64,000 nucleotides of DNA. Source: Sinorhizobium fredii NGR234. GTDB taxonomy: Bacteria > Pseudomonadota > Alphaproteobacteria > Rhizobiales > Rhizobiaceae. The DNA lies in assembly GCF_000018545.1 (NCBI RefSeq), contig NC_012587.1, forward strand, positions 2,666,001 through 2,730,000, read 5' to 3'. Below the pieces are notes generated by a model. That model was not told the DNA's origin and did no database searches. It worked only from the letters and a program-made list of their open reading frames with translations. A program made the translations under genes and the position numbers. Positions 1-64,000 of this stretch are shown one piece after another (the first letter of the stretch is position 1; every line of letters starts with the position of its first letter).

Positions 1-1352
1 CGATCCCGGTTGTCCTGGCTGATTGCCAGATCGCATGTCAGCAAGGCAAAATTCCACCCGGTAACGTCGTCCAAGCGAACCCGGTTGCCCGCCACCAGAA
101 CCCACGGCTGCGGGCTGGCCTCGCCTGCGCCCGGCGCGGGTGCGCCGGCCGCATCCAATGCGATCACACCGGCGGATATGGGCGGGAAAAGCTCCTGCCG
201 GACGACCGTTCCCCTTCCCGCAGCAGCCAGGACCTTCAGCTCGTCGTCCCGGCATTTCACCTTCTCCGCGTCGAGCTCGCAGATGACATGCCCCAGGTCC
301 TTAGTGATCGAAATGACCTTGTGGACGAGCGGTCGCCTCTCCTGCTGGTACGTCGCCAGCACTCGGTCCGAGCCGCCTTTGAGCACATAGGCCAGCTTCC
401 ATCCGAGATTGGCCGCATCCTTGATGCCTTGAACCATGCCCTGGGCGAGGAATGGCGGCGTCATATGGCAGGCATCGCCTGCAAGGAACACCTGCCCGAC
501 CCGCCAGGACTCGGCAACAAGCGCGTGGAACCTGTAGGTCGCAGACCGCCAGATTTCGGCCTGTCCCTGCTCCAGCCAAGGTGACAGCAGTTGCCAGATC
601 CGTTCCGGCTGGTCGAGTTCGTCCGCCGTTTCGCCCGGCAGCATCATGAATTCCCAGCGCCGCAATCGGCCCGGACAAATGACGAATGTATGCGGCCGCG
701 CCGGATTGCAGAACTGCACATTGGTTTCCGGCAGGTCGAAATCGCCATCACCGAGAAGGACATCGACGACCAGCCATGGCTGGTCGAAGATCAGATCCTC
801 GAATTTGATGCCGAGACTGCGGCGGATGAAGCTCGCTCCCCCGTCGCAACCCACAACGAAGCGGGCGCTCAGCTCCGTGATGGCGCCCGTCTTGCAATTG
901 CGCAGCGTGAGTCGCGGGCTCTCGGGGTTTTCAAGGGCGATTACTTCGCTCCCCGTCAGCAGCCGGATCGTATCGGACGACGTCGCCCGTGCCCGCAACT
1001 TCCTTTCCAGCTCAGGTTGAACGAATGTCAGGTAGGCCGGCCAGCCGAGTCTGTAGGGTGGCGGGGGCGATGTGAACCGACGCAGTACGGCGCCATCGGC
1101 AGCACGATAGATCGAGTCCCTGTATTCGCTGACCACCGAAGCCAGATTCTCGGCAATCCCGATGTTCTGAAACACCCGCATCACTTCGTGATCCATGCCG
1201 ACGGCGCGCGGCATCGAATAGACATCGTCCCGCGCATCGATGCCGACAACATCGATGCCCGAATTGCCGAGAATATTGGCAAGCGTGATCCCGACGGGTC
1301 CCAGGCCAACGATCGCGACCTCGGTGGAGATGTTCTGCAACATGGACCTCAT
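1..1352 (-). CDS. FAD-dependent aromatic-ring monooxygenase (MhpA-like), 3' end outside window
   Basis: Group A flavoprotein monooxygenase of the PheA/MhpA type, expected to hydroxylate a phenolic substrate with NAD(P)H and O2. The 450 visible residues have the N-terminal GxGxxG dinucleotide fold (G16-G21), the DG motif (D170-G171) that touches both cofactors, and the GD motif (G292-D293) followed by a helix rich in small residues. The C-terminal thioredoxin-like extension is cut off by the window edge. The start is ATG at 1352 or, nine bases inside, at 1343; neither has a strong ribosome site. It is last in a leftward operon with a cupin and an MDR dehydrogenase, opposite a ring-cleavage operon, so an aromatic-catabolic role is likely. 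The exact substrate cannot be read. Confidence 0.85.
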   Translation of the reverse strand, partial: MRSMLQNISTEVAIVGLGPVGITLANILGNSGIDVVGIDARDDVYSMPRAVGMDHEVMRVFQNIGIAENLASVVSEYRDSIYRAADGAVLRRFTSPPPPYRLGWPAYLTFVQPELERKLRARATSSDTIRLLTGSEVIALENPESPRLTLRNCKTGAITELSARFVVGCDGGASFIRRSLGIKFEDLIFDQPWLVVDVLLGDGDFDLPETNVQFCNPARPHTFVICPGRLRRWEFMMLPGETADELDQPERIWQLLSPWLEQGQAEIWRSATYRFHALVAESWRVGQVFLAGDACHMTPPFLAQGMVQGIKDAANLGWKLAYVLKGGSDRVLATYQQERRPLVHKVISITKDLGHVICELDAEKVKCRDDELKVLAAAGRGTVVRQELFPPISAGVIALDAAGAPAPGAGEASPQPWVLVAGNRVRLDDVTGWNFALLTCDLAISQDNRD

Positions 1353-1432
1353 ATCAGCCCGCCCTGTCCCGTCCCCCGCGTCAGGCGGAGCCGGTTCGAA
1401 ATGCGCGTTTCAGGTAGACGATGGTTCTGCGC

Positions 1433-1972
1433 CTAGCGGCTCCCAGCGCCGATCAGCACGAAGGCGACAGTCGCCGGTTCATCGTTCGGGTTGCGCCAGG
1501 CGTGGCGCGCGCCGTGCTGAACCACGCTGTCGCCGGCGCCGAGATTCACCGTCACGCCATCATCGAGCTCGAGCGTGACCTTGCCGCTGAGCACGACGCC
1601 ATAGTCCATGGTCGGCGTGGTATGCATGCCGGGATTGTCCATCTCGAAGGTTTCGGCAATGCCTGGCGCGGCGGCAGCGTGCTCCGGACCGGCGAGATCG
1701 GGCCGGAACTCCGGCGCCATCATCACGGCGTCCGGTGGAAAGGTGACGATCAGAAAGGTCGACCCGCCGGCGGGCTGCAGCAACGTTCCGTCGCTCGCCA
1801 TCGGGTCCCTGCCATCATAGGGCAGGGTCGGGACACTCGCAGAGGTCCAGATCGGAGCGGAAACAAAACCCGGCGTGTGCTCGAGCGCCATTTCGCGGGG
1901 CGATGCCCCGTCGCTGACGACCACCGATTTGCCGGCCGCATTTTTCGCGGTTACCACGCGTCTGAAAGTCAT
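1433..1972 (-). CDS. cupin-domain protein
   Basis: Single-cupin beta-barrel protein of 179 residues. The C-terminal half carries the cupin motifs, with a glycine-rich strand (GVVLSGKVTLELDDG) and a following GDSVVQHGARHAW stretch holding possible metal-ligand histidines. The start at 1972 is preferred over an upstream in-frame ATG because GGGAGGA sits seven bases before it. It lies between the MDR dehydrogenase and the flavin monooxygenase genes, in the same direction. In such operons cupins are often decarboxylases, isomerases or dioxygenases acting on ring-cleavage intermediates. Which of these applies is not visible. Confidence 0.75.
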   Translation of the reverse strand: MTFRRVVTAKNAAGKSVVVSDGASPREMALEHTPGFVSAPIWTSASVPTLPYDGRDPMASDGTLLQPAGGSTFLIVTFPPDAVMMAPEFRPDLAGPEHAAAAPGIAETFEMDNPGMHTTPTMDYGVVLSGKVTLELDDGVTVNLGAGDSVVQHGARHAWRNPNDEPATVAFVLIGAGSR

Positions 1973-2041
1973 GACTTCCTCCCAAGTCAATGGTCAACGA
2001 AATTGCCCGTTGCAACGAGTCGCGGGCACTTTCAAAGAATA

Positions 2042-3157
2042 TCAGGGGCAGATTACGAAGTTCGAGAAACCGCCGTGACGCTGCGCGATGCCGGAGATCG
2101 CCGAATTGACCTCCGAAAGCGGATAGCTCTGGGTTTCCAGCAGCGAGAAGTCCGCCACCCCGGCCGCGACCATATCGGCCATTTCCTGTCCTTCAAGCGT
2201 GGTAAACCATGCCGATCCGTAAAGCCGCTGATTGTGGTCCATGAGCCAGTGCACATCGATCGGCAGTTCGCCAGCGACCGCGCCGATGTCGACTGCAATG
2301 CCACCGCGTCGCAAGCCCCGAAGACCTTGAAGGAAGGTCTCCTGTTTGGCGCCCGGGCCGAGGCAGTCGATGAAGGCGTCCACGCCTTCCCCGCCCGTCT
2401 GCGCCAAGGCGAAATCTGTGACGCTTCCATCATCTATCGAGAAGACCTCGATGCGGTTCGGCGCCAGTGCCTTGATCTCCTCCAGCAGTTTCCTGTCGCG
2501 CCCCGTGCCGAGTATCTTGCTGACGCCGAGGGCGAGGCCAAAGACGGCGCCGCCAATGCCCAGCGTTCCGCTGATGCCGTTGATCAGCACCGTGTCGCCG
2601 GGTCCGACATTCGTCTTCTTGAGGGCCGAATAGGCCGTGCCCATGTAGCCGAGGCGTGCGGCCTGGTCGAAGGTCATGCTATCCGGAATCCTGACGATTG
2701 CCGAAGCCGGGGCGACCATGTACTCGCTCAAGCCGCCGATCGGATAGTCGGCGAAAGTCTGCATGGCATGTTCGGAGAAGCCGAAATAGCCCTGGAACGC
2801 ATAATGCTTGCAGGAGATGGTGTCGCCGCGACGGCAGTGGCGGCATGAGCCGCAGCTGCGGCCGGGATTGACGTAGACCCGGTCGCCGGGCTTCAGGCCG
2901 CGCACCTGCCGCCCAACCGCGGCGACTTCGCCCGCCGGATCCAGACCAAAGACGGCCGGGAGCGGCGGCAGCGGCATATGCGGGAACCAGGTCGTCCAAT
3001 TGGCCAGGATGTTGCCGAGATTCGGCACGATGCCGCATGCCCTGACCCGGACCAGCACGTCCATGTCGCCCGGCCTCGGCGTTTCCAGCGTCTCGAGCCG
3101 GAGCTCACCGCCCACGGTATGCATGCGCGCAGCAGTCATTGTTTGCGGAATGGTCAT
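2042..3157 (-). CDS. zinc-type medium-chain dehydrogenase/reductase (alcohol dehydrogenase family)
   Basis: MDR-superfamily oxidoreductase of 371 residues, probably NAD(P)-dependent alcohol/aldehyde oxidation. The structural zinc site is intact: C102, C105, C108 and C116 in the CX2CX2CX7C spacing. The catalytic-zinc site is unusual. C41 is present, but the normal GHE motif reads GLD at 71-73, so the histidine ligand is replaced by leucine. The cofactor loop reads INGISGTLGIGG rather than a canonical GxGxxG. It heads the leftward operon with the cupin and flavin monooxygenase. Either zinc is held differently or the enzyme is a zinc-free reductase variant. Confidence 0.85.
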   Translation of the reverse strand: MTIPQTMTAARMHTVGGELRLETLETPRPGDMDVLVRVRACGIVPNLGNILANWTTWFPHMPLPPLPAVFGLDPAGEVAAVGRQVRGLKPGDRVYVNPGRSCGSCRHCRRGDTISCKHYAFQGYFGFSEHAMQTFADYPIGGLSEYMVAPASAIVRIPDSMTFDQAARLGYMGTAYSALKKTNVGPGDTVLINGISGTLGIGGAVFGLALGVSKILGTGRDRKLLEEIKALAPNRIEVFSIDDGSVTDFALAQTGGEGVDAFIDCLGPGAKQETFLQGLRGLRRGGIAVDIGAVAGELPIDVHWLMDHNQRLYGSAWFTTLEGQEMADMVAAGVADFSLLETQSYPLSEVNSAISGIAQRHGGFSNFVICP

Positions 3158-3211
3158 GAAGTCCTCCTCGAATACGAAACCCGAACGGGCCTGGCGCTCC
3201 TCCGCCTGACC

Positions 3212-3257
3212 ATTTCGTAGCGGACTATTTTCGAAAATTCAACTGATTTCGTAAAAT
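3212..3257. promoter_or_regulatory. cluster of ATTTCG-type palindromes upstream of the MDR operon
   Basis: Three related elements lie 55-100 bases upstream of the leftward operon: ATTTCGTA at 3212-3219, the perfect palindrome ATTTTCGAAAAT at 3227-3238, and ATTTCGTAAAAT at 3246-3257. A fourth copy sits at 3491-3500 near the rightward operon. A shared operator for the two divergent operons is inferred; no regulator gene for it lies in the window. Confidence 0.4.
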
Positions 3258-3299
3258 TGCACTATAGAGCTGGCATTGGCTTGTCAGAATTCCGCGCTG

Positions 3300-3450
3300 G
3301 GTTTTTACATTCTCGAGCCCGGCGACGTGATCGTAACGGGCACGCCATCCGGCTTCGGCTCGAGCCGCAAATCCGCCCGCGTCCCTCAATGTCGGCGATG
3401 TCGTCGAGGTCGAAATCGACAAAATCGGCACACTCCGCAACACCGGTGGG
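3300..3450 (+). pseudogene. fumarylacetoacetate hydrolase (FAH) family C-terminal relic
   Basis: In one frame from 3309 the translation ILEPGDVIVTGTPSGFG matches the conserved C-terminal part of FAH-family enzymes (fumarylacetoacetate hydrolase, 2-oxohept-3-ene-dioate isomerase). From about 3373 the match continues in the next frame as PPASLNVGDVVEVEIDKIGTLRN. One extra base near 3369-3372 explains the switch. The N-terminal three quarters of the gene are missing. The second frame runs on without homology and its TGA overlaps the ATG of the dioxygenase gene at 3570. FAH enzymes act after meta-cleavage, which fits the neighbours. Confidence 0.75.
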
Positions 3451-3490
3451 TCCGAGACGTGGGTCCTCGATAATTTCGACAATAAACATT

Positions 3491-3500
3491 ATTTCGAAAT
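3491..3500. promoter_or_regulatory. ATTTCGAAAT palindrome upstream of the dioxygenase operon
   Basis: A perfect 10-base palindrome centred 75 bases before the dioxygenase start. It matches the core of the elements at 3212-3257 on the other side of the divergent gap, so the same regulator may bind both. No protein evidence is available. Confidence 0.35.
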
Positions 3501-3569
3501 TAACTTGATGCCGGTCGATGGATGCAGTATGAGACAGCAATGCCGGTTTCAGAAATTGAGGAGGAAGCC

Positions 3570-4475
3570 ATGACGCATATCGTGCATGCCGTCGGGCACA
3601 TGAAGGTCAATGTCGTCGACCCGCAGGCCGTTACCCGGGATGCAACGGAGATCCTCGGCTTGCACATCACGCATCAGAACGATCGCCAGACCTGGCTGAG
3701 CTCGAACGGCCGGGCTGCGGAGCTCGTGCTGATCCACGCCGACGAAAATTCTGCCCACACGATCGGGCTGGAGGCTCTGACGCCTGAGCTGGTGGCCGAG
3801 GCCGCCTCCCGCATCGAGGCCGCCGGATGCCGGATCCTCTCCCGCGAGCCGAGCCTCGACTGCATTGCCGAAAGCGTCACCTTCGCGACACCGGAGGGCT
3901 TGCGCTTTGAAGTCCACACGCCGATCCGCAACAGGACCTATGGCCGGCGCTATCCGACCACGGGCGTCGGCCCGAACCGGATCGACCACATCAACCTGAT
4001 CACGCCGGACCCCGCCGCGACCCGCGCCCAGCTCGAAGCGATCGGCGGCTTGCGATTATCCGAGCGCATGGTCAACGACAGCCTGAGCTGGATGTATGGC
4101 GGCAACCGCCAGCATCATGTCCTCGGGCTCGTTAGGGGTCGGGCGGCCGGCCTGCACCACGTCTCCTTCGAGTTCCTCGAATTCAACCAGTATCTGCGCC
4201 TCGGCGACATTCTCGACCAGTTCGGCCGGCAGCTCCTGTGGGGACCCGGCCGCCACCGCCCCGGCGACAACACCTATGCCTATTACACCGATGCCAGCGG
4301 CATGATGATCGAATGCTCGGGCGTGATGGCGCAGATCGCCGACGATGCCGATTTCACCGCCAATGTCATCACCAACCTCGAGCGGCCGGGCAATGTCCGC
4401 GACATGAATGTCTGGGGCACGCCGGCGCCGCTCGAGTGGCGCGAGTATTTCCATCCCTTCGCCCAGATCGCCTGA
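3570..4475 (+). CDS. VOC-superfamily extradiol (catechol 2,3-) dioxygenase
   Basis: Two-module vicinal-oxygen-chelate protein of 301 residues, the fold of type I extradiol dioxygenases, which open catechol rings next to the hydroxyls using Fe(II) and O2. The expected iron triad is present in the second module: H140 (in IDHINL), H197 (in GLHHVSF) and E248 (in MMIEC). The ATG at 3570 follows GAGGAGGAAG; longer in-frame starts lack such a site. It is followed 21 bases later by an alpha/beta hydrolase and then an Ldh_2 dehydrogenase. The FAH relic just upstream and the flavin hydroxylase opposite support a meta-cleavage route of unknown substrate. Confidence 0.85.
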   Translation: MTHIVHAVGHMKVNVVDPQAVTRDATEILGLHITHQNDRQTWLSSNGRAAELVLIHADENSAHTIGLEALTPELVAEAASRIEAAGCRILSREPSLDCIAESVTFATPEGLRFEVHTPIRNRTYGRRYPTTGVGPNRIDHINLITPDPAATRAQLEAIGGLRLSERMVNDSLSWMYGGNRQHHVLGLVRGRAAGLHHVSFEFLEFNQYLRLGDILDQFGRQLLWGPGRHRPGDNTYAYYTDASGMMIECSGVMAQIADDADFTANVITNLERPGNVRDMNVWGTPAPLEWREYFHPFAQIA

Positions 4476-4496
4476 TCCAGACCGAGGTGAAAGCCA

Positions 4497-5384
4497 ATGC
4501 AGGAAAAGCTCACATTCATATCCGACGGCCTGAAGCTCTCGGCCGTTCTTCATGTTCCGGATCAACGCAAGCCCGGGCAGAAGCTGCCGGCCTTCATCGT
4601 CTGCCACGGCTTCGTCGGTTCGAAGGATGAAAGCCACGCCCAGATCCAGGCCGAGATGATGGAAGCCTTCGGCTATGTCGCGCTGCGCTTCGATTTCCGC
4701 TGCTGCGGCGAAAGCGAAGGCGAGCGGGCACAAGTCCGCTGCTTCGATCAGGTGGCCGATGCCAAGAACGCGCTGACCTTCCTTGCCGAGCGCGACGAAG
4801 TCGACCCAAAGCGCATCGGCATCACCGGCCACAGCTTCGGCGCCGCCGTGTCGGTCTATGCCGCCGGCGTCGATGACCGCTTCGCCTGCTGCCTTTCCTC
4901 CTGCGGCTGGGGCAACGGCGAACGCAAATTCCGTGGCCAGCACCCCACGGAAGAATCCTGGGAGAAGTTCATCGGCATTCTCGAAAATGGCCGCAAGCAC
5001 AAGCAGGAAACCGGCGAAAGCCTGTGGATGTCGCGCTTCGACGCCGTGCCGATCCCGGAACACCTGCGTAAGAACCTCTCGCCCAAGGCGATCATGGAGA
5101 TCCCCGTCGAAACCGCCTGGTCGATGTACAATTTCCGCGCCGACGACGTGGTGGCCAATATCGCACCGCGCCCGCTTCTCTTGTTCCACACCGCAAACGA
5201 CATCATCACGCCGACCCTTGAATCTGTGCGGATGTTCGAAAGGGCCGGACAGCCGACCGAGCTGATGCTCATCGACACGACGGCGCATTTCCCACTGGCG
5301 CCCGACGACGCGCCGCGGACGAAAATGATGGTCAAAGGCTGGCTCGACAAGTTCTTCCCCTCGCCGCTCGGAGCCAGCGCATGA
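4497..5384 (+). CDS. alpha/beta hydrolase, probably meta-cleavage or ester hydrolase
   Basis: Alpha/beta-hydrolase fold protein of 295 residues. The nucleophile elbow GHSFG places the catalytic serine at S113, with the likely acid D235 (in HTANDIITP) and histidine H264 (in TTAHFPL). An oxyanion segment VCHGFVGSK is near residue 35. The start follows GAGGTGAAAG at good spacing. It sits between the extradiol dioxygenase and the Ldh_2 dehydrogenase, and its last four bases overlap the next start (ATGA), so the three are translationally coupled. Cleavage of a carbon-carbon or ester bond after ring opening is the likely job; the substrate is unknown. Confidence 0.85.
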   Translation: MQEKLTFISDGLKLSAVLHVPDQRKPGQKLPAFIVCHGFVGSKDESHAQIQAEMMEAFGYVALRFDFRCCGESEGERAQVRCFDQVADAKNALTFLAERDEVDPKRIGITGHSFGAAVSVYAAGVDDRFACCLSSCGWGNGERKFRGQHPTEESWEKFIGILENGRKHKQETGESLWMSRFDAVPIPEHLRKNLSPKAIMEIPVETAWSMYNFRADDVVANIAPRPLLLFHTANDIITPTLESVRMFERAGQPTELMLIDTTAHFPLAPDDAPRTKMMVKGWLDKFFPSPLGASA

Positions 5385-6436
5385 GCACCGAACCGGCCAG
5401 GAGGGTGATTGCCAAGGATATCCTGGAAGCGTTCTCCGCAGCGCTGCTGGAGGCCGGCGGTTTCAGGGCGGACTACGCCCGCCAGTCCGCCGAACTTCTG
5501 GTCTGGGCCAATCTGCGCGGCGCCGATTCTCACGGCGTCCTGCGCATTCCCCGCTATATCGAGATGGCGGAACTGGGCATCGTCAAGGGCGACGCGAAGC
5601 CGGAACTGGCGCGGGAATTCGGAGCCGTCGCAGTCATCGACGGCGACCGTGTGCCGGGCGCGACCGGCATGGCGATGGCCGCCGACAGGGCCGTGGAGCT
5701 TGCGGCAAAATTCGGCATCGGCCTATGCTCGATCCTGCGGACGAGCCATGCCGGGGCGGTCGGCTTTTTTACCGAGAGAGTTGCAAGGGCCGGCATGGTC
5801 GGCGTCGCCATGACCGCTTCGAAGCCGCTGATGATCTATCATGGCTCCAAGGCCGAAGGCGTCTCCACCAATCCGATCTCAATCGCCGCGCCCAGCCGCA
5901 ACGCAGCCCGCCCGATCGTGCTCGACATGTCGACGGCAGCAGTCGCGCTGGGCAAGATCATGGCGGCGAAAGACGCCGGAAAATCCATCCCGCCGGATTG
6001 GGGGGTGGATGCAAACGGCGTCGCGACCACCGACCCGGCAATCGTCAAGGCGGTCTTGCCGATGGCGGGACCGAAAGGCTCCGGACTTTCGCTGATGATC
6101 GAGATCCTGGTGAGCGTCCTCGGCGGCAATCCTCTCATCTCGGCCGCCCTGACCGACAAGCGGGACGCCGGATTCAACGGATTGGTCCTAGCCCTCAGCC
6201 CAACGGCCTTCGGCCCCCGCGATCAGCTTGAAGGTGAGATCGACCGGCTTTCCCACGCCATCAAGGGCTTGCCGCCGGCTTTGGCGACCGATGACGTGTT
6301 GCTGCCCGGAGAGCGCGGCTTCCTTCTCGCCGAGAAGAGGCTACAAGAGGGCATCCCCCTCGCCCTTGGCACGATCGGTCGCCTTGCCGAAGAAGCCGGC
6401 AAGCGCGGCATAGCGGTTCCGCCCGAAATCCGGTGA
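5381..6436 (+). CDS. Ldh_2 (malate/L-lactate dehydrogenase) family oxidoreductase
   Basis: NAD(P)-dependent 2-hydroxyacid or ureidoglycolate-type dehydrogenase of the Ldh_2 fold, which is unrelated to the Rossmann LDH/MDH enzymes. Of its 351 residues, H51 in the ADSHGVLRIPRY stretch and H123 in RTSHAGA match the two conserved histidine regions, and GGPKGxGL-type cofactor residues appear as AGPKGSGLSLMIE. The start overlaps the hydrolase stop by four bases. It probably reduces or oxidises a 2-oxo/2-hydroxy acid released by the ring-cleavage pathway. A second member of the family is at 18991-20067. Confidence 0.85.
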   Translation: MSTEPARRVIAKDILEAFSAALLEAGGFRADYARQSAELLVWANLRGADSHGVLRIPRYIEMAELGIVKGDAKPELAREFGAVAVIDGDRVPGATGMAMAADRAVELAAKFGIGLCSILRTSHAGAVGFFTERVARAGMVGVAMTASKPLMIYHGSKAEGVSTNPISIAAPSRNAARPIVLDMSTAAVALGKIMAAKDAGKSIPPDWGVDANGVATTDPAIVKAVLPMAGPKGSGLSLMIEILVSVLGGNPLISAALTDKRDAGFNGLVLALSPTAFGPRDQLEGEIDRLSHAIKGLPPALATDDVLLPGERGFLLAEKRLQEGIPLALGTIGRLAEEAGKRGIAVPPEIR

Positions 6437-6485
6437 AGCCGGAGGCTCAGCCCTAAGGTCTAGCCTGAAAGACACACGGCGTGGC

Positions 6486-6818
6486 TTAGCGATTGGTCTC
6501 TCTCAGCACCCTGCCGCGGAACACCGCGATGGCGGCTCCGATCGTACCGCCGGTGACCACGCCTGCGGAACCGCCGGCAAGGATCGCGATGAGGCAATTG
6601 AGGATAGCGACCGCTAGCCCCTGGTCTGAAAGGAAGACGAGCCCGGCGACGAGGCCGACAAGGGCGCCGATGAGACCGAGAGCCATCGCGAACAGCGTGA
6701 CCGATTCCGAAGGGTCTATCTGCCGGACCGGCGGCTCGTGCCGAACCGAACTCGCTCTTGTGGCCAAGCCTTGCTCCGAGGGGCGGTCGCCCGAGTGCTC
6801 GTCTACTTCGTCTTGCAT
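6486..6818 (-). CDS. small hypothetical membrane protein downstream of ccoS
   Basis: 110-residue protein with a charged N-terminal 40 residues and two hydrophobic segments (about 41-65 and 70-95), so two membrane helices are expected. The second is glycine/alanine rich (GGSAGVVTGGTIGAAIA). It is last in the cco operon, 21 bases after ccoS. I do not recognise a family. Its position suggests a role linked to the oxidase or to copper handling, but nothing in the sequence proves it. Confidence 0.6.
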   Translation of the reverse strand: MQDEVDEHSGDRPSEQGLATRASSVRHEPPVRQIDPSESVTLFAMALGLIGALVGLVAGLVFLSDQGLAVAILNCLIAILAGGSAGVVTGGTIGAAIAVFRGRVLRETNR

Positions 6819-6839
6819 TCGACCCTCCGAAGGGGAATT

Positions 6840-7070
6840 TCAGGACACCATCGACTTGTCACCGGAAACGCCGCTGCCTGCAGGCCGTTCCGTTCGCTGT
6901 TGCCGACCCCTGCCCGCCAGCGGCATCTCGTCCTCGTCGTCCAACAAGATCCTTTCGGCCGCCCCGTCCAGGTCGTCATATTGTCCGGAGCGCAGCGACC
7001 AGAAAAAGGCCAGCAAGCCGACGGCCCCCATCGCCAAGGCAGTCGGTATGAGGACGACAAGATAGTTCAT
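6840..7070 (-). CDS. ccoS: cbb3-type oxidase assembly protein CcoS/FixS
   Basis: 76-residue protein with one N-terminal membrane helix (residues 3-24) followed by FFWSLRSGQYDDLDGAAERIL, the conserved CcoS signature after the helix. Known members are needed to insert haem b and copper into CcoN. The ATG overlaps the ccoI stop by four bases, the usual ccoI-ccoS coupling. The C-terminal 40 residues are charged and longer than in the smallest members. Confidence 0.9.
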   Translation of the reverse strand: MNYLVVLIPTALAMGAVGLLAFFWSLRSGQYDDLDGAAERILLDDEDEMPLAGRGRQQRTERPAGSGVSGDKSMVS

Positions 7071-9337
7071 CCGCTCGCCCTCGCCGGTTCTCTGACGCGG
7101 ATGTCAGCACGGACGCCTCTCGTGCCCGCGCCGAGCCGCAGGGCGTTCGCCACGACCGCAATCGAAGACAGGGACATGGCAATGGCTGCGGCCAGCGGCG
7201 TGACCTGTCCGGCAATGGCAAAGGGAACGCTGACGATGTTGTAGGCGATCGCCAGCCCGAAACTCTGCCGGATCAGCGCATCGGCGCGGGAGCCGGTCCG
7301 CACGATCTCTTTGACGGCGAGGAGGTTGTGCCCCAGGAAAACGAAGTCGGAGGCGCTTCGTCCGATGTCCGTTGCCGACGCGGGAGCGATCGATACATGA
7401 GCGGCAGCCAGCGCCGGCCCGTCGTTGAGTCCGTCCCCGATCATCAGCACCTTGCGGCCGGCGCCCGAAAGCGTCCTGATGGCGTCCACTTTCTCACTCG
7501 GAAGCAGCTGGGCCGAGAATTCCTGGACCGCCAACTGCCGGGCGACCGACGAAACCGCCGCATGATTGTCTCCCGAAACTATGCGCACCGACAATCCGGC
7601 CGCCTGCAGGAAATCAACCAGTTCCCGCGCTCCGGGGCGAAGGGCATCCTCGAAGGAGAACACGGCAATCGCTTTGCCGTTCTGCGAAAGCACCGATGTC
7701 GACCGGCTCTCCCTGGCTGTCGGCGGCGGCGTGGCCGACGCCCATGAGGGACGCCCGAGCCGGTAGACCGAATCTCCGGCTCGGGCCTCGATTCCACGCC
7801 CTTGAAACTCTTCCACTTTGTCGAACGTCCCGGAATACCGCTCTACGTCGGCGCCGGCCGCGGCAATGGCGGCAGACGCGGGGTGCTTTGAGTATTTCGC
7901 CATGGCGGCAGCCACGGACAGGATGTCCGGCCGAAGGGCCCCGGCATCGACCAGGCGGACCTCGCCAAGGGTCAGCGTTCCCGTCTTGTCGAACAGAACA
8001 GTGTCGACTTCGTTCAGTCTTTCGAATGCGGACCCGTCGCGAACCATGATCCCCCGTTCGAAAAGGCGACGCACGGCCACGACCTGCACCATCGGGACGG
8101 CGAGGCCGAGCGCGCAGGGGCAGGTTATGATCAGCACGGCGACGGCGATCGTGACTGCCTGATGAAAGTCTCCTGTTGCATGGAGCCAGGCGAGCAACGA
8201 AATCAGCGCGACGCCGTGAACGACGGGAGCGTAGAGCGCGGCGGCACGGTCGGCGATCCGGCGGTAGGTCGAACGGCCGCTTTCGGCCGCCTCCATCATG
8301 CGGGTCATCTCGGCGAGGAACGAACCTTCGGCAGAGGCGGTCGCCGCCAGGGTCAGCGGATTTGCGAGGTTCAGCACGCCGGACTGTATCGCGGTTCCGA
8401 CCTCCGCGTGTTTCCACCGGCTTTCGCCGGTGACGAGCGAACAGTCGATTTTTGAGGTTCCGTTGATGACGACGCCGTCGACGGGCACCCGTTCACCCGC
8501 CGCGACGATGAGATGCATGCCCGGCGTGATGTCCGGCAGCGGGACATAGTCGATCGCCCCGCCGGGAAGGGTGACATTGGCCCCCTGCGGCGCCAGCTTC
8601 GCAAGCGCTCCCGCGGCTGAACGCGCTCTGCCCCGCATGAGATGGTCGAGCGTCCGACCCGCCAGTAGAACGAACAGCAAGGAGGTGCTCGCGTCGAAGT
8701 AGACATATGGCGCGTTCTGAACCGTGTCGTAGACGCTCAACGCGAAGGCAAGCAGGACGCCGACGCTGATCGGCACGTCCATGTTGGCCCGGCCGCGGCT
8801 CAGCGCCTTCCAGGCGGAGCGGTAGAAGATCCTGCCGGAATAGGCGACCGCCGGCAGCGCCAGCGCCGCCGAGACCAGATGAAAGGCATGGCGCGTTGCG
8901 GGGTCCGCTCCTGACCAGACGGAAACGGACAGGATCATGATGTTCATCGCCGAGAACCCGGCCACCGCGAGCGCCTTCAACAGGCTGGCAAGCAACGGAT
9001 CCCGGCTATCCTCCTCGAACGAGGTCGGATGCGCCGCATATCCGATTTCCGCGAGCGCGCCAGCGAAATCCGGACAGCCACGGTCCGTTGCCCGCCAGGT
9101 GATGGTGACGCGCTTCGTCGACAGGTTGACGCGAGCGAGCTCGACGCCGGGGATTTTCCTGAGGGCGGTTTCCACGGCGGCAATGCAGGCGGCGCAATGC
9201 ACATCCGGCAGCGACAACAGGACTTGGCGGAGGCCGTCCCCATGGTCGCGGCTGGCAAGCCAGATCTCCTTGGCACTCGCAGTTTTCGAGGAACTGGCGT
9301 CTGCAAGTGGAACAGCGATGCCGGAGCAGCACGACAT
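7067..9337 (-). CDS. ccoI: CcoI/FixI copper-transporting P1B-type ATPase
   Basis: 756-residue heavy-metal P-type ATPase that exports copper for cbb3 oxidase maturation. The N-terminal metal-binding domain has C48-A-A-C51. The transmembrane CPC motif is near residue 406, the phosphorylation motif DKTGT near 450 and the hinge GDGLNDGP near 636. The start at 9337 (MSCCSG) is chosen because upstream in-frame residues overlap the DUF2189 gene and look non-coding, while family members begin with a similar Cys-rich sequence. It lies two bases after the DUF2189 gene and overlaps ccoS. Confidence 0.92.
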   Translation of the reverse strand: MSCCSGIAVPLADASSSKTASAKEIWLASRDHGDGLRQVLLSLPDVHCAACIAAVETALRKIPGVELARVNLSTKRVTITWRATDRGCPDFAGALAEIGYAAHPTSFEEDSRDPLLASLLKALAVAGFSAMNIMILSVSVWSGADPATRHAFHLVSAALALPAVAYSGRIFYRSAWKALSRGRANMDVPISVGVLLAFALSVYDTVQNAPYVYFDASTSLLFVLLAGRTLDHLMRGRARSAAGALAKLAPQGANVTLPGGAIDYVPLPDITPGMHLIVAAGERVPVDGVVINGTSKIDCSLVTGESRWKHAEVGTAIQSGVLNLANPLTLAATASAEGSFLAEMTRMMEAAESGRSTYRRIADRAAALYAPVVHGVALISLLAWLHATGDFHQAVTIAVAVLIITCPCALGLAVPMVQVVAVRRLFERGIMVRDGSAFERLNEVDTVLFDKTGTLTLGEVRLVDAGALRPDILSVAAAMAKYSKHPASAAIAAAGADVERYSGTFDKVEEFQGRGIEARAGDSVYRLGRPSWASATPPPTARESRSTSVLSQNGKAIAVFSFEDALRPGARELVDFLQAAGLSVRIVSGDNHAAVSSVARQLAVQEFSAQLLPSEKVDAIRTLSGAGRKVLMIGDGLNDGPALAAAHVSIAPASATDIGRSASDFVFLGHNLLAVKEIVRTGSRADALIRQSFGLAIAYNIVSVPFAIAGQVTPLAAAIAMSLSSIAVVANALRLGAGTRGVRADIRVREPARASG

Positions 9338-9339
9338 GG

Positions 9340-10146
9340 CTAACGCACCGCCTTGTAGGCATGCCAGGTGGCATGCCCGAGCCATGGGAAGATCACGATC
9401 AGCCCGACGAATGCCGTGGCGATGCTGAGGAGGAACAGCGCCGACACGATCGCGCCCCAGACGAGCATCGGGCGAAGGTTGTTCCAGACGAGGGCCACGC
9501 TGACGCCCATCGCCGTGAACGCATCGATGCGTTGGTCGAGCAGCATCGGAATCGAGAACACGCTGATGGCGAAGGAAAATCCGGCGAAAAGCGCCCCGAT
9601 CGCAATTCCGACCGCGAGCATCGCCCATCCGGTGGGCGTCGTCAGCAGCAGTTGCGTGACGTGATCGAGTCCCGGAAAGGGGCGCACGCCGAAGAACAGT
9701 GCATAGATGATAACGGCTGCCCGCATCCAGAGGAGCATCAGCATGCAGAGAACAAGGCCGGTAAAGAACACCTGCGCCCCCGCCAACGGCCTGACGCGCA
9801 GCATGCTGCCGAGGCTGACAGGCTGGGATTGCTCAAGGCGCGCGCTCTTCAGGTAGAGTCCGATGGCCAGGAGCGGCGCGATGATCATGAAGCCCGCCAC
9901 GGCCGGAAACAGGAAATAGTCCCGTCCGGTGGCGAACAGGGCCCATATGATCAAGAAGGAAACGACGAAGACGGCGACCCCGTAGCTGAGGCTGAGCATC
10001 GGAAAGGTGATCAGGTCGCGCCACCCTTTGCCGAGCCACTCGAACGGCGCCCGGGCCGGCAGATTGCGCTGCCATTTCGGGTTCCAGGTCTCCTCTATCC
10101 CCGAGACCTCGCCGATCAGCCTCCGTGTCTTTCCATTCGCAGCCAT
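9340..10146 (-). CDS. DUF2189 integral membrane protein within the cco operon
   Basis: 268-residue protein with about six membrane helices and the DUF2189-type layout: N-terminal ...PFEWLGKGWRDL, then alternating helices, with RPLAGAQVFF and LLDQRIDAFTA between them. Function is unknown. GGAGGG lies seven bases before the ATG. It sits between ccoP (plus a 62-aa gene) and ccoI, where rhizobial operons usually carry ccoG and ccoH. Placement suggests a part in oxidase assembly or quinol/copper handling; that is inference from position only. Confidence 0.8.
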   Translation of the reverse strand: MAANGKTRRLIGEVSGIEETWNPKWQRNLPARAPFEWLGKGWRDLITFPMLSLSYGVAVFVVSFLIIWALFATGRDYFLFPAVAGFMIIAPLLAIGLYLKSARLEQSQPVSLGSMLRVRPLAGAQVFFTGLVLCMLMLLWMRAAVIIYALFFGVRPFPGLDHVTQLLLTTPTGWAMLAVGIAIGALFAGFSFAISVFSIPMLLDQRIDAFTAMGVSVALVWNNLRPMLVWGAIVSALFLLSIATAFVGLIVIFPWLGHATWHAYKAVR

Positions 10147-10173
10147 AGGACCCTCCTTGGATCCGCCTCATGG

Positions 10174-10362
10174 TCAACAGGATGATTTCGCCGCCCTGTA
10201 TTGGCCCGGCGCGGCCTCGAAGCCCTTCAGATGGGCGATGCAGCCCGGATCGCTGTCGATCGCCACGTAGAGCAGATGCGCATTGGCGCCGAGAAAAACG
10301 GCCGCCGCGGCCAGGATCCACCAGGTCAGCGCCCATCTGCTTCGTTGGGTGGCGGCTTTCAT
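10174..10362 (-). CDS. 62-aa single-helix protein between ccoP and the DUF2189 gene
   Basis: Small protein with a basic N-terminus (MKAATQRSRW), one membrane helix at about 11-32, and a C-terminal periplasmic tail with two cysteines (SDPGC and KSSC ends). Its ATG shares one base with the ccoP stop (TGATG), so it is translationally coupled to ccoP. It is too short to be CcoH, which is about 160 residues with a larger periplasmic domain. I do not recognise a family name. It may be a minor oxidase subunit or assembly factor. Confidence 0.7.
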   Translation of the reverse strand: MKAATQRSRWALTWWILAAAAVFLGANAHLLYVAIDSDPGCIAHLKGFEAAPGQYRAAKSSC

Positions 10363-11243
10363 CACGGCTTCTCCACCCCCAGCGCGTTGACATAGAGCGC
10401 CAGGATCTTGATTTCCTCGGGCGTCAGCCTCTCGTCCCAAGTCGGCATGTGGCCCTGGCGCCCGCCATGGACGGATTCGATGATGTTCTGCAGGGTGCCG
10501 CCGTAGACCCAATAGGCGTCGGTGAGGTTCGGAGCTCCGACCTCCCGGTTGCCTTTCGCGTTTTCGCCGTGGCAGGCGGCACAGGTGGTGAGGAAGACCT
10601 CTCTGCCCGCCTCGATGCGGCCGATGTTGTCCGGCGTGGAATATGCCGGATTGGTCAGCGAATAGACGTAGGCAGCGACGTCCCGCACCTGATTGCGGTC
10701 GAGCATCTCGTCGCGCCCGAACGACGGCATCTGCCCGACACGGCTCTCGGGGTGCCGGGTGTTGATGCCGACCTTCAAGGTCTGGGCGATGTTCTCCGGA
10801 CCGCCGCCCCAGAGCCAGTCGTCATCGGTCAGGTCCGGATAGTTGCTCCCTCCCTTGCCGTCGATGCCATGGCAGACGGCGCAGTTGTCTCCGAAGAGTT
10901 GATGTCCGGTGGAACGGACGGTTGCCATCAACTGCTCGTCCGCCCTTATCTGGTCGTAGGTGAGCGTGTCGATCTTCTTCTCCCAGACCGCTCTCGCCGC
11001 CGCAGCAGCAGCGAGCTTTTCTTCGACGACATTCCGCTCGTCGATTCCGAGCAACCCCCTCGTATAGGTGGTGCCGAGCGGCCATGTCGGAAGAAGGACC
11101 CACCAGAGCAGCGCGAACAGATGGGTCAAGACCAGAAAGAGCAGCACGCCTCTCGGAACGGGCGTATCGAGCTCCTTGATACCGTTCCACTCATGTCCCG
11201 TTGTTTTTCGGCCGCTGATCGGGTCGACTTCCTCTACGTCCAT
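10362..11243 (-). CDS. ccoP: cbb3-type cytochrome c oxidase subunit III (dihaem cytochrome c)
   Basis: 293-residue membrane-anchored dihaem cytochrome c that passes electrons to CcoO/CcoN. There is one N-terminal helix (31-51), then two c-type haem sites: C121-x-x-C124-H125 with axial M172 (GQMPSF), and C221-x-x-C224-H225 with axial M266 (GHMPTW). Family length is normal. Its start overlaps the ccoQ end by ten bases and its stop overlaps the start of the 62-aa gene. Confidence 0.95.
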   Translation of the reverse strand: MDVEEVDPISGRKTTGHEWNGIKELDTPVPRGVLLFLVLTHLFALLWWVLLPTWPLGTTYTRGLLGIDERNVVEEKLAAAAAARAVWEKKIDTLTYDQIRADEQLMATVRSTGHQLFGDNCAVCHGIDGKGGSNYPDLTDDDWLWGGGPENIAQTLKVGINTRHPESRVGQMPSFGRDEMLDRNQVRDVAAYVYSLTNPAYSTPDNIGRIEAGREVFLTTCAACHGENAKGNREVGAPNLTDAYWVYGGTLQNIIESVHGGRQGHMPTWDERLTPEEIKILALYVNALGVEKP

Positions 11244-11404
11244 GGCCGGTCATCCTCGTCGAGAATGTTTTTCTTGGCCCGATCGAAGCGCTCCCGGTTC
11301 GCCGGCCAGAACGTGTAGACGAGCACGCAGATCGAGAATCCGATCAGGTAGAAGAGCCCCCAGGTCTTCGCTGCCTCCACCAATGTTGCGTGCGTCATAT
11401 CCAT
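11234..11404 (-). CDS. ccoQ: cbb3-type oxidase small subunit CcoQ/FixQ
   Basis: 56-residue protein with a single helix (about 15-33) followed by VYTFWPANRERFDRAKKNIL, the characteristic CcoQ stretch after the helix (YxPKxKxxFdeAA in relatives). The ATG at 11404 follows AGGGGA at good spacing; an inner ATG two codons later is possible. It lies 19 bases after ccoO and overlaps ccoP. CcoQ stabilises the CcoNO core and its contact with CcoP. Confidence 0.9.
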   Translation of the reverse strand: MDMTHATLVEAAKTWGLFYLIGFSICVLVYTFWPANRERFDRAKKNILDEDDRPWT

Positions 11405-11423
11405 GATCGCCGTCCCCTTCGGC

Positions 11424-12176
11424 TCAATCGTTCGGATTGGGGGGTTGTTCGGGAGCGGCGGTGTTCCGATATGCCGCCTTCGTCAGCTGCCCGAGAACCT
11501 GCAGGTAGGCGACGATCGCATCCATCTCCGTGACCCGCGTGGTCACGCCGTCGAAAGCGCTGACCTGCGTCTCCTCTCCGTAGCGTTCCGTCACACCGGT
11601 TGCCTGTTCGCTGTCCGGTACCGCCTGGCCGAAGGCGTCACGAGCAGCATTCGCGATCATGTCGTCCGTATAGGGAACGCCGACGCTTCGCTGTGCCCGC
11701 AAATGGGAGCCGAGGTCGTCGAGGCGCAGCGGCGTGCGTGCCAGCCACGAATAGGCCGGCATATTCGACTCCGGCACGACATCGCGCGGATTGGTGAGAT
11801 GGGCGACGTGCCAGAAATCGGAATACTTGCCGCCCACCCGCGCCAGATCGGGCCCGGTGCGCTTCGAACCCCACAGCATCGGGTGGTCATATTGGGACTC
11901 CACCGCCAGGGAGAAAGGCCCGTAGCGCTCCACGTCGTCGCGCAGCGTGCGGATCATCTGGCTGTGGCACGCATAGCAGCCCTCGCGGATGTAGATGTTG
12001 CGGCCGGCCAATTCCAGCGGCGTGTAGAGACGCATGTCCTCGACGTTCTCGACAGTCTCGTCGATCGTAAACAGCGGAGCGATCTCCACGATGCCGCCGA
12101 CACTGGCCGCGACGATGATCGCGAGCATGAAGCCGGTCGCCGTTCGCTCGAGCTTGCGATGAAGGAGTTCGGGCAT
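11424..12176 (-). CDS. ccoO: cbb3-type cytochrome c oxidase subunit II (monohaem cytochrome c)
   Basis: 250-residue membrane-anchored monohaem cytochrome c. There is an N-terminal helix (about 14-34), then the haem site C67-Y-A-C70-H71 in the conserved REGCYACHSQMIRT context, and a later MPAY motif with the probable axial methionine. The ATG at 12176 (MPELLHRKLE) is four bases after the ccoN stop, so longer in-frame extensions are rejected. Confidence 0.95.
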   Translation of the reverse strand: MPELLHRKLERTATGFMLAIIVAASVGGIVEIAPLFTIDETVENVEDMRLYTPLELAGRNIYIREGCYACHSQMIRTLRDDVERYGPFSLAVESQYDHPMLWGSKRTGPDLARVGGKYSDFWHVAHLTNPRDVVPESNMPAYSWLARTPLRLDDLGSHLRAQRSVGVPYTDDMIANAARDAFGQAVPDSEQATGVTERYGEETQVSAFDGVTTRVTEMDAIVAYLQVLGQLTKAAYRNTAAPEQPPNPND

Positions 12177-12180
12177 GTCG

Positions 12181-13830
12181 CTACTCCGCCGGTCCGGTTG
12201 CCGCGCCTTCCGGCACAAGCGGAAGATCGTCATGCCGCTCCGTGCCGGCCACCGGAACACCCCTGACCGTCATCCAGATATTGTAGGTGGCGACAATAGC
12301 CCCGATCAGGAACAAGAGGCCGCCGAAGGTGCGCGCGATGTAATACGGGTACATCGCCAGAAGGGAATCCACGAAGGAATAGGTGAGCGTCCCCTCCTCC
12401 GAATAGGTCCGCCACATCAGGCCCTGGATGATGCCGGAGTTCCACATGGCGAAGACGTAGATGACGGTGCCGGCGACGGCGAGCCAGAAGTGGACTTCGA
12501 CAAGCGCCGCGGAATACATCCTCTCGCGCTTCCAGATCGCCGGCACGAGCGTGTAGAGCGAGCCATAGGTGATCAACGCGACCCAGCCGAGCGCGCCCGC
12601 ATGGACATGGCCGACGGTCCAATCGGTGTAGTGCGAGAGAGAATTGACGGGACGGACTGCGAGGAACGATCCTTCAAAGGTCGAAAGGCCATAGAAGAAG
12701 GCCGCCATCATGATGAAGCGCAGCGTCGCGTCGTCGCGAACCTTGTGCCAGGCCCCATTCAGCGTCAGCAGGGCGTTTCCTGCCGACGCCCAGGAAGGGA
12801 CGAGCAGCATTACCGAGAACGTCATGCCGAGGTTCTGCACCCAGTGCGGCAGGGCGGTATAGTGAAGATGATGCGAGCCCGCCCACATGTAGAAGAAGGT
12901 GATTCCCCAGAAACTGAGGATCGACAGCCGGTAGGAAAAGATCGGGCGTTCCGCCCGCTTGGGCAGATAATAGTAGAGCATGGCGAGGAAGCCTGCCGTC
13001 AGGAAGAAGGCGACGGCATTGTGCCCGTACCACCATTGCACCATGGAGTCCTGCACGCCTGCCCAGATCGTGTAGCTCTTGGAGTGACCGAGGGAGACCG
13101 GAATGGTCAAATTGTTGATGATGTGCAGGATCGCCACGACCAGGATGAAGGCCATGTAGTACCAGTTGGCGACGTAGATATGCGGTTCCCGGCGCCGCGC
13201 CAGCGTGCGGATATAGAGGACGAAATAGGTGACCCAGACGATCACCAGCCAGAGGTCGGCATACCATTCGGCCTCCGCGTACTCCTTGGACTGCGTCACG
13301 CCGAGGAAGTAGCCGCTCACCGCCAGGATGCAGAACAGGTTATAGCCAAACAGCACGAACCAGGGGCTCAACTGGTCCGGAAGGCGTGCCCGCGAGGTCC
13401 TTTGAACCACATGGAACGAAGTCGAGATCAGCGCGTTGCCGCCGAAACCGAAAATCACGCCGGTTGTATGCGCCGGTCTGATCCGCCCGAAACTTGCCCA
13501 CGCCGTGTCGAAGTTCAGGCTCGGCCAGGCGAGCTGAGCCGCTGCCCAGACGCCGAAGAACATGCCGAAAATCGCCCAGAAAAGCGTGAAGGCGACGCCG
13601 ACCTTGATGGGATCGTCGTAGTAGCGTGAGACGCGCGCCGGGTCGGGAGCCGGGCCGAAGGATGTCGACATGATCAGATACAGCAGCGCCAGGCTGTAGA
13701 GCAGGACGATCGCCCCATGGACTCCAAGCGGATCCGCCCGCCCGGCCGCAGCCATCGCTATGCCGACAACCGCCAAGACCACCAAGATGGACGCCGCCAG
13801 GTCCCGTTCCCTGGTCGTCAACTGTCCCAT
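12181..13830 (-). CDS. ccoN: cbb3-type cytochrome c oxidase catalytic subunit I
   Basis: 549-residue polytopic haem-copper oxidase subunit with about 12 helices, holding low-spin haem b and the haem b3-CuB centre for high-affinity O2 reduction under microoxia. Conserved histidine-containing segments include AHTTGVIFGFGGN, WWYGHNAVAFFLT, GSHHLHYTALPHW and VGHVHAGALGW. The ATG at 13830 follows GGGGGAG eight bases away. It heads the ccoNOQP operon. I looked for a FixK/FNR box (TTGAT-N4-ATCAA) upstream and found only half-sites. Confidence 0.96.
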   Translation of the reverse strand: MGQLTTRERDLAASILVVLAVVGIAMAAAGRADPLGVHGAIVLLYSLALLYLIMSTSFGPAPDPARVSRYYDDPIKVGVAFTLFWAIFGMFFGVWAAAQLAWPSLNFDTAWASFGRIRPAHTTGVIFGFGGNALISTSFHVVQRTSRARLPDQLSPWFVLFGYNLFCILAVSGYFLGVTQSKEYAEAEWYADLWLVIVWVTYFVLYIRTLARRREPHIYVANWYYMAFILVVAILHIINNLTIPVSLGHSKSYTIWAGVQDSMVQWWYGHNAVAFFLTAGFLAMLYYYLPKRAERPIFSYRLSILSFWGITFFYMWAGSHHLHYTALPHWVQNLGMTFSVMLLVPSWASAGNALLTLNGAWHKVRDDATLRFIMMAAFFYGLSTFEGSFLAVRPVNSLSHYTDWTVGHVHAGALGWVALITYGSLYTLVPAIWKRERMYSAALVEVHFWLAVAGTVIYVFAMWNSGIIQGLMWRTYSEEGTLTYSFVDSLLAMYPYYIARTFGGLLFLIGAIVATYNIWMTVRGVPVAGTERHDDLPLVPEGAATGPAE

Positions 13831-14113
13831 GAAAGCTCCCCCGTCATGTGCACAGTACTGCTCAGCAAGCATCTATTTCCCGGCAAGCACAAATCAAGGC
13901 TCGCCGCGAAAATGCTTGAACTCTTCGGGAGGCCGGCGAAATCCGCCAAGTCGTCATTGATGACGGCAGAACAGAAAACAGGGGTTGTGTGGGGCCGAAG
14001 CGGCCATCGCCAGATGGCCTCCGTTGGTTTAACGTCGAGCAAGCGGAGTCTCCGCAAGACCCGGTCGCTGACCGGACCTCGCGGTTTCCGTCACCGGACC
14101 GCGGATCGGCTCG
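13831..14113. other. divergent gap between ccoN and the VWA-domain gene
   Basis: 283 bases with no convincing gene. It must hold the ccoN promoter. ATCAA at 13893-13897 and TTGAT at 13957-13961 are isolated half-sites of an FNR/FixK box; neither has a matching partner at the right spacing. Open frames crossing this gap are continuations of non-coding frames. Confidence 0.6.
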
Positions 14114-14914
14114 ATGAAATCACGCTGGACGCTCTTGGCTGCTTCCTATCTTATCGGCGCCGGCACCGCCGTGACACAGGATGCTGTCGCCGTGGACCTT
14201 CAACTGGTCCTGGCCGTCGACGTTTCCTATTCGATCGGATTGGACGAACTGCGGCTACAAAGGGCGGGCTATGTCGAGGCGTTTCTGAGGCCCGAAATCA
14301 TCAGTGCGGTCAGGACGGGGCCGCTCGGCCGGATTGCCGTGACCTATGTCGAATGGGGCGGCAAGGCCGTTCAGGTGCTGCCCTGGACCGTGATCGAGGA
14401 CTCGGAGAGCGCGGCGCATTTTGCCGAGGCGCTACGCCGACAGCCGGTACGACGGATCTCGTTCACCTCGATCTCGAATGTGCTCGCCTTCGCGCGAAGG
14501 CTCATTCGCACGAGCCCCTACCGGGCAGGCCGACGCGTGATCGACGTCTCGGGCGACGGACCCAACAATGCCGGGGTACCGGCGCCGGTTGCCCGGAACA
14601 ATACCGTCGCCCAGGGCATCGTCATCGACGGGCTGGCGATCATGCTGAAAAGCGCGCCGGACTCGGCCTCGATTCCGGATCTCGACGCCTACTACAAGGA
14701 ATGCGTCATCGGCGGAGAAGGCGCATTCGTCATGAAGGTATCGGAGGCCAGCCAATTCTCCGCGGCGATCCTTGCCAAGCTCACGGCCGAGATTTCCGGA
14801 CTGAAGGTCAGCGATATGAGGCAGCACCGGCCGGGGCTCAGGCCCGCCGCCTATGCGCAGTCCTATAATTGCTTCATCGGCGAAGAACTCCAGGAGCGTT
14901 CCATCGGCAGGTAG
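14114..14914 (+). CDS. DUF1194 VWA-like secreted protein
   Basis: 266-residue protein with an N-terminal signal peptide (about 1-26, charged start then a hydrophobic core) and a von Willebrand A-type fold. The metal-ion adhesion motif D-V-S-Y-S follows LVLAVD near residue 36, and a second acidic loop (DVSGDGPNN) is near 150. DUF1194 proteins are periplasmic and of unknown role. The gene is divergent from ccoN and convergent with the ABM gene. Linkage to respiration or copper homeostasis is possible but only positional. Confidence 0.8.
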   Translation: MKSRWTLLAASYLIGAGTAVTQDAVAVDLQLVLAVDVSYSIGLDELRLQRAGYVEAFLRPEIISAVRTGPLGRIAVTYVEWGGKAVQVLPWTVIEDSESAAHFAEALRRQPVRRISFTSISNVLAFARRLIRTSPYRAGRRVIDVSGDGPNNAGVPAPVARNNTVAQGIVIDGLAIMLKSAPDSASIPDLDAYYKECVIGGEGAFVMKVSEASQFSAAILAKLTAEISGLKVSDMRQHRPGLRPAAYAQSYNCFIGEELQERSIGR

Positions 14915-14941
14915 GTCCTGGCACGCCGTTCCTAAACACCA

Positions 14942-15241
14942 TTACACGTAGGACGCCACCACCTCGGAATGGGTCACTCTTGGAGCGCCGTCGAAGAAGG
15001 CGGCGACAAACCGTCGCCACTCTTGGAAATCCTCCGATTTGCGGAAGTCGACGATGTGATTGTCGACCGTCTCCCACTTCACCACCAGCCGGTAGACGGT
15101 CGGTATCTCGACCACTCGATGCAGCGACAGGCCGTGGCAGCCCTTGGCTCTGAGGAAGAGCGGCGCGGCCTTGCCGACGCCCGCCTCGAAGGCTTTCTCG
15201 GATCCCGGTTTGACGGTGATCTCGGCGATCTCGACGATCAC
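14942..15241 (-). CDS. antibiotic biosynthesis monooxygenase (ABM)-domain protein
   Basis: 99-residue ferredoxin-like ABM-fold protein starting with GTG at 15241, which overlaps the cupin stop (AAGTGATC). The sequence runs through IVEIAEITVKPG and LFLRAKGCHGLSLHR, with W57 (VVKWETVD) as the conserved tryptophan of the family. Such proteins are small cofactor-free monooxygenases or lyases acting on aromatic or quinone compounds, often as dimers. It is last in the leftward organic-acid operon, coupled to the cupin. Confidence 0.8.
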   Translation of the reverse strand: MIVEIAEITVKPGSEKAFEAGVGKAAPLFLRAKGCHGLSLHRVVEIPTVYRLVVKWETVDNHIVDFRKSEDFQEWRRFVAAFFDGAPRVTHSEVVASYV

Positions 15242-15669
15242 TTGCCGCCCCCCGCGCCTTGATGGCCATGCTCGGCATCGATCGCCCGTTCCTCGCCCGT
15301 CGCGATCATCGTCCGGGTCGCATCGATCGAGGCATAGATCCAGAAGATCCGCATCGGCTCGGTCGACGAAGCGTTGATGAAGCGGTGCGGCACGTTTGCC
15401 GGGATCCAGGTCGTGTCGTTCGGCCCGAGTTCGTGCCGGACCCCGTCGATCTCGGCGATCGCCCTGCCGTCGAGCACCATCACGCTCTCCTCGCAATTGT
15501 GCTTGTGCAGGCCGATCGCCGCTCCCGGATCGAAGGCGGTGATGCCGTTGATCATGCTGGTCGAGCCGCATTTGCGGGTGACGAGCGGCGTGGTGCGGGC
15601 ACCGCCCCCGCGATCGTTCGTCTTCAACTCCTTGGGCCGAAGAATTGCCGGTTGTCCTATGGCTTTCAT
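15238..15669 (-). CDS. cupin-domain protein
   Basis: 143-residue single-domain cupin. Motif 1 reads GLHKHNCEESVMVLDG, with two histidines and the glutamate expected as metal ligands, and motif 2 reads PANVPHRFINAS with the last histidine. A metal-binding cupin is therefore likely. It follows the amidohydrolase gene by 36 bases and is coupled to the ABM gene, which suggests the three act on one small carboxylated compound. Confidence 0.8.
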   Translation of the reverse strand: MKAIGQPAILRPKELKTNDRGGGARTTPLVTRKCGSTSMINGITAFDPGAAIGLHKHNCEESVMVLDGRAIAEIDGVRHELGPNDTTWIPANVPHRFINASSTEPMRIFWIYASIDATRTMIATGEERAIDAEHGHQGAGGGK

Positions 15670-15705
15670 CTTCTTCCTTCCTTCTTATGATCGCTGCTAT
15701 CGGAA

Positions 15706-16647
15706 TCAGAAGCCGTAGAGCTTGGCGGGGTTCTCGACGAAGATTTTTTGTCGGTTTACCTCGTTTCCGGCCCAAGCCGCGGCAAGATCCATCAGCAGCG
15801 CGTCGTCAGGCTTGCCATGTTTGCCGGGAGATGGATGCGGCCAGTCGCTTCCCCAGAGGACGCGGTCCGGCGCTGCCTCGATGTAGGCTGTGGCAACTGC
15901 ACCCACGTCTCGATAGTTCGGAGGTCCGTCTTTGCTGTCCTGGTAGAGGCTGGACACTTTCGTGAACGCCTTTCCCTTCTGCAGAAGATCGGCAACGATT
16001 TTGAAGGCGGGATGGTCCCTGCCGTGGGGGTGCGGTATGCGGCCGAGGTGATCGAAAACCACCGGCACGGGCAGTCGCGAAAAGAGAGCTGCCTGGCTGG
16101 CGAGATCATCGCCTTTGATGTGCACTTGTATGTGCCAGCCCATGTCGGCGATACGAGCAGCGAGTGGCTCGACCATGTCTAGGGTCGTCGCGCCTGCTCG
16201 ACCGAAGTTGAAGCGAATTCCTTTCACCCCTAGCGAGGCAAGTCGCTTCAGTTCATCGGTAGTGACGGAGGTGTCGACGACTGCGATTCCACGTGCATTT
16301 GGACCGAGCTGGTTCAGGGCGTTCAGCAGGCACGAATTGTCGGTGCCGTAAGTCGAGGGCTGTACGATGACGCTTCGTTCGAAGCCCAACCTGTCGCGCA
16401 GCCGGAGGTAGTCTGCGACACTCGCGTCGGGAGGTATCAGACTTGCGTTCGCAGCAGCAGGGAATTTGCTGTCGTATACGTGGAAATGAGTATCGCAGGC
16501 CTGGGGCGGAGTCCGAAAACTCGGCCTATTGGTGCCCTGCGTAAACGGAATTTCTTCAGCTCCGTACGCACGTGCTGATATGATCGATGCAGCAGCCAGT
16601 GCGCTTGTGCCCACCACCACGTCGCGTCGGGTCATTTTCCTCATCAT
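15706..16647 (-). CDS. exported amidohydrolase_2 family (LigI-like) hydrolase
   Basis: 313-residue TIM-barrel amidohydrolase of the family that includes 2-pyrone-4,6-dicarboxylate lactonase. The barrel starts with CDTHFHVYD (metal-site HxH) and later has VFDHLGR and LWGSDWPHP, whose aspartate is the catalytic base of the family. The N-terminus MRKMTRRDVVVGTSALAAASI followed by AYGAEE looks like a Tat signal, so the enzyme should act in the periplasm. The start at 16647 follows GGAGGAGAT. Third-position bases are less GC-biased than in neighbours, hinting at recent acquisition. Confidence 0.82.
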   Translation of the reverse strand: MMRKMTRRDVVVGTSALAAASIISARAYGAEEIPFTQGTNRPSFRTPPQACDTHFHVYDSKFPAAANASLIPPDASVADYLRLRDRLGFERSVIVQPSTYGTDNSCLLNALNQLGPNARGIAVVDTSVTTDELKRLASLGVKGIRFNFGRAGATTLDMVEPLAARIADMGWHIQVHIKGDDLASQAALFSRLPVPVVFDHLGRIPHPHGRDHPAFKIVADLLQKGKAFTKVSSLYQDSKDGPPNYRDVGAVATAYIEAAPDRVLWGSDWPHPSPGKHGKPDDALLMDLAAAWAGNEVNRQKIFVENPAKLYGF

Positions 16648-16763
16648 CACAGATCTCCTCCGATAGCGCGCCGTAACAGCGCAAGATGGCACGTTCTCCG
16701 CATTCCTCTGATCATGCGCTCCTGCCCGCGGCCCTAATGGGCTGCGGTTTGAAGGCAGAGGGC

Positions 16764-18164
16764 TTACTCCGGGGCTTTGGGCGTGGGTGCGACTGCCTTC
16801 GCCGGACCGATCCAGACGGTCTTGATGTTGACGAATTCACGAATGCCGTAGACGCCGAGCTCACGACCATAGCCGGAGCGCTTGATGCCGCCGAAGGGAT
16901 AGCGCGGATCGGAGGCGACCATGCCGTTGATGAACACCGCTCCGGCTTCGACATCGCGGGCAAGCTTTCGGGCCCGCTCGACATCGCGGCTCCAGATCGC
17001 CGAACCGAGACCGAACTCGGTCTCGTTGGCGAGCCGGATCGCCTCGCTCGCGTCCTTCACGCGGATGATCGCCGCGACGGGTCCAAACGTCTCCTCGCGG
17101 AACGCCGTCATCTCCGGCGTCACATGGTCGAGCACCGTCGGCAGATAGTAGAAGCCCTCCCCGTCGATCGGCTTGCCGCCCATCCTCAACGTTGCGCCGG
17201 CGGCGATAGTCTTTTCCACCTGTGCATGAAGGCCGTCCATCAGGTTGGCACGCGCCATCGGACCGATATTGGTGTCGCGCTGCATCGGATCGCCGATCTT
17301 CAGCCGTGCAACTTCTGTGCAGAACAGTTCGACAAAGCGATCGGCGATGCTCTCCTCGACGATGAACCGCTTGGCGTTGACGCAGGACTGGCCGACATTG
17401 ACATAGCGCGCCTTGACGGCGACCGCTGCTGCTTGCTCGAGATCGGCATCGGCGAACACGATGAACGTATCCGACCCGCCGAGTTCGAGCACCTGCTTCT
17501 TCAGCGCCTCGCCAGCCTGCGATGCGACGATCGCGCCGACCTCGGTCGACCCGGTCAGGGTCACCGCGGCGATACGGTCATCGGCGATGATGCCCGCCAC
17601 TTTCGCAGGCTCGATCAGCAGGGTGGCGAACAGCCCGTCGGGGCAGCCGGCCTCTTTCATGATTTCCTCGATCGCCAGCGCGCATTGCGGCACGTTGTTG
17701 GCGTGCTTGAGGATTGCGCCGTTCCCCGCTGCAAAGGCCGGGGCGGCAAAGCGGAAGAACTGCCAGAACGGATAGTTCCACGGCATGATGGCAAGAACGA
17801 CGCCCAGCGGGTCGAAGGCGACAACGCTCTCGGAGGCATTCGAGGCGACTGGCTCGTCGGCAAGATATTGCGGCGCGTGCTCGGCGTAGAAATCGCAGTT
17901 GTAGGCGCACTTCTCGATCTCGGCCTCGGACTCGACGATCGGCTTACCCATCTCGAGCGTAATCATCTCGGCGTATCTCGCCTTGCCGGCCCGCAGCACC
18001 CTTGCCATGCTGCGCAGCAGCCCGACCCGCTCTTCCGCCGGCACCTTCCGCCATGCCTTCTGGGCATTCGCGGCCGCGGTCAACGTGGCGTCTACGTAGA
18101 CGTCGTCATGGGCTTTGAAGCGCGCCAGTTCCCTGCCGTTCGCCGGATTGATTGCTGTGATCAT
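16764..18164 (-). CDS. NAD(P)-dependent aldehyde dehydrogenase, succinate-semialdehyde type (Sad/YneI-like)
   Basis: 466-residue aldehyde dehydrogenase. The catalytic set is present: N130 (MPWNYPFW), E227 (VLELGG) and nucleophile C261 (NVGQSCVNAKR). The WNYPFWQFFRF and KHANNVPQCA stretches are typical of the Sad/YneI subgroup, which oxidises succinate semialdehyde and relatives. ATG at 18164 overlaps the upstream stop (ATGA). In this operon it may oxidise tartronate or malonate semialdehyde made by the hydroxypyruvate-isomerase-like enzyme; that is inference. Confidence 0.88.
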   Translation of the reverse strand: MITAINPANGRELARFKAHDDVYVDATLTAAANAQKAWRKVPAEERVGLLRSMARVLRAGKARYAEMITLEMGKPIVESEAEIEKCAYNCDFYAEHAPQYLADEPVASNASESVVAFDPLGVVLAIMPWNYPFWQFFRFAAPAFAAGNGAILKHANNVPQCALAIEEIMKEAGCPDGLFATLLIEPAKVAGIIADDRIAAVTLTGSTEVGAIVASQAGEALKKQVLELGGSDTFIVFADADLEQAAAVAVKARYVNVGQSCVNAKRFIVEESIADRFVELFCTEVARLKIGDPMQRDTNIGPMARANLMDGLHAQVEKTIAAGATLRMGGKPIDGEGFYYLPTVLDHVTPEMTAFREETFGPVAAIIRVKDASEAIRLANETEFGLGSAIWSRDVERARKLARDVEAGAVFINGMVASDPRYPFGGIKRSGYGRELGVYGIREFVNIKTVWIGPAKAVAPTPKAPE

Positions 18165-18991
18165 GCAGGCCTCCTGTCTTGCTTCTTTTGTTTGATCTTT
18201 GCCGCCATGAGTTGCTTCCAGCGAGGCAGGAAGGCGGCGCTGTCGACTGTGGTCGCGGAAGGGATGTATTCGAAGCCGATCGCGCCCTCGTAAGCCTGCT
18301 CCGCAAGCGTGCCGAGCAGCGCTTCGAAGTCGATCGATCCGGTCCCCGGCTCGTGCCTGCCCGGATGATCGGCGATATGGACATGACCGATCCGGTGGGC
18401 ATTGGCCGGAATCCAGCTCTGGAGCGCTATGCCGTTGGCGCGGGCGTGGAAGGTGTCGACCAGCAGCGCAAGATTGCCGGGTCCGAAGATGTCCTGGATG
18501 CGGCTGGCATGGTCGAGCGTCGACATGAAAAAGCCGGGCACCGCCGCCTCGCTGATCGCCTCGACCAGGATCTTGACGCTCGTTCCTGCCGTCCGCTCGA
18601 TGGCATGGGTCAGATTGCCGTGATAGGTTTCCGCCACGGCGGAGACATCGGCTTTGGTGGGAACGCCTGCCATCGGATGCACGAAAGGGCAATCGACGGC
18701 GATGGCATAGTCGAGCGCCCGGTTGAAGCCTTCGCGGAAGTCCGCCTCCCGGCCGGGAAGCGCCGCCAGCCCCTTCTCGCCTTTGCTGGCATCACCCATG
18801 CCGGCGGCGATTTGCGACAGGACCATCTGATGACGGGCAAGTTCGCGCCGCATATCGGTTGTGGGAATGGCGAAAGGCTGCGGATGTTCGATCGCCGTGA
18901 AGCCCGAGCCTGCGGCAGCCGCTATCCTCTCCCGCAAGGGCAGCTCTGTATACAGATAGCCGATATGAGCGGAGAACAGGTTGACAGCCAT
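18161..18991 (-). CDS. hydroxypyruvate isomerase-like TIM-barrel protein
   Basis: 276-residue AP-endonuclease-2/xylose-isomerase-like barrel. Segments resembling hydroxypyruvate isomerase (Hyi/OtnI) include GFTAIEHPQPFAIP, a metal-ligand region ILVEAISEAAVPGFFM, VDTFHA, GHVHIADHPGRHEPGTGSIDF and GFEYIP. Members isomerise hydroxypyruvate and tartronate semialdehyde or 2-oxo sugar acids. It overlaps both the Ldh_2 gene upstream (one base) and the aldehyde dehydrogenase gene downstream (four bases), so the three are a tight unit. Confidence 0.85.
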   Translation of the reverse strand: MAVNLFSAHIGYLYTELPLRERIAAAAGSGFTAIEHPQPFAIPTTDMRRELARHQMVLSQIAAGMGDASKGEKGLAALPGREADFREGFNRALDYAIAVDCPFVHPMAGVPTKADVSAVAETYHGNLTHAIERTAGTSVKILVEAISEAAVPGFFMSTLDHASRIQDIFGPGNLALLVDTFHARANGIALQSWIPANAHRIGHVHIADHPGRHEPGTGSIDFEALLGTLAEQAYEGAIGFEYIPSATTVDSAAFLPRWKQLMAAKIKQKKQDRRPA

Positions 18992-20067
18992 CAGGCAGCC
19001 TCGCCCGACGACCGGCCCGTGGGGAACATCACGCCGATGCGATCACCCTCCTTGGTCAGGTCCGCAATCACATTCGCGGTGATCGGGATTCCGGTTCTGA
19101 GCCGTTCTGCTTCGCGGCGTTGCTCCGGCTCGCCGGGCATCATGATTTCCTCGACGCCGGCTGCCTTGGGCAGGGCCTTGATCCGTTCGTAGAACGCGTC
19201 CATGCGCGCGTCGAAATTCTCGGGCGACATGAATAGGTCGGGCTTGATGGCGAAGAACAGGTGGCCGACATTCTGCGGCTCGCTGTGATCGAAATAGAGG
19301 CTCTTCACGTCACCGCCGAAATTCGCTCCGGTAAGCACACCGGACATCAGGTCCATCAGCGTAGCGAGCACCGAGCCCTTGACCCCGCCGAACGGCAGGC
19401 AAACGCCTTCGAAGGCCTTGGCCGCGTCCGTTGTCGGATTGCCGTCGACATCGAGGGCCAGTCCTTCCGCGATGGTCTCGCCCTTCATGGCCGCCAGCCG
19501 GATCTTGCCGCGGGCGATCACCGTCATCGCCATGTCCATGACGTAAGGCGCGTATTTCCCGCCCGGAATGCCGGCCGCGATGGGGCTCGCCCCGAGGAAA
19601 GTGGTGCGGCCGCCCCACATCGGGATCGCCGGCGACGAATTCGTGAAGATCATCGAGATGTAGCCAGCTTCGATCGCCTGCAGCGCATAGAGCGCCCCCA
19701 TGCCGAAATGCGTGCTGCGATGGACGCCGACCAGGCCGATGCCGTTGGCCCTGGCGAGTTCGATGGCTTCTTCTGTCGCCCGGTGCGAGGCGATGAAGCC
19801 CATGCCGTTGTCTCCATCGACGAGGGAGACGGCGCCGGCGACCTTCTTCACGGTGACAGCAGGCTTCGGATTGACGAGCCCGCGCTGCAATCGCTCGACA
19901 TACATCGGGATCCGCGACACGCCATGCGAGTCGATGCCGCGCAAATTGGCCTTGACCAGATCGCCGGCAATCGTCGCCGCGTCGGCGTCGGCCATTCCGG
20001 TCGCCGCGAATATCTTTGTCGCGAAGGCGATCAGTTCGTCCGAGGAGAAATATTTGACATTCGACAT
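18991..20067 (-). CDS. Ldh_2 family malate/L-lactate/ureidoglycolate dehydrogenase
   Basis: 358-residue member of the Ldh_2 fold. The conserved region LRGIDSHGVSRIPMYVERL and the catalytic-histidine segment STHFGMGALYAL are intact, as is the cofactor loop GGVKGSVLATLMDL. It probably oxidises a 2-hydroxy acid to the 2-oxo acid with NAD(P)+. It follows tctA by 39 bases and is coupled to the isomerase gene, so its substrate is likely the carboxylate taken up by TctABC or a product of it. Confidence 0.87.
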   Translation of the reverse strand: MSNVKYFSSDELIAFATKIFAATGMADADAATIAGDLVKANLRGIDSHGVSRIPMYVERLQRGLVNPKPAVTVKKVAGAVSLVDGDNGMGFIASHRATEEAIELARANGIGLVGVHRSTHFGMGALYALQAIEAGYISMIFTNSSPAIPMWGGRTTFLGASPIAAGIPGGKYAPYVMDMAMTVIARGKIRLAAMKGETIAEGLALDVDGNPTTDAAKAFEGVCLPFGGVKGSVLATLMDLMSGVLTGANFGGDVKSLYFDHSEPQNVGHLFFAIKPDLFMSPENFDARMDAFYERIKALPKAAGVEEIMMPGEPEQRREAERLRTGIPITANVIADLTKEGDRIGVMFPTGRSSGEAA

Positions 20068-20106
20068 GGCGATGTTCCTGGTTGATCGATGAGCGACCGC
20101 GTGGCT

Positions 20107-21618
20107 TCAGACGTGGTTCGCGGCTTCCCTCGCCTGGCGTGCGGCACGCCAGCGCAAGACGGTGGGGACGAGGACGAGCGTCAGGGCGATAACGATGAGC
20201 GCCAGCGAAATCGGATGGGTGAAGAAGACGCTCGCATCGCCCTGGCTGATCGTCAGCGCACGGCGGAATTGCTGTTCGGCGAGCGGCCCAAGGATCAGAC
20301 CGACGATGCAGGGCGCGACCGGGACGTTCAGGACCCGCATGCCGAAGCCGATGAGACCGATGATCCACAGCAGCGCCACATCGACGATGTTGTTGTTGAG
20401 CGTATAGGCACCCATCGTCGCGAACAGCAGGATTCCCGAGTAGAGCCAGGGGCGCGGGATGGCCAGCAGCTTCACCCAGACGCCGGCTAGCGGCAGGTTG
20501 AGCAGCAGCAGCATGACATTGCCGATATAGAGGCTGGCGATGAGCCCCCAGACGAGTTCGGGGTTGCTGTCGAAGAGCAGCGGTCCAGGCTGGATGCCGT
20601 ATTGCTGGAAGGCCGCCAGCATGATCGCCGCCGTCGCCGAGGTCGGCAGGCCGAGAGCCAGCAGCGGAGCAAGCACGCCGGCCGCCGAGGCGTTGTTGGC
20701 TGCTTCCGGCCCCGCCACCGCCTCGATCGCACCATGACCGAATTCTTCCGGGTTCTTCGAAAGACGCTTCTCCGTCAGGTAGGAGAGAAAGGTCGGGATC
20801 TCGCTGCCGCCCGCCGGCAGCGCGCCGATCGGGAAGCCGAGCGCAGTTCCACGCAGCCACGGCTTCCAGGAGCGGCGCCAGTCCTCGCGGCTCAGCCACT
20901 TGGAGCCCTTGAGCTGGTAGATTTCCTCGGTCTCAAAGCAGTGGCGCGCCACGGTGAACAGCGTTTCGCCGACGGCAAAGAGGCCGACGGCGACGACCAC
21001 CACGTCGATACCGTCCAGAAGCTCTGCAATCCCGAGCGTGAAGCGTGCCTGACCGGTCTGCAGGTCGAGACCGACAAGGCCGAGCGCGAGACCGAACAGC
21101 AGGCTTGCGAGGCCGCGCGAGAGCGAGTCGCCCAACACCGCAGTGACGGTGGTGAGCGCGAGCACCATCAGCGCGAAATATTCGGCGGGACCGAAGAGCA
21201 GCGCGATCTTCACCATCAAGGGTGCAATGAAAGTGAGCGCCACTGTCGCAATCGTGCCGGCGACGAAGGAGCCGATCGCTGCCGTCGCCAGCGCCTGCGC
21301 GCCGCGGCCCTTCCGGGCCATGGCGTGCCCATCGAGCGCCGTAACGATCGATGCGGATTCGCCGGGCGTGTTGAGCAGGATCGAGGTTGTCGAGCCCCCA
21401 TACATGGCGCCGTAGTAGATACCGGCAAACATGATGAACGCGCTGGTCGGCTCGAGTCCGTAGGTGACCGGCAGAAGCAGGGCGACCGTGAGCGCCGGAC
21501 CGATGCCGGGAAGGACGCCGATTGCGGTGCCGAGCGTCACGCCGACCAGCGACCAGAACAGGTTGTAGGGCGTGACGGCGACGGCAAAGCCGTGAAAGAG
21601 TGCTGCAATCGTATCCAT
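20107..21618 (-). CDS. tctA: tripartite tricarboxylate transporter large permease TctA
   Basis: 503-residue polytopic membrane protein of about 11-12 helices. Near the N-terminus is the conserved [17 protein letters not shown] loop and later the repeat [15 protein letters not shown]. These proline/glycine loops are diagnostic for TctA of sodium- or proton-coupled TTT transporters. ATG at 21618 is preferred, since longer in-frame sequence overlaps tctB without homology. Together with TctB and TctC it imports a di- or tricarboxylate. Confidence 0.93.
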
Positions 21619-21688
21619 GATCAATCCGCCCCTTGGAATACTGGGCTCGGTGTCGGCGTCATTGTTTGTGCTGGGGTCCGCGCGCGCA

Positions 21689-22186
21689 TCACACCGATCC
21701 TCCGAACATGATGATAAGGTCCTCGACATAGCTGCCGGTCGGCAGATCGAGATCGAGTCCATAGTCGAACACGAGATAGGTGATCGCCGTCAGCGCCAGT
21801 CCGATCAGGACGTTCCGGACATGAGCGCGGCTGCCGAAGGCCATCGCCGAGACGACGAAGAGAAACGTACCGGAGGCGATCCAGCCGAGCCGCTCCAACA
21901 GCACGAACTGCGAGGCGAAAGCGGCGGCGACGATGATCACTGCCTTCCAGTCGAGTTCCGGGAACTCCTCCACCTCAAAGCGGTGGAAGAATGCCTCGTA
22001 GAGCAATTGCAGGCCGACGAGGATCAGGCCGGTGGCGATCAGCGCCGGGAACAAGCCCGGTCCGATGACCGCCTGCGCCGCGATGGGAGGCGTCATCCAG
22101 GTTTCGATCGCGATGAACGATCCAAGGTTGAGCGTGGCAAGTCCGAGGATTGTCTCACCGATACGGAGACTGGCCGACTTCGACAT
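21689..22186 (-). CDS. tctB: tripartite tricarboxylate transporter small permease TctB
   Basis: 165-residue protein with four membrane helices, the layout of TctB, starting [22 protein letters not shown] and including a [18 protein letters not shown] segment, which resembles the GPGxfP signature of the family. It lies between tctC (32 bases upstream) and tctA. TctB associates with TctA and is required for transport. Confidence 0.9.
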
Positions 22187-22218
22187 TGATGATGCCTCCC
22201 GATTGGGCGGGCCGCTCG

Positions 22219-23202
22219 TCAGAGCAGCCCGACTTCCTTCAGCGCGCTCTCGACGCGCTTCTGCTCGTCCGCCAGGAATGCGCCGAATTCCTCAGCCGGA
22301 AGGTAGGTGTCGATCCAGCCGCGCTTCTCGAGCGCCGCCTTCCATTCGGGCGTCTTGACGAGTGTGGCGATCGCGTTGCCGAGCGCTTCGCGGTCTTCGT
22401 CAGCGAGCTTCGGATGCGCCATGATGCCGCGCCAGTTCATGACGGCGAGGTCGACGCCCGCTTCCTTGAGAGTCGGCACATCGACGCCCGCAATGCGCGC
22501 GTCACCGGTGACGGCAAGGGCACGAAGTTGCCCTGCTTCGACCTGGGCGCGGAACTCCTCGTAGCCGCTGATGCCGACGGTCGCGTGGCCGCCGAGCGTC
22601 GAGGCAAGCACCTCGCCGCCGCCGGCATGCACGACATAGTTGATCTTCTTCGGATCGACGCCGACGGTCTTGGCGATCAGCCCTGCAGCAACGTGATCGA
22701 TGCCGCCGATCGAACCGCCGGCCCAGGCAACCTTCGAGGGATCGGCCTTCAGGCGAGCGACGAGATCAGCCATCGTCTTGATGTCGGAATTCGCCGGAAC
22801 CACGATGGCGTCGGCCTCGCCCATAAGGCGGGCGACCGGAACGGTCTGGTCGAGCGTTACCGGAGACTTGGTCGTCAGGACGCCGCCGACGAGGGCAAAG
22901 CCGATGACTATGGCGCTCGGATGGCGCGGCTTGGTCGTCACAAACTGCGACAGCCCGACCGTTCCGCCGCCGCCGGCGATATTCTGCACCTCGACGGGAC
23001 CGGTGATCTTGTCCTCCTGGAGGATGGTCTGTACGGCGCGCGCCAACTGGTCGTAACCGCTGCCCGGACTGCTCGGTGCCGTGATGTGCAGGGATTCGAG
23101 CTGCTCTCCCGCCAAAGCGGGAACGGCCGTCTGATGCACCAGCATCGCTGTCGCTGCGGCGGCAAGAAGCGTTGAGAACGCGCGGCGTGTTATGTTTCTC
23201 AT
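22219..23202 (-). CDS. tctC: TctC/Bug-family periplasmic solute-binding protein
   Basis: 327-residue secreted binding protein. An N-terminal signal peptide (MRNITRRAFSTLLAAAATAMLV, cut near ALAGE; the RR pair could make it a Tat substrate) precedes a Bug-type fold with AGGGGTVGLSQF and GSIGGIDHVAAGLI ligand loops. The ATG follows GGAGGAATTTTCC. It is the first transporter gene in the leftward operon and delivers the substrate to TctAB. The ligand is not predictable from sequence; family members bind organic and aromatic carboxylates. Confidence 0.92.
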   Translation of the reverse strand: MRNITRRAFSTLLAAAATAMLVHQTAVPALAGEQLESLHITAPSSPGSGYDQLARAVQTILQEDKITGPVEVQNIAGGGGTVGLSQFVTTKPRHPSAIVIGFALVGGVLTTKSPVTLDQTVPVARLMGEADAIVVPANSDIKTMADLVARLKADPSKVAWAGGSIGGIDHVAAGLIAKTVGVDPKKINYVVHAGGGEVLASTLGGHATVGISGYEEFRAQVEAGQLRALAVTGDARIAGVDVPTLKEAGVDLAVMNWRGIMAHPKLADEDREALGNAIATLVKTPEWKAALEKRGWIDTYLPAEEFGAFLADEQKRVESALKEVGLL

Positions 23203-23322
23203 GGAAAATTCCTCCATCCATGCGCTGTGTTGTTCGATCCCCGGGACCGCCACTCGGTCACCTCCTCCAGGATCGCCGGAACACATTCCCGGCTTGCCCT
23301 TGCGGGATTTCCCGACGCCGCT

Positions 23323-24413
23323 TCAGGCGGCCGTGGTCGATGCGCCCGCGGCGCGGACGGCGTCCACTACCTTGGCAGTGAAGGCGTCGGTATCGAGCTT
23401 TCCGCCGAGGTCGCGGGTGCGCGACTGCGGCTCACGCAAGACGGACTCGATCGCCTCCTCGACGAGCGCGGCGGCGCGCGTCAGACGCGGGTCGTTCCGC
23501 CTGCGGCCGAGCCAGTCGAGCAGCATGGCGGCGGAAAGAATGAGAGAGGTCGGGTTCGCGACGTTCTTGCCGGCGATATCGGGTGCCGAGCCGTGCTGGG
23601 CCTGGGCGACGCAGATGTCGTCACCGGCATTGATGGAGCCGCCGAGACCGAGGCTGCCCGAGAGTTCCGAAGCCTCGTCGGAAAGGATGTCGCCGAACAT
23701 GTTGGTGGTGACGATGACGTCGAAGCGATCCGGCGACCGGATGAGATGCGCCGCAGCCGCATCGACGATCAGCTCTTCGAGAACGACGTCCGGATAGGTT
23801 TCGGCCACCTTGCGCACTTCCCGCAGGAACAGGCCGTCCGAGAGCTTCACGACATTGGCCTTGTGAACCGCGGTTACCTTCTTGCGACGGTGACGCGCCA
23901 GCTCGAAGGCTGCCTTGGCTACACGCGACGAGGCTTTGGCGGTGACCTTGCGGATGGAAAACGCCATGTCCGGATCGGGCATGAACTCCCCTGCCCCGGC
24001 GAACATGTTGCGGTCGGAATAGAACCCTTCGGTGTTCTCGCGCACCAGGACGAGGTCCATGGCTTGCGCAGGATGGTCAGCCCTTCGCGCGAGCGGCAGG
24101 GGCGGATATTGGCGTAGAGCTCGAATTTGGTCCTGAGTTCACCCGAGGGATTGATGCCGCCCTTGTCCCGCGACGGATATTCGTTGTGCGAAACCGGACC
24201 GAGGATCACGCCGTCCGCCTGCGGCACGCTCTTCATCACGGCGTCCGGGAGCGTGGTGCCCCGTTCGGCAAGGGACTTGAGGCCGATGTCCTGCAGTTCG
24301 AAGTCGAGGCCCAGTCCGATTTCGGCATCGGCGGCCTTCAGAACCTCCAAGGTCGCGGCAGTGATTTCAGGTCCGATCCCGTCACCCGGCAGCACGAGAA
24401 GCTTCAACGTCAT
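23323..24413 (-). pseudogene. isocitrate/isopropylmalate-type (tartrate/D-malate) dehydrogenase with one frameshift
   Basis: The N-terminal part (from ATG 24413, MTLKLLVLPGDGIGPEI) reads to about 24061 in one frame and ends in LRKP. The remainder (MDLVLVRENTEGFY, then GDILSDEASELSGSLGLGGSINAG) continues in another frame from 24060. Adding one C in AAGCCATGG joins them into a normal 363-residue enzyme with every conserved motif. Members oxidatively decarboxylate D-malate, tartrate or isopropylmalate using NAD+ and Mn2+. It is first in the operon next to the GntR gene. A sequencing error is as possible as a real recent mutation. Confidence 0.8.
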
Positions 24414-24513
24414 GTTTTTCCTCACCTCTTGCGGAGAGACCAGAGGACGCACGAGATCGTTCGCCGACATTGTGCCGGCGCCGCGAAAACAACGATCAGG
24501 ATGGAGTCCTCCA

Positions 24514-24600
24514 GACCAATCTTGGTCTTTTTCTCATCTAAAATACCAAATACCGGAGGAATTGGTATTTTGCAGGCGGAAAAAACCAAAATCGCTTGGT
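24514..24600. promoter_or_regulatory. three ACCAA/TTGGT inverted repeats (GntR operator candidates)
   Basis: Between the divergent dehydrogenase and GntR genes are GACCAA-N2-TTGGTC (24514-24527), AAAATACCAA-N12-TTGGTATTTT (24540-24571; perfect ten-base arms) and ACCAA-N6-TTGGT (24585-24600). Known FCD-type GntR proteins often bind short TTGGTATACCAA-like palindromes. Repressor binding here, controlling both operon and regulator, is inferred. Confidence 0.6.
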
Positions 24601-24623
24601 GACGACGCGACGTTGTGGCATAG

Positions 24624-25538
24624 ATGAGCAAAATCGGGAGCTTAGCCGTGCAGATGACACCCTTGATCGCCAGTCTTGCCGACCAGATCGTCGCGCATAT
24701 CCGCACCGACAAGCTTGCCGAGGGCGATCGCCTCGTCGAGCGCAAGCTCGCAGAACAGTTTCGCGTCTCGCGCTCGCCGGTCAGAAATGCCATGAAGCTC
24801 CTGCACGAGGTCGGCGTGTTGAAGCAGGGCGAAGGCGGCGGCTATCTGATCGCCGACGTCGAAGCCGCCGAGAAACTGTCGCTGGAGTCGGCCTCGACGG
24901 AGGATGACGAGCAGATCTACCTGACGATCGCGGACGACCGGCTGCATGGCCGGTTGCCGGAAAGGATCACCGAAAGCGAATTCCTGCGGCGCTATGACCT
25001 CACCAAGGGCCGGCTGTCGAAGATCCTGCTGCGTATGGCCAATGAGGGCTGGATCGAACGCCTGCCCGGTCACGGCTGGGCCTTCCTCCCGGTGCTGACG
25101 TCGCTCCAGGCCTATGAGGACAGCTTCCGGTTTCGCTTGTTGATCGAGCCTGCCGCTCTGCTGGAACCGAGTTTCAAGCTCAATCGCCCGGCGCTGCTAC
25201 GCTGCCGGGAGGAGCAGGAGTGGCTGGTAAACGGCGGCATCTGGACGGTTCCGGACGCCAAGCTCTTCGAACTCAACAGCGGCATGCACGAGGCAATCAT
25301 CGAATGCTGCCAGAACAGCTTCTTCATCGATTCCCTGAAACGCCTCGATCGCCTGCGCCGACTCATCGACTACCGGCAGATGCTCGACCGCAACAGCGCC
25401 CGCGAGCGCTGCCGCGAGCATATCGAGCTGCTAGACCTCATCCTCGCTGGCAAGAACGAAGACGCTTCGCGCTACATGGCGCGGCATCTCAAGGATCTTA
25501 GTCGCTTGAAGATCGTGGCGCGGGAAATGCGCGGCTAG
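24624..25538 (+). CDS. GntR-family transcriptional regulator (FCD/FadR-like)
   Basis: 304-residue regulator with an N-terminal winged helix (about 16-80: LADQIVAHIRTDKLAEGDRL, then RVSRSPVRNAM as the recognition helix) and an all-helical C-terminal ligand domain. A second winged-helix-like stretch (ESEFLRRYDLTKGRLSKILLRM) lies around 115-150. It is divergent from the dehydrogenase/Tct operon and should regulate it through the ACCAA/TTGGT repeats in response to the imported acid. The start could also be ATG 24654; neither start has a strong ribosome site. Confidence 0.87.
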   Translation: MSKIGSLAVQMTPLIASLADQIVAHIRTDKLAEGDRLVERKLAEQFRVSRSPVRNAMKLLHEVGVLKQGEGGGYLIADVEAAEKLSLESASTEDDEQIYLTIADDRLHGRLPERITESEFLRRYDLTKGRLSKILLRMANEGWIERLPGHGWAFLPVLTSLQAYEDSFRFRLLIEPAALLEPSFKLNRPALLRCREEQEWLVNGGIWTVPDAKLFELNSGMHEAIIECCQNSFFIDSLKRLDRLRRLIDYRQMLDRNSARERCREHIELLDLILAGKNEDASRYMARHLKDLSRLKIVAREMRG

Positions 25539-25577
25539 TTGTCCCTGCTGGTAAGGAAAACGCGAACCGCTAGACCG

Positions 25578-25592
25578 GAAGCCGTGGGCTTC
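25578..25592 (+). terminator. weak hairpin after the GntR gene
   Basis: GAAGCC-GTG-GGCTTC forms a six-base-pair stem with a three-base loop 40 bases after the GntR stop. There is no T run, so at best it is a weak terminator. Confidence 0.3.
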
Positions 25593-25674
25593 TTGGCGTC
25601 GCATGGTGCATGGAACTCCGTTCGCTGCTTCGAGTTCTACGGACCGTGTGGGCTTTGGGGCCGCGGAGTGCGAA

Positions 25675-26253
25675 ATGAACCCGGAAAAATGGATCCACCT
25701 GTGTATCGACATGCAGCGCATGTTTGCCGAGGGCACCCCTTGGCAAGTCGCCTGGATGCCCAAGGTTTTCGACCAGGTCGCCGAGGTCGCCGCCCGTTTT
25801 CCGGATCGGACGATATTCACGCGGTTCGTGCCGCCGGCTTCTCCGGAGGAACTGCCGGGCATGTGGCGCGCCTATTACGAAAAGTGGCCGATGATGACGA
25901 CCGCTGAACTTGAACCCGATCTGGTGGATCTCGTTCCGGAGCTGAAGAAGCTGGTTCCGCCGGCACATATCCTCGACAAGACCACCTATTCGCCCTGGAC
26001 AGGCGGTCGGCTGCATGGCGCCTTGACTCGCCAGGACATCGGGACGCTGGTCGTAACAGGAGGCGAGACGGACATCTGCGTGCTGGCCGCAACACTTGGA
26101 GCCATCGATCTCGGTTACAAGGTCATTCTGCTGAAGGACGCAGTTTGCAGTACGACCGATCAGACGCACGATGCGTCGCTGGAACTTCTGGGCAATCGCT
26201 TCTCGGTTCAAGTGGAGGTCATCAGCACCGAAAGATGGTTATCGTTGGTTTAG
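25675..26253 (+). CDS. isochorismatase-family cysteine hydrolase
   Basis: 192-residue hydrolase with the intact catalytic triad of the family: D12 (LCIDMQ), K102 (ILDKTTYS) and C135 (ETDICVLA). Members hydrolyse isochorismate, nicotinamide or N-carbamoyl compounds; this one cannot be assigned. GGAGTG precedes the ATG. The gene is isolated, convergent with the IolI-like gene, and their ends overlap by 15 bases. Confidence 0.85.
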   Translation: MNPEKWIHLCIDMQRMFAEGTPWQVAWMPKVFDQVAEVAARFPDRTIFTRFVPPASPEELPGMWRAYYEKWPMMTTAELEPDLVDLVPELKKLVPPAHILDKTTYSPWTGGRLHGALTRQDIGTLVVTGGETDICVLAATLGAIDLGYKVILLKDAVCSTTDQTHDASLELLGNRFSVQVEVISTERWLSLV

Positions 26254-27063
26254 ACGACTGTATGACCGAGCCTCGATATACTCGAATGAGCGGGCGATAT
26301 CCTCAGCCAGGGTGGAACTCTCTTGAACGGTCGGTGCGGTGCATTCGAACGAGAATGCACCTCGGTATCCGGCGTCGAGAAAGGAATTGATCTGGCCGGA
26401 CGTGTCGCAGCGATCCCGTTCATCGACGAGAATGCGGTGCGCATCGAGCCGCTCGTCCAGCGGCGGAAGCGGGTCGGAGATTCCCGAGATATGCACGAGC
26501 GCCGTGTAGTCGGCGAAGATCGGGCCACCGCCGGCGATCGCATGCTGGAACGTGTCGTGCACCAGCTTGAATTTCGCTGGTCCGCCCACCGCCTCGATTG
26601 CCTCGACAAGCTCGGCCTTGTCCTTGAGCGACGAGGTTGAAAATCCGATCGGCTCTATCAGGGCCAGGACATTGCGGCCTTGCAACATGGGCAGGATCTC
26701 CCGCATGACGTCGCGCAGCGCCCTCTGGCGCAGTCCGTCCTCGGTTCCTCTCCCGTCCACGCGGGGAATGAGACTGATCGTCTCGGCACCACAGGCCTCG
26801 GCCGTATCGATCAAACCCTGAACGGCCGCCGCACGTGCGTCGAACCAGTCGTTGAACGGATAGACCTCGCTCAAACCCAGAAGCCTGAGGCCCCTGGCGC
26901 GCGCCATGTCGCCGGCCGCACGCGGTGCAATTCCGTCAAAAAATGGCCGCCCCAAATCATTATGGGCCTTCACGCCCACGCATCCGAGCTCCTTTGCCAG
27001 ATCGAGGAAACCCTCGTAGGAAAGCCGGCAGGCGGTCTTCTGGTTGAGCCCGCGGCGGATCAT
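26239..27063 (-). CDS. IolI-like sugar isomerase/epimerase (TIM barrel)
   Basis: 274-residue AP-endonuclease-2-like barrel. Expected metal-site segments appear as ALIEPIGFS, LVHDTFQHAIAG, LVHISGISD and FSFEC. B. subtilis IolI interconverts 2-keto-inositol and 1-keto-D-chiro-inositol and has the same fold. The ATG at 27063 has no good ribosome site of its own but overlaps the stop of a 32-codon frame that does, so coupled translation is likely. It is last in the iolC-iolD unit. An IolE-like dehydratase role in the same position cannot be excluded. Confidence 0.75.
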   Translation of the reverse strand: MIRRGLNQKTACRLSYEGFLDLAKELGCVGVKAHNDLGRPFFDGIAPRAAGDMARARGLRLLGLSEVYPFNDWFDARAAAVQGLIDTAEACGAETISLIPRVDGRGTEDGLRQRALRDVMREILPMLQGRNVLALIEPIGFSTSSLKDKAELVEAIEAVGGPAKFKLVHDTFQHAIAGGGPIFADYTALVHISGISDPLPPLDERLDAHRILVDERDRCDTSGQINSFLDAGYRGAFSFECTAPTVQESSTLAEDIARSFEYIEARSYSRLNQR

Positions 27064-27158
27064 TTCCTGTCTCGCTCGATGATCCGCCCAGCCTCTGATG
27101 CCGGAAGCTTGTGGACCTTGTCGCGTTTGCCGAAGGGCCGGCGTAGCAGATCGACCAT
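27060..27158 (-). CDS. 32-codon leader ORF between iolD and the IolI-like gene
   Basis: Starts at ATG 27158, six bases after GGGAG and 12 bases beyond the iolD stop, and encodes a basic 32-residue peptide (MVDLLRRPFGKRDKVHK...). Its TGA overlaps the ATG of the IolI-like gene. It resembles no protein I know. It may be a translational-coupling leader, or the residue of an older N-terminus. Confidence 0.4.
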   Translation of the reverse strand: MVDLLRRPFGKRDKVHKLPASEAGRIIERDRK

Positions 27159-27169
27159 ATCGCTCTCCC

Positions 27170-29011
27170 TCAATCGAACGTCCGCTGGTGGGCAGCATTC
27201 TGATTGTAGTGCGCGCGGGCGCGTTCAAGGCGCTCCGGTCCGCCGGCCTGCGGGACGGCAACGTCCCACCAATGGCCGCCCGCACCGGTGCCGGGCACGG
27301 CATCCGTGTCGATGACGATCACGCTCGGGATTTTCCGCCCGCGCGCCGCGACGATCCGCGCTTCGAGCTCCCCGATCGAGCCCACCTTCTCGGCATGCGC
27401 CCCCATTGCCGCAGCATGGGCGACGAAGTCGATCTCGGGCTGCACTTCGACATTGGAGTCCTTGTACATGTTGTTGAACTCGGCCCCGCCGCATTCGATC
27501 TGGAGCCGGTTGATGCAACCGTAGCCGCGGTTGTCGGTGAGGACGACGGTGAACGGCACGCGGCGCATCACGGCGGTGGCAAGCTCCGAATTCGCCATCA
27601 TGTAGGAGCCGTCGCCGACAAAGCAGATCACCTCCTTGTCGGGGCGGGCGAGCTTGATGCCCATGGCGCCGGCCACCTCATAGCCCATGCAGGAATAGCC
27701 GTATTCCATGTGATAGCCGCCCGCGGCCGCCTGCCAGAGCACCTGCAGGGCGCCGGGCATGGTGCCGGCAGCGCACATGACCACCGTCCTTTCGGTCGCT
27801 ACCCGCTGCACCGCGCCGATCACCTGCGCGTCCGACGGCAGGTTACCCGCCGCGTCCGTCTCCGGCGCCGCCGTCACGCGTGTAACGGCTGCATGCCAAT
27901 CCAGGCGGCTCTCAGCGTCGAAAGCTGGCGCGCGGTGCTGACCGAGAGCCGCGCTCAGCCGCCCGAGCGTGATCTTGGCATCGCCCACGCAGGGAAGAGC
28001 CCCGTGCTTCGTCGCATCATGGCCGGCAAGGTTGATCGACACGAGCCGGCGCGCGGCGTTGCGGAAGAGCGCCCAGCTGCCAGTGGTAAAATCCTGGAAG
28101 CGGGTCCCGACGCCGATCACCAGGTCCGCCTCTGCGCAGAGTGCATTGGCCGAGGCCGAGCCCGTCACTCCGGGCGAGCCGAAGTTCAGCGGGTGGTCCC
28201 AGCTGTTCGCTCCCTTTCCCGCCTGCGTCTCGACGAAAGGGATGTTGTGCGCCTCGGCAAAGGCGATGAGATCCGCCTCGGCCTCAGAATAGATCACCCC
28301 GCCTCCGGAGATGATCACTGGGCGCTTCGACGCCCGGATCGAGTCGGCGAGATCGGCGACCTCGCGCGCATCGGGCTCGGGGCGGCGAATTCGCCAGACC
28401 CTCGGCTCGAAGAATGTCTCCGGATAGTCATAGGCCTCAGCCTGTACGTCCTGGCAGAAGGCGAGCGTGACCGGGCCGCAGATGGCGGGATCGGTCATGG
28501 TCGCGAGCGCCCGCGGCAAACAGGTCAAGAGATGCTCGGGCCGCGCGATCCGGTCGAAATAGGCCGAGACCGGGCGGAAGCAGTCGTTGGCGCTGACCGT
28601 CGCGTCGCCGAAGTCCTCCACCTGCTGCAGCACCGGATCGGGGCGGCGGTTGGCGAACACGTCCCCGGGGATGAACAGCACCGGCAGCCGGTTGACATGG
28701 GCCAGCGTACAGGCGGTCACCATGTTCGTGGCGCCGGGGCCGATGGAGGAGGTTACCGCCTGGGCGCGGGTGCGTTTGAGTGTCTTCGCATAGGCTATCG
28801 CGGCATGGGCCATCGTCTGCTCGTTCTGGCCGCGCCAGGTCGGCAGCGCATCGCCGATGCCGTGCAGCGCTTCGCCAATCCCGGCCACGTTGCCGTGGCC
28901 GAAGATCGCCCAGACGCCGTCGATGAAGCGCTCGCCCTCCTCGGTCTTCTGCACCGAGAGCCATTTGACCATGGCCTGCGCCGCCGTCAGCCGAATCGTC
29001 TTCATGGTCAT
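27170..29011 (-). CDS. iolD: 3D-(3,5/4)-trihydroxycyclohexane-1,2-dione hydrolase IolD
   Basis: 613-residue thiamin-diphosphate enzyme that opens the cyclohexanedione ring in inositol degradation, giving 5-deoxyglucuronic acid. The N-terminal region has the catalytic glutamate in GVWAIFGHGNVAGIGEAL-type context. The C-terminal ThDP motif is GDGSYMMANSELATAVMRR...DNRGYG. The start MTMKTIRL follows GGAGGAAGC and overlaps the iolC stop by four bases. Length and motifs agree with rhizobial IolD. Confidence 0.95.
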   Translation of the reverse strand: MTMKTIRLTAAQAMVKWLSVQKTEEGERFIDGVWAIFGHGNVAGIGEALHGIGDALPTWRGQNEQTMAHAAIAYAKTLKRTRAQAVTSSIGPGATNMVTACTLAHVNRLPVLFIPGDVFANRRPDPVLQQVEDFGDATVSANDCFRPVSAYFDRIARPEHLLTCLPRALATMTDPAICGPVTLAFCQDVQAEAYDYPETFFEPRVWRIRRPEPDAREVADLADSIRASKRPVIISGGGVIYSEAEADLIAFAEAHNIPFVETQAGKGANSWDHPLNFGSPGVTGSASANALCAEADLVIGVGTRFQDFTTGSWALFRNAARRLVSINLAGHDATKHGALPCVGDAKITLGRLSAALGQHRAPAFDAESRLDWHAAVTRVTAAPETDAAGNLPSDAQVIGAVQRVATERTVVMCAAGTMPGALQVLWQAAAGGYHMEYGYSCMGYEVAGAMGIKLARPDKEVICFVGDGSYMMANSELATAVMRRVPFTVVLTDNRGYGCINRLQIECGGAEFNNMYKDSNVEVQPEIDFVAHAAAMGAHAEKVGSIGELEARIVAARGRKIPSVIVIDTDAVPGTGAGGHWWDVAVPQAGGPERLERARAHYNQNAAHQRTFD

Positions 29012-30921
29012 GCTGCTTCCTCCTGCGCGGATGTCTGCGCCTCGTCCCAGTTGGCGCAAAGACGTGCGTATCTGGCAACCATCTCTTCTACTGCGCCTTC
29101 GTCGCTCTGCCGCCCCTCGAACCAGTCACGCGCGACCGAGCCGAAGATCGTGCGGCCGACTGCGAAACCCTTGACCAGCGGGAAGCGCGCCGCGACCTCG
29201 AAGCTCGCCTTGAGCACCGCTTCCGGCGCGTCGAGACCCAGAACGACGATGCCGCGCGTGTAGGGGTCGTGTTCCTCGATGGCCGCGCAGACGCTCGCCC
29301 ATGCGCTTGCCTCCTCCATCGGCTCCAGCTTCCACCAGTCGGGATAGATCCCTTCGGCATAAAAACGCCGGATCAGCGTGGCGACGGTGCCGGAAGCGAC
29401 GGGCCCCACCTTGGAGGGAATGATTTCCAGAAGGAATTCCAGCTTGTTGCGGCGCGCGGCGGTAAAGAGCCGCCTCACCTCTTCGAGCTGCGTCGCCCAC
29501 ATTGCGGCATCGTCGTCGGGATGGCAGAAGCAAAGCACCTTGACGACGTTCCCGCGCGCCCATTCGGAAAGCCCGCCGCAATCCGCACCAAGCGCGGGCT
29601 CGAGCGTGAGCGGCCGCGAGCCCGGCCATTCGCAGGGTCGGCCGATCCAGAGCCCGGTGCCGGAGGCCGCATGCAGCGCACGCCGCCCGATCCGGTCGTC
29701 GCAGAGGATGCCGTAACCGGGGCGCCCGTTCTGCACGCGGAGCGCCGCTTGCAGGCAGAGCTCCTTGAACGCTCCGCCCTTGGAAGGCGTGTAACCCGCC
29801 AGCGACTCGAGTTGCATCCGGTGGTCGAAGGCGAAGACCCGCATCTGCGGCCAGTCGCCATGCCTGTTGGTCGACCAGTGGATCTGCTCCAGTTCGGCGT
29901 CGTTCCTGAGGTCCGCCCGCGCCATGCCGCGCTTCAGGAAGAAAGTCAGCTCTTCAAGCGAGGGGTAGGCCGGCGCGCAGCCGTGACGCGACACCGCGAA
30001 GGCCCCGCAGGCGTTGGCGAATTTGAGCGCCGTGGGCCAGTCTTCCCCGTCGAGCCAGCCTTTCAGCAGTCCCGAAAAGAAGCCGTCGCCCGCCCCGAGG
30101 ACGTTGAAAACCTCGACGGGGAAGCCTTCGCCGGAGAGGCCGTCGTCGAGACTGTCCGGGATCGGCCCCTCGAAGGCCGCGGCGCCCTTCGCACCGCGCT
30201 TGCAGACGAGCGTGGCGGCTGAGACGGAACGTACGGCGCGCAGGGCGGCCACCGTATCGGTCGTGCCGCCGGCAATGTGAAACTCTTCCTCGGTGCCGAC
30301 GATCAGGTCGAAGAGGTGCAGCGTGGACTGGAGCTTCGCCGTTACCGCGCCGCTCTCGACGAACCGGCTCTCGCCATCATTATGCCCCGCCACGCCCCAG
30401 AGGTTCGGGCGGTAGTCGATGTCGAGCGCGGTCTTTGCTCCGTGCTTGCGGGCAAGGTTCAGCGCCTTGAGAACGGCGGCCGCGGTACGCGAATGCGACA
30501 AATGCGTGCCGGTCACGAGCACGGAGCGCGCCGACGCGATCAGCTCCTCGTCAATGTCCTCTTCGGAGAGCGCCATGTCGGCGCAATTCTCGCGATAGAA
30601 AATGAGCGGAAAGCGATCCTCGTCGCGGATGCCAAGGATGACGAGTGCCGTGAGCCGCTCGGGATCGGTTGCGACACCGCGAGTCTCGACCCCCTGCCGC
30701 TGCAGCTCCTCGCGGATGAACCGGCCCATATGCTCGTCGCCCACCCGGGTGATGAGCGCCGACCTCAAGCCCAGGCGCGCCGTGCCGCAGGCAATGTTGG
30801 TGGGGCTGCCGCCGATATACTTCTCGAAGGATCCCATATCCTCGAGGCGTCCTCCAACCTGCGCCCCATAGAGGTCAACCCCCGCGCGCCCGATCGTGAT
30901 TACGTCCAACGATTTGGTCAT
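29008..30921 (-). CDS. iolC: IolC kinase fused to DUF2090 aldolase-type domain
   Basis: 637-residue two-domain protein. Residues 1-325 are a PfkB-family 5-dehydro-2-deoxygluconokinase (N-terminal GG at 37-38; GAGDG with catalytic D279). Residues about 345-637 are the DUF2090 domain found fused to IolC in proteobacteria and thought to be a 5-dehydro-2-deoxyphosphogluconate aldolase, replacing IolJ. The pair would give malonate semialdehyde and DHAP. It is coupled to iolD. The 178-base gap upstream could hold a separate promoter. Confidence 0.95.
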   Translation of the reverse strand: MTKSLDVITIGRAGVDLYGAQVGGRLEDMGSFEKYIGGSPTNIACGTARLGLRSALITRVGDEHMGRFIREELQRQGVETRGVATDPERLTALVILGIRDEDRFPLIFYRENCADMALSEEDIDEELIASARSVLVTGTHLSHSRTAAAVLKALNLARKHGAKTALDIDYRPNLWGVAGHNDGESRFVESGAVTAKLQSTLHLFDLIVGTEEEFHIAGGTTDTVAALRAVRSVSAATLVCKRGAKGAAAFEGPIPDSLDDGLSGEGFPVEVFNVLGAGDGFFSGLLKGWLDGEDWPTALKFANACGAFAVSRHGCAPAYPSLEELTFFLKRGMARADLRNDAELEQIHWSTNRHGDWPQMRVFAFDHRMQLESLAGYTPSKGGAFKELCLQAALRVQNGRPGYGILCDDRIGRRALHAASGTGLWIGRPCEWPGSRPLTLEPALGADCGGLSEWARGNVVKVLCFCHPDDDAAMWATQLEEVRRLFTAARRNKLEFLLEIIPSKVGPVASGTVATLIRRFYAEGIYPDWWKLEPMEEASAWASVCAAIEEHDPYTRGIVVLGLDAPEAVLKASFEVAARFPLVKGFAVGRTIFGSVARDWFEGRQSDEGAVEEMVARYARLCANWDEAQTSAQEEAA

Positions 30922-31063
30922 ATCCCTGTCCTCAGAATGCGTTTTTGTGGAACGCCCAGCCGAGCCCGCGAACTGGTCGAGAACCAGAGCCGCTGTTCAG
31001 CAATGCCGTTCCTGTTCGATGGCCGTGTCGCGGCCTACTCGCGCTCGATGCGCGGCCGGAGCG

Positions 31064-31093
31064 GCGGCACGGACAGACGCCTGCCCGTGCCGC
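31064..31093 (-). terminator. nine-base-pair GC-rich hairpin
   Basis: GCGGCACGG (31064-31072) and CCGTGCCGC (31085-31093) pair perfectly with a 12-base loop, directly after the stop of the TIM-barrel gene at 31100. No T run follows on the minus strand, so it may be a terminator-like or RNA-stabilising hairpin before iolC. Confidence 0.5.
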
Positions 31094-31099
31094 AGGCTC

Positions 31100-32041
31100 T
31101 CAGCGGCTGATCGTTGCCTGGAGCGCGTCGATGGAGGACTGGATGCCGGCCTCGGTCGACATGGTGAAATCCTCCATCTCGAGGCTGACCCAGCCGTTGT
31201 AGCCGCACATGCGGACGACCGAGAAGAATTCCTTCCACCACTGCAGGTCACGGCCCGCGCCGACAGCAACGTAGTTCCAGCTGCGGTTGGCGACGTCGGT
31301 GACCTCCTTCAATTCGAGAAGACCGTTCACGTCGGCAAGCCCGCGCTCGATGCGGGTGTCCTTGCCGTGGCAATGGTGAATCGCGCTGCCGAGCGCGCGG
31401 GCAGATGCGATCGGATCGGCGCCCATCCACATCAAGTGCGAGGGATCGAGGTTCATGCCGACCATCTGGCCAACCTCGTTGCGCAGGCGGAACAGCGTCT
31501 CGGGATTCCAGACGAGCATGGCCGAGAAATTTTCGAGCGCGTATTTCTCGACGCCCGCCTCCTTGGCGAGCTTCACCAGATCGTGCCACAGCGGGAAAGC
31601 GCGCTCTTCCCACTGGTAGCGGTCGCGCTCCGGCATCTCGTCGGGCCAGCTCTTCGTGTAGACGAGCCAGTTGGGCACCATGTCACCGGGTGCTGCTTCC
31701 GGCAGACCGGACATCGTCACGATGGTCTTGACGCCGATTTCGCCGGCGAGACGGATCGTTTGCTCCATTACCTTGCGGTGACGCTTGCCCATATCACCTG
31801 GATCGAGCGGGTTTGCCGAGCAATTGAGCGCCGCGATCTTCAGACCGCGCGCTTCGATTTCCTTGAGCTTGGTCCTCAAGAGCGCCTTGTCGGCCAGCAA
31901 CTCATCGGCCCGGAAATGCGGCGCGCGCGACCAGCCGCCGCCGGTCATTTCGATGCCTTCGACGCCGAGCTTGACGCATTTGTCGAGCATGTCCGTGAAA
32001 GACAGGTCGCCCATCACATCAGTGCAGATAGAAAGTTTCAT
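31100..32041 (-). CDS. sugar phosphate isomerase/epimerase-type TIM-barrel protein
   Basis: 313-residue AP-endonuclease-2-like barrel in the inositol cluster. Segments at expected metal positions include YALENFSAMLVWNPE, MNLDPSHLMWMGADP, HHCHGKDTRIE and VSLEMEDF, giving the Glu/Asp/His set used by such isomerases and dehydratases. It follows the Gfo/Idh/MocA gene and probably acts on its keto product, since pairs of these two families are common. Exact reaction unknown. Confidence 0.8.
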   Translation of the reverse strand: MKLSICTDVMGDLSFTDMLDKCVKLGVEGIEMTGGGWSRAPHFRADELLADKALLRTKLKEIEARGLKIAALNCSANPLDPGDMGKRHRKVMEQTIRLAGEIGVKTIVTMSGLPEAAPGDMVPNWLVYTKSWPDEMPERDRYQWEERAFPLWHDLVKLAKEAGVEKYALENFSAMLVWNPETLFRLRNEVGQMVGMNLDPSHLMWMGADPIASARALGSAIHHCHGKDTRIERGLADVNGLLELKEVTDVANRSWNYVAVGAGRDLQWWKEFFSVVRMCGYNGWVSLEMEDFTMSTEAGIQSSIDALQATISR

Positions 32042-32070
32042 TGGTTCATCTTTCGTTGAGAAGAGAATGC

Positions 32071-32113
32071 GGGGCGCGCCGCGGGAGGAGTCGGGAGGAA
32101 GACAGCGCGCCCC
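32071..32113 (-). other. intercistronic inverted repeat
   Basis: GGGGCGCGC (32071-32079) and GCGCGCCCC (32105-32113) are perfect nine-base arms with a 25-base loop, between the Gfo/Idh/MocA stop and the next start on the minus strand. It could lower or stabilise downstream expression. Confidence 0.4.
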
Positions 32114-32120
32114 TGCCGGG

Positions 32121-33293
32121 TCACTTGAAGGCGACCCAGGCGGAACCTGCGTCAGCCGAGCGGACGCAGTTTTCCAACCAGCGGACCCCTTCAGTGCCGG
32201 CCTTTATGCCCGGATAGTGGTGCGTCTTCAGGAAGGCTTCATCGCCACGGTTCTTCGCGTCGATCGCCTGGGCGATCCACAGGTAGATGTTCGACCAGCT
32301 GTCGCCGAGGCCTTCGGTATGCAGCGCGCCCATGCGGTCGGCCGCGAGGCTTTCCTCCTCCAGATAGGGCATGCCGTGATGCAGCGTGCGGTTCGGCTCG
32401 CCCTGAACTTCGTAGATCAGCTGATCGGGATGGCTGTCGCTCCATTCGACGGAGGCCTTGGAGCCGACGAAGCGGTAGCGCTGGCTGCCCATGTTCCCGG
32501 CGTTCACCGACGAAACCCACAGACGGCCCCGCGCCCCGTTGTCGTAGTGCATGAGCACCGTGGCATGGTCTTCGAGCGGCGCGCGGGTCGGGATGAACGC
32601 CTTGCGGTCGCAGAGCAGCTTGTCGATCTTCATATGCGGCAGGACGATCTCGGACAGATAGTAGAGATGCGTGCCGATATCGCCGAGAACGAAGGTCGGT
32701 CCGGCAGTCTTCGGATTGGTGCGCCATTTCACCGCCTCGCCGGCGCCGACATCGTCACCGGAGTTGAAGCCGTGGGTGTATTGCATGTCGACGATGCGGA
32801 TATCGCCGAGCATGCCCTTCTTGACCATGGCGGCCATCTGGTGAACCAGCGGATGACCGGTAAAGCCGTAGGTGACGCCGACGATCAGGCCCTTTTCCGC
32901 GGCAAGCTTTTCGATCTCTTCGCATTCGGCGACGGTGAAGAACAGCGGCTTTTCGCAGATGACGTGCAGGCCGGCTTCCAGGCAGGCCTTGGTGATCTCG
33001 TAATGGGTGAAGTTCGGCGTCGCGATCGAGACGACTTCGACGCCATCCTCGCGCCGCGCTTCGCCCGCGATCAGTTCCTGATAAGTGGCGTAGCAGCGGT
33101 TCGCCTCGACGCCGAGCTTCACGCCGAAATCACGGCCTCGCTCGGCGTCGAGGTCGAAGGCGCCGCACACCAGCCGATAGGTCCCGTCACGCAGTGCCCC
33201 GCTGCGATGCTTGTAACCCACCTGACCGGTGCGGCCGCCGCCGACCATGCCCCAACGCAGGGGGCGTTCGATAAGTCTTTCTCCATTCAGCAT
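32121..33293 (-). CDS. Gfo/Idh/MocA family oxidoreductase
   Basis: 390-residue NAD(P)-dependent dehydrogenase. The N-terminal Rossmann loop is MVGGGRTGQVG and the conserved lysine is in VICEKPLFF. The C-terminal substrate region has LGDIGTHLYYLSEI, whose D and H fit the family's catalytic positions. The length and the long loops match the MviM-type group rather than short myo-inositol dehydrogenases. It probably oxidises a second inositol isomer or derivative next to the IolG-like enzyme. Confidence 0.85.
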   Translation of the reverse strand: MLNGERLIERPLRWGMVGGGRTGQVGYKHRSGALRDGTYRLVCGAFDLDAERGRDFGVKLGVEANRCYATYQELIAGEARREDGVEVVSIATPNFTHYEITKACLEAGLHVICEKPLFFTVAECEEIEKLAAEKGLIVGVTYGFTGHPLVHQMAAMVKKGMLGDIRIVDMQYTHGFNSGDDVGAGEAVKWRTNPKTAGPTFVLGDIGTHLYYLSEIVLPHMKIDKLLCDRKAFIPTRAPLEDHATVLMHYDNGARGRLWVSSVNAGNMGSQRYRFVGSKASVEWSDSHPDQLIYEVQGEPNRTLHHGMPYLEEESLAADRMGALHTEGLGDSWSNIYLWIAQAIDAKNRGDEAFLKTHHYPGIKAGTEGVRWLENCVRSADAGSAWVAFK

Positions 33294-33350
33294 TTTTGAA
33301 CCTTTCAGGCATGTTGTCTTCTTGACTGTCGGGAGTGCCCAGAGCGTCCG

Positions 33351-34373
33351 CTACCGGGCAGCCTCCAATGTCGGGCCGTAGAGCGAAGGACGCTGGCACA
33401 TGCGGACCGGCTCGAGTGCACCGCTTTCGGCCGCGCGCAGCGCCGCATCGGCGACCAGCGTGGCGGCATAGCCGTCCCAGGTGGAGGGGCCGGTCGCCGT
33501 CCCCTGCGCCGCCGCGACGATCCACTCGCGGAACTCCTGGTCATAGGCTTCGATGAAGCGTTCGCGCCAATCCGCCGGTACCGGCTGGCGCACCCCATGG
33601 ATGTCGCGGATGACGGTTGCCGGACGAAGCGGCAGGCTCGCCGTGCCCTCCTCGCAGCTCACCTCGCCGCGGATGTCGTAGCCGTAGGCGATGTTTACCG
33701 AGATCTCGACATCGACCAGCGCCCCGGAGCCCATATGCAGAAGCACCACCACCGGATCGCGCAGTTCGCCGCCACGGCGCGAGCGGCGAGGCACGCGAAC
33801 CTCGACCCCCGTCACCTCGTCGTTCAGCAGCCAGCGCGAAATGTAGGCGTCATGGACGAGCGTGTCGTTGAGCGGCATGTCCGAGGTGTAGAGCCCCTCG
33901 GGAACGGATGCATTGCGATGCGTCGAATGGAACATCAGCGGCGCACCGAGCACGCCGGCGTCCAATGTCGCCTTGAGACGCCGATAGTCGGCGTCGAAGC
34001 GGCGCATGAAGCCCACCTGCACCAGGCGTCGGCCGAATGCCACTTCGGCCTCCATCACCCTCAGCGCGGCGGCCGCGGTGGTGACCAACGGCTTTTCGCA
34101 GAAGACCGGCTTACCGGCGGCGATGCAGTCGAGAAGCTGCTCCTCGTGGGCGGGACCCCAGGAGCAGATCACTACAGCCTCGACCGTTTCGGACCGGATC
34201 AGATCGCCCGCCGCAGCGTAGACGTCCGCTCCCTGCGGCGCGACTGCGGCAGCGCGAGCACCGTCGATGTCGCTCACCGCGACGACTTCGACGGCCGAGA
34301 GCACTTGGGTCAGGCGGCGGATGTGGTCCTGGCCGATCATGCCCGTGCCGATGACACCGACTCTAAGGGTCAT
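33351..34373 (-). CDS. inositol 2-dehydrogenase-like protein (IolG/Idh type)
   Basis: 340-residue Gfo/Idh/MocA enzyme. Features are the [15 protein letters not shown] dinucleotide loop, E93-K94-P95 with the catalytic lysine, and [12 protein letters not shown] in the position of the IolG HD motif. It would oxidise myo- or another inositol to the 2-keto form with NAD+. The start at 34373 overlaps the upstream IolH-like stop (ATGA); an earlier in-frame ATG is inside that gene. Assignment to a particular stereoisomer is not possible. Confidence 0.82.
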
Positions 34374-35275
34374 TTCGCGCCCCAATACTTGTCGATGTAG
34401 CGCTGCATTTCGGTGCGCATGAACGTGCCGGAATGATCCGCCTTGTCTTCCCAGGCAAAGACGCAGGCGGTCATGATGCCGTCGAAGCCAACTTCGGCCA
34501 GGGTGGCGAAGAAGTCGTCCCAGGGAACCTCGCCCTGGCCGATGTTGAGATGCTGGTGGACCCGCGCCTGCGTACCCGGCGGGTTGAGGATATACCTCAG
34601 GCCAGAAGAGGCTTTGTGGTTGAACGTGTCGCCCACATGAACGTGGGCGAGCACATCCTTGGCCTCGCGCAACATCGCCTTGGTGTCGTCACCGAAGTAG
34701 AAGGTATGCGGCGCGCAGTATAGGAACTTGACGTTCTTAGAATTCACCGTGCGGATGATGTCGAGCGCCGGCTGCAGCGTCTCGCACCAATCTTCGGGAT
34801 GGGGCTCGACATGCAGGTTGATGCCTTCCTTCTCGAAGACCGGCACCAGTTCCTCCATCGAGCGCCACCAGGCGTCCTCGCAGGCCTCGATCATCGAGCC
34901 GGTGTGGCAGCAGTAGCATGACCCCTTGTCGGGGTGCGGACCGCGACCGAACTCCGAGTTCATCGTGTCGACTTCCAGTTCGACGGCGATCTCGATGGCG
35001 CGCTTCCAGTGTTTCACCGCGGCCTGCCGCTCGGCCTCGTCATTGGAGGCCCAGCGATACATGGGCAGCAGCGAGGCGATGCCGACATTGGCGTCGGAAA
35101 GCGCCTTCTTGAACGACTTCACCCGATTGGGGAAAACGCGCGGCGCCTTGAACCATTCGAGGAAGTCGCCGCGAGGCGAAAGCTCGATCCAATCGTAGCC
35201 GAGTTCCTTGACCTTGCTGGGCAACGCTTCGAGCGAGAGATGCCGATGCATGAACGGGTCGAGTGCAATCTTCAT
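34370..35275 (-). CDS. iolH: IolH-like TIM-barrel protein
   Basis: 301-residue barrel whose start (MKIALDP), middle ([28 protein letters not shown]) and C-terminal [10 protein letters not shown]4-RVHQHLNIG resemble IolH, a protein of unknown enzymatic role encoded with the iol genes of Corynebacterium and Salmonella. This similarity is from memory. There is a cysteine-rich insert CYCCHTGS near residue 124. GGAGGTC precedes the ATG. It lies just after the ABC transporter genes and is coupled to the IolG-like gene. Confidence 0.75.
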
Positions 35276-35382
35276 TTTGACCTCCAGATTTCGGGCGCAA
35301 TTCTCCCTCCTTCGACGGCGGTCTTTTCAGGCGCTGTCGAAACCGGCGGATTGCGCAATTTCGTTCGTGGTGCCGTCAGCGG

Positions 35383-36210
<828 letters not shown>

Positions 36211-36219
36211 GGTGAACAC

Positions 36220-37218
36220 TCACTTCTTTCTCTTCGGCACGAAGCTCAGCGCCATCTGCCGGAAGGTATTGTTCATCAGGACGGCGGCCATCAGCATCAC
36301 GCCGATAATGAGGTTGGACCAGTTGCGGTCGATGTCGGTGAAATAGATGCCCTGGCTGACGACAGCGAAGGTCAGCGCGCCGAGGAATATCCCGGCAACC
36401 GAACCGAAGCCGCCGGTGAGCAGCACGCCGCCCACGACAATCGAGACGATCGTGTTGAAGATATAGTTCATGCCGCCGGAGACCTGCGCGGAGTTGAACA
36501 GGATCGCCCCGCACATTCCGACGAAGGAGGCGGCCGTGCTCGATAGAACAAAGAGGCCGATCTTGAGCCGCTTGGTCGGGATCCCGGCATTGCGGGCGCT
36601 GACCTCGTCTCCTCCCATCGCGAAGATCCAGTTGCCGTAGCGCGTCGCGTGAAGCACGAAGCCGAAGATCAAGGTCAGCGCAAACCACCACAGGATGATC
36701 ACCTGGAATTTGCCGTTGATGAGCTGGCCGAAGATCGTCTTTGCCCAGGCTGGTGCTTCAAGCGGAACCGAGGCTCCCCCGGTCAGGATGACGGATCCTG
36801 CGAGGACGAGACCCTGCACCGCCACCAGCGTGCCTAGTGTGATGATCAGCGAGGGCACGCTGGTGCGCACCGCCAGGAAACCGTTCATCAGCCCCACCAG
36901 AACGCCGAAGGTGAGCGCCCCGAGCATGCCGATCACGATCGGCATGTCGTAATAGCCCGACAGAATGGCGATCGACATCGAGCCCGCCGGGATCATCGCG
37001 CCGATCGAGATATCAAGCTCGCCAGCGATCATCAGCAGGCCGACGGGCAAGGCGACGATACCGAGATTGGCCGCGAAATTGACCCAGCTTGCCGCGCCGA
37101 AGAGCGCACCCAGGCTCACGCCGCCGAAGGCTACATAGAAGGCGATTACCGCGACGAAGCTCAGCACGGCCCCGAATTCCGGGCGACGTACGAATTGTCC
37201 AATGGAAAAACTATTCAT
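36220..37218 (-). CDS. sugar ABC transporter permease (BPD_transp_2)
   Basis: 332-residue membrane permease of the ribose/fructose class with about 10 helices. Conserved GELDISIGAMIPAGSM and GGDEVSARNAGIPTKRLKIG stretches are present, the second being the coupling region that contacts the ATPase. It is paralogous to the gene at 37229, sharing most motifs, so the transporter may have a heterodimeric membrane part. It lies between that permease and the ATPase gene with ten-base spacing. Confidence 0.92.
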   Translation of the reverse strand: MNSFSIGQFVRRPEFGAVLSFVAVIAFYVAFGGVSLGALFGAASWVNFAANLGIVALPVGLLMIAGELDISIGAMIPAGSMSIAILSGYYDMPIVIGMLGALTFGVLVGLMNGFLAVRTSVPSLIITLGTLVAVQGLVLAGSVILTGGASVPLEAPAWAKTIFGQLINGKFQVIILWWFALTLIFGFVLHATRYGNWIFAMGGDEVSARNAGIPTKRLKIGLFVLSSTAASFVGMCGAILFNSAQVSGGMNYIFNTIVSIVVGGVLLTGGFGSVAGIFLGALTFAVVSQGIYFTDIDRNWSNLIIGVMLMAAVLMNNTFRQMALSFVPKRKK

Positions 37219-37228
37219 TTCTCCGCCC

Positions 37229-38275
37229 TCACTTCTTCTTCGCTGCGTAGGACATCGCCATCAGCCGGAACTTGTCGTTCATCATCACGGCGAGCAGCAG
37301 GAGTGCACCGATAATGATGCTGCCAAGGTTCGGGTCGATGCCGGTGAAATAGATGCCCTGGTTGACGATTGCGAAGGTGAGCGTACCGAGGACAATGCCC
37401 ACCACCGACCCGGCGCCGCCGGTCAGAAGCACGCCGCCGATGACCACGCACATGATCGAATTGAAGATGAACGATTGCCCCGCGAGCACCTGCGCGCTTT
37501 GGTAGACGAGCACCTGGCTGACGCCGACGAAGGCGGCGGAAAAGCCCGACAGCATATAGAGCGCGACGGTCAGTCTGGCCGTCGGAATACCGGCGTTGCG
37601 GGCCGAGACTTTGTCGCCGCCCAGCGCGAAGATCCAGTTGCCCACGGGCAAAACGTGCAGCAGGTAGAAGAACGCCGCCACGAACAGGAGCCACCAGAAG
37701 ATCGTCACCTGAAACATGCCGCCGACGAAATCGCCGAGGATCGCCTTGACGGTCGGGCTCGGCACTAGCGAGACGCCGGTGCTGCCGGCGATGAGCACGG
37801 TGAAGCCCAGCGTCAGGCCCATGACGGCGAACATCGAACCGATGGTGACGATCAAGGAGGGCACCCCGGTCCGGTTGACCATGTAGCCATTGAGAAATCC
37901 GACGATGAGCCCGACGCCCAGACCGGCGGAAATCCCGACGATCTCGGGAAGGCCGTAGTGGCCGGAGATGATGGCGACCGTCAGGGACGACGCCGGAATC
38001 ACCGCGCCGATCGACAGGTCCATTTCCCCCGCGATCATCAGGAGCCCGATTGGAAGTGCGACGATGCCGATCTCGGCGGCGACGTTGAGCCAGCTCGCAG
38101 AGCCGGCGGAAGACAGGAAGGCCTGTCCGCCCACCAGGGCGAAGAAGACGAACACCGCAATCAAGCCGAGGAGCGACCCGGCTTCGGGCCGACGGGAAAG
38201 CTGACCGATGGTCGCTTTGATATTCTGGCCACCCGAAGGAACCGACGAGGCATGGACACTATTTGTCGTGTTCAT
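37229..38275 (-). CDS. sugar ABC transporter permease (BPD_transp_2), second copy
   Basis: 348-residue permease homologous to its neighbour: GEMDLSIGAVIPASSL and GGDKVSARNAGIPTARLTVA match the two conserved regions. The N-terminal 30 residues are longer and polar. The gene lies 107 bases after the binding-protein gene, with a strong hairpin in the gap. It is part of the uptake system that feeds the inositol enzymes. Confidence 0.92.
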   Translation of the reverse strand: MNTTNSVHASSVPSGGQNIKATIGQLSRRPEAGSLLGLIAVFVFFALVGGQAFLSSAGSASWLNVAAEIGIVALPIGLLMIAGEMDLSIGAVIPASSLTVAIISGHYGLPEIVGISAGLGVGLIVGFLNGYMVNRTGVPSLIVTIGSMFAVMGLTLGFTVLIAGSTGVSLVPSPTVKAILGDFVGGMFQVTIFWWLLFVAAFFYLLHVLPVGNWIFALGGDKVSARNAGIPTARLTVALYMLSGFSAAFVGVSQVLVYQSAQVLAGQSFIFNSIMCVVIGGVLLTGGAGSVVGIVLGTLTFAIVNQGIYFTGIDPNLGSIIIGALLLLAVMMNDKFRLMAMSYAAKKK

Positions 38276-38331
38276 TTGAATACCACCAATGAAGCTGAAC
38301 GACCGGTGACGGCCGACGCTATTGGAAGACT

Positions 38332-38364
38332 GGAAGCTGCCTGCCTGAACGGCAGGCAGCTTCC
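38332..38364 (-). other. perfect 14-base-pair hairpin between binding-protein and permease genes
   Basis: GGAAGCTGCCTGCC and its exact complement are separated by TGAAC. It lies 18 bases after the binding-protein stop and 57 bases before the permease start on the minus strand, with no T run. Such hairpins stabilise the upstream mRNA and give excess binding protein over permease, as in malE-malF. Confidence 0.7.
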
Positions 38365-38382
38365 GCGAGGTTCAGCCGAGGC

Positions 38383-39363
38383 TCAGCGGGCGCCCGCCTT
38401 CACGCCCTCCAGGGTGGCATCGACGTTCGATTTGTCGATGACGCCGGGACCGGTCAGGATTTCCCGGGTCGGTACGGTAAGGCCGTAGTTGACTTTGCCG
38501 TTCAGGATCGAGACCGCCAGATAGCCCTGCAGGTAACCCTGCTGGTCGACCGCGCAGAGCTGGGTGCCGCTCTTGATGTTGTTCAGGATCGTTTCATCCA
38601 TGTTCATGCCGCAAACCTGGACCTGACCCTGCTTGCCGGCCTGCGTCACCCCGTTGACCGCCGAGTTCGTATCGACGTTGCCAATCGCGAACACGGCCTT
38701 GATGTCCGGGTTCTGCAGCAGGTGCGCCTTCAGGGCCTGGGCCACGGCCGTCGCGGAGCCGAAGGAGGTTGCCGGCAGCGGCAGCGCCGAATCGACGCCG
38801 CCACCTTCTGTGACCCCGTCGATCATCCCCTTGCAGAAGGCTTCGATGTTCGCCGCGCCAGGCAGCGTGTTGAGGCAGACGGCGTTTTTCAGGTCCTTCT
38901 TGGCGAAGTAGGTGCCCGCCGCCTTGCCGGACAGGTAGTCGTTGGAACCGACATAGTTCATCGCGCCGAGGCGGTCGGCAGCTTCAATGCCGCCGGCATT
39001 GAAGATGACCAGCGGAATTCCGGCATCGACGACCTGCTTGAATGCAGGATCCATGGCCTCCGGCACCCAGTCCGGGCCAACGATCGCATCGGCCCCCTGG
39101 TCGATGGCCTGACGGATCAGTTCCGCCGCGTCGACACCGAGGTTGTCGTAGTTCTGCGGCCCGAGCCAGGTTACCGATCCGCCCTGCGCCTCGACGACCT
39201 TGCCCGCATCCTCGGCACCGCGCTTGACGATGGACCAGAATGGATCGTCCGGCTTGCCGCCTACAACGAAGATGTTGGCTCCGTCAGCCATGGCCGAAGA
39301 AACGCCCATGCACAGAGCAACACCCGTCAACAGCCCGTACAGGGCACGTTTCGTAAAACTCAT
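38383..39363 (-). CDS. periplasmic sugar-binding protein (Peripla_BP_4)
   Basis: 326-residue secreted binding protein of the ribose/inositol class. The signal peptide covers about 1-26 (cut after SSAMA). Following are FVVGGKPDDPFWSIVKRG, GADAIVGPDW, and the ligand-cleft segments DAGIPLVIFNAGG and FAIGNVDTNSAVNG. It heads the leftward cluster. An inositol or related cyclitol as ligand is inferred from the enzymes; fructose-type sugars are an alternative. Confidence 0.9.
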   Translation of the reverse strand: MSFTKRALYGLLTGVALCMGVSSAMADGANIFVVGGKPDDPFWSIVKRGAEDAGKVVEAQGGSVTWLGPQNYDNLGVDAAELIRQAIDQGADAIVGPDWVPEAMDPAFKQVVDAGIPLVIFNAGGIEAADRLGAMNYVGSNDYLSGKAAGTYFAKKDLKNAVCLNTLPGAANIEAFCKGMIDGVTEGGGVDSALPLPATSFGSATAVAQALKAHLLQNPDIKAVFAIGNVDTNSAVNGVTQAGKQGQVQVCGMNMDETILNNIKSGTQLCAVDQQGYLQGYLAVSILNGKVNYGLTVPTREILTGPGVIDKSNVDATLEGVKAGAR

Positions 39364-39430
39364 CTGTATTCCTCCCTAGAGTTGCGGTCGAGATAGCATC
39401 TCCTCAAGAAGGCTCTCGGCCCGCTGGAAT

Positions 39431-39443
39431 GTTTGTACCAAAC
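39431..39443. promoter_or_regulatory. GTTTG-TAC-CAAAC palindrome, LacI operator candidate
   Basis: A perfect five-base-arm palindrome between the divergent binding-protein and LacI genes, 68 bases from the binding-protein start. An imperfect AATGGAA...TTCCATT repeat lies further toward the LacI gene. Either could be the operator. Confidence 0.4.
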
Positions 39444-39528
39444 GGCTCACTGGGTTGGAATACTTGTTGCACTAAATGGAAATTATTGTATCATTTAATT
39501 CCATTCGTTTTTTGACGTGAAATGTATC

Positions 39529-40566
39529 ATGAAGAAGCGACCAACCATTGCCGATCTCGCCGAGGCGTCGGGCGTCAGCATTTCGACGGTCAACCGGATC
39601 CTCGGCGGTTCGGGCTCAGTGCGCGCGGACACGATCGAGAGGGTGCAGAACGCGGCGGAAGAGATCGGATTTTACGGGCTCGGCGTGATCGAGGACCGTA
39701 AGAGGCGCGCGCTGCCGAGCTATCGCTTCGGTTTCCTCCTTCAGCAGTCGACTCGCGAACTGTACCGGCTGTTCGGCGCGAAGATCATCGAGGCGGCCGC
39801 GAGACGGCAGCATGAGAAGATCGAGCCCCTGGTGGATTTCGTCGATCTCCTCGAGCCCCAGAATATCGCCGATCGCCTGGAAGTGCTCGGCAGGCGGAGC
39901 GACGCGGTTGCCATCATCGCCGGCGATCATCCTCTGATAAGCCAGACGATCCATTCCCTCAGCCTCCGCGGCAAACCCGTCGTTGCCTATGTCACGGATC
40001 AATCCGCACCGGATAGAGCGGGCTATGTCGGAACAGACAACTGGAAGCTTGGCCGGACCGCAGCATGGTTTCTCGCCCAGACGACCTGTACTCCCGGCCG
40101 CGTGGCGGTCTTCATCGGAAATCACCGCTATCAGTGTCAGGACATTTCAGATGCAAGCTTCCGGTCCTACATGCGGGAGCACGCGCCGCATCTGAAGGTG
40201 GACGACAGCCGTCCGACGCACGAGGAGCCGCAGGAAGCCTACCGGATCGTGACCGAACTGCTCTCGGGACTGGATGATCTCAGAGGCATCTATATCGCGG
40301 GAGGGGGCATCTCGGGCGTTCTGCGCGCGCTGCGCGAGGCTCCGGAGGAAAAGCGAAAAAAGGTCAGGATCGTCTGTCGTGACATTGGTCCGGAGACCCG
40401 TAAGGGATTGACCGAGGGGCTGATCACGGCGGCTCTCTGTCATCCCCTTGACCAAACCTCGGACGAATTGATTGCAACGATGGTCGCCTCGTTGGAACAC
40501 CGCAATAGCACCACGATCCTGCAACGCGTCGTTCCCTTCGAGATCATCACTCCGGAGAGCGTATAG
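39529..40566 (+). CDS. LacI-family transcriptional regulator
   Basis: 345-residue regulator with the N-terminal LacI helix-turn-helix and hinge (TIADLAEASGVSISTVNRILGGSGSVRADTIERVQNAAEEIGF) and a periplasmic-binding-protein-like sensor domain (RFGFLLQ onward). ATG at 39529 is preferred to an in-frame GTG at 39517. It is divergent from the inositol ABC operon and probably represses it until an inositol-type ligand binds. Sensor domains of this subtype (LacI with a CUT2-like fold) fit that role. Confidence 0.9.
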   Translation: MKKRPTIADLAEASGVSISTVNRILGGSGSVRADTIERVQNAAEEIGFYGLGVIEDRKRRALPSYRFGFLLQQSTRELYRLFGAKIIEAAARRQHEKIEPLVDFVDLLEPQNIADRLEVLGRRSDAVAIIAGDHPLISQTIHSLSLRGKPVVAYVTDQSAPDRAGYVGTDNWKLGRTAAWFLAQTTCTPGRVAVFIGNHRYQCQDISDASFRSYMREHAPHLKVDDSRPTHEEPQEAYRIVTELLSGLDDLRGIYIAGGGISGVLRALREAPEEKRKKVRIVCRDIGPETRKGLTEGLITAALCHPLDQTSDELIATMVASLEHRNSTTILQRVVPFEIITPESV

Positions 40567-40628
40567 CCGACACTCCCGCTTCCGGGTCATGGCGGCTTTC
40601 TCCCAGACACCCGCACAGTTTTGGTGCC

Positions 40629-42689
40629 TCAGCGGGAAGGATCGGCGAAGCCGCCGTGCCGTGCGGCCGCAATCAGGAGGTCGCAAGGTGGATCGGCCAG
40701 CCCCTCGCTCGCAAGCGCGTCCAGCGCGTCGACGACCTTGTCCAGGCCGTATGCCTGCGCATAATGCATCGGACCGCCGCGCCAGCGCGGAAAGCCGTAG
40801 CCGTGGATTTTGACGAGGTCGATATCGGACACCCGCAGCGCCGTGCCGTCCGCGAGGATTCTTGCCCCCTCGTTGACCATCGGCCAAAGGATGCAGTCGA
40901 CGATGGAGTCGTCGTGCCAGTCCCGCCGCAGCCAGCTCTTCGCCTCTTCGGCAATGATCGCCGCGACCACATCCGAAGGCCGCGGCGTCCGGTCGCCGGG
41001 CTCGTAGTCATACCAGCCACCGCCGCTCTTCTGCCCGAAGCGCCGGGCAGCGCAGAGCCGGTCGGCGATCGGCGCGAAGGACTTCTCGCCGCGCGCGCGC
41101 GCCGCCTTTCGCTGGAACGCCGCGATGTCGAGGCCGCCGAGGTCCTGCGCCTCGAATGGTCCCATCGGCAGGCCGAAGGCGCGCATGGCGGCATCGACCG
41201 CCGCAGGCGTGGCGCCCGAGAGCAGCAGCCGCTCGGCCTGAACCCGCGTCACCTTGAGGATCCGGTTGCCGATGAAACCGTCGCAAATCCCGGCACGCAC
41301 CGGAATCTTGTTCAGGATGCGCGCCAGCGCGAAGCCGGCCGCGATCACGTCAGGCGAGGTCGCCTTCGTCGGCACGATTTCCAACAGCTTCATCACCTGC
41401 GCCGGGCTGAAGAAATGCAGGCCGAGGAAGCGGTCCGGCCGGCTGATGCCCTCCGCGATCCGCTCCGGATCAAGGTAAGAGGTGTTCGTCGCCAGCACGG
41501 CCTCAGCACGGCAAGCGGCGGCGAGGCGTCGAAAGACCTCCCGCTTCACATCCAGGTCCTCGAACACGGCCTCGACGACCAGATCGATGTCGGCGAGCGC
41601 CGCGTAGTCCGTCGTGCCGATGACGCCCGCCATTCGCTCGGCGGCCGCATCAGCGGACATGCGGCCCCGCTTTGCCGCACCGTCGAAGATCGCACGCAGA
41701 TTGGCCAGTCCGCGTTCGACCGCGCCATCATCGCGCTCGACCAGGACGACCGGCAGGCCGGCATCCCTGAGCGCCGCGGCAATGCCGGCGCCCATGGTGC
41801 CGCCGCCGATCACCGCCGCCGAACCGATCGTCCGCGGTATGACACCGGCCAGTTCCGGCGGACGCGTCGCCGCCCGCTCGGCGAAGAACACATGGCGAAG
41901 GGCGGCGGCTTGCGCCGAGCCGCGCAGCGCCAGGAAGGTTTCGCGCTCGAAGGCGATCGCCGTTTCGAAATCCGCCTCGGCAGCGCGGCGTACGCAGGCA
42001 AGTGCCCTGAGCGGCGCCTCTTCCCGCTTCGCACGGGCAGCGACGGAACCTGCCGCCGCATCCCAGAAGCCTGCGGATGATGCCGCGACGGAGCGATCGC
42101 GGAGCGCGTCCGGCAGTGGCCGATCGAGAACGGTGCGTGCGAAGGTGACGGCGCCGGCGACGAGATCGTCCTCGATCACTGTGTCGACCAATCCAGCCTC
42201 ACAAGCCGTGCGCGCGCCGATCGGCGCTCCGGCCGTGACCATGTCGACCGCCGTCTCGACACCGGCGAGCCGCGGCAGCCGGACCGTTCCGCCGGCGCCC
42301 GGCACGAGGCCGAGGCGGACCTCCGGCAGCCCGACGCTTGCCGAGGCAGTGGCGACGCGAAAGCGGCAGCCGAGCGCCACTTCGAAACCGCCACCGAGCG
42401 CGCTGCCATGGATCGCCGCCACCCAGGGCTTTTTCGCCCGTTCGATCCGCGCGACGAGATCGGGCAGATGCGGCGGCGTCGGCGGCTTGCCGAATTCGCC
42501 TACATCGGCCCCGGCGATGAAGGTGCGCCCGGCGCATGTCAGCACCACCGCCTTCACGAAGGGATCAGCGTCGAGCGCCTCGACCGCGTCGAGAAGCCCC
42601 TGGCGCACGGCCTGCGACAGCGCATTGACGGGCGGATTGTCGACGGTGACGACGGCGACCTCGCCAATCTGTTCGATGCTGACGGTCAT
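40629..42689 (-). CDS. fused enoyl-CoA hydratase / 3-hydroxyacyl-CoA dehydrogenase (PaaF-PaaH role)
   Basis: 686-residue FadB/FadJ-type bifunctional protein. The N-terminal crotonase domain has the catalytic glutamates E103 (GGGFE) and E123 (LPEVRLG). The C-terminal part holds a Rossmann fold (AAVIGGGTMGAGIAA near residue 300) and two 3HCDH domains. In phenylacetate degradation PaaF hydrates 2,3-dehydroadipyl-CoA and PaaH oxidises 3-hydroxyadipyl-CoA; this fusion could do both. GGAGAA precedes the ATG at 42689. It is divergent from paaG across a TetR operator candidate. General beta-oxidation is the alternative. Confidence 0.87.
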   Translation of the reverse strand: MTVSIEQIGEVAVVTVDNPPVNALSQAVRQGLLDAVEALDADPFVKAVVLTCAGRTFIAGADVGEFGKPPTPPHLPDLVARIERAKKPWVAAIHGSALGGGFEVALGCRFRVATASASVGLPEVRLGLVPGAGGTVRLPRLAGVETAVDMVTAGAPIGARTACEAGLVDTVIEDDLVAGAVTFARTVLDRPLPDALRDRSVAASSAGFWDAAAGSVAARAKREEAPLRALACVRRAAEADFETAIAFERETFLALRGSAQAAALRHVFFAERAATRPPELAGVIPRTIGSAAVIGGGTMGAGIAAALRDAGLPVVLVERDDGAVERGLANLRAIFDGAAKRGRMSADAAAERMAGVIGTTDYAALADIDLVVEAVFEDLDVKREVFRRLAAACRAEAVLATNTSYLDPERIAEGISRPDRFLGLHFFSPAQVMKLLEIVPTKATSPDVIAAGFALARILNKIPVRAGICDGFIGNRILKVTRVQAERLLLSGATPAAVDAAMRAFGLPMGPFEAQDLGGLDIAAFQRKAARARGEKSFAPIADRLCAARRFGQKSGGGWYDYEPGDRTPRPSDVVAAIIAEEAKSWLRRDWHDDSIVDCILWPMVNEGARILADGTALRVSDIDLVKIHGYGFPRWRGGPMHYAQAYGLDKVVDALDALASEGLADPPCDLLIAAARHGGFADPSR

Positions 42690-42795
42690 GTTCGGATTCT
42701 CCGATCGACTTCTCGGATCTGACGACTGCGCCGCGCCCTGCCGATCTGGTCGCCGGCTCATGGGAGTCCTTCCTCGCAGCCGCATTTATCATTGA

Positions 42796-42809
42796 CTGAC
42801 CGGTCGGTT
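42796..42809. promoter_or_regulatory. TetR (PaaR) operator candidate between paaG and the divergent fusion gene
   Basis: CTGACCGGTCGGTT contains the perfect palindrome GACCGGTC (42798-42805) in near-symmetric ACTGACC/GGTCGGT arms (one mismatch). Related half-sites occur at 53277-53294 upstream of the other paa operon. Binding by the TetR protein at 45554 is inferred. Confidence 0.55.
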
Positions 42810-42860
42810 TATGCAAGGCTTTTTTCCGGCCGCGGCGCGATCCGGCGGCAAGGAGGGAAC

Positions 42861-43652
42861 ATGTCCGAATCCGAGACCGTTCTGTCGGCGCTTGAAGACG
42901 GCGTACTGCGCCTGACGCTCAACCGCCCCGACAAGCTGAACGCCTTCAACGAGGCCATGCATGTCGCGCTGCGCGCCGGCTTCGAACGCGCCCATTCGGA
43001 CGATCACGTGCGTGCCGTTCTCCTGACGGGGGCGGGGCGCGGTTTCTCTGCCGGCCAGGACCTCGGCGATCGCGATCCGCGCAAGGGTGGCACGCCAGAC
43101 CTCGGCCAGACGATCGAGACCTTCTACAATCCGCTTCTACGGCTGATCCGCAACCTGGAAAAGCCGGTCGTCTGCGCCGTCAACGGCGTTGCCGCCGGCG
43201 CCGGCGCCAACATCGCCTTCGCCTGCGACATCACGCTTGCGGCCCGTTCGGCCCGTTTCATCCAGGCCTTCGCGAAGATCGGCCTGGTGCCCGATTCCGG
43301 CGGAACCTGGAGCCTGTCGCGGCTCATCGGCGAAGCCCGTGCCAAGGCATTGGCGCTGACGGCGGAACCGCTCGACGCGGAGACGGCGGCAAGCTGGGGC
43401 CTGATCTGGCGCGCCATCGACGATGCTGCGCTGTTGGACGAGGCAACCGCGCTTGCTGCGCGCCTCGCCGCCGGGCCGACCAAGGGGATCGGGCTGACCA
43501 AGCGCGCGATCCAGGCGGCCGCTAACAACGCTTTCGACGAACAGCTCGACCTCGAGCGCGACCTGCAGCGCGAAGCCGGCCGCAGCGCCGACTATGCCGA
43601 GGGCGTGGCGGCCTTCCTGGAGAAGCGCAAACCGGAGTTCAAGGGCCGATGA
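42861..43652 (+). CDS. paaG: PaaG, ring-1,2-epoxyphenylacetyl-CoA isomerase
   Basis: 263-residue crotonase-fold isomerase that converts the epoxide of phenylacetyl-CoA to 2-oxepin-2(3H)-ylideneacetyl-CoA. The oxyanion region GFSAGQDLGDRDP (61-73) and the catalytic aspartate D145 in LVPDSGGTW are typical of PaaG, as opposed to hydratases, which carry a glutamate there. AAGGAGGGAAC precedes the ATG. It is first in paaG-paaI-paaK-TetR, coupled to paaI by ATGA. Confidence 0.93.
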   Translation: MSESETVLSALEDGVLRLTLNRPDKLNAFNEAMHVALRAGFERAHSDDHVRAVLLTGAGRGFSAGQDLGDRDPRKGGTPDLGQTIETFYNPLLRLIRNLEKPVVCAVNGVAAGAGANIAFACDITLAARSARFIQAFAKIGLVPDSGGTWSLSRLIGEARAKALALTAEPLDAETAASWGLIWRAIDDAALLDEATALAARLAAGPTKGIGLTKRAIQAAANNAFDEQLDLERDLQREAGRSADYAEGVAAFLEKRKPEFKGR

Positions 43653-44122
43653 TGGACTCGGCAAGATTGACCGCCGATGAACTGGCCGATGCCTGCGCCC
43701 GAGTCATGTGGGACGACGACCAGGCCTCCCAGCGGCTTGGCATGACGCTTGATCGGATCGCCCCGGGCGAGGCGACGCTGTCGATGGCGATCGCACCGGA
43801 GATGACCAACGGCCACGGCACCTGCCATGGCGGCTACATCTTTACGCTTGCCGATTCCGCCTTTGCCTTCGCCTGCAACAGCTACAACCAACGCGCCGTC
43901 GCCCAGCATTGCTCGATCACCTACATCGCCCCGGCCTTCGAGGGTGACCGGCTGACGGCGGCCGCCCGCGAGATCTCGCGGCGCGGCCGGGGCGGCATCT
44001 ACGATATCCGCATCACCAATCAGCGCGGCGAACCTATCGCCGAGTTCCGCGGCCATTCGCGCACCGTCAAGGGCAACCACGTGCCGCAGGCGGAGGAGGC
44101 CCCGCAGTCAGACATCGATTGA
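43649..44122 (+). CDS. paaI: PaaI, hydroxyphenylacetyl-CoA thioesterase
   Basis: 157-residue hot-dog fold thioesterase. The signature NGHGTCHGGYIFTLADSAFA places the catalytic aspartate at D69, as in E. coli PaaI. It clears dead-end hydroxylated phenylacetyl-CoA and so frees CoA. It overlaps paaG by four bases and precedes paaK by 24 bases. Confidence 0.93.
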   Translation: MMDSARLTADELADACARVMWDDDQASQRLGMTLDRIAPGEATLSMAIAPEMTNGHGTCHGGYIFTLADSAFAFACNSYNQRAVAQHCSITYIAPAFEGDRLTAAAREISRRGRGGIYDIRITNQRGEPIAEFRGHSRTVKGNHVPQAEEAPQSDID

Positions 44123-44146
44123 CCGAAAACCCGGAGGAGACATTGG

Positions 44147-45457
44147 ATGGAAGACCTTTCGCCCCGCCCCGGCGATCTCGAGCCAATCGAAACCGCGTCG
44201 CGCGACGAGATCGCCTCGCTCCAGCTGGAGCGCATGAAGTGGTCGCTCAACCATGCCTATGAGAACTCGCCCTTCTACCGCGCCCGGCTCGATGACGCCG
44301 GCGTGCATCCGTCCGACCTGAAGACGCTCGCCGACCTTTCGAAATTTCCGTTCACCACCAAGCAGGATCTGCGCGACACCTATCCCTTCGGCATGTTTGC
44401 CGTGCCGCGCGCGAAGATCTGCCGCATTCACGCCTCGTCGGGGACGACCGGCAAGCCGACCGTCGTCGGCTATACGCTGAAGGATGTCGATACCTGGGCG
44501 ACGGTCGTCGCCCGCTCCATTCGCGCCTCCGGCGCCAGGCCGGGCGACATCGTCCACGTTTCCTATGGCTACGGACTCTTCACCGGCGGGCTTGGCGCCC
44601 ATTACGGCGCCGAAAGGCTCGGCTGCACCGTCGTGCCGATCTCCGGCGGCATGACCGAGCGGCAGGTGACGCTGATCGCCGACTTCAAGCCGCGCATCAT
44701 CATGGTGACGCCCTCCTACATGCTCTCCATCCTCGACGAGTTCCGTCGCCAGGGGAAGGACCCGCGCGACAGCTCGCTGGCCGTCGGCATCTTCGGCGCC
44801 GAGCCCTGGACCAACGCCATGCGCGACGAGATCCAGGACGCCTTCGACATGCATGCCGTCGACATCTACGGTCTTTCGGAGGTGATCGGGCCGGGCGTCG
44901 CCAATGAATGCGTCGAAACGAAGGACGGGCTGCATGTCTGGGAGGATCACTTCTATCCGGAAATCATCGATCCGGAGACCGGCTCCGTTCTGCCCGACGG
45001 CGAGATGGGCGAACTGGTCTTTACCACCCTCACCAAGGAGGGCCTGCCGATGATCCGCTACCGCACCCGCGACCTGACGCGGCTTCTGCCCGGTACGGCG
45101 CGGTCGATGCGCCGCGTCGAGAAGATAACCGGCCGCTCGGACGACATGATGATCCTGCGCGGCGTCAACGTCTTCCCCACCCAGATCGAGGAGCAGATCC
45201 TCAAATGCGGCGGCCTGGCGCCGCATTTCCAGATCGAGCTAACGCGGTCGGGTCGCTCGGACGACATGACCGTCCATGTCGAATGCACGCTGGAAGCCGC
45301 CGATGAAGCGGCCCGAGCCGGGTCGGCAAGGGAGCTCGCCCACCATATCAAGAGCGTCGTCGGCGTCAGCACGACGATCACGGTCCATGATCCGGGCGGC
45401 GTTGCCCGCTCGGAGGGCAAGGCGAAACGCGTGGTCGACAACCGGCCGAAGGAATGA
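44147..45457 (+). CDS. paaK: PaaK, phenylacetate-CoA ligase
   Basis: 436-residue AMP-forming ligase that activates phenylacetate. The ATP-binding loop SSGTTGKPTVV begins at residue 97. Next come YGYGLFTGGLGAHYGAE, IYGLSEVIGPG and the C-terminal hinge RVEKITGRSDDMMILRGVNVFPTQIE. Family length is normal. GGAGGAGAC precedes the ATG. It supplies the substrate of the PaaABCDE monooxygenase. Confidence 0.95.
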   Translation: MEDLSPRPGDLEPIETASRDEIASLQLERMKWSLNHAYENSPFYRARLDDAGVHPSDLKTLADLSKFPFTTKQDLRDTYPFGMFAVPRAKICRIHASSGTTGKPTVVGYTLKDVDTWATVVARSIRASGARPGDIVHVSYGYGLFTGGLGAHYGAERLGCTVVPISGGMTERQVTLIADFKPRIIMVTPSYMLSILDEFRRQGKDPRDSSLAVGIFGAEPWTNAMRDEIQDAFDMHAVDIYGLSEVIGPGVANECVETKDGLHVWEDHFYPEIIDPETGSVLPDGEMGELVFTTLTKEGLPMIRYRTRDLTRLLPGTARSMRRVEKITGRSDDMMILRGVNVFPTQIEEQILKCGGLAPHFQIELTRSGRSDDMTVHVECTLEAADEAARAGSARELAHHIKSVVGVSTTITVHDPGGVARSEGKAKRVVDNRPKE

Positions 45458-45553
45458 GCGCCGGACGGACGGTCGTGGACCTTCTTTGCCGGAGGACTTT
45501 ACGGTCCTCCCCTATTCGTGGAATTGGACAGGTACAGAGTTAACAGGATCAAC

Positions 45554-46150
45554 ATGGCACGAACGCGCGCAATCGATTTTGAGGAAAAACAGCGTGGCAT
45601 TCTGGCGAGCGCCGCGGCAGTCTTCGCCGAGATGGGCATGGAAAAGGCCTCGATGGCGCAGATCGCCGCGCACAGCAATGTCTCCAAGGCTCTCCTCTAT
45701 CATTACTATCCAAGCAAGGACGCTCTGATCTTCGACATCATCCGCTCCCATCTGACCGAACTCGACGCCGAAATCGAAGCCGTTGACCGACCGGAGCTTG
45801 CTCCCGGGGAGCGGTTGCGCCTGCTTGTCCGTCAGGTGCTCGAAAACTATCGCGATGCCGACGACCAGCACAAGGTCCAGTTGAACGGCACGAGCGCTCT
45901 CTCGGCCGAGCAGATGGCCGAGATCCACGCCATCGAGCGGCGCATCGTCAAGCGCTTCTCGACCGTGATCAGCGCCATCAACCCTGACCTCAACAAGGAC
46001 CGGCCGCTGCTGATGCCGGTTACCATGTCGCTCTTCGGAATGATGAACTGGGTCTATATGTGGTTCCGGCCAGACGGCCCTATCAGCCGCGACGACTATG
46101 CCGATGTTGCCACGACGTTGATTCTTGAAGGTATCAAGGCGGTGCGCTGA
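45554..46150 (+). CDS. paaR: TetR-family regulator of the paa genes (PaaR-like)
   Basis: 198-residue TetR protein with an N-terminal helix-turn-helix (MAQIAAHSNVSKALLYHYYPSKDALIFDII) and a helical ligand domain. TetR-type PaaR proteins of beta- and alphaproteobacteria repress paa operons and are released by phenylacetyl-CoA. The ATG at 45554 is in the middle of a longer in-frame reading without homology. Its position after paaK and the GACCGRTCGGTC-like palindromes in both paa promoters support the role. Confidence 0.82.
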   Translation: MARTRAIDFEEKQRGILASAAAVFAEMGMEKASMAQIAAHSNVSKALLYHYYPSKDALIFDIIRSHLTELDAEIEAVDRPELAPGERLRLLVRQVLENYRDADDQHKVQLNGTSALSAEQMAEIHAIERRIVKRFSTVISAINPDLNKDRPLLMPVTMSLFGMMNWVYMWFRPDGPISRDDYADVATTLILEGIKAVR

Positions 46151-46168
46151 TATTGGCTGCCGGGCAGA

Positions 46169-46184
46169 GGGGGTATCAACCCCC
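46169..46184. terminator. short GC hairpin between convergent paaR and paaZ
   Basis: GGGGGT-ATCA-ACCCCC gives a six-base-pair stem with a four-base loop in the 59-base gap between two convergent genes. It could serve both directions; no T run is seen. Confidence 0.45.
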
Positions 46185-46209
46185 GCGTTACCGGCTTCCG
46201 CCACCGTCT

Positions 46210-48267
46210 TCAGCCTCTCGTCTTTGCCACCATCGTCAGCACGTCGTACCCGGCAACGGTCGCGCCCGTCTGGTTGGTGACGCGGCAGTCCCAGCGCACC
46301 TCGCCATGCTCGGCATTGATCCGCGGATTGATCTCCTTGCAGGTGAGCCGGACCTGTAGCGTGTCGCCGGGATAGACCGGCGTCAGTAAGCGCAGATTGT
46401 CGACGCCATAATTGGCCAGCACCGGCCCTGGTGCCGGGTCGACGAAGAGGCCGGCCGCGAAGGAGACGATCAGATAGCCGTGCGCGACACGTCCGTCGAA
46501 GAACGGATTGGCGCGTGCGGCTTCCTCGTCCATGTGGGCATAGAAGGTATCGCCGGTGAAACTGGCAAAGTGCTCGATATCTTCGAGCGTCACCGTGCGG
46601 GTCGCGGTCACCAACTGGTCACCGATCCGAAGCTCGGCAAGCGACTTGCGGAACGGATGTTCTCCGTCGACACGCGCCTCGGCGCCCTCTACCCAGCGGC
46701 CGGTAACCGCCGAAAGCAACGATGGCGCACCCTGGACGGCGGTGCGCTGCATATAATGCTTGACGCCGCGCATCCCCCCAAGCTCTTCGCCGCCGCCGGC
46801 CCGACCCGGCCCGCCATGGACGAGCCCAGGCAGCGGCGAACCGTGCCCGGTCGAAGACTTCGCGCTCCGGCGATTACCGATCATCACGCGGCCGTGGAAC
46901 GGCGCGATGCCGAGCACCAGCTCCTCCGCAATGCGAGCGTCGTTGGTGAAGACGGAGGTGACGAGGCTGCCCTTGCCGCGCTTCACGAGCTCGATCGCCT
47001 CGTCCGCCGTGTCGTACGGCATGACGGTGCTGACCGGACCGAACGCCTCGACATCGTGCACCGCCCCGGCCGCGGCTGGCCTGTCGCAATAGAGGAGAAC
47101 CGGATTGAGGAAGGCGCCCGCTTCCGGGTCACCCGACACAACCAGTGCGCTTGAGGGGTCGCCGACGACGATCTCCGCATCGGCGGCGAGATCGCGGAGG
47201 CGAGCCCGCACCTCCTCGCGCTGCCCGAGGCTTGCAAGCGGTCCCATCTTGACGCTCTCGTCGGCGGGGTTGCCGAGGGCGACCTTGCCGAGCCGCTCGC
47301 CGAGCGCGGCGATGAGCGCATCGCAATGGGCGCGCGGAGCGATGACGCGGCGGATGGCGGTGCATTTCTGCCCGGCCTTCGCCGTCATCTCGCGGGCGAC
47401 CTCCTTGACGAAGAGTTCGAACTCCTCCGTTCCGGGACCCGCGTCGTGACCGAGAACGGCCGCGTTGAGGCTGTCGGCCTCCATGGTGAAGCGCACGGAA
47501 TTCTCGACGATCGCCGGATGCGTCTTCAGTTTGCGCCCGGTCACGGCCGAGCCCGTGAGAGTGACGACGTCCTGACTGTCGACATGATCGAGGAGATCGC
47601 CGATCGAGCCGCAGACAAGCTGCACGGCACCTTCCGGCAAAAGGCCCGTCTCCACTATCCGCCGCACCATAAGCTCGGTGAGGTAGGCGGTCTGGCTCGC
47701 CGGCTTCACGATCGCCGGCATGCCGGCCAAGAGCGTCGGGGCGAGTTTCTCGAGCATGCCCCAGCAGGGGAAGTTGAAGGCGTTGATGTGGATCGCCACG
47801 CCTTCGAGCGGCGTCAGGATGTGCCGGGCCGAAAACGTCCCGTCGCTCGACAGGGTCTCGACGTCGCCGTCGACGAGCACGCGGGTATTCGGCAGTTCGC
47901 GCCTGCCCTTCGAGGCATAGGAGAACAGCGTGCCGATGCCGCCTTCAATGTCGATCCAGCTATCCGTGCGGGTGGCGCCGGTGGCCGTGGAGAGCGCATA
48001 GAACTCGTCCTTGCGCTCCATCAGCGCCTGGGCGAGCGCCTTCAGCATCGCCGCCCGCTCATGGAACGACATGCGACGGAGCGCCGGGCCGGCCTTATCG
48101 CGGCCATAGGCGCGTGCGGCGGCAAAGTCGATACCGGTGGAATCGACCAGCGCCACCGGGGCGCCGGTCGCGGCATCGAGCAAGGCCACGCCTTCCTTCG
48201 CACCCCTCGTCCAGACGCCGCCGACATAGCTTTCGAGCCGGCGCGGGCGGTCTGCCATTGCGTTCAT
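46210..48267 (-). CDS. paaZ: PaaZ, bifunctional oxepin-CoA hydrolase / 3-oxo-5,6-dehydrosuberyl-CoA semialdehyde dehydrogenase
   Basis: 685-residue fusion of an N-terminal aldehyde dehydrogenase (about 1-525: catalytic glutamate in [13 protein letters not shown], cysteine in [10 protein letters not shown]) and a C-terminal MaoC/hot-dog hydratase (about 540-685, with [15 protein letters not shown] and [10 protein letters not shown]). It opens the oxepin ring and oxidises the aldehyde. GGAAG precedes ATG 48267. It is last in the leftward paa operon, 15 bases after the PaaC-family paralogue. Confidence 0.95.
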
Positions 48268-48282
48268 CGCGACTTCCTTCCG

Positions 48283-49074
48283 TCAGTTCAATTTCAGTGC
48301 GGCAAGCTCAGCGTCGATCGCCGCCTGCCATTCGGCGAGCAAAGTCTCATTGGGCGTGTGGCGGAGACCGAGACGGGCGAGCGTCTCGTAGCGCGCCGAG
48401 CCGGCAAGTCCGAAACTCGCCGTCACCCGCGGCCGCCAATAGGAAACCGCTTCCCGCGCCGCGCGCCGCCCCTCCTCCGACGCGGCGATGCGCAGCAGTC
48501 CCTCGACCCCGAGCTCGGCGTGGCGCGCCTCGCGCGGCAGGATCGCCCGGAACACTTCGGCGAGCGGCTGGTAGGAGACGCGCGCCAGTTCGCCAAGCTG
48601 GATGGCGACCGCCCTGCCCATCAGCACGTTCATGACGACCGCGTCGACCCAACCTTGGAGCGGGTAGTGCAGCACTGAAAGCCGCATATCGCCGCCCCGG
48701 CGCTCCGCGCCGATATCGGCATCGCGGGGAAGCCTGGCGGCCCAGGGATGGTGGACCGCATAGCGGGCCGTATCGGCTCCGAAACTGCCCATGATCTCGA
48801 GCACCCTTCCGGCGTGATCGGCTTTCTCCAACACAATCCGCGCCGCCGCGATGCGTTCCTTGATCCCCGGGGCATCGTTGATGACATCGGCAAAGCCGGC
48901 CGAACCGGCGAGTTCGCTGTCGACGAAGCTCGCCATCAGCCGCAACAGCTCGCCGCGATAGCGGGGCGGCACATTGTCCGGCGAGGTAAGCACGCCGCCC
49001 TGGGCGAGGTAGTCCTCGATCGGCATCGTGTCGAACATCGAACCGGAATTTGAACCGGACTTTGAACCGGACAT
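48283..49074 (-). CDS. PaaA/PaaC-family paralogue (extra phenylacetate ferritin-like protein)
   Basis: 263-residue ferritin-like protein of the phenylacetic-acid catabolic family, beside the standard paaA and paaC copies. It begins with an SGSKSGSNSGS repeat encoded by three 12-base units. The second helix pair has an E-x-x-H motif (PREARH), while the first reads LEKADH and lacks the exact spacing of PaaA, so a full di-iron site is doubtful. The start at 49074 follows GGAGGAAGCC. It lies between paaE and paaZ. A structural or regulatory subunit is likely. Confidence 0.75.
   Translation of the reverse strand: MSGSKSGSNSGSMFDTMPIEDYLAQGGVLTSPDNVPPRYRGELLRLMASFVDSELAGSAGFADVINDAPGIKERIAAARIVLEKADHAGRVLEIMGSFGADTARYAVHHPWAARLPRDADIGAERRGGDMRLSVLHYPLQGWVDAVVMNVLMGRAVAIQLGELARVSYQPLAEVFRAILPREARHAELGVEGLLRIAASEEGRRAAREAVSYWRPRVTASFGLAGSARYETLARLGLRHTPNETLLAEWQAAIDAELAALKLN
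49036..49071 (-). repeat. 3 x 12-base tandem repeat inside the PaaC-paralogue gene
   Basis: Three units of the type TCCGGTTCAAAG/T follow the start codon directly and encode SGSK, SGSN and SGSM. The third unit is diverged. This is slippage-prone DNA that lengthens a disordered N-terminus. Confidence 0.85.
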
Positions 49075-49098
49075 GGCTTCCTCCCGGCGGTCGGCCGC

Positions 49099-50175
49099 TC
49101 ACTGGTCGTAGCTGACGACGATGCGGTCGCTCAGCGGATAACACTGGCAGGTCAGCACATATCCCTGTTCGACCTCGTAATCCTCAAGCGCATGGTTGGT
49201 CTCCATCTCCACCTCGCCCTCGATCACCTTGGCGCGGCAGGTGGAACAGACGCCCGCCTTGCAGGCGTAGGGCGCGTCCATCCTGTTTTCGAGTGCCGCT
49301 TCGAGGAGGCTCTGCCCCTCTTTCGGAAAGCTGAAGTTGCGCGTCGTGCCATCGAGGGTGACGGTCGCCTCGCACGTTGCGCGCCTGTCGGCACTGTCAG
49401 CGCTTACCACCTTGCGACGCGCAAGGCCGGGCTGCGAGGAGGCGAACAGCTCGAACTTGATCTGCTCGTCGCGAAGGCCGTGCGCGCGAAGCGCCGCGGC
49501 GATCGCCAGCATCATCGGCTCCGGACCGCAGATGAAGACGGTGTCGACCGACTTGAGGTCGATCCAGCTGCGGAACAGCGCCTCGCATTTCTCCGCGTCG
49601 ATCCGTCCGGTGAAGAGGTCGATATCCTGGGCTTCGCTTTCGAGGACATACAGTGCCGCAAAGCGCCCGAGATGGAGGTTCTTGAGGTCTTCGAGCTCCT
49701 CGCGGAACATGATCGAGCTAACGTGACGGTTGGCATAGACCAGCGTGAACTGCGCCCGCGGCTCGCGCGCAAGCGTCGTCTTGATGATCGACAGGATCGG
49801 CGTGATGCCGCTGCCGCCGGCAAAGCCGAGATAGTGTTTTGCCACCTCGGGCTCGATCGGCGTGAAGAAGGCGCCCATCGGCGGCATCGCTTCCAGTGTC
49901 TCGCCCGGCTTGAGCTCCTCGTTGATCCAGGTGGAGAAGCAGCCGCCGTCGACCCGCTTGATGCCGACCTTCAGTACGCCTTCGTCCTTTCCGGCGCAGA
50001 TCGAATAGGAGCGGCGCAGTTCCTCACCGTCGAACCGGCGGCGGAATGTCAGATATTGCCCTTGCGTGAAATCGAAAGCGGCCCGGTCCTCCTCGCGTGG
50101 CTGAAGCGTGATGACCACGGCATCGCGGGTTTCGCGCCGGACCTCGGTGACTTGAAGAGGATGGAATCGTGCCAT
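49099..50175 (-). CDS. paaE: PaaE, phenylacetyl-CoA epoxidase reductase
   Basis: 358-residue reductase that passes electrons from NADPH to PaaA. The N-terminal FAD domain has RRSYSIC, the NAD domain has GFAGGSGITPILSII and FICGPEPMM, and the C-terminal plant-type [2Fe-2S] domain has CKAGVCSTCRAKV plus a distal cysteine (LTCQC). It follows paaD by 29 bases. Confidence 0.95.
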   Translation of the reverse strand: MARFHPLQVTEVRRETRDAVVITLQPREEDRAAFDFTQGQYLTFRRRFDGEELRRSYSICAGKDEGVLKVGIKRVDGGCFSTWINEELKPGETLEAMPPMGAFFTPIEPEVAKHYLGFAGGSGITPILSIIKTTLAREPRAQFTLVYANRHVSSIMFREELEDLKNLHLGRFAALYVLESEAQDIDLFTGRIDAEKCEALFRSWIDLKSVDTVFICGPEPMMLAIAAALRAHGLRDEQIKFELFASSQPGLARRKVVSADSADRRATCEATVTLDGTTRNFSFPKEGQSLLEAALENRMDAPYACKAGVCSTCRAKVIEGEVEMETNHALEDYEVEQGYVLTCQCYPLSDRIVVSYDQ

Positions 50176-50204
50176 TTAAGCGAGCCTCACTCCTGGCATT
50201 TGCG

Positions 50205-50729
50205 TCAGATGCACTTGAAATAGTCGAAGGGTTCGAGACAGTCGCGGCAGCGATAGTTCGCCTTGCAGGGCGTCGAGCCGAACTGGCTGATCTTCTCGGT
50301 CCGGGTGGAACCGCATCGGGGACAGGCAACCGTCAGGTTTGAGCCGCTGGAAAGGCGCTCGATCCGCTTCAGGAGCCGGCCATCGGCAGCGGTGCCGTCG
50401 ATCGGCGGCGCGATGCCATAGGCATTGAGCTTCCGGCGCGCCTCGGTGCTGATCCAATCCGTGGTCCAGGCCGGCGAGAGCCGACGTTCGAGCCGGACGC
50501 TTTCGATCCCCTTGTCGTTCAACGCCTGTTCGATATCGAGGTTGATGGCCGTCGTGGCCGGGCAGCCCGAATAGGTCGGCGTCACCGTCACCACCAGCGT
50601 ATCGCCGTCCCACGCGACATCCCGGACGATGCCGAGGTCGGTGACCGAGACGACAGGGATCTCGGGGTCCGGCACCTGCGCCAGCCAGTCCCAGATATCC
50701 TTGACCGAGGGATGTGCCGCAGCCACCAA
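50205..50729 (-). CDS. paaD: PaaD, Fe-S assembly factor for the epoxidase
   Basis: 174-residue MIP18/DUF59-type protein: DPEIPVVSVTDLGIVRDV and TYSGCPATTAIN with the conserved cysteine, and a C-terminal zinc-ribbon-like segment CPRCGS...CKANYRCRDCLEPF. It assists iron-sulfur or di-iron maturation of the PaaABCE complex. GTG at 50729 follows GGAGGCG. Confidence 0.93.
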   Translation of the reverse strand: MVAAAHPSVKDIWDWLAQVPDPEIPVVSVTDLGIVRDVAWDGDTLVVTVTPTYSGCPATTAINLDIEQALNDKGIESVRLERRLSPAWTTDWISTEARRKLNAYGIAPPIDGTAADGRLLKRIERLSSGSNLTVACPRCGSTRTEKISQFGSTPCKANYRCRDCLEPFDYFKCI

Positions 50730-50741
50730 CGCCGCCTCCCC

Positions 50742-51527
50742 CTACCAGGTGGCGCCCGGATAGGCGCGCTGCAGGAACTGCAACTCGGCGAGGATATAGC
50801 CGAGTTGCTCCGTATGGATGCCGCGCTTGCCGCCCTTGTGCATATGGCCGTCGGCCGGCCTTTTCAGCGTCGCCACCGAAAGCGCTTCGGCGACCAGCGC
50901 ATCCCACTCGGCCTTCAGGCTTTGCGGCTCGGGGGCCACACCGGCCGCGGCAAGAGCCTCGTCGGAGGTCTCGCCGACGAACATTTCCCCGGTGTACGGC
51001 CAAAGGTCGTCGAGCGCCTCCTGCATACGGGCGTGGCTTTCCGCCGTTCCGTCGCCGAGGCGGATCACCAGATCGCGGCTGCGTTCAAGGTGGTAGGACA
51101 CTTCCTTCGACGCCTTCTCGGCGATTTCCGCAATACGCACGTCGGACGAGGCGCGCAGCGCATTCAGGATGACGTAATGCCACGCGTCGAACAGGAATTG
51201 GCGCATCATCGTCTTGCCGTAGTCACCGTTCGGCCGCTCGGTAAGCAAGAGGTTACGAAATTCGCGTGCGTCGCGGAGATAGGCGAGATCGTCCGCGCTG
51301 CGGCCACCGCCCTCGACCTCGCCGGCAAGTCCGAGCCAGAGCTGCGTCTGGCCAATGAGGTCGAGCGCCGTGTTGGCAAGCGCAATGTCCTCCTCGAGTG
51401 CCGGCGCATGGCCGCACCATTCCGAGAGCCTATGGGCGAGGATGAGCGCATTGTCGCCCGTCCTCAGCAGGAATTCGAAAAGTGCGGCCCGGTCGACGGC
51501 CGCTTCCCCTATGATCGCGGTCGTCAT
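50742..51527 (-). CDS. paaC: PaaC, phenylacetyl-CoA epoxidase structural subunit
   Basis: 261-residue ferritin-like helical protein (LLRTGDNALILAHRLSEWCGHAP, EKASKEVSYHLERSRD) that forms a heterodimer with PaaA and has no complete metal site. It overlaps the paaB stop by one base (TGATG), so the ATG at 51527 is clear. Confidence 0.94.
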   Translation of the reverse strand: MTTAIIGEAAVDRAALFEFLLRTGDNALILAHRLSEWCGHAPALEEDIALANTALDLIGQTQLWLGLAGEVEGGGRSADDLAYLRDAREFRNLLLTERPNGDYGKTMMRQFLFDAWHYVILNALRASSDVRIAEIAEKASKEVSYHLERSRDLVIRLGDGTAESHARMQEALDDLWPYTGEMFVGETSDEALAAAGVAPEPQSLKAEWDALVAEALSVATLKRPADGHMHKGGKRGIHTEQLGYILAELQFLQRAYPGATW

Positions 51528-51811
51528 CACATGTGCCCCACTTCGTCGGGAATGTCGAAGAAGGTCGGGTGGCGGTAGACCTTGGAATTCGATGGTTCGA
51601 ACAGCGGGCCTTTCTCGGAGGGCGCGCTAGCGCTGATGTCGGCCGATCGCACGACCCAGATGCTGACGCCCTCGTTGCGACGGGTGTAGACGTCACGCGC
51701 GTTGTTGATCGCCATTTCCGCGTCCGGCGCATGCAGGCTGCCGACGTGGCGATGATTGAGGCCATGCTGGCCGCGGATGAAGACTTCCCAAAGGGGCCAT
51801 TCGCTGGACAT
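51527..51811 (-). CDS. paaB: PaaB, phenylacetyl-CoA epoxidase bridging subunit
   Basis: 94-residue protein starting MSSEWPLWEVFIRGQHGLNHRHVGSLHAPDAEMAI, the diagnostic PaaB sequence. It holds two PaaAC dimers together. It lies 27 bases after paaA and is coupled to paaC. Confidence 0.96.
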   Translation of the reverse strand: MSSEWPLWEVFIRGQHGLNHRHVGSLHAPDAEMAINNARDVYTRRNEGVSIWVVRSADISASAPSEKGPLFEPSNSKVYRHPTFFDIPDEVGHM

Positions 51812-51838
51812 CGTTTCTCTCTCCCAAATTCCTGCGCC

Positions 51839-52843
51839 TTATTCCGCAGCGGCCGATTTTTCGGCGCGGCGGGCCGAGGCCTTCTCGGCGTGCGCCGTCA
51901 GTCCGTCGCGGAACCATGCGCCGTCGTCCCAGGCCTTCCGGCGTGCGCCGAGGCGTTCAGCGTTGCAGAGGCCGTTGCCGGCGATCACCTCGAAGAACTC
52001 CTTCCAGTCCGGCTCGCCGAAATCGTAACCGCCCTTTTTCGCGTTCCATTTGAGGTCCGGGTCTGGGACCGTCAGGCCGAGATAGTCCGCCTGCGGCGCG
52101 GTCTGATCGACGAACTTCTGGCGGAGTTCGTCATTCGAGTTCTGCTTGATTTTCCAGGCCATCGACTGGGCCGAATGGATGGAGGCATCGTCCGAGGGGC
52201 CGAACATCATCAGCGACGGCCACCACCAGCGGTCAAGAGCATCCTGCACCATCGCCTTCTGGGCCGGCGTGCCCTTCACCATCTTCGCGAGGATGTCGAA
52301 GCCCTGGCGCTGATGGAAGCTTTCCTCCTTGCAGATCCGGACCATGGCACGGGCATAGGGCCCGTAGGAACAGCGCTGCAGCGGCACCTGGTTCATGATC
52401 GCAGCGCCGTCGACCAGCCAGCCGATGGCGCCGATATCGGCCCAGGAGAGCGTTGGATAATTGAAGATCGACGAATACTTCGCCTTGCCGCTGTGGAGCT
52501 GCTCATACATCTCGTCGCGGCTGATCCCGAGCGTCTCGGCGGCGCAATAGAGGTAGAGTCCGTGGCCGGCTTCGTCCTGGACCTTGGCGAGCAGGATCGC
52601 CTTGCGTTCCAGCGTCGGCGCGCGGGTGATCCAGTTGCCTTCCGGAAGCTGGCCGACGATCTCCGAATGGGCGTGCTGGCTGATCTGCCGCACCAGTGTC
52701 TTGCGGTAGCCCTCCGGCATCCACTCCTTGGGCTCGATCTTCTGCCCGGCATCGATGCGCTCCTGGAAGGCGCGCTCCTCGGGCGCCATCTCATCGAGCG
52801 ATTTGACGCGGGCCGCGTCGGTTTTCACCATTTGCGCATACAT
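51839..52843 (-). CDS. paaA: PaaA, phenylacetyl-CoA 1,2-epoxidase catalytic subunit
   Basis: 334-residue ferritin-like di-iron subunit that epoxidises phenylacetyl-CoA. The iron ligands fit [13 protein letters not shown] and [13 protein letters not shown] (E-x-x-H twice), and [11 protein letters not shown] follows. GGAGGAGAG lies before the ATG, inside the tail of the thiolase relic. It is the first intact gene of the leftward paa operon. Confidence 0.96.
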
Positions 52844-52848
52844 GGGCT

Positions 52849-53241
52849 CTCCTCCGCCGGACGCGCTCGAGAATGATGGCGATGCCCTGGCCGACGCTGA
52901 TGGACATCATGCACAGCGCGTAACGGCCACCCCTGGCGATGACGCTGACAGACGGCCGTCGTCACCAGCCGCGCACCGCACATGCCGATCGGATGACCGA
53001 TCGCGATGGCGCCGCCGTGCGGAATCAGATGGGGCGCCTCATCGGCCAGGGCCGGAACGAGGTCGTCGGCGAAGACGCCGGCGTCGGCGCGACTGACGCC
53101 GAAATCCTCCGTAACATTGTCCGCCGTCTCCGGCATGGAATCAACACCGGCCGTCGCCTTGAGCCTTGGGCTGACGAAGGGCGCCTTCCCATATCCGCCA
53201 ATCCGGATGCGTAGCGCATCGCAGCCGAAAGTTTCGGACAT
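52849..53241 (-). pseudogene. decayed beta-ketoadipyl-CoA thiolase relic (paaJ/pcaF)
   Basis: A start with GGGAGGAAATGC before ATG 53241 leads into SETFGCDALRIRIGGYGKA, the thiolase N-terminus, then jumps to APFV, then to DSMPETADNVTEDFGVSRADAG and HGGAIAIGHPIGMCGARLVTTAV, the late catalytic-histidine region. After a frame change comes [23 protein letters not shown], the C-terminus. Several large in-frame deletions and a frameshift remove about two thirds of the gene. The final cysteine-containing motif (normally LCTMCI) is also altered. It occupies the first position of the paa operon. Confidence 0.85.
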
Positions 53242-53279
53242 GCATTTCCTCCCTACCGGGTCGGCCACTTTCATTAACC

Positions 53280-53291
53280 GACCGATCGGTC
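53280..53291. promoter_or_regulatory. GACCGATCGGTC palindrome, PaaR operator candidate
   Basis: A perfect 12-base palindrome in ACCGACCGATCGGTCAGA, 39 bases upstream of the thiolase relic start and facing the leftward paa operon. Its ACCGACC and GGTC half-sites match the element at 42796-42809, although the spacing differs. Confidence 0.55.
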
Positions 53292-53487
53292 AGATATATA
53301 GGGCAAAATATGTCACAATTCAACAGAGATTACGAATATTTCTGTGACATAGCCAAAACTGAGCTGCCAGCGCGTGGGACCTGCCAGAGCGGGCTATTTG
53401 AATATGTTCCGTCGCTCCGCGGTGACCTGAGCGCGACCTCAAATGTTAGTTTCCCCTAAGAGGCTTGTGGTCAATGGGAGAGAACGC

Positions 53488-54129
53488 ATGGTTTCATCCG
53501 TGCCGCAGGAGGCGGTGGGGCGTGTTCTGATCGCGGAACGCAATCCGCTCGTCATTGCTGCCTTGCGTGGATTGTTTTCCGAAAATGCCCGCTTTTTCAT
53601 CGTCGATACTGCGCGTACATCGGCCGAGCTTTGCGAGAAGCTTGCCTTGGTGGAAGCCGATTGCGTGCTGCTCTCCTGGCAGCTCGAAGATGCCGATGCC
53701 CCGGACGTGCTGGCGGATATCGGCCGCCTCGGCTTCGATCCGAAGATCGTCCTCTTTGCCGATACCAATAATCCCGCCGTCGTCAACGAGACGATCCGGC
53801 TCGGGGTAAACGGCCTTTGCTACCATTTCGAGGATCCGGAAATTCTTTTCGCGACGCTGACCGCCGTGATCAAGGGCCGGATCTGCATCCCCTATACGGC
53901 GCTGTCGAAGATCTCCAACCCGCCGTTTCAGCAACTCACCGCGCGCGAGACCGAATTGCTCGGCATGCTCGCCAATGGCTGGTCGAACACGCAGATCGCC
54001 AGCCGCACCGGCATTTCCGAGAATACGGTGAAATACCACCTCAAGAACCTCTACGATAAGCTCGAAGTGCGCAATCGCGCCATGGCCGTGGCCATTTACG
54101 CCAAGGAACGCCGGCGCAACCCGGCCTGA
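53488..54129 (+). CDS. LuxR-type regulator with degenerate receiver domain
   Basis: 213-residue protein with a response-regulator-like N-terminal domain and a C-terminal LuxR/NarL helix-turn-helix (LTARETELLGMLANGWSNTQIASRTGISENTVKYHLKNLYDKL). The receiver lacks the usual acidic pair (AERNP instead of xDDHx), the phosphoacceptor aspartate (S63 in VLLSWQLED) and the conserved lysine (GVNGLCYHF), so it is unlikely to be phosphorylated. GGGAGAGAACG precedes ATG 53488. It is just upstream of, and probably regulates, the sga-mcl-mtk genes. Confidence 0.85.
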   Translation: MVSSVPQEAVGRVLIAERNPLVIAALRGLFSENARFFIVDTARTSAELCEKLALVEADCVLLSWQLEDADAPDVLADIGRLGFDPKIVLFADTNNPAVVNETIRLGVNGLCYHFEDPEILFATLTAVIKGRICIPYTALSKISNPPFQQLTARETELLGMLANGWSNTQIASRTGISENTVKYHLKNLYDKLEVRNRAMAVAIYAKERRRNPA

Positions 54130-54131
54130 GA

Positions 54132-54159
54132 CTACCTGCGGGTAGGTCCTCCCCTACCC
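54132..54159. promoter_or_regulatory. overlapping CTACCC/GGGTAG inverted repeats upstream of sga
   Basis: CTACC-TGCG-GGTAG (54132-54145) overlaps GGGTAGG-N6-CCTACCC (54140-54159). They start two bases after the LuxR-gene stop and about 150 bases before sga. They may act as operator sites for the LuxR-type protein or as an alternative terminator/antiterminator hairpin pair. Confidence 0.45.
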
Positions 54160-54309
54160 ACCCCTTCCCGGCAACCACCCATCGGGGCCGCGCCCGCGCT
54201 GCCCATCCGGCATTCGTTTCTGCCCGAGCGAGTGTTGTGCGGCGATGGCGCGAAAGGCAGCTTTGGCGTTGAGGAAACGCCGTCCGCGGACGCAGCCATT
54301 GGAGGAACG

Positions 54310-55497
54310 ATGTCAGGCTACAACCATCTCTTCATTCCGGGCCCCACCAACATCCCCGAGCAGATTCGCCAGGCGATGAACCTGCCGATGGAAGACATGC
54401 GGTCTCCCCGGTATCCGGAGCTTACGCTGCCGCTCTTCGCCGACGTCAAGAAGGTCTTCAAGAACCGGAACGGCCGCGTCTTCATCTATCCGTCGTCCGG
54501 CACCGGCGCCTGGGAAGCGGCGATGACCAACGTGCTCTCCCCCGGCGACCGGGTGCTGATGAGCCGCTTCGGCCAATTCTCGCATCTCTGGGTCGACATG
54601 GCCGAGCGCCTCGGCCTCGAGGTCGATTGCCTCGACCGGGAATGGGGCACCGGCGTGCCGGTCGACCTCTACACCGAACGGCTCGCCGCCGACAAGGCGC
54701 ACAGGATCAAGGCCGTATTTGTCACGCACAATGAAACCGCGACGGGCGTGACGTCGGATGTCGCCGCTGTGCGCGCCGCGCTCGACGCCTCAGGCCATCC
54801 GGCACTGCTCTTCGTCGATGGCGTCTCCTCGATCGGCTCGATCGACTTCCGCCAGGACGAGTGGGGCGTCGATTGCGCCGTCTCGGGCTCGCAGAAGGGC
54901 TTCATGCTGCCAGCCGGCCTCGGCTTCCTTTCGGTCAGCCAGAAGGCGCTCGAAGCTGCAAAGACCGCACGCCACATGCGCTGCTACTTCTCCTTCGAGG
55001 ACATGATCAAGACCAATGACACCGGCTATTTCCCCTATACGCCGCCGACGCAGTTGCTGCACGGTCTGCGTGCCGCGCTGGACGTGATTTTCGAGGAAGG
55101 CCTCGAAAACATCTTCGCCCGCCACCGTCACCTTGCCGACGGTGTCCGTGCCGCAGTCTCCGCCTGGGGCCTCAAGCTCTGTGCGACCGAGCCGAAGTGG
55201 TATTCCGACACCGTCTCGGCGATCCGCCTGCCGGAAGGCATCGATGGCGTCAAGGTCATCCGCCACGCCTTCGACACTTACAACACCTCGCTCGGCAGCG
55301 GACTCAGCAAGGTGGCGGGCAAGGTCTTCCGCATCGGCCATCTCGGCTCGCTCAACGAGGTCATGGTGCTCGGCGCCCTTTCGGCCGCCGAACTGACGCT
55401 GCTCGACTGCGGCGTGAAGATCGAGCCGGGCGCGGGCGTCGGCGCTGCGATCCGCCAGTTCCGCGCCGCCGCGACGGCGACCGCCAAGGCAGCCTGA
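54310..55497 (+). CDS. sgaA: serine-glyoxylate aminotransferase
   Basis: 395-residue class V PLP aminotransferase that converts serine and glyoxylate into hydroxypyruvate and glycine. The lysine that binds PLP is K196 in SGSQKGFML, and the N-terminal FIPGPTNIPEQIRQAMNLPMEDMRSP is typical of Sga. GGAGGAACG precedes ATG 54310. It is followed by mcl, mtkA and mtkB, the arrangement seen in serine-cycle methylotrophs and relatives. Confidence 0.93.
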   Translation: MSGYNHLFIPGPTNIPEQIRQAMNLPMEDMRSPRYPELTLPLFADVKKVFKNRNGRVFIYPSSGTGAWEAAMTNVLSPGDRVLMSRFGQFSHLWVDMAERLGLEVDCLDREWGTGVPVDLYTERLAADKAHRIKAVFVTHNETATGVTSDVAAVRAALDASGHPALLFVDGVSSIGSIDFRQDEWGVDCAVSGSQKGFMLPAGLGFLSVSQKALEAAKTARHMRCYFSFEDMIKTNDTGYFPYTPPTQLLHGLRAALDVIFEEGLENIFARHRHLADGVRAAVSAWGLKLCATEPKWYSDTVSAIRLPEGIDGVKVIRHAFDTYNTSLGSGLSKVAGKVFRIGHLGSLNEVMVLGALSAAELTLLDCGVKIEPGAGVGAAIRQFRAAATATAKAA

Positions 55498-55518
55498 GCC
55501 AGGCAAGGGGAGGAATTC

Positions 55519-56460
55519 ATGAGCCATACGATCAACCATCTCCGCCGGCTTCGCCTGCAGCGCAGCGAACTCGCCGTACCGGGCTCGAACCCCGAGATGA
55601 TCGAGAAGGCCGCCAGTTCGGATGCCGACTACATCTTCCTCGACATCGAGGATGCGGTGGCGCCGCCGGACAAGGAGCGGGCCCGCGCCAATATCGTGCA
55701 GGCGCTCAACCAGATCGACTGGCGCGACCGCGGCAAGACGATCTCGGTCCGCATCAACGGGCTGGACACCCACTACATGTATCGCGACGTCGTCGACCTC
55801 ATGGAGCAGGCCGGCGACCGGATCGACACGCTGCTCGTGCCGAAAGTCGGCGTGCCGGCCGACCTCTACATGGTCGAAGCCATGGTCAACCAGATCGAGA
55901 TCGCCAAGGGCTACAAGACCCGCGTCGGTCTCGAGGCGCTGATCGAGACGGCCCTCGGCATGGCCAATGTCGAGACGATCGCCGCCTATGGCGGACGCCT
56001 CGAAGCGCTGCATTTCGGCGTCGCCGACTATGCCGCGAGCCTGAAGGCCCGCACCGTCAATATCGGCGGCCTCAACCCCGACTATCCGGGCGACCAGTGG
56101 CATTTCGGCCTGTCGCGCATGACCGTCGCCTGCCGCGCCTACGGCCTGCGCGCCATCGATGGGCCGTTCGGCGATTTCTCCGATCCGGAAGGTTACAAAG
56201 CTGCAGCACGCCGCGCCGCCGCCCTCGGTATCGAGGGAAAATGGGCAATCCATCCGAGCCAGATCGCGCTCGCAAATGAAATCTTCTCGCCGCCGGAAAA
56301 GGAGGTCGACCGCGCCCGCCGCATTATCGAGGCGCTGAAGGTGGCCGAGAGCCAGGGCAAGGGTGCCGCCTCGCTCGACGGCAAGATGATCGACGCCGCC
56401 TCCGAGCGCATGGCGCGCAATGTGCTCGCCACCCATGAAGCCATCACCGCCGGCCGCTGA
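55519..56460 (+). CDS. mcl: malyl-CoA lyase
   Basis: 313-residue CitE-type TIM-barrel lyase that splits L-malyl-CoA into acetyl-CoA and glyoxylate. Conserved pieces include RRLRLQRSELAVPGSNPEMIEKA, FLDIEDAVAP (magnesium ligands D/E), VRINGLDT, and the late AIDGPFGDFSDPEGYKA and GKWAIHPSQI. Length and motifs match bacterial Mcl. It stands between sga and mtkA with short spacers. Confidence 0.94.
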   Translation: MSHTINHLRRLRLQRSELAVPGSNPEMIEKAASSDADYIFLDIEDAVAPPDKERARANIVQALNQIDWRDRGKTISVRINGLDTHYMYRDVVDLMEQAGDRIDTLLVPKVGVPADLYMVEAMVNQIEIAKGYKTRVGLEALIETALGMANVETIAAYGGRLEALHFGVADYAASLKARTVNIGGLNPDYPGDQWHFGLSRMTVACRAYGLRAIDGPFGDFSDPEGYKAAARRAAALGIEGKWAIHPSQIALANEIFSPPEKEVDRARRIIEALKVAESQGKGAASLDGKMIDAASERMARNVLATHEAITAGR

Positions 56461-56472
56461 GAGGAGGAAGAC

Positions 56473-57657
56473 ATGGACATTCACGAATACCAGGCCAAGG
56501 AACTTCTTTCCCGCTACCAGATCCACATCCCGCGCGGCGGTCTCGCCTACAGCCCCGAACAGGCGGCCTATCGTGCCAGGGAGATCGGCGGCGACCGCTG
56601 GGTGGTCAAGGCGCAGATCCATTCCGGCGCGCGCGGCAAGGCGGGCGGCATCAAGCTCTGCTCGACCGATCACGAGATCGTCGAGGCCGCCGACTCCATG
56701 CTCGGCCGGACGATCGTGACGCACCAGACCGGACCGCAGGGAAAACTCGTCAGCCGCCTCTATGTCGAGGAGGCGATGGATATCGCGCGCGAGATCTATA
56801 TCGGCTTCGTGCTCGACCGCAAATCCGAGCGGATCATGATCGTCGCCTCGTCCTCGGGCGGCATGGAGATCGAGGAAATTGCCGAGGCCGAGCCGGATTC
56901 GATCATTCGCGCCACCGTCGATCCGGGCGTCGGCATGCAGGACTTCCAGGCCCGCGAGATCGCTTTCGGACTCGGCATAGACAATGCCCTGATCGGCCGT
57001 GCCACCCAGACGCTGCTCGGCTGCTATCGCGCCTTCGTCGACTATGACGCCTCGATGCTGGAGATCAATCCGCTGGTCGTCACACGCCGCGGCGATCTCG
57101 TTGCGCTCGACGCCAAGATGAGCTTCGACGAGAATGCGCTCTTCCGCCGGCCGCATATTGCCGAGATGCGCGACAAGAGCCAGGAGGACCAGCGCGAGAC
57201 CTATGCATCCGACCGCGGCCTCTCCTATGTCGGGCTCGATGGCAATATCGGCTGCATCATCAACGGTGCGGGTCTGGCCATGGCGACCATGGACATGATC
57301 AAGATCGCCGGCGGCGAGCCCGCGAACTTCCTCGACATCGGCGGCGGCGCCTCGCCCGACCGCGTGGCGAAATCCTTCCGCGCCGTACTCACCGACAGAC
57401 AAGTCGAGACTATCCTCGTCAACATCTTCGCCGGCATCAACCGCTGCGACTGGGTGGCCGAGGGCGTGATCAAGGCACTGAGGGAAGTCGGCGTGCCGGT
57501 GCCGCTCGTCGTCCGCCTCTCCGGCACCAACATGGAGGAGGGTCGGCGCATCCTCGCCGAGTCGGGCGAAAACATCATCGTCGCGGAAACGCTGGCCGAA
57601 GCTGCGGACAAGGCAGTCGCGGCATGGCGTTCGTTCACCGCCAACAAGGCTGCTTGA
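56473..57657 (+). CDS. mtkA: malate-CoA ligase beta subunit
   Basis: 394-residue ATP-grasp protein related to succinyl-CoA synthetase beta ([23 protein letters not shown]). Conserved MtkA segments include [17 protein letters not shown] and [20 protein letters not shown]. With mtkB it makes malyl-CoA from malate and CoA at the cost of ATP. Standard succinyl-CoA synthetase is the alternative, but the linkage to mcl favours malate thiokinase. Confidence 0.92.
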
Positions 57658-57668
57658 GGGAGGCTCCC

Positions 57669-58568
57669 ATGTCCATTCTGCTCGACAAGAACACCCGCGT
57701 CATCGTTCAGGGCTTCACCGGCAAGATCGGCAGCTTTCACGCCGAAGACATGAAGCGCTACGGCACCAATGTGGTCGGCGGCGTCACCCCCGGCAAGGGT
57801 GGCCAGGCGCATCTCGGCATGCCGGTCTTCAACACGGTAAAGGGCGCCGTGCAGGAAACCGGCGCCGATGCCTCTATCATCTTCGTGCCGCCGCCCTTTG
57901 CGGCCGACTCGATCATGGAGGCGGCGGATGCCGGCATCCGGCTCTGCGTCTGCATCACCGACGGCATTCCCTCCCAGGACATGATCAGGGTCAAGCGATA
58001 CATGCGGCGCTACCGCTTCGAGGATCGCATGACCCTGATCGGGCCGAATTGCGCCGGCATGATCACGCCCGGCGAGGCGATGATGGGCATCATGCCGGGC
58101 TCGATCTACCTGCCCGGCCGCATCGGCATCGTCGGCCGCTCGGGGACGCTCGGCTATGAGGCCGCAAGCCAGATGAAGGCGCTCGGCGTCGGCGTGTCGA
58201 CCTCGATCGGCATCGGCGGCGACCCGGTCAACGGTTCGTCCTTCAAGGACATGCTGGAACTCTTCGAGAAGGATCCGGGCACGGATGCGGTGCTGATGAT
58301 CGGCGAGATCGGCGGCCCGCAGGAGGCGGAAGCAGCGCTTTGGGCGCGCGACCACATGAAGAAGCCGCTGATTGCCTATATCGCCGGGCTCTCGGCTCCG
58401 AAGGGGCGCCGCATGGGGCATGCCGGCGCGATCATCTCCGCCTTCGGAGAATCGGCCCAGGAAAAGGTCGAGATCCTGAAGAGCGCCGGGGTCACCATCG
58501 TGCCGACGCCGTCTTCCTTTGGGGAGACCGTGGCCGACGTCTTGTCGGCCATGAGCAAGGCAGCCTGA
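57669..58568 (+). CDS. mtkB: malate-CoA ligase alpha subunit
   Basis: 299-residue CoA-binding ligase subunit: VIVQGFTGKIGSFHAEDMKRYGTNVVGGVTPGKGG, then ITDGIPSQDM, then the phosphohistidine loop GRRMGHAGAI with H251. Partner of mtkA, 11 bases downstream of its stop. ATG 57669 follows GGGAGGCTCCC. Confidence 0.92.
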   Translation: MSILLDKNTRVIVQGFTGKIGSFHAEDMKRYGTNVVGGVTPGKGGQAHLGMPVFNTVKGAVQETGADASIIFVPPPFAADSIMEAADAGIRLCVCITDGIPSQDMIRVKRYMRRYRFEDRMTLIGPNCAGMITPGEAMMGIMPGSIYLPGRIGIVGRSGTLGYEAASQMKALGVGVSTSIGIGGDPVNGSSFKDMLELFEKDPGTDAVLMIGEIGGPQEAEAALWARDHMKKPLIAYIAGLSAPKGRRMGHAGAIISAFGESAQEKVEILKSAGVTIVPTPSSFGETVADVLSAMSKAA

Positions 58569-58572
58569 GTGG

Positions 58573-58594
58573 GGCTGCACGCGTTTTTGCAGCC
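58573..58594 (+). other. hairpin after mtkB
   Basis: GGCTGCA (58573-58579) pairs with TGCAGCC (58588-58594) around an eight-base loop with four T residues at its end, directly after the mtkB stop. It may dampen readthrough into the BCCT gene; no terminal T run. Confidence 0.4.
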
Positions 58595-58734
58595 GGCGCT
58601 GGCCGGAGGCGCAGCGCGCTTGATCACATAAGAAAACAATCAAAACGGCCGCGATCCGCCGGACAGGGTCGCATGAGTGGGACAGCGGCCCGGATTGGAG
58701 CGGGCCAGCGCAAAATCAACTGGGAGGACCAACA

Positions 58735-60297
58735 ATGCAGCAATCACGACCTAGTGGGATAGATCCGGCCGTCTTCTGGCCGGCGATGTTCATCATCCTG
58801 GGGTTTGTCGGTTGGGGAACGATATTTCCCGACAACCTGTCGTCGATCTCGAAGGTGGTTCTCGACACGATCATCGACGATTTCGGCTGGGGCTTCGTGG
58901 TCTCGTCGGCCGGTTTCCTGATTTTCGCCCTCTTCCTGGCCGTGAGCCGCCTCGGCAAGATCCGGCTCGGACAGGACGACGAGCGGCCGGAATTCCGCAC
59001 CGCATCCTGGATCTGCATGATGTTCAGCGTCGGCATGGGTATCGGGCTGATGTTCTGGGGCGTCGCCGAGCCGATCTATCATTTCGCCAGTCCCCCGCAC
59101 GGACAGGCAGCGCCGAAGAGCCTGGAAGCGGCTCTCGTCGCGATGAAATATTCGTATTTCCACTGGGCGCTGCACCCCTGGGCCATCTATGCGGTCGTCG
59201 GCCTGGCGATCGCCTATTTCACCTTCCGGAAGGGCAAGCCGAACCTGATCTCCGCCGCCTTCACGCCGATCCTGGGAGAGGCGGCGAGCGGCCCGATCGG
59301 CAAGGCGATCGACGTGCTTGCCTTGATCGCGACGCTGTTCGGGACTGCCACATCGCTCGGTCTCGGTGCCCAGCAGATCAACAGCGGCATGGATTTCCTC
59401 TGGGGCACCGGTGTTTCGAATGGTATCGCGCTGACCATCATCGGCGTCATGACCGTGCTGTTCATCCTCTCGGCCGTCTCGGGCGTCGGCAAGGGAATTC
59501 AGTTTCTCTCCAACATGAACATGATCGTTGCCGTTCTGCTATTGGCCTTCCTGCTCTGCATCGGCCCGACGATCTTCATCTTCAACACCTTCGCGGAATC
59601 GCTCGGCTTCTATCTCAGCGACATCGTCAACATGTCGTTCCGCACCGCGGCCTTTAGCGACGGCAAATGGCTCGGCAGCTGGACGATCTTCTACTGGGCC
59701 TGGTGGGTTTCCTGGGCGCCCTTCGTCGGCGTGTTCATCGCCCGCATCTCGCGCGGCCGTACGATCCGCGAATTCGTCATCGGCGTTCTGTTGATCCCGA
59801 GCGGCGTCACCTTCATCTGGTTCACGATCATGGGCGGCACTGCGCTCCATTCCGAACTCTTCGGCGCTGGCGGCATCGTCGATGCGGTCAACAACCAGGG
59901 CGCGGCTGTCTCGCTCTTTGCACTGCTCGCGCAATATCCGTTCGCCTGGCTGACGTCGCTGATCGCCATTTTCCTCGTCGCGATCTTCTTCATCTCGGGC
60001 GCGGATGCAGGTTCGGTGGTGATGGGAATGCTGTCGTCGCGCGGCACGCTCGAGCCGAAACCCGGCGTCGTCGTGCTCTGGGGTGTGCTGGCCGGCGCTT
60101 CGGCCTCCGTGCTGCTCGTCATGGGCGGGCTTCAGGGCCTGCAGACCGCCTCGATCATCGCCGCGGCTCCATTCCTGCTGGTCATGGTCGGCCTCTGCGT
60201 CTCGCTGTGGCACGCCCTCCTCGACGAACTCGAGGAGGGACGGTCGTCGCGAAGGGCGCCGGCTTCCGCTACCGCCGCCGATGCCGCCGGGCCTTGA
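58735..60297 (+). CDS. BCCT-family transporter (betaine/choline/carnitine type)
   Basis: 520-residue secondary transporter with about 12 helices. The family features are the MGIGLMFWGVAEPIYHF stretch in helix 3 and the tryptophan-rich WAWWVSWAPFVGVFIARISRGRTIREF in helix 8. The N-terminus is short and there is no long regulatory C-terminal tail, so it is likely a substrate-uptake rather than an osmosensing type. GGGAGGACC precedes the ATG. It lies between mtkB and the fusion gene; the substrate is a trimethylammonium compound or another small amino acid derivative by family only. Confidence 0.92.
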   Translation: MQQSRPSGIDPAVFWPAMFIILGFVGWGTIFPDNLSSISKVVLDTIIDDFGWGFVVSSAGFLIFALFLAVSRLGKIRLGQDDERPEFRTASWICMMFSVGMGIGLMFWGVAEPIYHFASPPHGQAAPKSLEAALVAMKYSYFHWALHPWAIYAVVGLAIAYFTFRKGKPNLISAAFTPILGEAASGPIGKAIDVLALIATLFGTATSLGLGAQQINSGMDFLWGTGVSNGIALTIIGVMTVLFILSAVSGVGKGIQFLSNMNMIVAVLLLAFLLCIGPTIFIFNTFAESLGFYLSDIVNMSFRTAAFSDGKWLGSWTIFYWAWWVSWAPFVGVFIARISRGRTIREFVIGVLLIPSGVTFIWFTIMGGTALHSELFGAGGIVDAVNNQGAAVSLFALLAQYPFAWLTSLIAIFLVAIFFISGADAGSVVMGMLSSRGTLEPKPGVVVLWGVLAGASASVLLVMGGLQGLQTASIIAAAPFLLVMVGLCVSLWHALLDELEEGRSSRRAPASATAADAAGP

Positions 60298-60440
60298 GCC
60301 GGAAGCAGCGAAATAGTCCCGCCCACTACCAAGAAGCGGTCAATCCGCGCTTCACATGCAGCGTCGCGACCTTGGAAGCGTGCATGAAAATGCGTGCGCC
60401 CGATCGTCTCGAAGCATCCCATGTCGCAATTTGCACCACC

Positions 60441-60460
60441 TTGGACGTCGAATTGTCCAA
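60441..60460. promoter_or_regulatory. TTGGAC-N8-GTCCAA inverted repeat upstream of the fusion gene
   Basis: Perfect six-base arms in the 284-base gap between the BCCT and fusion genes, 122 bases before the latter's start. A tandem ATTGTC pair with ten-base period (60452-60457, 60462-60467) overlaps it. Candidate operator for the nearby AraC-type or another regulator. No gene is seen in the rest of the gap. Confidence 0.4.
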
Positions 60461-60581
60461 CATTGTCGCCGGAGCAACTACCCGATCCCGGGATCGAGAT
60501 TGGCACATTCGGCCACAACGAATGTCCGTTTCAACGATCACCAACGACGGGAACGGTCCTACCCCAACACAGAGGTTAGAA

Positions 60582-63551
60582 ATGATTTCCGACTCAGACC
60601 TTTTCGCTCATCGGCTGGAAGCAATGAAGCGTACCGAAGGCGGCGCCCCTTCGCTGCCGACAAATCCGTTCTTCGGAGTCGGCCCAATCACCGATGCAAC
60701 GACGGACGAGGTCGACAGCAGGCTGCGGCGGTATGAATTCGACAAATGGATCGAGAGCACCTACCGGAAATACGATGACACCGGCAAGGATATCGGCGCG
60801 TTCACAACCGCTGAGCTTTCGCGCAGCATGCACCGCGGTTACCCGGCGGATAAGATCCTGCTTGATATGATGCGGGCCATCCATCGGTATTTCGCATTCC
60901 CCAAGTCGAACAGGATAGCAGTGGGCCTGGGGGGCGGACACAGCGGCTATACCGTGTGCGTGCAGCATCTCCTCAATGCAAATGACGCGAGCCAGCGGGT
61001 CTACGTGGACACGCCGCGCCCCGAAAGTGATGGCGCCGGCGGTTCCGGTTTCTTCAGGCAATCCTGGGCAACCCAGCTCATCGAGATGCATCGCTTCGCG
61101 GAGAAGGGCGACGAGAGCAGGATTCACTTTGCGAAACGCGAGGGGGCAATCCCCTCGGCAAAGGCGCTCGCCGAACTCGGCGTCTCGGTCTTCATTGGCG
61201 TCGGTCACGAAACAACCGGTGCGAATTCCTATACCAAGGAGGAGATTGCGGAACTTCTGGCATGGCTGGACGGCGATCCGGAAAACCGGCATGCCGTGTT
61301 CGACGCGACGTCCATGCTCGGGGCGATGCCTTGGGATCCCGAAGTCGTCCGGGCGGTGATGGCCAAGTGCTGCTTGTTCATGCCGTTCCAGAAAGCGATT
61401 GGCGGCATATCCGGCTACTTCGTCGCATCCTTCACGCCGGCGGCTCTGGCATTGATCGAGCGCAACCAGAGCAATCCGTCCTGGGCAATCCCGAGGCAGC
61501 TGAAGATTGCGCCGCCAATCAATCCCCGGCAGCCGTTCAGCAGCAAGCGGTCCGTCGATGCCGGCCCGTTCTACGACGCCGAGGAAGACAAGATGCTCGG
61601 CGGTGTCATCAACACCTATAGCGCCCTGGCGTTTGCCGAGACGACCTTTGGACTCCTGCAGACCGAACGGCGCGTCGGCTCGGTCGACGAATTGAACAAG
61701 CGCTCGGCCACGAACCGCAGGCTGGTAAACGAATGGGTGGACCGCAACCGGCTGTTTAGCCTGGTCGTGGAAGACGAGGAGCGGCGCGGCGCGGCGGTCA
61801 CGCTGTTGAAGGTCAATGACGGCGGCATCTCATCGTCTGATCTCCATGCGCGCATCATTGCAAGGTCGAAGCAGATCCTGGGCTACGAAGGAATTACCCA
61901 TCCGAACGGTGTCCATGAAAAAGGTCTGGATGCCGCGCGTTACGTGAACGCCTTCCCCGGCACTCCCGGTGATTATCGCGCCTGGATCGGCGGCATTCGG
62001 GAACCTGAGGATGTCATCGCACTGCTCGAGAACCTCAAATACGCCTATCTCCGGGCCAAGATCGTGGTCATCGAGGAAGAACTCGAGAGCAGAGGAAGCC
62101 GCGTCGATTACGACGAACCTGCGGGCGATGGCGCTGCGTCCGTGCGCGAAGGCACTTTCAAGGTGTTGATCGCCGATGCGATTGGCCTGCGCTTCAACGC
62201 GGCAGGCGGCCTCGATCACAGTGAATTGGCCGCATACATTTACGAAAAAGGCGGCGTGTTCCACGAAAACTCCGCGAACGACGTGAGCTCGGCCGAGGAC
62301 GGCAAGATCCATTTCTTCTACCGGCCCCACCTTAGCACCGCCGATGAGTTACTGGCTGAGGCGGGCGACGGCCAGTATGACGCGGTCATCGCGGCCGCAA
62401 CGTTCATCCCTCAGGGTGCGAAGTTCCGTCTCGGCGGTGTCCGCATCGGCACGGGCACCGGGAACATGGGATCGGCTTCCTGGGGCGGGCCGAATGGCGA
62501 GGGAGGCGAGGCCCCGCTGATGAACACGCCGGGCATCAACAGCCGGGCGACCGCGCAGATGGCGGTAAAGGCGCTTCTCAAGGTCCTGCCCGATCTGCCG
62601 GTGGAGGAGTTGCACGCCCGGGTCATCGGCGGTGACTTCGATACAGGCAAAAACCTGGCCGAATATCCGACCGAAAAGCTTGAAGGAAAGAGGATCGCGA
62701 TCCTCGGCTATGGCAACATTGGCCGGGAACTCGCACGCCTGGCGAAGGCGTTCCACATGGATGTTGTCGTCTATGCCCGACCGGCACATCGCGACAACAT
62801 CATCGCGGAAGGTTACGAGTACGCCGCTACTCCGGCGGAGGCCGCGGGTGGTTCGGACGTATTGTCGGTTCATCTGGGCCTCGGAAAACTGGATCCGGCT
62901 ACGGGGACGTTCTCCAATACCGGAGTCGTCGATGCCGAGGTCCTGTCCGCGTTGAACGACAAGGCAGTCCTGCTCAACTATGACCGCGGCGAGCTCGTGA
63001 ACGTGGCCGACCTGGACAAGGCATTGACATCCGGCAAGGTAAGGCACGCGGCAATCGACGCCGACATCTTCAAGACCTCGGACGGACCGAGCGGCCCGAT
63101 GAAGCCGTATCTTTCGCTTCTGCCGAAGCATGCCGGGAAGCTCGAACTCCTTCCGCACGCGGCCGCCGATACCGACCATCCGACCCGTGTGGCCGGGGCG
63201 AAGCAGGCTGTCGATCAGATCGTTGACGCGATACGCCTGCACTCGGTCACGAACCTCAAAGGTGATCTGCCCGCCGGCTATGTATCGCAAGGTGCGAGAA
63301 CGCCGTCGGGAATTGGGCCTGTCACGCGATCCGCTCTCAACCGTGTCGCCAATGACAAGAACCTTCTCGTCCAACTGCGGGATGTGAGCGAAAAGATAGC
63401 CGCGATCCTCGGAGCGCTCGATGCGGTCTCTGAAGATGCACACAAGGCCCGGATCGTCGAGCGCTATCGCTCACTGCTTGCAGAAAACGCGATGCTGCAA
63501 GGTCAGCTTCTGAAGTCCGCGGGTCTAGTGGCGCCTGCCGCCAAAGACTGA
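60582..63551 (+). CDS. fused class V aminotransferase / D-2-hydroxyacid dehydrogenase (SerC-SerA-like)
   Basis: 989-residue fusion. Residues about 1-495 form a class V PLP aminotransferase resembling phosphoserine aminotransferase: D241 (VFDATSMLG) for the pyridine nitrogen and K271 (MPFQKAIGG) for the Schiff base. Residues about 525-895 form a D-isomer-specific 2-hydroxyacid dehydrogenase, with NAD loop G709-G711-G714, substrate arginine R802 (NYDRGELVN) and catalytic H859 (LLPHAA). The usual glutamate near residue 830 is replaced by DADIF. There is no ACT domain; instead a helical tail of about 95 residues follows. ATG 60582 follows AGAGGTTAG. It could make serine from phosphoglycerate, or couple hydroxypyruvate reduction to transamination beside sga. 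Confidence 0.85.
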   Translation: MISDSDLFAHRLEAMKRTEGGAPSLPTNPFFGVGPITDATTDEVDSRLRRYEFDKWIESTYRKYDDTGKDIGAFTTAELSRSMHRGYPADKILLDMMRAIHRYFAFPKSNRIAVGLGGGHSGYTVCVQHLLNANDASQRVYVDTPRPESDGAGGSGFFRQSWATQLIEMHRFAEKGDESRIHFAKREGAIPSAKALAELGVSVFIGVGHETTGANSYTKEEIAELLAWLDGDPENRHAVFDATSMLGAMPWDPEVVRAVMAKCCLFMPFQKAIGGISGYFVASFTPAALALIERNQSNPSWAIPRQLKIAPPINPRQPFSSKRSVDAGPFYDAEEDKMLGGVINTYSALAFAETTFGLLQTERRVGSVDELNKRSATNRRLVNEWVDRNRLFSLVVEDEERRGAAVTLLKVNDGGISSSDLHARIIARSKQILGYEGITHPNGVHEKGLDAARYVNAFPGTPGDYRAWIGGIREPEDVIALLENLKYAYLRAKIVVIEEELESRGSRVDYDEPAGDGAASVREGTFKVLIADAIGLRFNAAGGLDHSELAAYIYEKGGVFHENSANDVSSAEDGKIHFFYRPHLSTADELLAEAGDGQYDAVIAAATFIPQGAKFRLGGVRIGTGTGNMGSASWGGPNGEGGEAPLMNTPGINSRATAQMAVKALLKVLPDLPVEELHARVIGGDFDTGKNLAEYPTEKLEGKRIAILGYGNIGRELARLAKAFHMDVVVYARPAHRDNIIAEGYEYAATPAEAAGGSDVLSVHLGLGKLDPATGTFSNTGVVDAEVLSALNDKAVLLNYDRGELVNVADLDKALTSGKVRHAAIDADIFKTSDGPSGPMKPYLSLLPKHAGKLELLPHAAADTDHPTRVAGAKQAVDQIVDAIRLHSVTNLKGDLPAGYVSQGARTPSGIGPVTRSALNRVANDKNLLVQLRDVSEKIAAILGALDAVSEDAHKARIVERYRSLLAENAMLQGQLLKSAGLVAPAAKD

Positions 63552-63571
63552 ACTGATAGTTCCAAGACCAG

Positions 63572-63598
63572 CCGGGAGCCGCCGTTTGCGGCTTCCGG
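63572..63598. terminator. 11-base-pair hairpin between convergent genes
   Basis: CCGGGAGCCGC and GCGGCTTCCGG pair with one G-T wobble around CGTTT, in the 96-base gap between the fusion gene and the AraC gene. Likely bidirectional terminator or RNA end protector. Confidence 0.6.
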
Positions 63599-63647
63599 CC
63601 GCCCGCCGAAGGAACCTTGTCAGCGCAAACCTACTCGCTCCTGCATT

Positions 63648-64000
63648 TCAGCTGGTCGCTCTCAACGACGTGCGGAATTGTTGGGGCGTGTCGGCGAATC
63701 TGCGGCGGAACAATCGGCTGAGATGCGATGCATCGCAGAAGCCGCTTTCGGCGGCAATCAAAGCGATTGACTTGTCTGTGTTTGCGAGCAGGTGGCGGGC
63801 CAGCAAAAGCCGCATATCGATAAAGGCGACCAGTGGCGAACTTCCGAGTTCCTCGCGGAAATGCCTTTCAAGCCGACGCTTTCCGACGTTGAGATGACTT
63901 GCGATTTCCGCAACAGGGAGCGGAGTGTCGAGGTTCTGCTGCATCAGCAGAAGCGCCTTCCTGACAAGCGGGTCCTTCGTCTTGAAATCGAGCGTAAGCC
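63648..64000 (-). CDS. AraC-family regulator, C-terminal DNA-binding part (5' end outside window)
   Basis: The visible 117 residues are the double helix-turn-helix of an AraC regulator: KDPLVRKALLLMQQNLDTPLPVAEIASHLNVGKRRLERHFREELG and IALIAAESGFCDASHLSRLFRRRFADTPQQFRTS. The layout (LVRKAL-x-LM...) is that of GlxA/GbdR/CdhR-type regulators, whose N-terminal domain is DJ-1-like and senses amines or amino acids. It is convergent with the fusion gene and may control it or the BCCT gene. Confidence 0.85.
   Translation of the reverse strand, partial: LTLDFKTKDPLVRKALLLMQQNLDTPLPVAEIASHLNVGKRRLERHFREELGSSPLVAFIDMRLLLARHLLANTDKSIALIAAESGFCDASHLSRLFRRRFADTPQQFRTSLRATS

Follow-up and report, generated by a model that had tools for sequence, protein, structure and literature searches.

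The window, a stretch of 64,000 nucleotides from Sinorhizobium fredii NGR234, holds near its end a gene whose product combines a class V aminotransferase (AT) with a D-2-hydroxyacid dehydrogenase (DH) (Table 1). It is preceded, in this order, by genes for a LuxR-type regulator, a serine-glyoxylate aminotransferase (SGA)-like protein, an Mcl-like protein, MtkB, MtkA, and a BCCT transporter. An earlier note on this DNA had named sga, mcl, mtkAB, BCCT, and a GlxA/GbdR-type AraC gene as neighbors, all of which were recovered by Pfam and NCBIfam matches. Farther upstream, positions 46210-53274 resemble what we take to be a phenylacetate degradation cluster. At and past the window end, two GbdR-like regulators (the first starting outside and finishing within the window), the formaldehyde dehydrogenase FdhA (707 bits, cut-off 637), and a GbcB-like and a GbcA-like gene are found. 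The latter two score below their NCBIfam equivalog cut-offs (368.8 vs. 500 and 519.8 vs. 670 bits, respectively), and the pair appears related to glycine betaine monooxygenase. A TctA-like permease, named by eye (no NCBIfam match, E 1e-25), is encoded 3' of the GbcAB-like pair (L194:7290-8825, minus strand).

The possible ribosome-binding site is located 7-11 bases upstream of the ATG at 60582. A longer frame opens at 59667, inside the BCCT gene; most aligned relatives start at the ATG at 60582 or at most 11 residues from it.

Table 1. Features of the fusion gene and its surroundings in the window.
Feature	Position	Strand	Basis or remark
SGA/BhcA-like (serine-glyoxylate/aspartate-glyoxylate aminotransferase-like)	54310..55497	+	BhcA model 605 bits, cut-off 650
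Malyl-CoA lyase-like gene (HpcH/HpaI; Mcl)	55519..56460	+	Pfam/NCBIfam
Malate-CoA ligase subunit beta MtkB	56473..57657	+	726 bits, cut-off 604
Malate/succinate-CoA ligase subunit alpha MtkA	57669..58568	+	NCBIfam
BCCT transporter, glycine-betaine type	58735..60297	+	638 bits, cut-off 650
Possible ribosome-binding site AGAGG	60571..60575	+	Sequence inspection
AT-DH fusion gene	60582..63551	+	989 aa + stop, by translation and relatives
SerC-like class V aminotransferase domain, aa 22-493	60645..62060	+	Profile comparison and structure alignment
Linker, aa 494-523	62061..62150	+	Model confidence low at 512-523
D-2-hydroxyacid dehydrogenase domain, aa 524-905	62151..63296	+	PF02826, E 5.7e-25
Mostly helical tail, aa 906-989	63297..63548	+	Structure prediction
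GbdR-like AraC regulator, C-terminal part, runs off window	63648..63998	-	NCBIfam

Distribution and Conservation of the Fusion

Scanning one genome per species yielded at least 80 pattern matches and 64 loci. The presence of both enzymes in one protein, as read in the earlier note, held for most of this set: AT and DH share one open frame at 61 of the 64 loci listed, with identities of 58-96%. Among those 61, L043 ends at the contig end and L054 was matched to residue 912. The other three listed loci comprise an AT part only (L067), broken AT pieces (L070), and a weak DH match (L071). Pairwise dN/dS amounted to 0.11, 0.09, and 0.09 in comparison to L008, L049, and L011, respectively, with dS near saturation for L011. 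Since 61 of 64 listed loci keep one frame and dN/dS lies at 0.09-0.11, the arrangement is more than chance, and the AT-DH fusion is a genuine, conserved gene.

The AT without DH in Paracoccus (L067:8028-11719 and, in pieces, L070) is positioned just after aspartate-aminotransferase-like and RraA-like aldolase genes. An Ensifer adhaerens plasmid copy (L077:11977-13725), annotated as hypothetical protein and apparently truncated, stops at residue 582 within the DH domain. Annotated full-length plasmid rows call the fusion ‘NAD(P)-dependent oxidoreductase’.

On genus level, the fusion is present in 29 of 33 genomes, counting the genome of the window and G009, in which it is cut by the contig end; it is absent from G001, G017, G019, and G023. 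An even draw of the class matched the AT half in 7 of 385 genomes, three of them close (63-100% identity, own included) and four at 32-33%. As far as searched, the fusion is patchy in its distribution and alphaproteobacterial.

Domain Signatures and Separate Serine Genes

No Pfam model matches the AT half at E 0.01, a PDB sequence search with it gave nothing meaningful, and the best 50 rows listed by Foldseek for the whole-protein model were all dehydrogenases. As these PDB and Foldseek searches provided no aminotransferase, the assignment rests on profile comparison and VIA-align. NCBIfam returned weak matches to phosphoserine transaminase (residues ~240-493) far under cut-off, and with 39.8 bits compared with a curated cut-off of 448.2 the fusion falls outside SerC_2 (TIGR01365). 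The PLP lysine and aspartate characteristic of SerC_2 are present as K271 and D241; of its two phosphate His/Arg pairs, H84-R85 is kept and the second is replaced by A457 and P459. These two residues, invariant in 20 rows, were placed at the phosphate-site His and Arg of SerC by an alignment of ~25% identity. Presumably, K271 acts as the PLP lysine and R466 as the carboxylate arginine, and we take H84-R85 to be the retained phosphate-binding pair of SerC. The N-terminal half thereby reads as a distant SerC-type class V aminotransferase.

For the DH half, the NAD-binding domain PF02826 at residues 676-826 is the sole Pfam match of the fusion above cut-off (88.2 bits, gathering threshold 25.1) and places it in the DH superfamily. 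NCBIfam matches to phosphoglycerate dehydrogenase (PGDH) and its kin begin at residue ~645, far below cut-off, and the score for SerA (TIGR01327) of 65.9 bits, compared with a curated cut-off of 454, sets the fusion outside that family. Its motifs include GxGxxG at 709-714, A732-R733 after beta strand 2, R802, and H859. The IRS of SerA is aligned with IAA in the fusion (A604, A605), and the Asp that SerA has after beta 2 falls on A732, next to which stands R733; the cofactor site is probably of the NADP(H) type. Of the Arg-Glu-His triad, R802 and H859 are retained, the alignment holds no invariant Glu, and D828, conserved to at least 90%, is no more than a candidate for the triad acid. All residues singled out in the earlier note (D241, K271, G709/G711/G714, R802, H859) are present and at least 90% conserved in 37 aligned rows. 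Its description of a tail without ACT domain likewise agrees with our data, as no ACT match was reported by Pfam or NCBIfam and residues 906-989 are predicted to form mostly helices. A comparison with the AT-only protein of Paracoccus gave no support for a helical tail shared with it.

The search for separate serA and serC genes, proposed in the earlier note, located a true serC (699.7 bits) with serA (673.3 bits) behind it at C3:2884321-2887123. The AT-first domain order, regarded there as an oddity, is simply that of this gene pair. Because serC and serA occur separately and the phosphate-binding residues of SerC/SerA are partly lost, the fusion is not the housekeeping serine enzyme. A second phosphorylated serine pathway, i.e., a phosphoserine aminotransferase fused to a phosphoglycerate dehydrogenase, is very improbable in respect to the separate serC and serA, scores far below the SerC and PGDH cut-offs, the loss of phosphate-site residues in both domains, and the links of the DH to glycerate kinase described below; a phosphorylated or other anionic AT substrate is still conceivable because H84-R85 is kept. 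The same separate genes, scores, and residue losses weaken the phosphohydroxypyruvate option offered in the earlier note, whose alternative, hydroxypyruvate, gained support from the DH-glycerate-kinase fusions and neighbors.

Genomic Neighborhood

Relatives of the BCCT gene were found near the fusion at 12 loci of the 63 in L008-L070; every one of the 12 bears the title Sinorhizobium or Ensifer. At nine of the loci (L008, L015, L017, L019, L020, L022, L036, L049, and L050) sga, mcl, mtkB, mtkA, and BCCT occur all together; outside Sinorhizobium/Ensifer this set was not seen, and the neighbors are different ones. Within stretches of at most 10 kb, GbcAB-like genes lie near the fusion only in the genome of the window and in L008 (S. 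fredii USDA 205), with none in the other 11 of the 12 BCCT-bearing loci, and FdhA only in the genome of the window and L068. Consequently, only in the S. fredii type does the link to betaine stand on firm ground.

At these 12 loci, identity to the counterparts in the window amounts to 88-99% for the enzyme and BCCT genes and, for the regulators where matched, to 82-98% (LuxR) and 60-97% (AraC). The fusion itself reaches 70-72% identity except in L008 (96%) and L049 (91%), and the allele of the window is nearer to some Mesorhizobium, Shinella, and Paracoccus copies (74-82%). This looks like two diverged alleles (~71% identical) at one place, L015-L068 on the one side and L008, L049, and the window on the other; the fusion was probably replaced in place, its function being kept there by selection.

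The serine cycle as a general role of the fusion was considered and rejected, given the restriction of the sga-mcl-mtkAB-BCCT surroundings to Sinorhizobium/Ensifer and the lack of a PEP carboxylase match in the genome of the window, by which the textbook cycle looks incomplete. The sga-mcl-mtkB-mtkA-BCCT block (window 54232-60297) may instead serve glyoxylate use. A role in pyridoxine synthesis, in the manner of PdxB plus SerC, was entertained as a further conceivable reading and set aside.

The Dehydrogenase Module Outside the Fusion

With a stand-alone DH of Shinella as query, 394 genomes of the family were searched, and 57 of them, among these the genome of the window, gave matches at E 1e-40 or better. 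From these genomes, 40 stretches were hand-picked. L008-L193 contain 135 DH frames, genes fetched twice being counted: 95 AT-DH, 38 DH alone, and 2 DH-kinase. This count excludes eight loci, covering the gene of the window itself, duplicates, and also L073 and L079.

A DH fused in frame to a C-terminal glycerate 2-kinase was detected in L140 (5548-8007, minus strand) and L141, belonging to one genus, as proteins of 819 aa; five further genomes of that genus hold DH frames of 820-834 aa. The best model for the kinase part is the glycerate 2-kinase NF041176, with 210 bits compared with an equivalog cut-off of 550. A separate kinase gene follows the DH in L131, L132, L133, L135, L138 (gap of ~0.7 kb), and L142. 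When each distinct gene flanked by 3 kb or more on either side is counted once, a kinase is present in the stretch at 7 of 24 DH-only loci (two fusions included; L131, with a shorter flank, stands outside) and for 3 of 63 AT-DH genes (7/24 and 3/68 with duplicates), as sought by tblastn with one sequence, by which distant kinases could be missed. The DH-only kinase loci are non-independent and represent four arrangements (L131-133; L135/L142; L138; L140/L141). Among AT-DH loci, L038 carries the kinase directly downstream on the same strand, matched by Pfam DUF4147 and MOFRL with scores well over their cut-offs, L019 a broken copy directly downstream, and L035 a kinase ~8 kb away. No kinase is nearby for 60 of 63 AT-DH genes (each counted once) and for 17 of 24 DH-only genes with enough flank, and this absence at most loci counts against a fixed partnership of AT-DH and kinase. 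The genome of the window encodes three MOFRL kinases above cut-off in 6.9 Mb, corresponding by simple arithmetic to a chance of <1% per stretch of this size.

Near the DH-only genes, a DAO/D-amino-acid-dehydrogenase-like gene, whose product could likewise supply a 2-oxoacid, lies directly upstream in L130 and two genes off in L142, and was assigned in L135 by clustering only. The Shinella stand-alone DH (L078:8689-13398) has as neighbors an aminotransferase gene and a gene for beta-keto-acid cleavage, and relatives of both occur near the fusion in L019. The variety of DH-only neighbors (beta-keto-acid cleavage enzyme, amino-acid ABC transporter, aldolases, a malate/L-lactate dehydrogenase-like gene) and the limitation of kinase neighbors to a minority of loci would fit another amino acid/2-oxoacid pair as substrates of the fusion, derived, e.g., from a betaine imported by BCCT, with the kinase neighbors being secondary. 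We regard this as unlikely, since glycerate is indicated by DH and kinase being fused in frame and, in several other arrangements, being encoded by separate genes near each other.

A DH tree of 43 rows, hand-chosen out of the 135 frames (duplicates included), rejects a single clade of all AT-DH rows (p-AU 6e-5). Its starred branches force at least four AT gain/loss changes, with the backbone partly unresolved and four long-branch rows included. Deep-branching fusion copies (L047, L051, L053, L054, L064, and L069) adjoin a ClpA/ClpS/M20/His-ABC block, annotated in L053 and recognized by clustering in the remaining loci; considered as a pathway, this block was read instead as a putative landing site.

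Proposed Function

Hydroxypyruvate links an aminotransferase to a DH, the DH product is used by glycerate 2-kinase, and serine is the usual amino partner. Because hydroxypyruvate thus connects AT, DH, and glycerate 2-kinase, our preferred reading, to which we assign a probability of roughly 57%, is a two-step, one-chain enzyme leading from L-serine via hydroxypyruvate to D-glycerate in an NADPH-linked manner. The PLP domain would transaminate L-serine to hydroxypyruvate, which the NADP(H)-type DH domain would reduce to D-glycerate. 2-Phosphoglycerate would then be delivered by a glycerate 2-kinase, for which the genome has three MOFRL candidates at other sites. In the genome of the window, the fusion probably disposes of serine made from glycine and C1 units during betaine-like demethylation. 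Hydroxypyruvate reduction is supported by the kinase fusions and neighbors together with the cofactor site, and the serine aminotransferase activity follows from the DH partner; hydroxypyruvate reductase and serine aminotransferase are in this sense functional guesses. The data establish the fusion and its conservation, the folds, the catalytic residues that are kept, and the kinase fusions and neighbors; substrates, cofactor, direction, physiological role, and any channelling are what we infer. The preferred reading faces a puzzle, as a serine-glyoxylate-type aminotransferase gene already adjoins in the same cluster.

Both half-reactions are reversible and the fusion is untied to betaine genes in many loci, so that D-glycerate might be oxidized to hydroxypyruvate and aminated to L-serine in a non-phosphorylated serine synthesis. 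This direction seems improbable, considering that the presumed NADP-type cofactor site and the glycerate kinases beside the DH favor reduction and that the genome already has serC and serA.

On a broader scale, and only tentatively, the serine-to-glycerate reading might extend to a ‘glycerate maker’ family, in which the DH module has interchangeable partners: as hydroxypyruvate sources a fused PLP aminotransferase or a neighboring FAD amino-acid oxidase-like protein, and as glycerate user a fused or neighboring 2-kinase. AT-DH could then be a channelled one-chain enzyme by which rhizobia have a way out for betaine-derived serine besides serine dehydratase.

The AT-DH gene is widespread among the rhizobia searched, but annotated plasmid rows of full length name it only as oxidoreductase, and no description of it was found in the open-access PMC literature, the sole scope of that search. 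If true, the serine-to-glycerate reading would provide a connection of serine to glycolysis within a single protein, give a name to a new hydroxypyruvate-reductase branch, and offer a direct test of betaine use by some rhizobia; separable modules would allow fused and separate forms to be compared.

Comparison with Known Systems

The AT half shares with the phosphoserine aminotransferase SerC_2 (TIGR01365; PDB 2fyf) the fold, the PLP lysine and aspartate, one H-R pair, and the carboxylate arginine, but has extra segments in the alignment, an attached DH, and a replaced second His/Arg pair. The DH half resembles PGDH/SerA and the glyoxylate/hydroxypyruvate reductases (PF02826) in its NAD(P)-binding domain, GxGxxG, Arg, and His. 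In contrast to PGDH/SerA, it is devoid of the R/S phosphate residues, has Ala-Arg for the Asp after beta 2 and no clear Glu, and carries a helical tail in place of the regulatory domain.

In the serine cycle, serine is converted into glycerate by serine-glyoxylate aminotransferase and hydroxypyruvate reductase as separate enzymes. This pair would catalyze the same two steps as the fusion if our reading is right, although its aminotransferase represents another class V branch, and the genome of the fusion also has a separate SGA-like gene. According to PMC12628762, tested members of Sinorhizobium lack key serine-cycle genes, whereas the genome of the window and nine loci carry relatives of mcl and mtkAB. 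Betaine catabolism of Pseudomonas/Vibrio ends, as described in PMC12093977, with SHMT and serine dehydratase. Like the proposed fusion route, it disposes of serine derived from betaine glycine and involves BCCT and gbc genes; in contrast, it makes pyruvate, while the product of the fusion would be D-glycerate.
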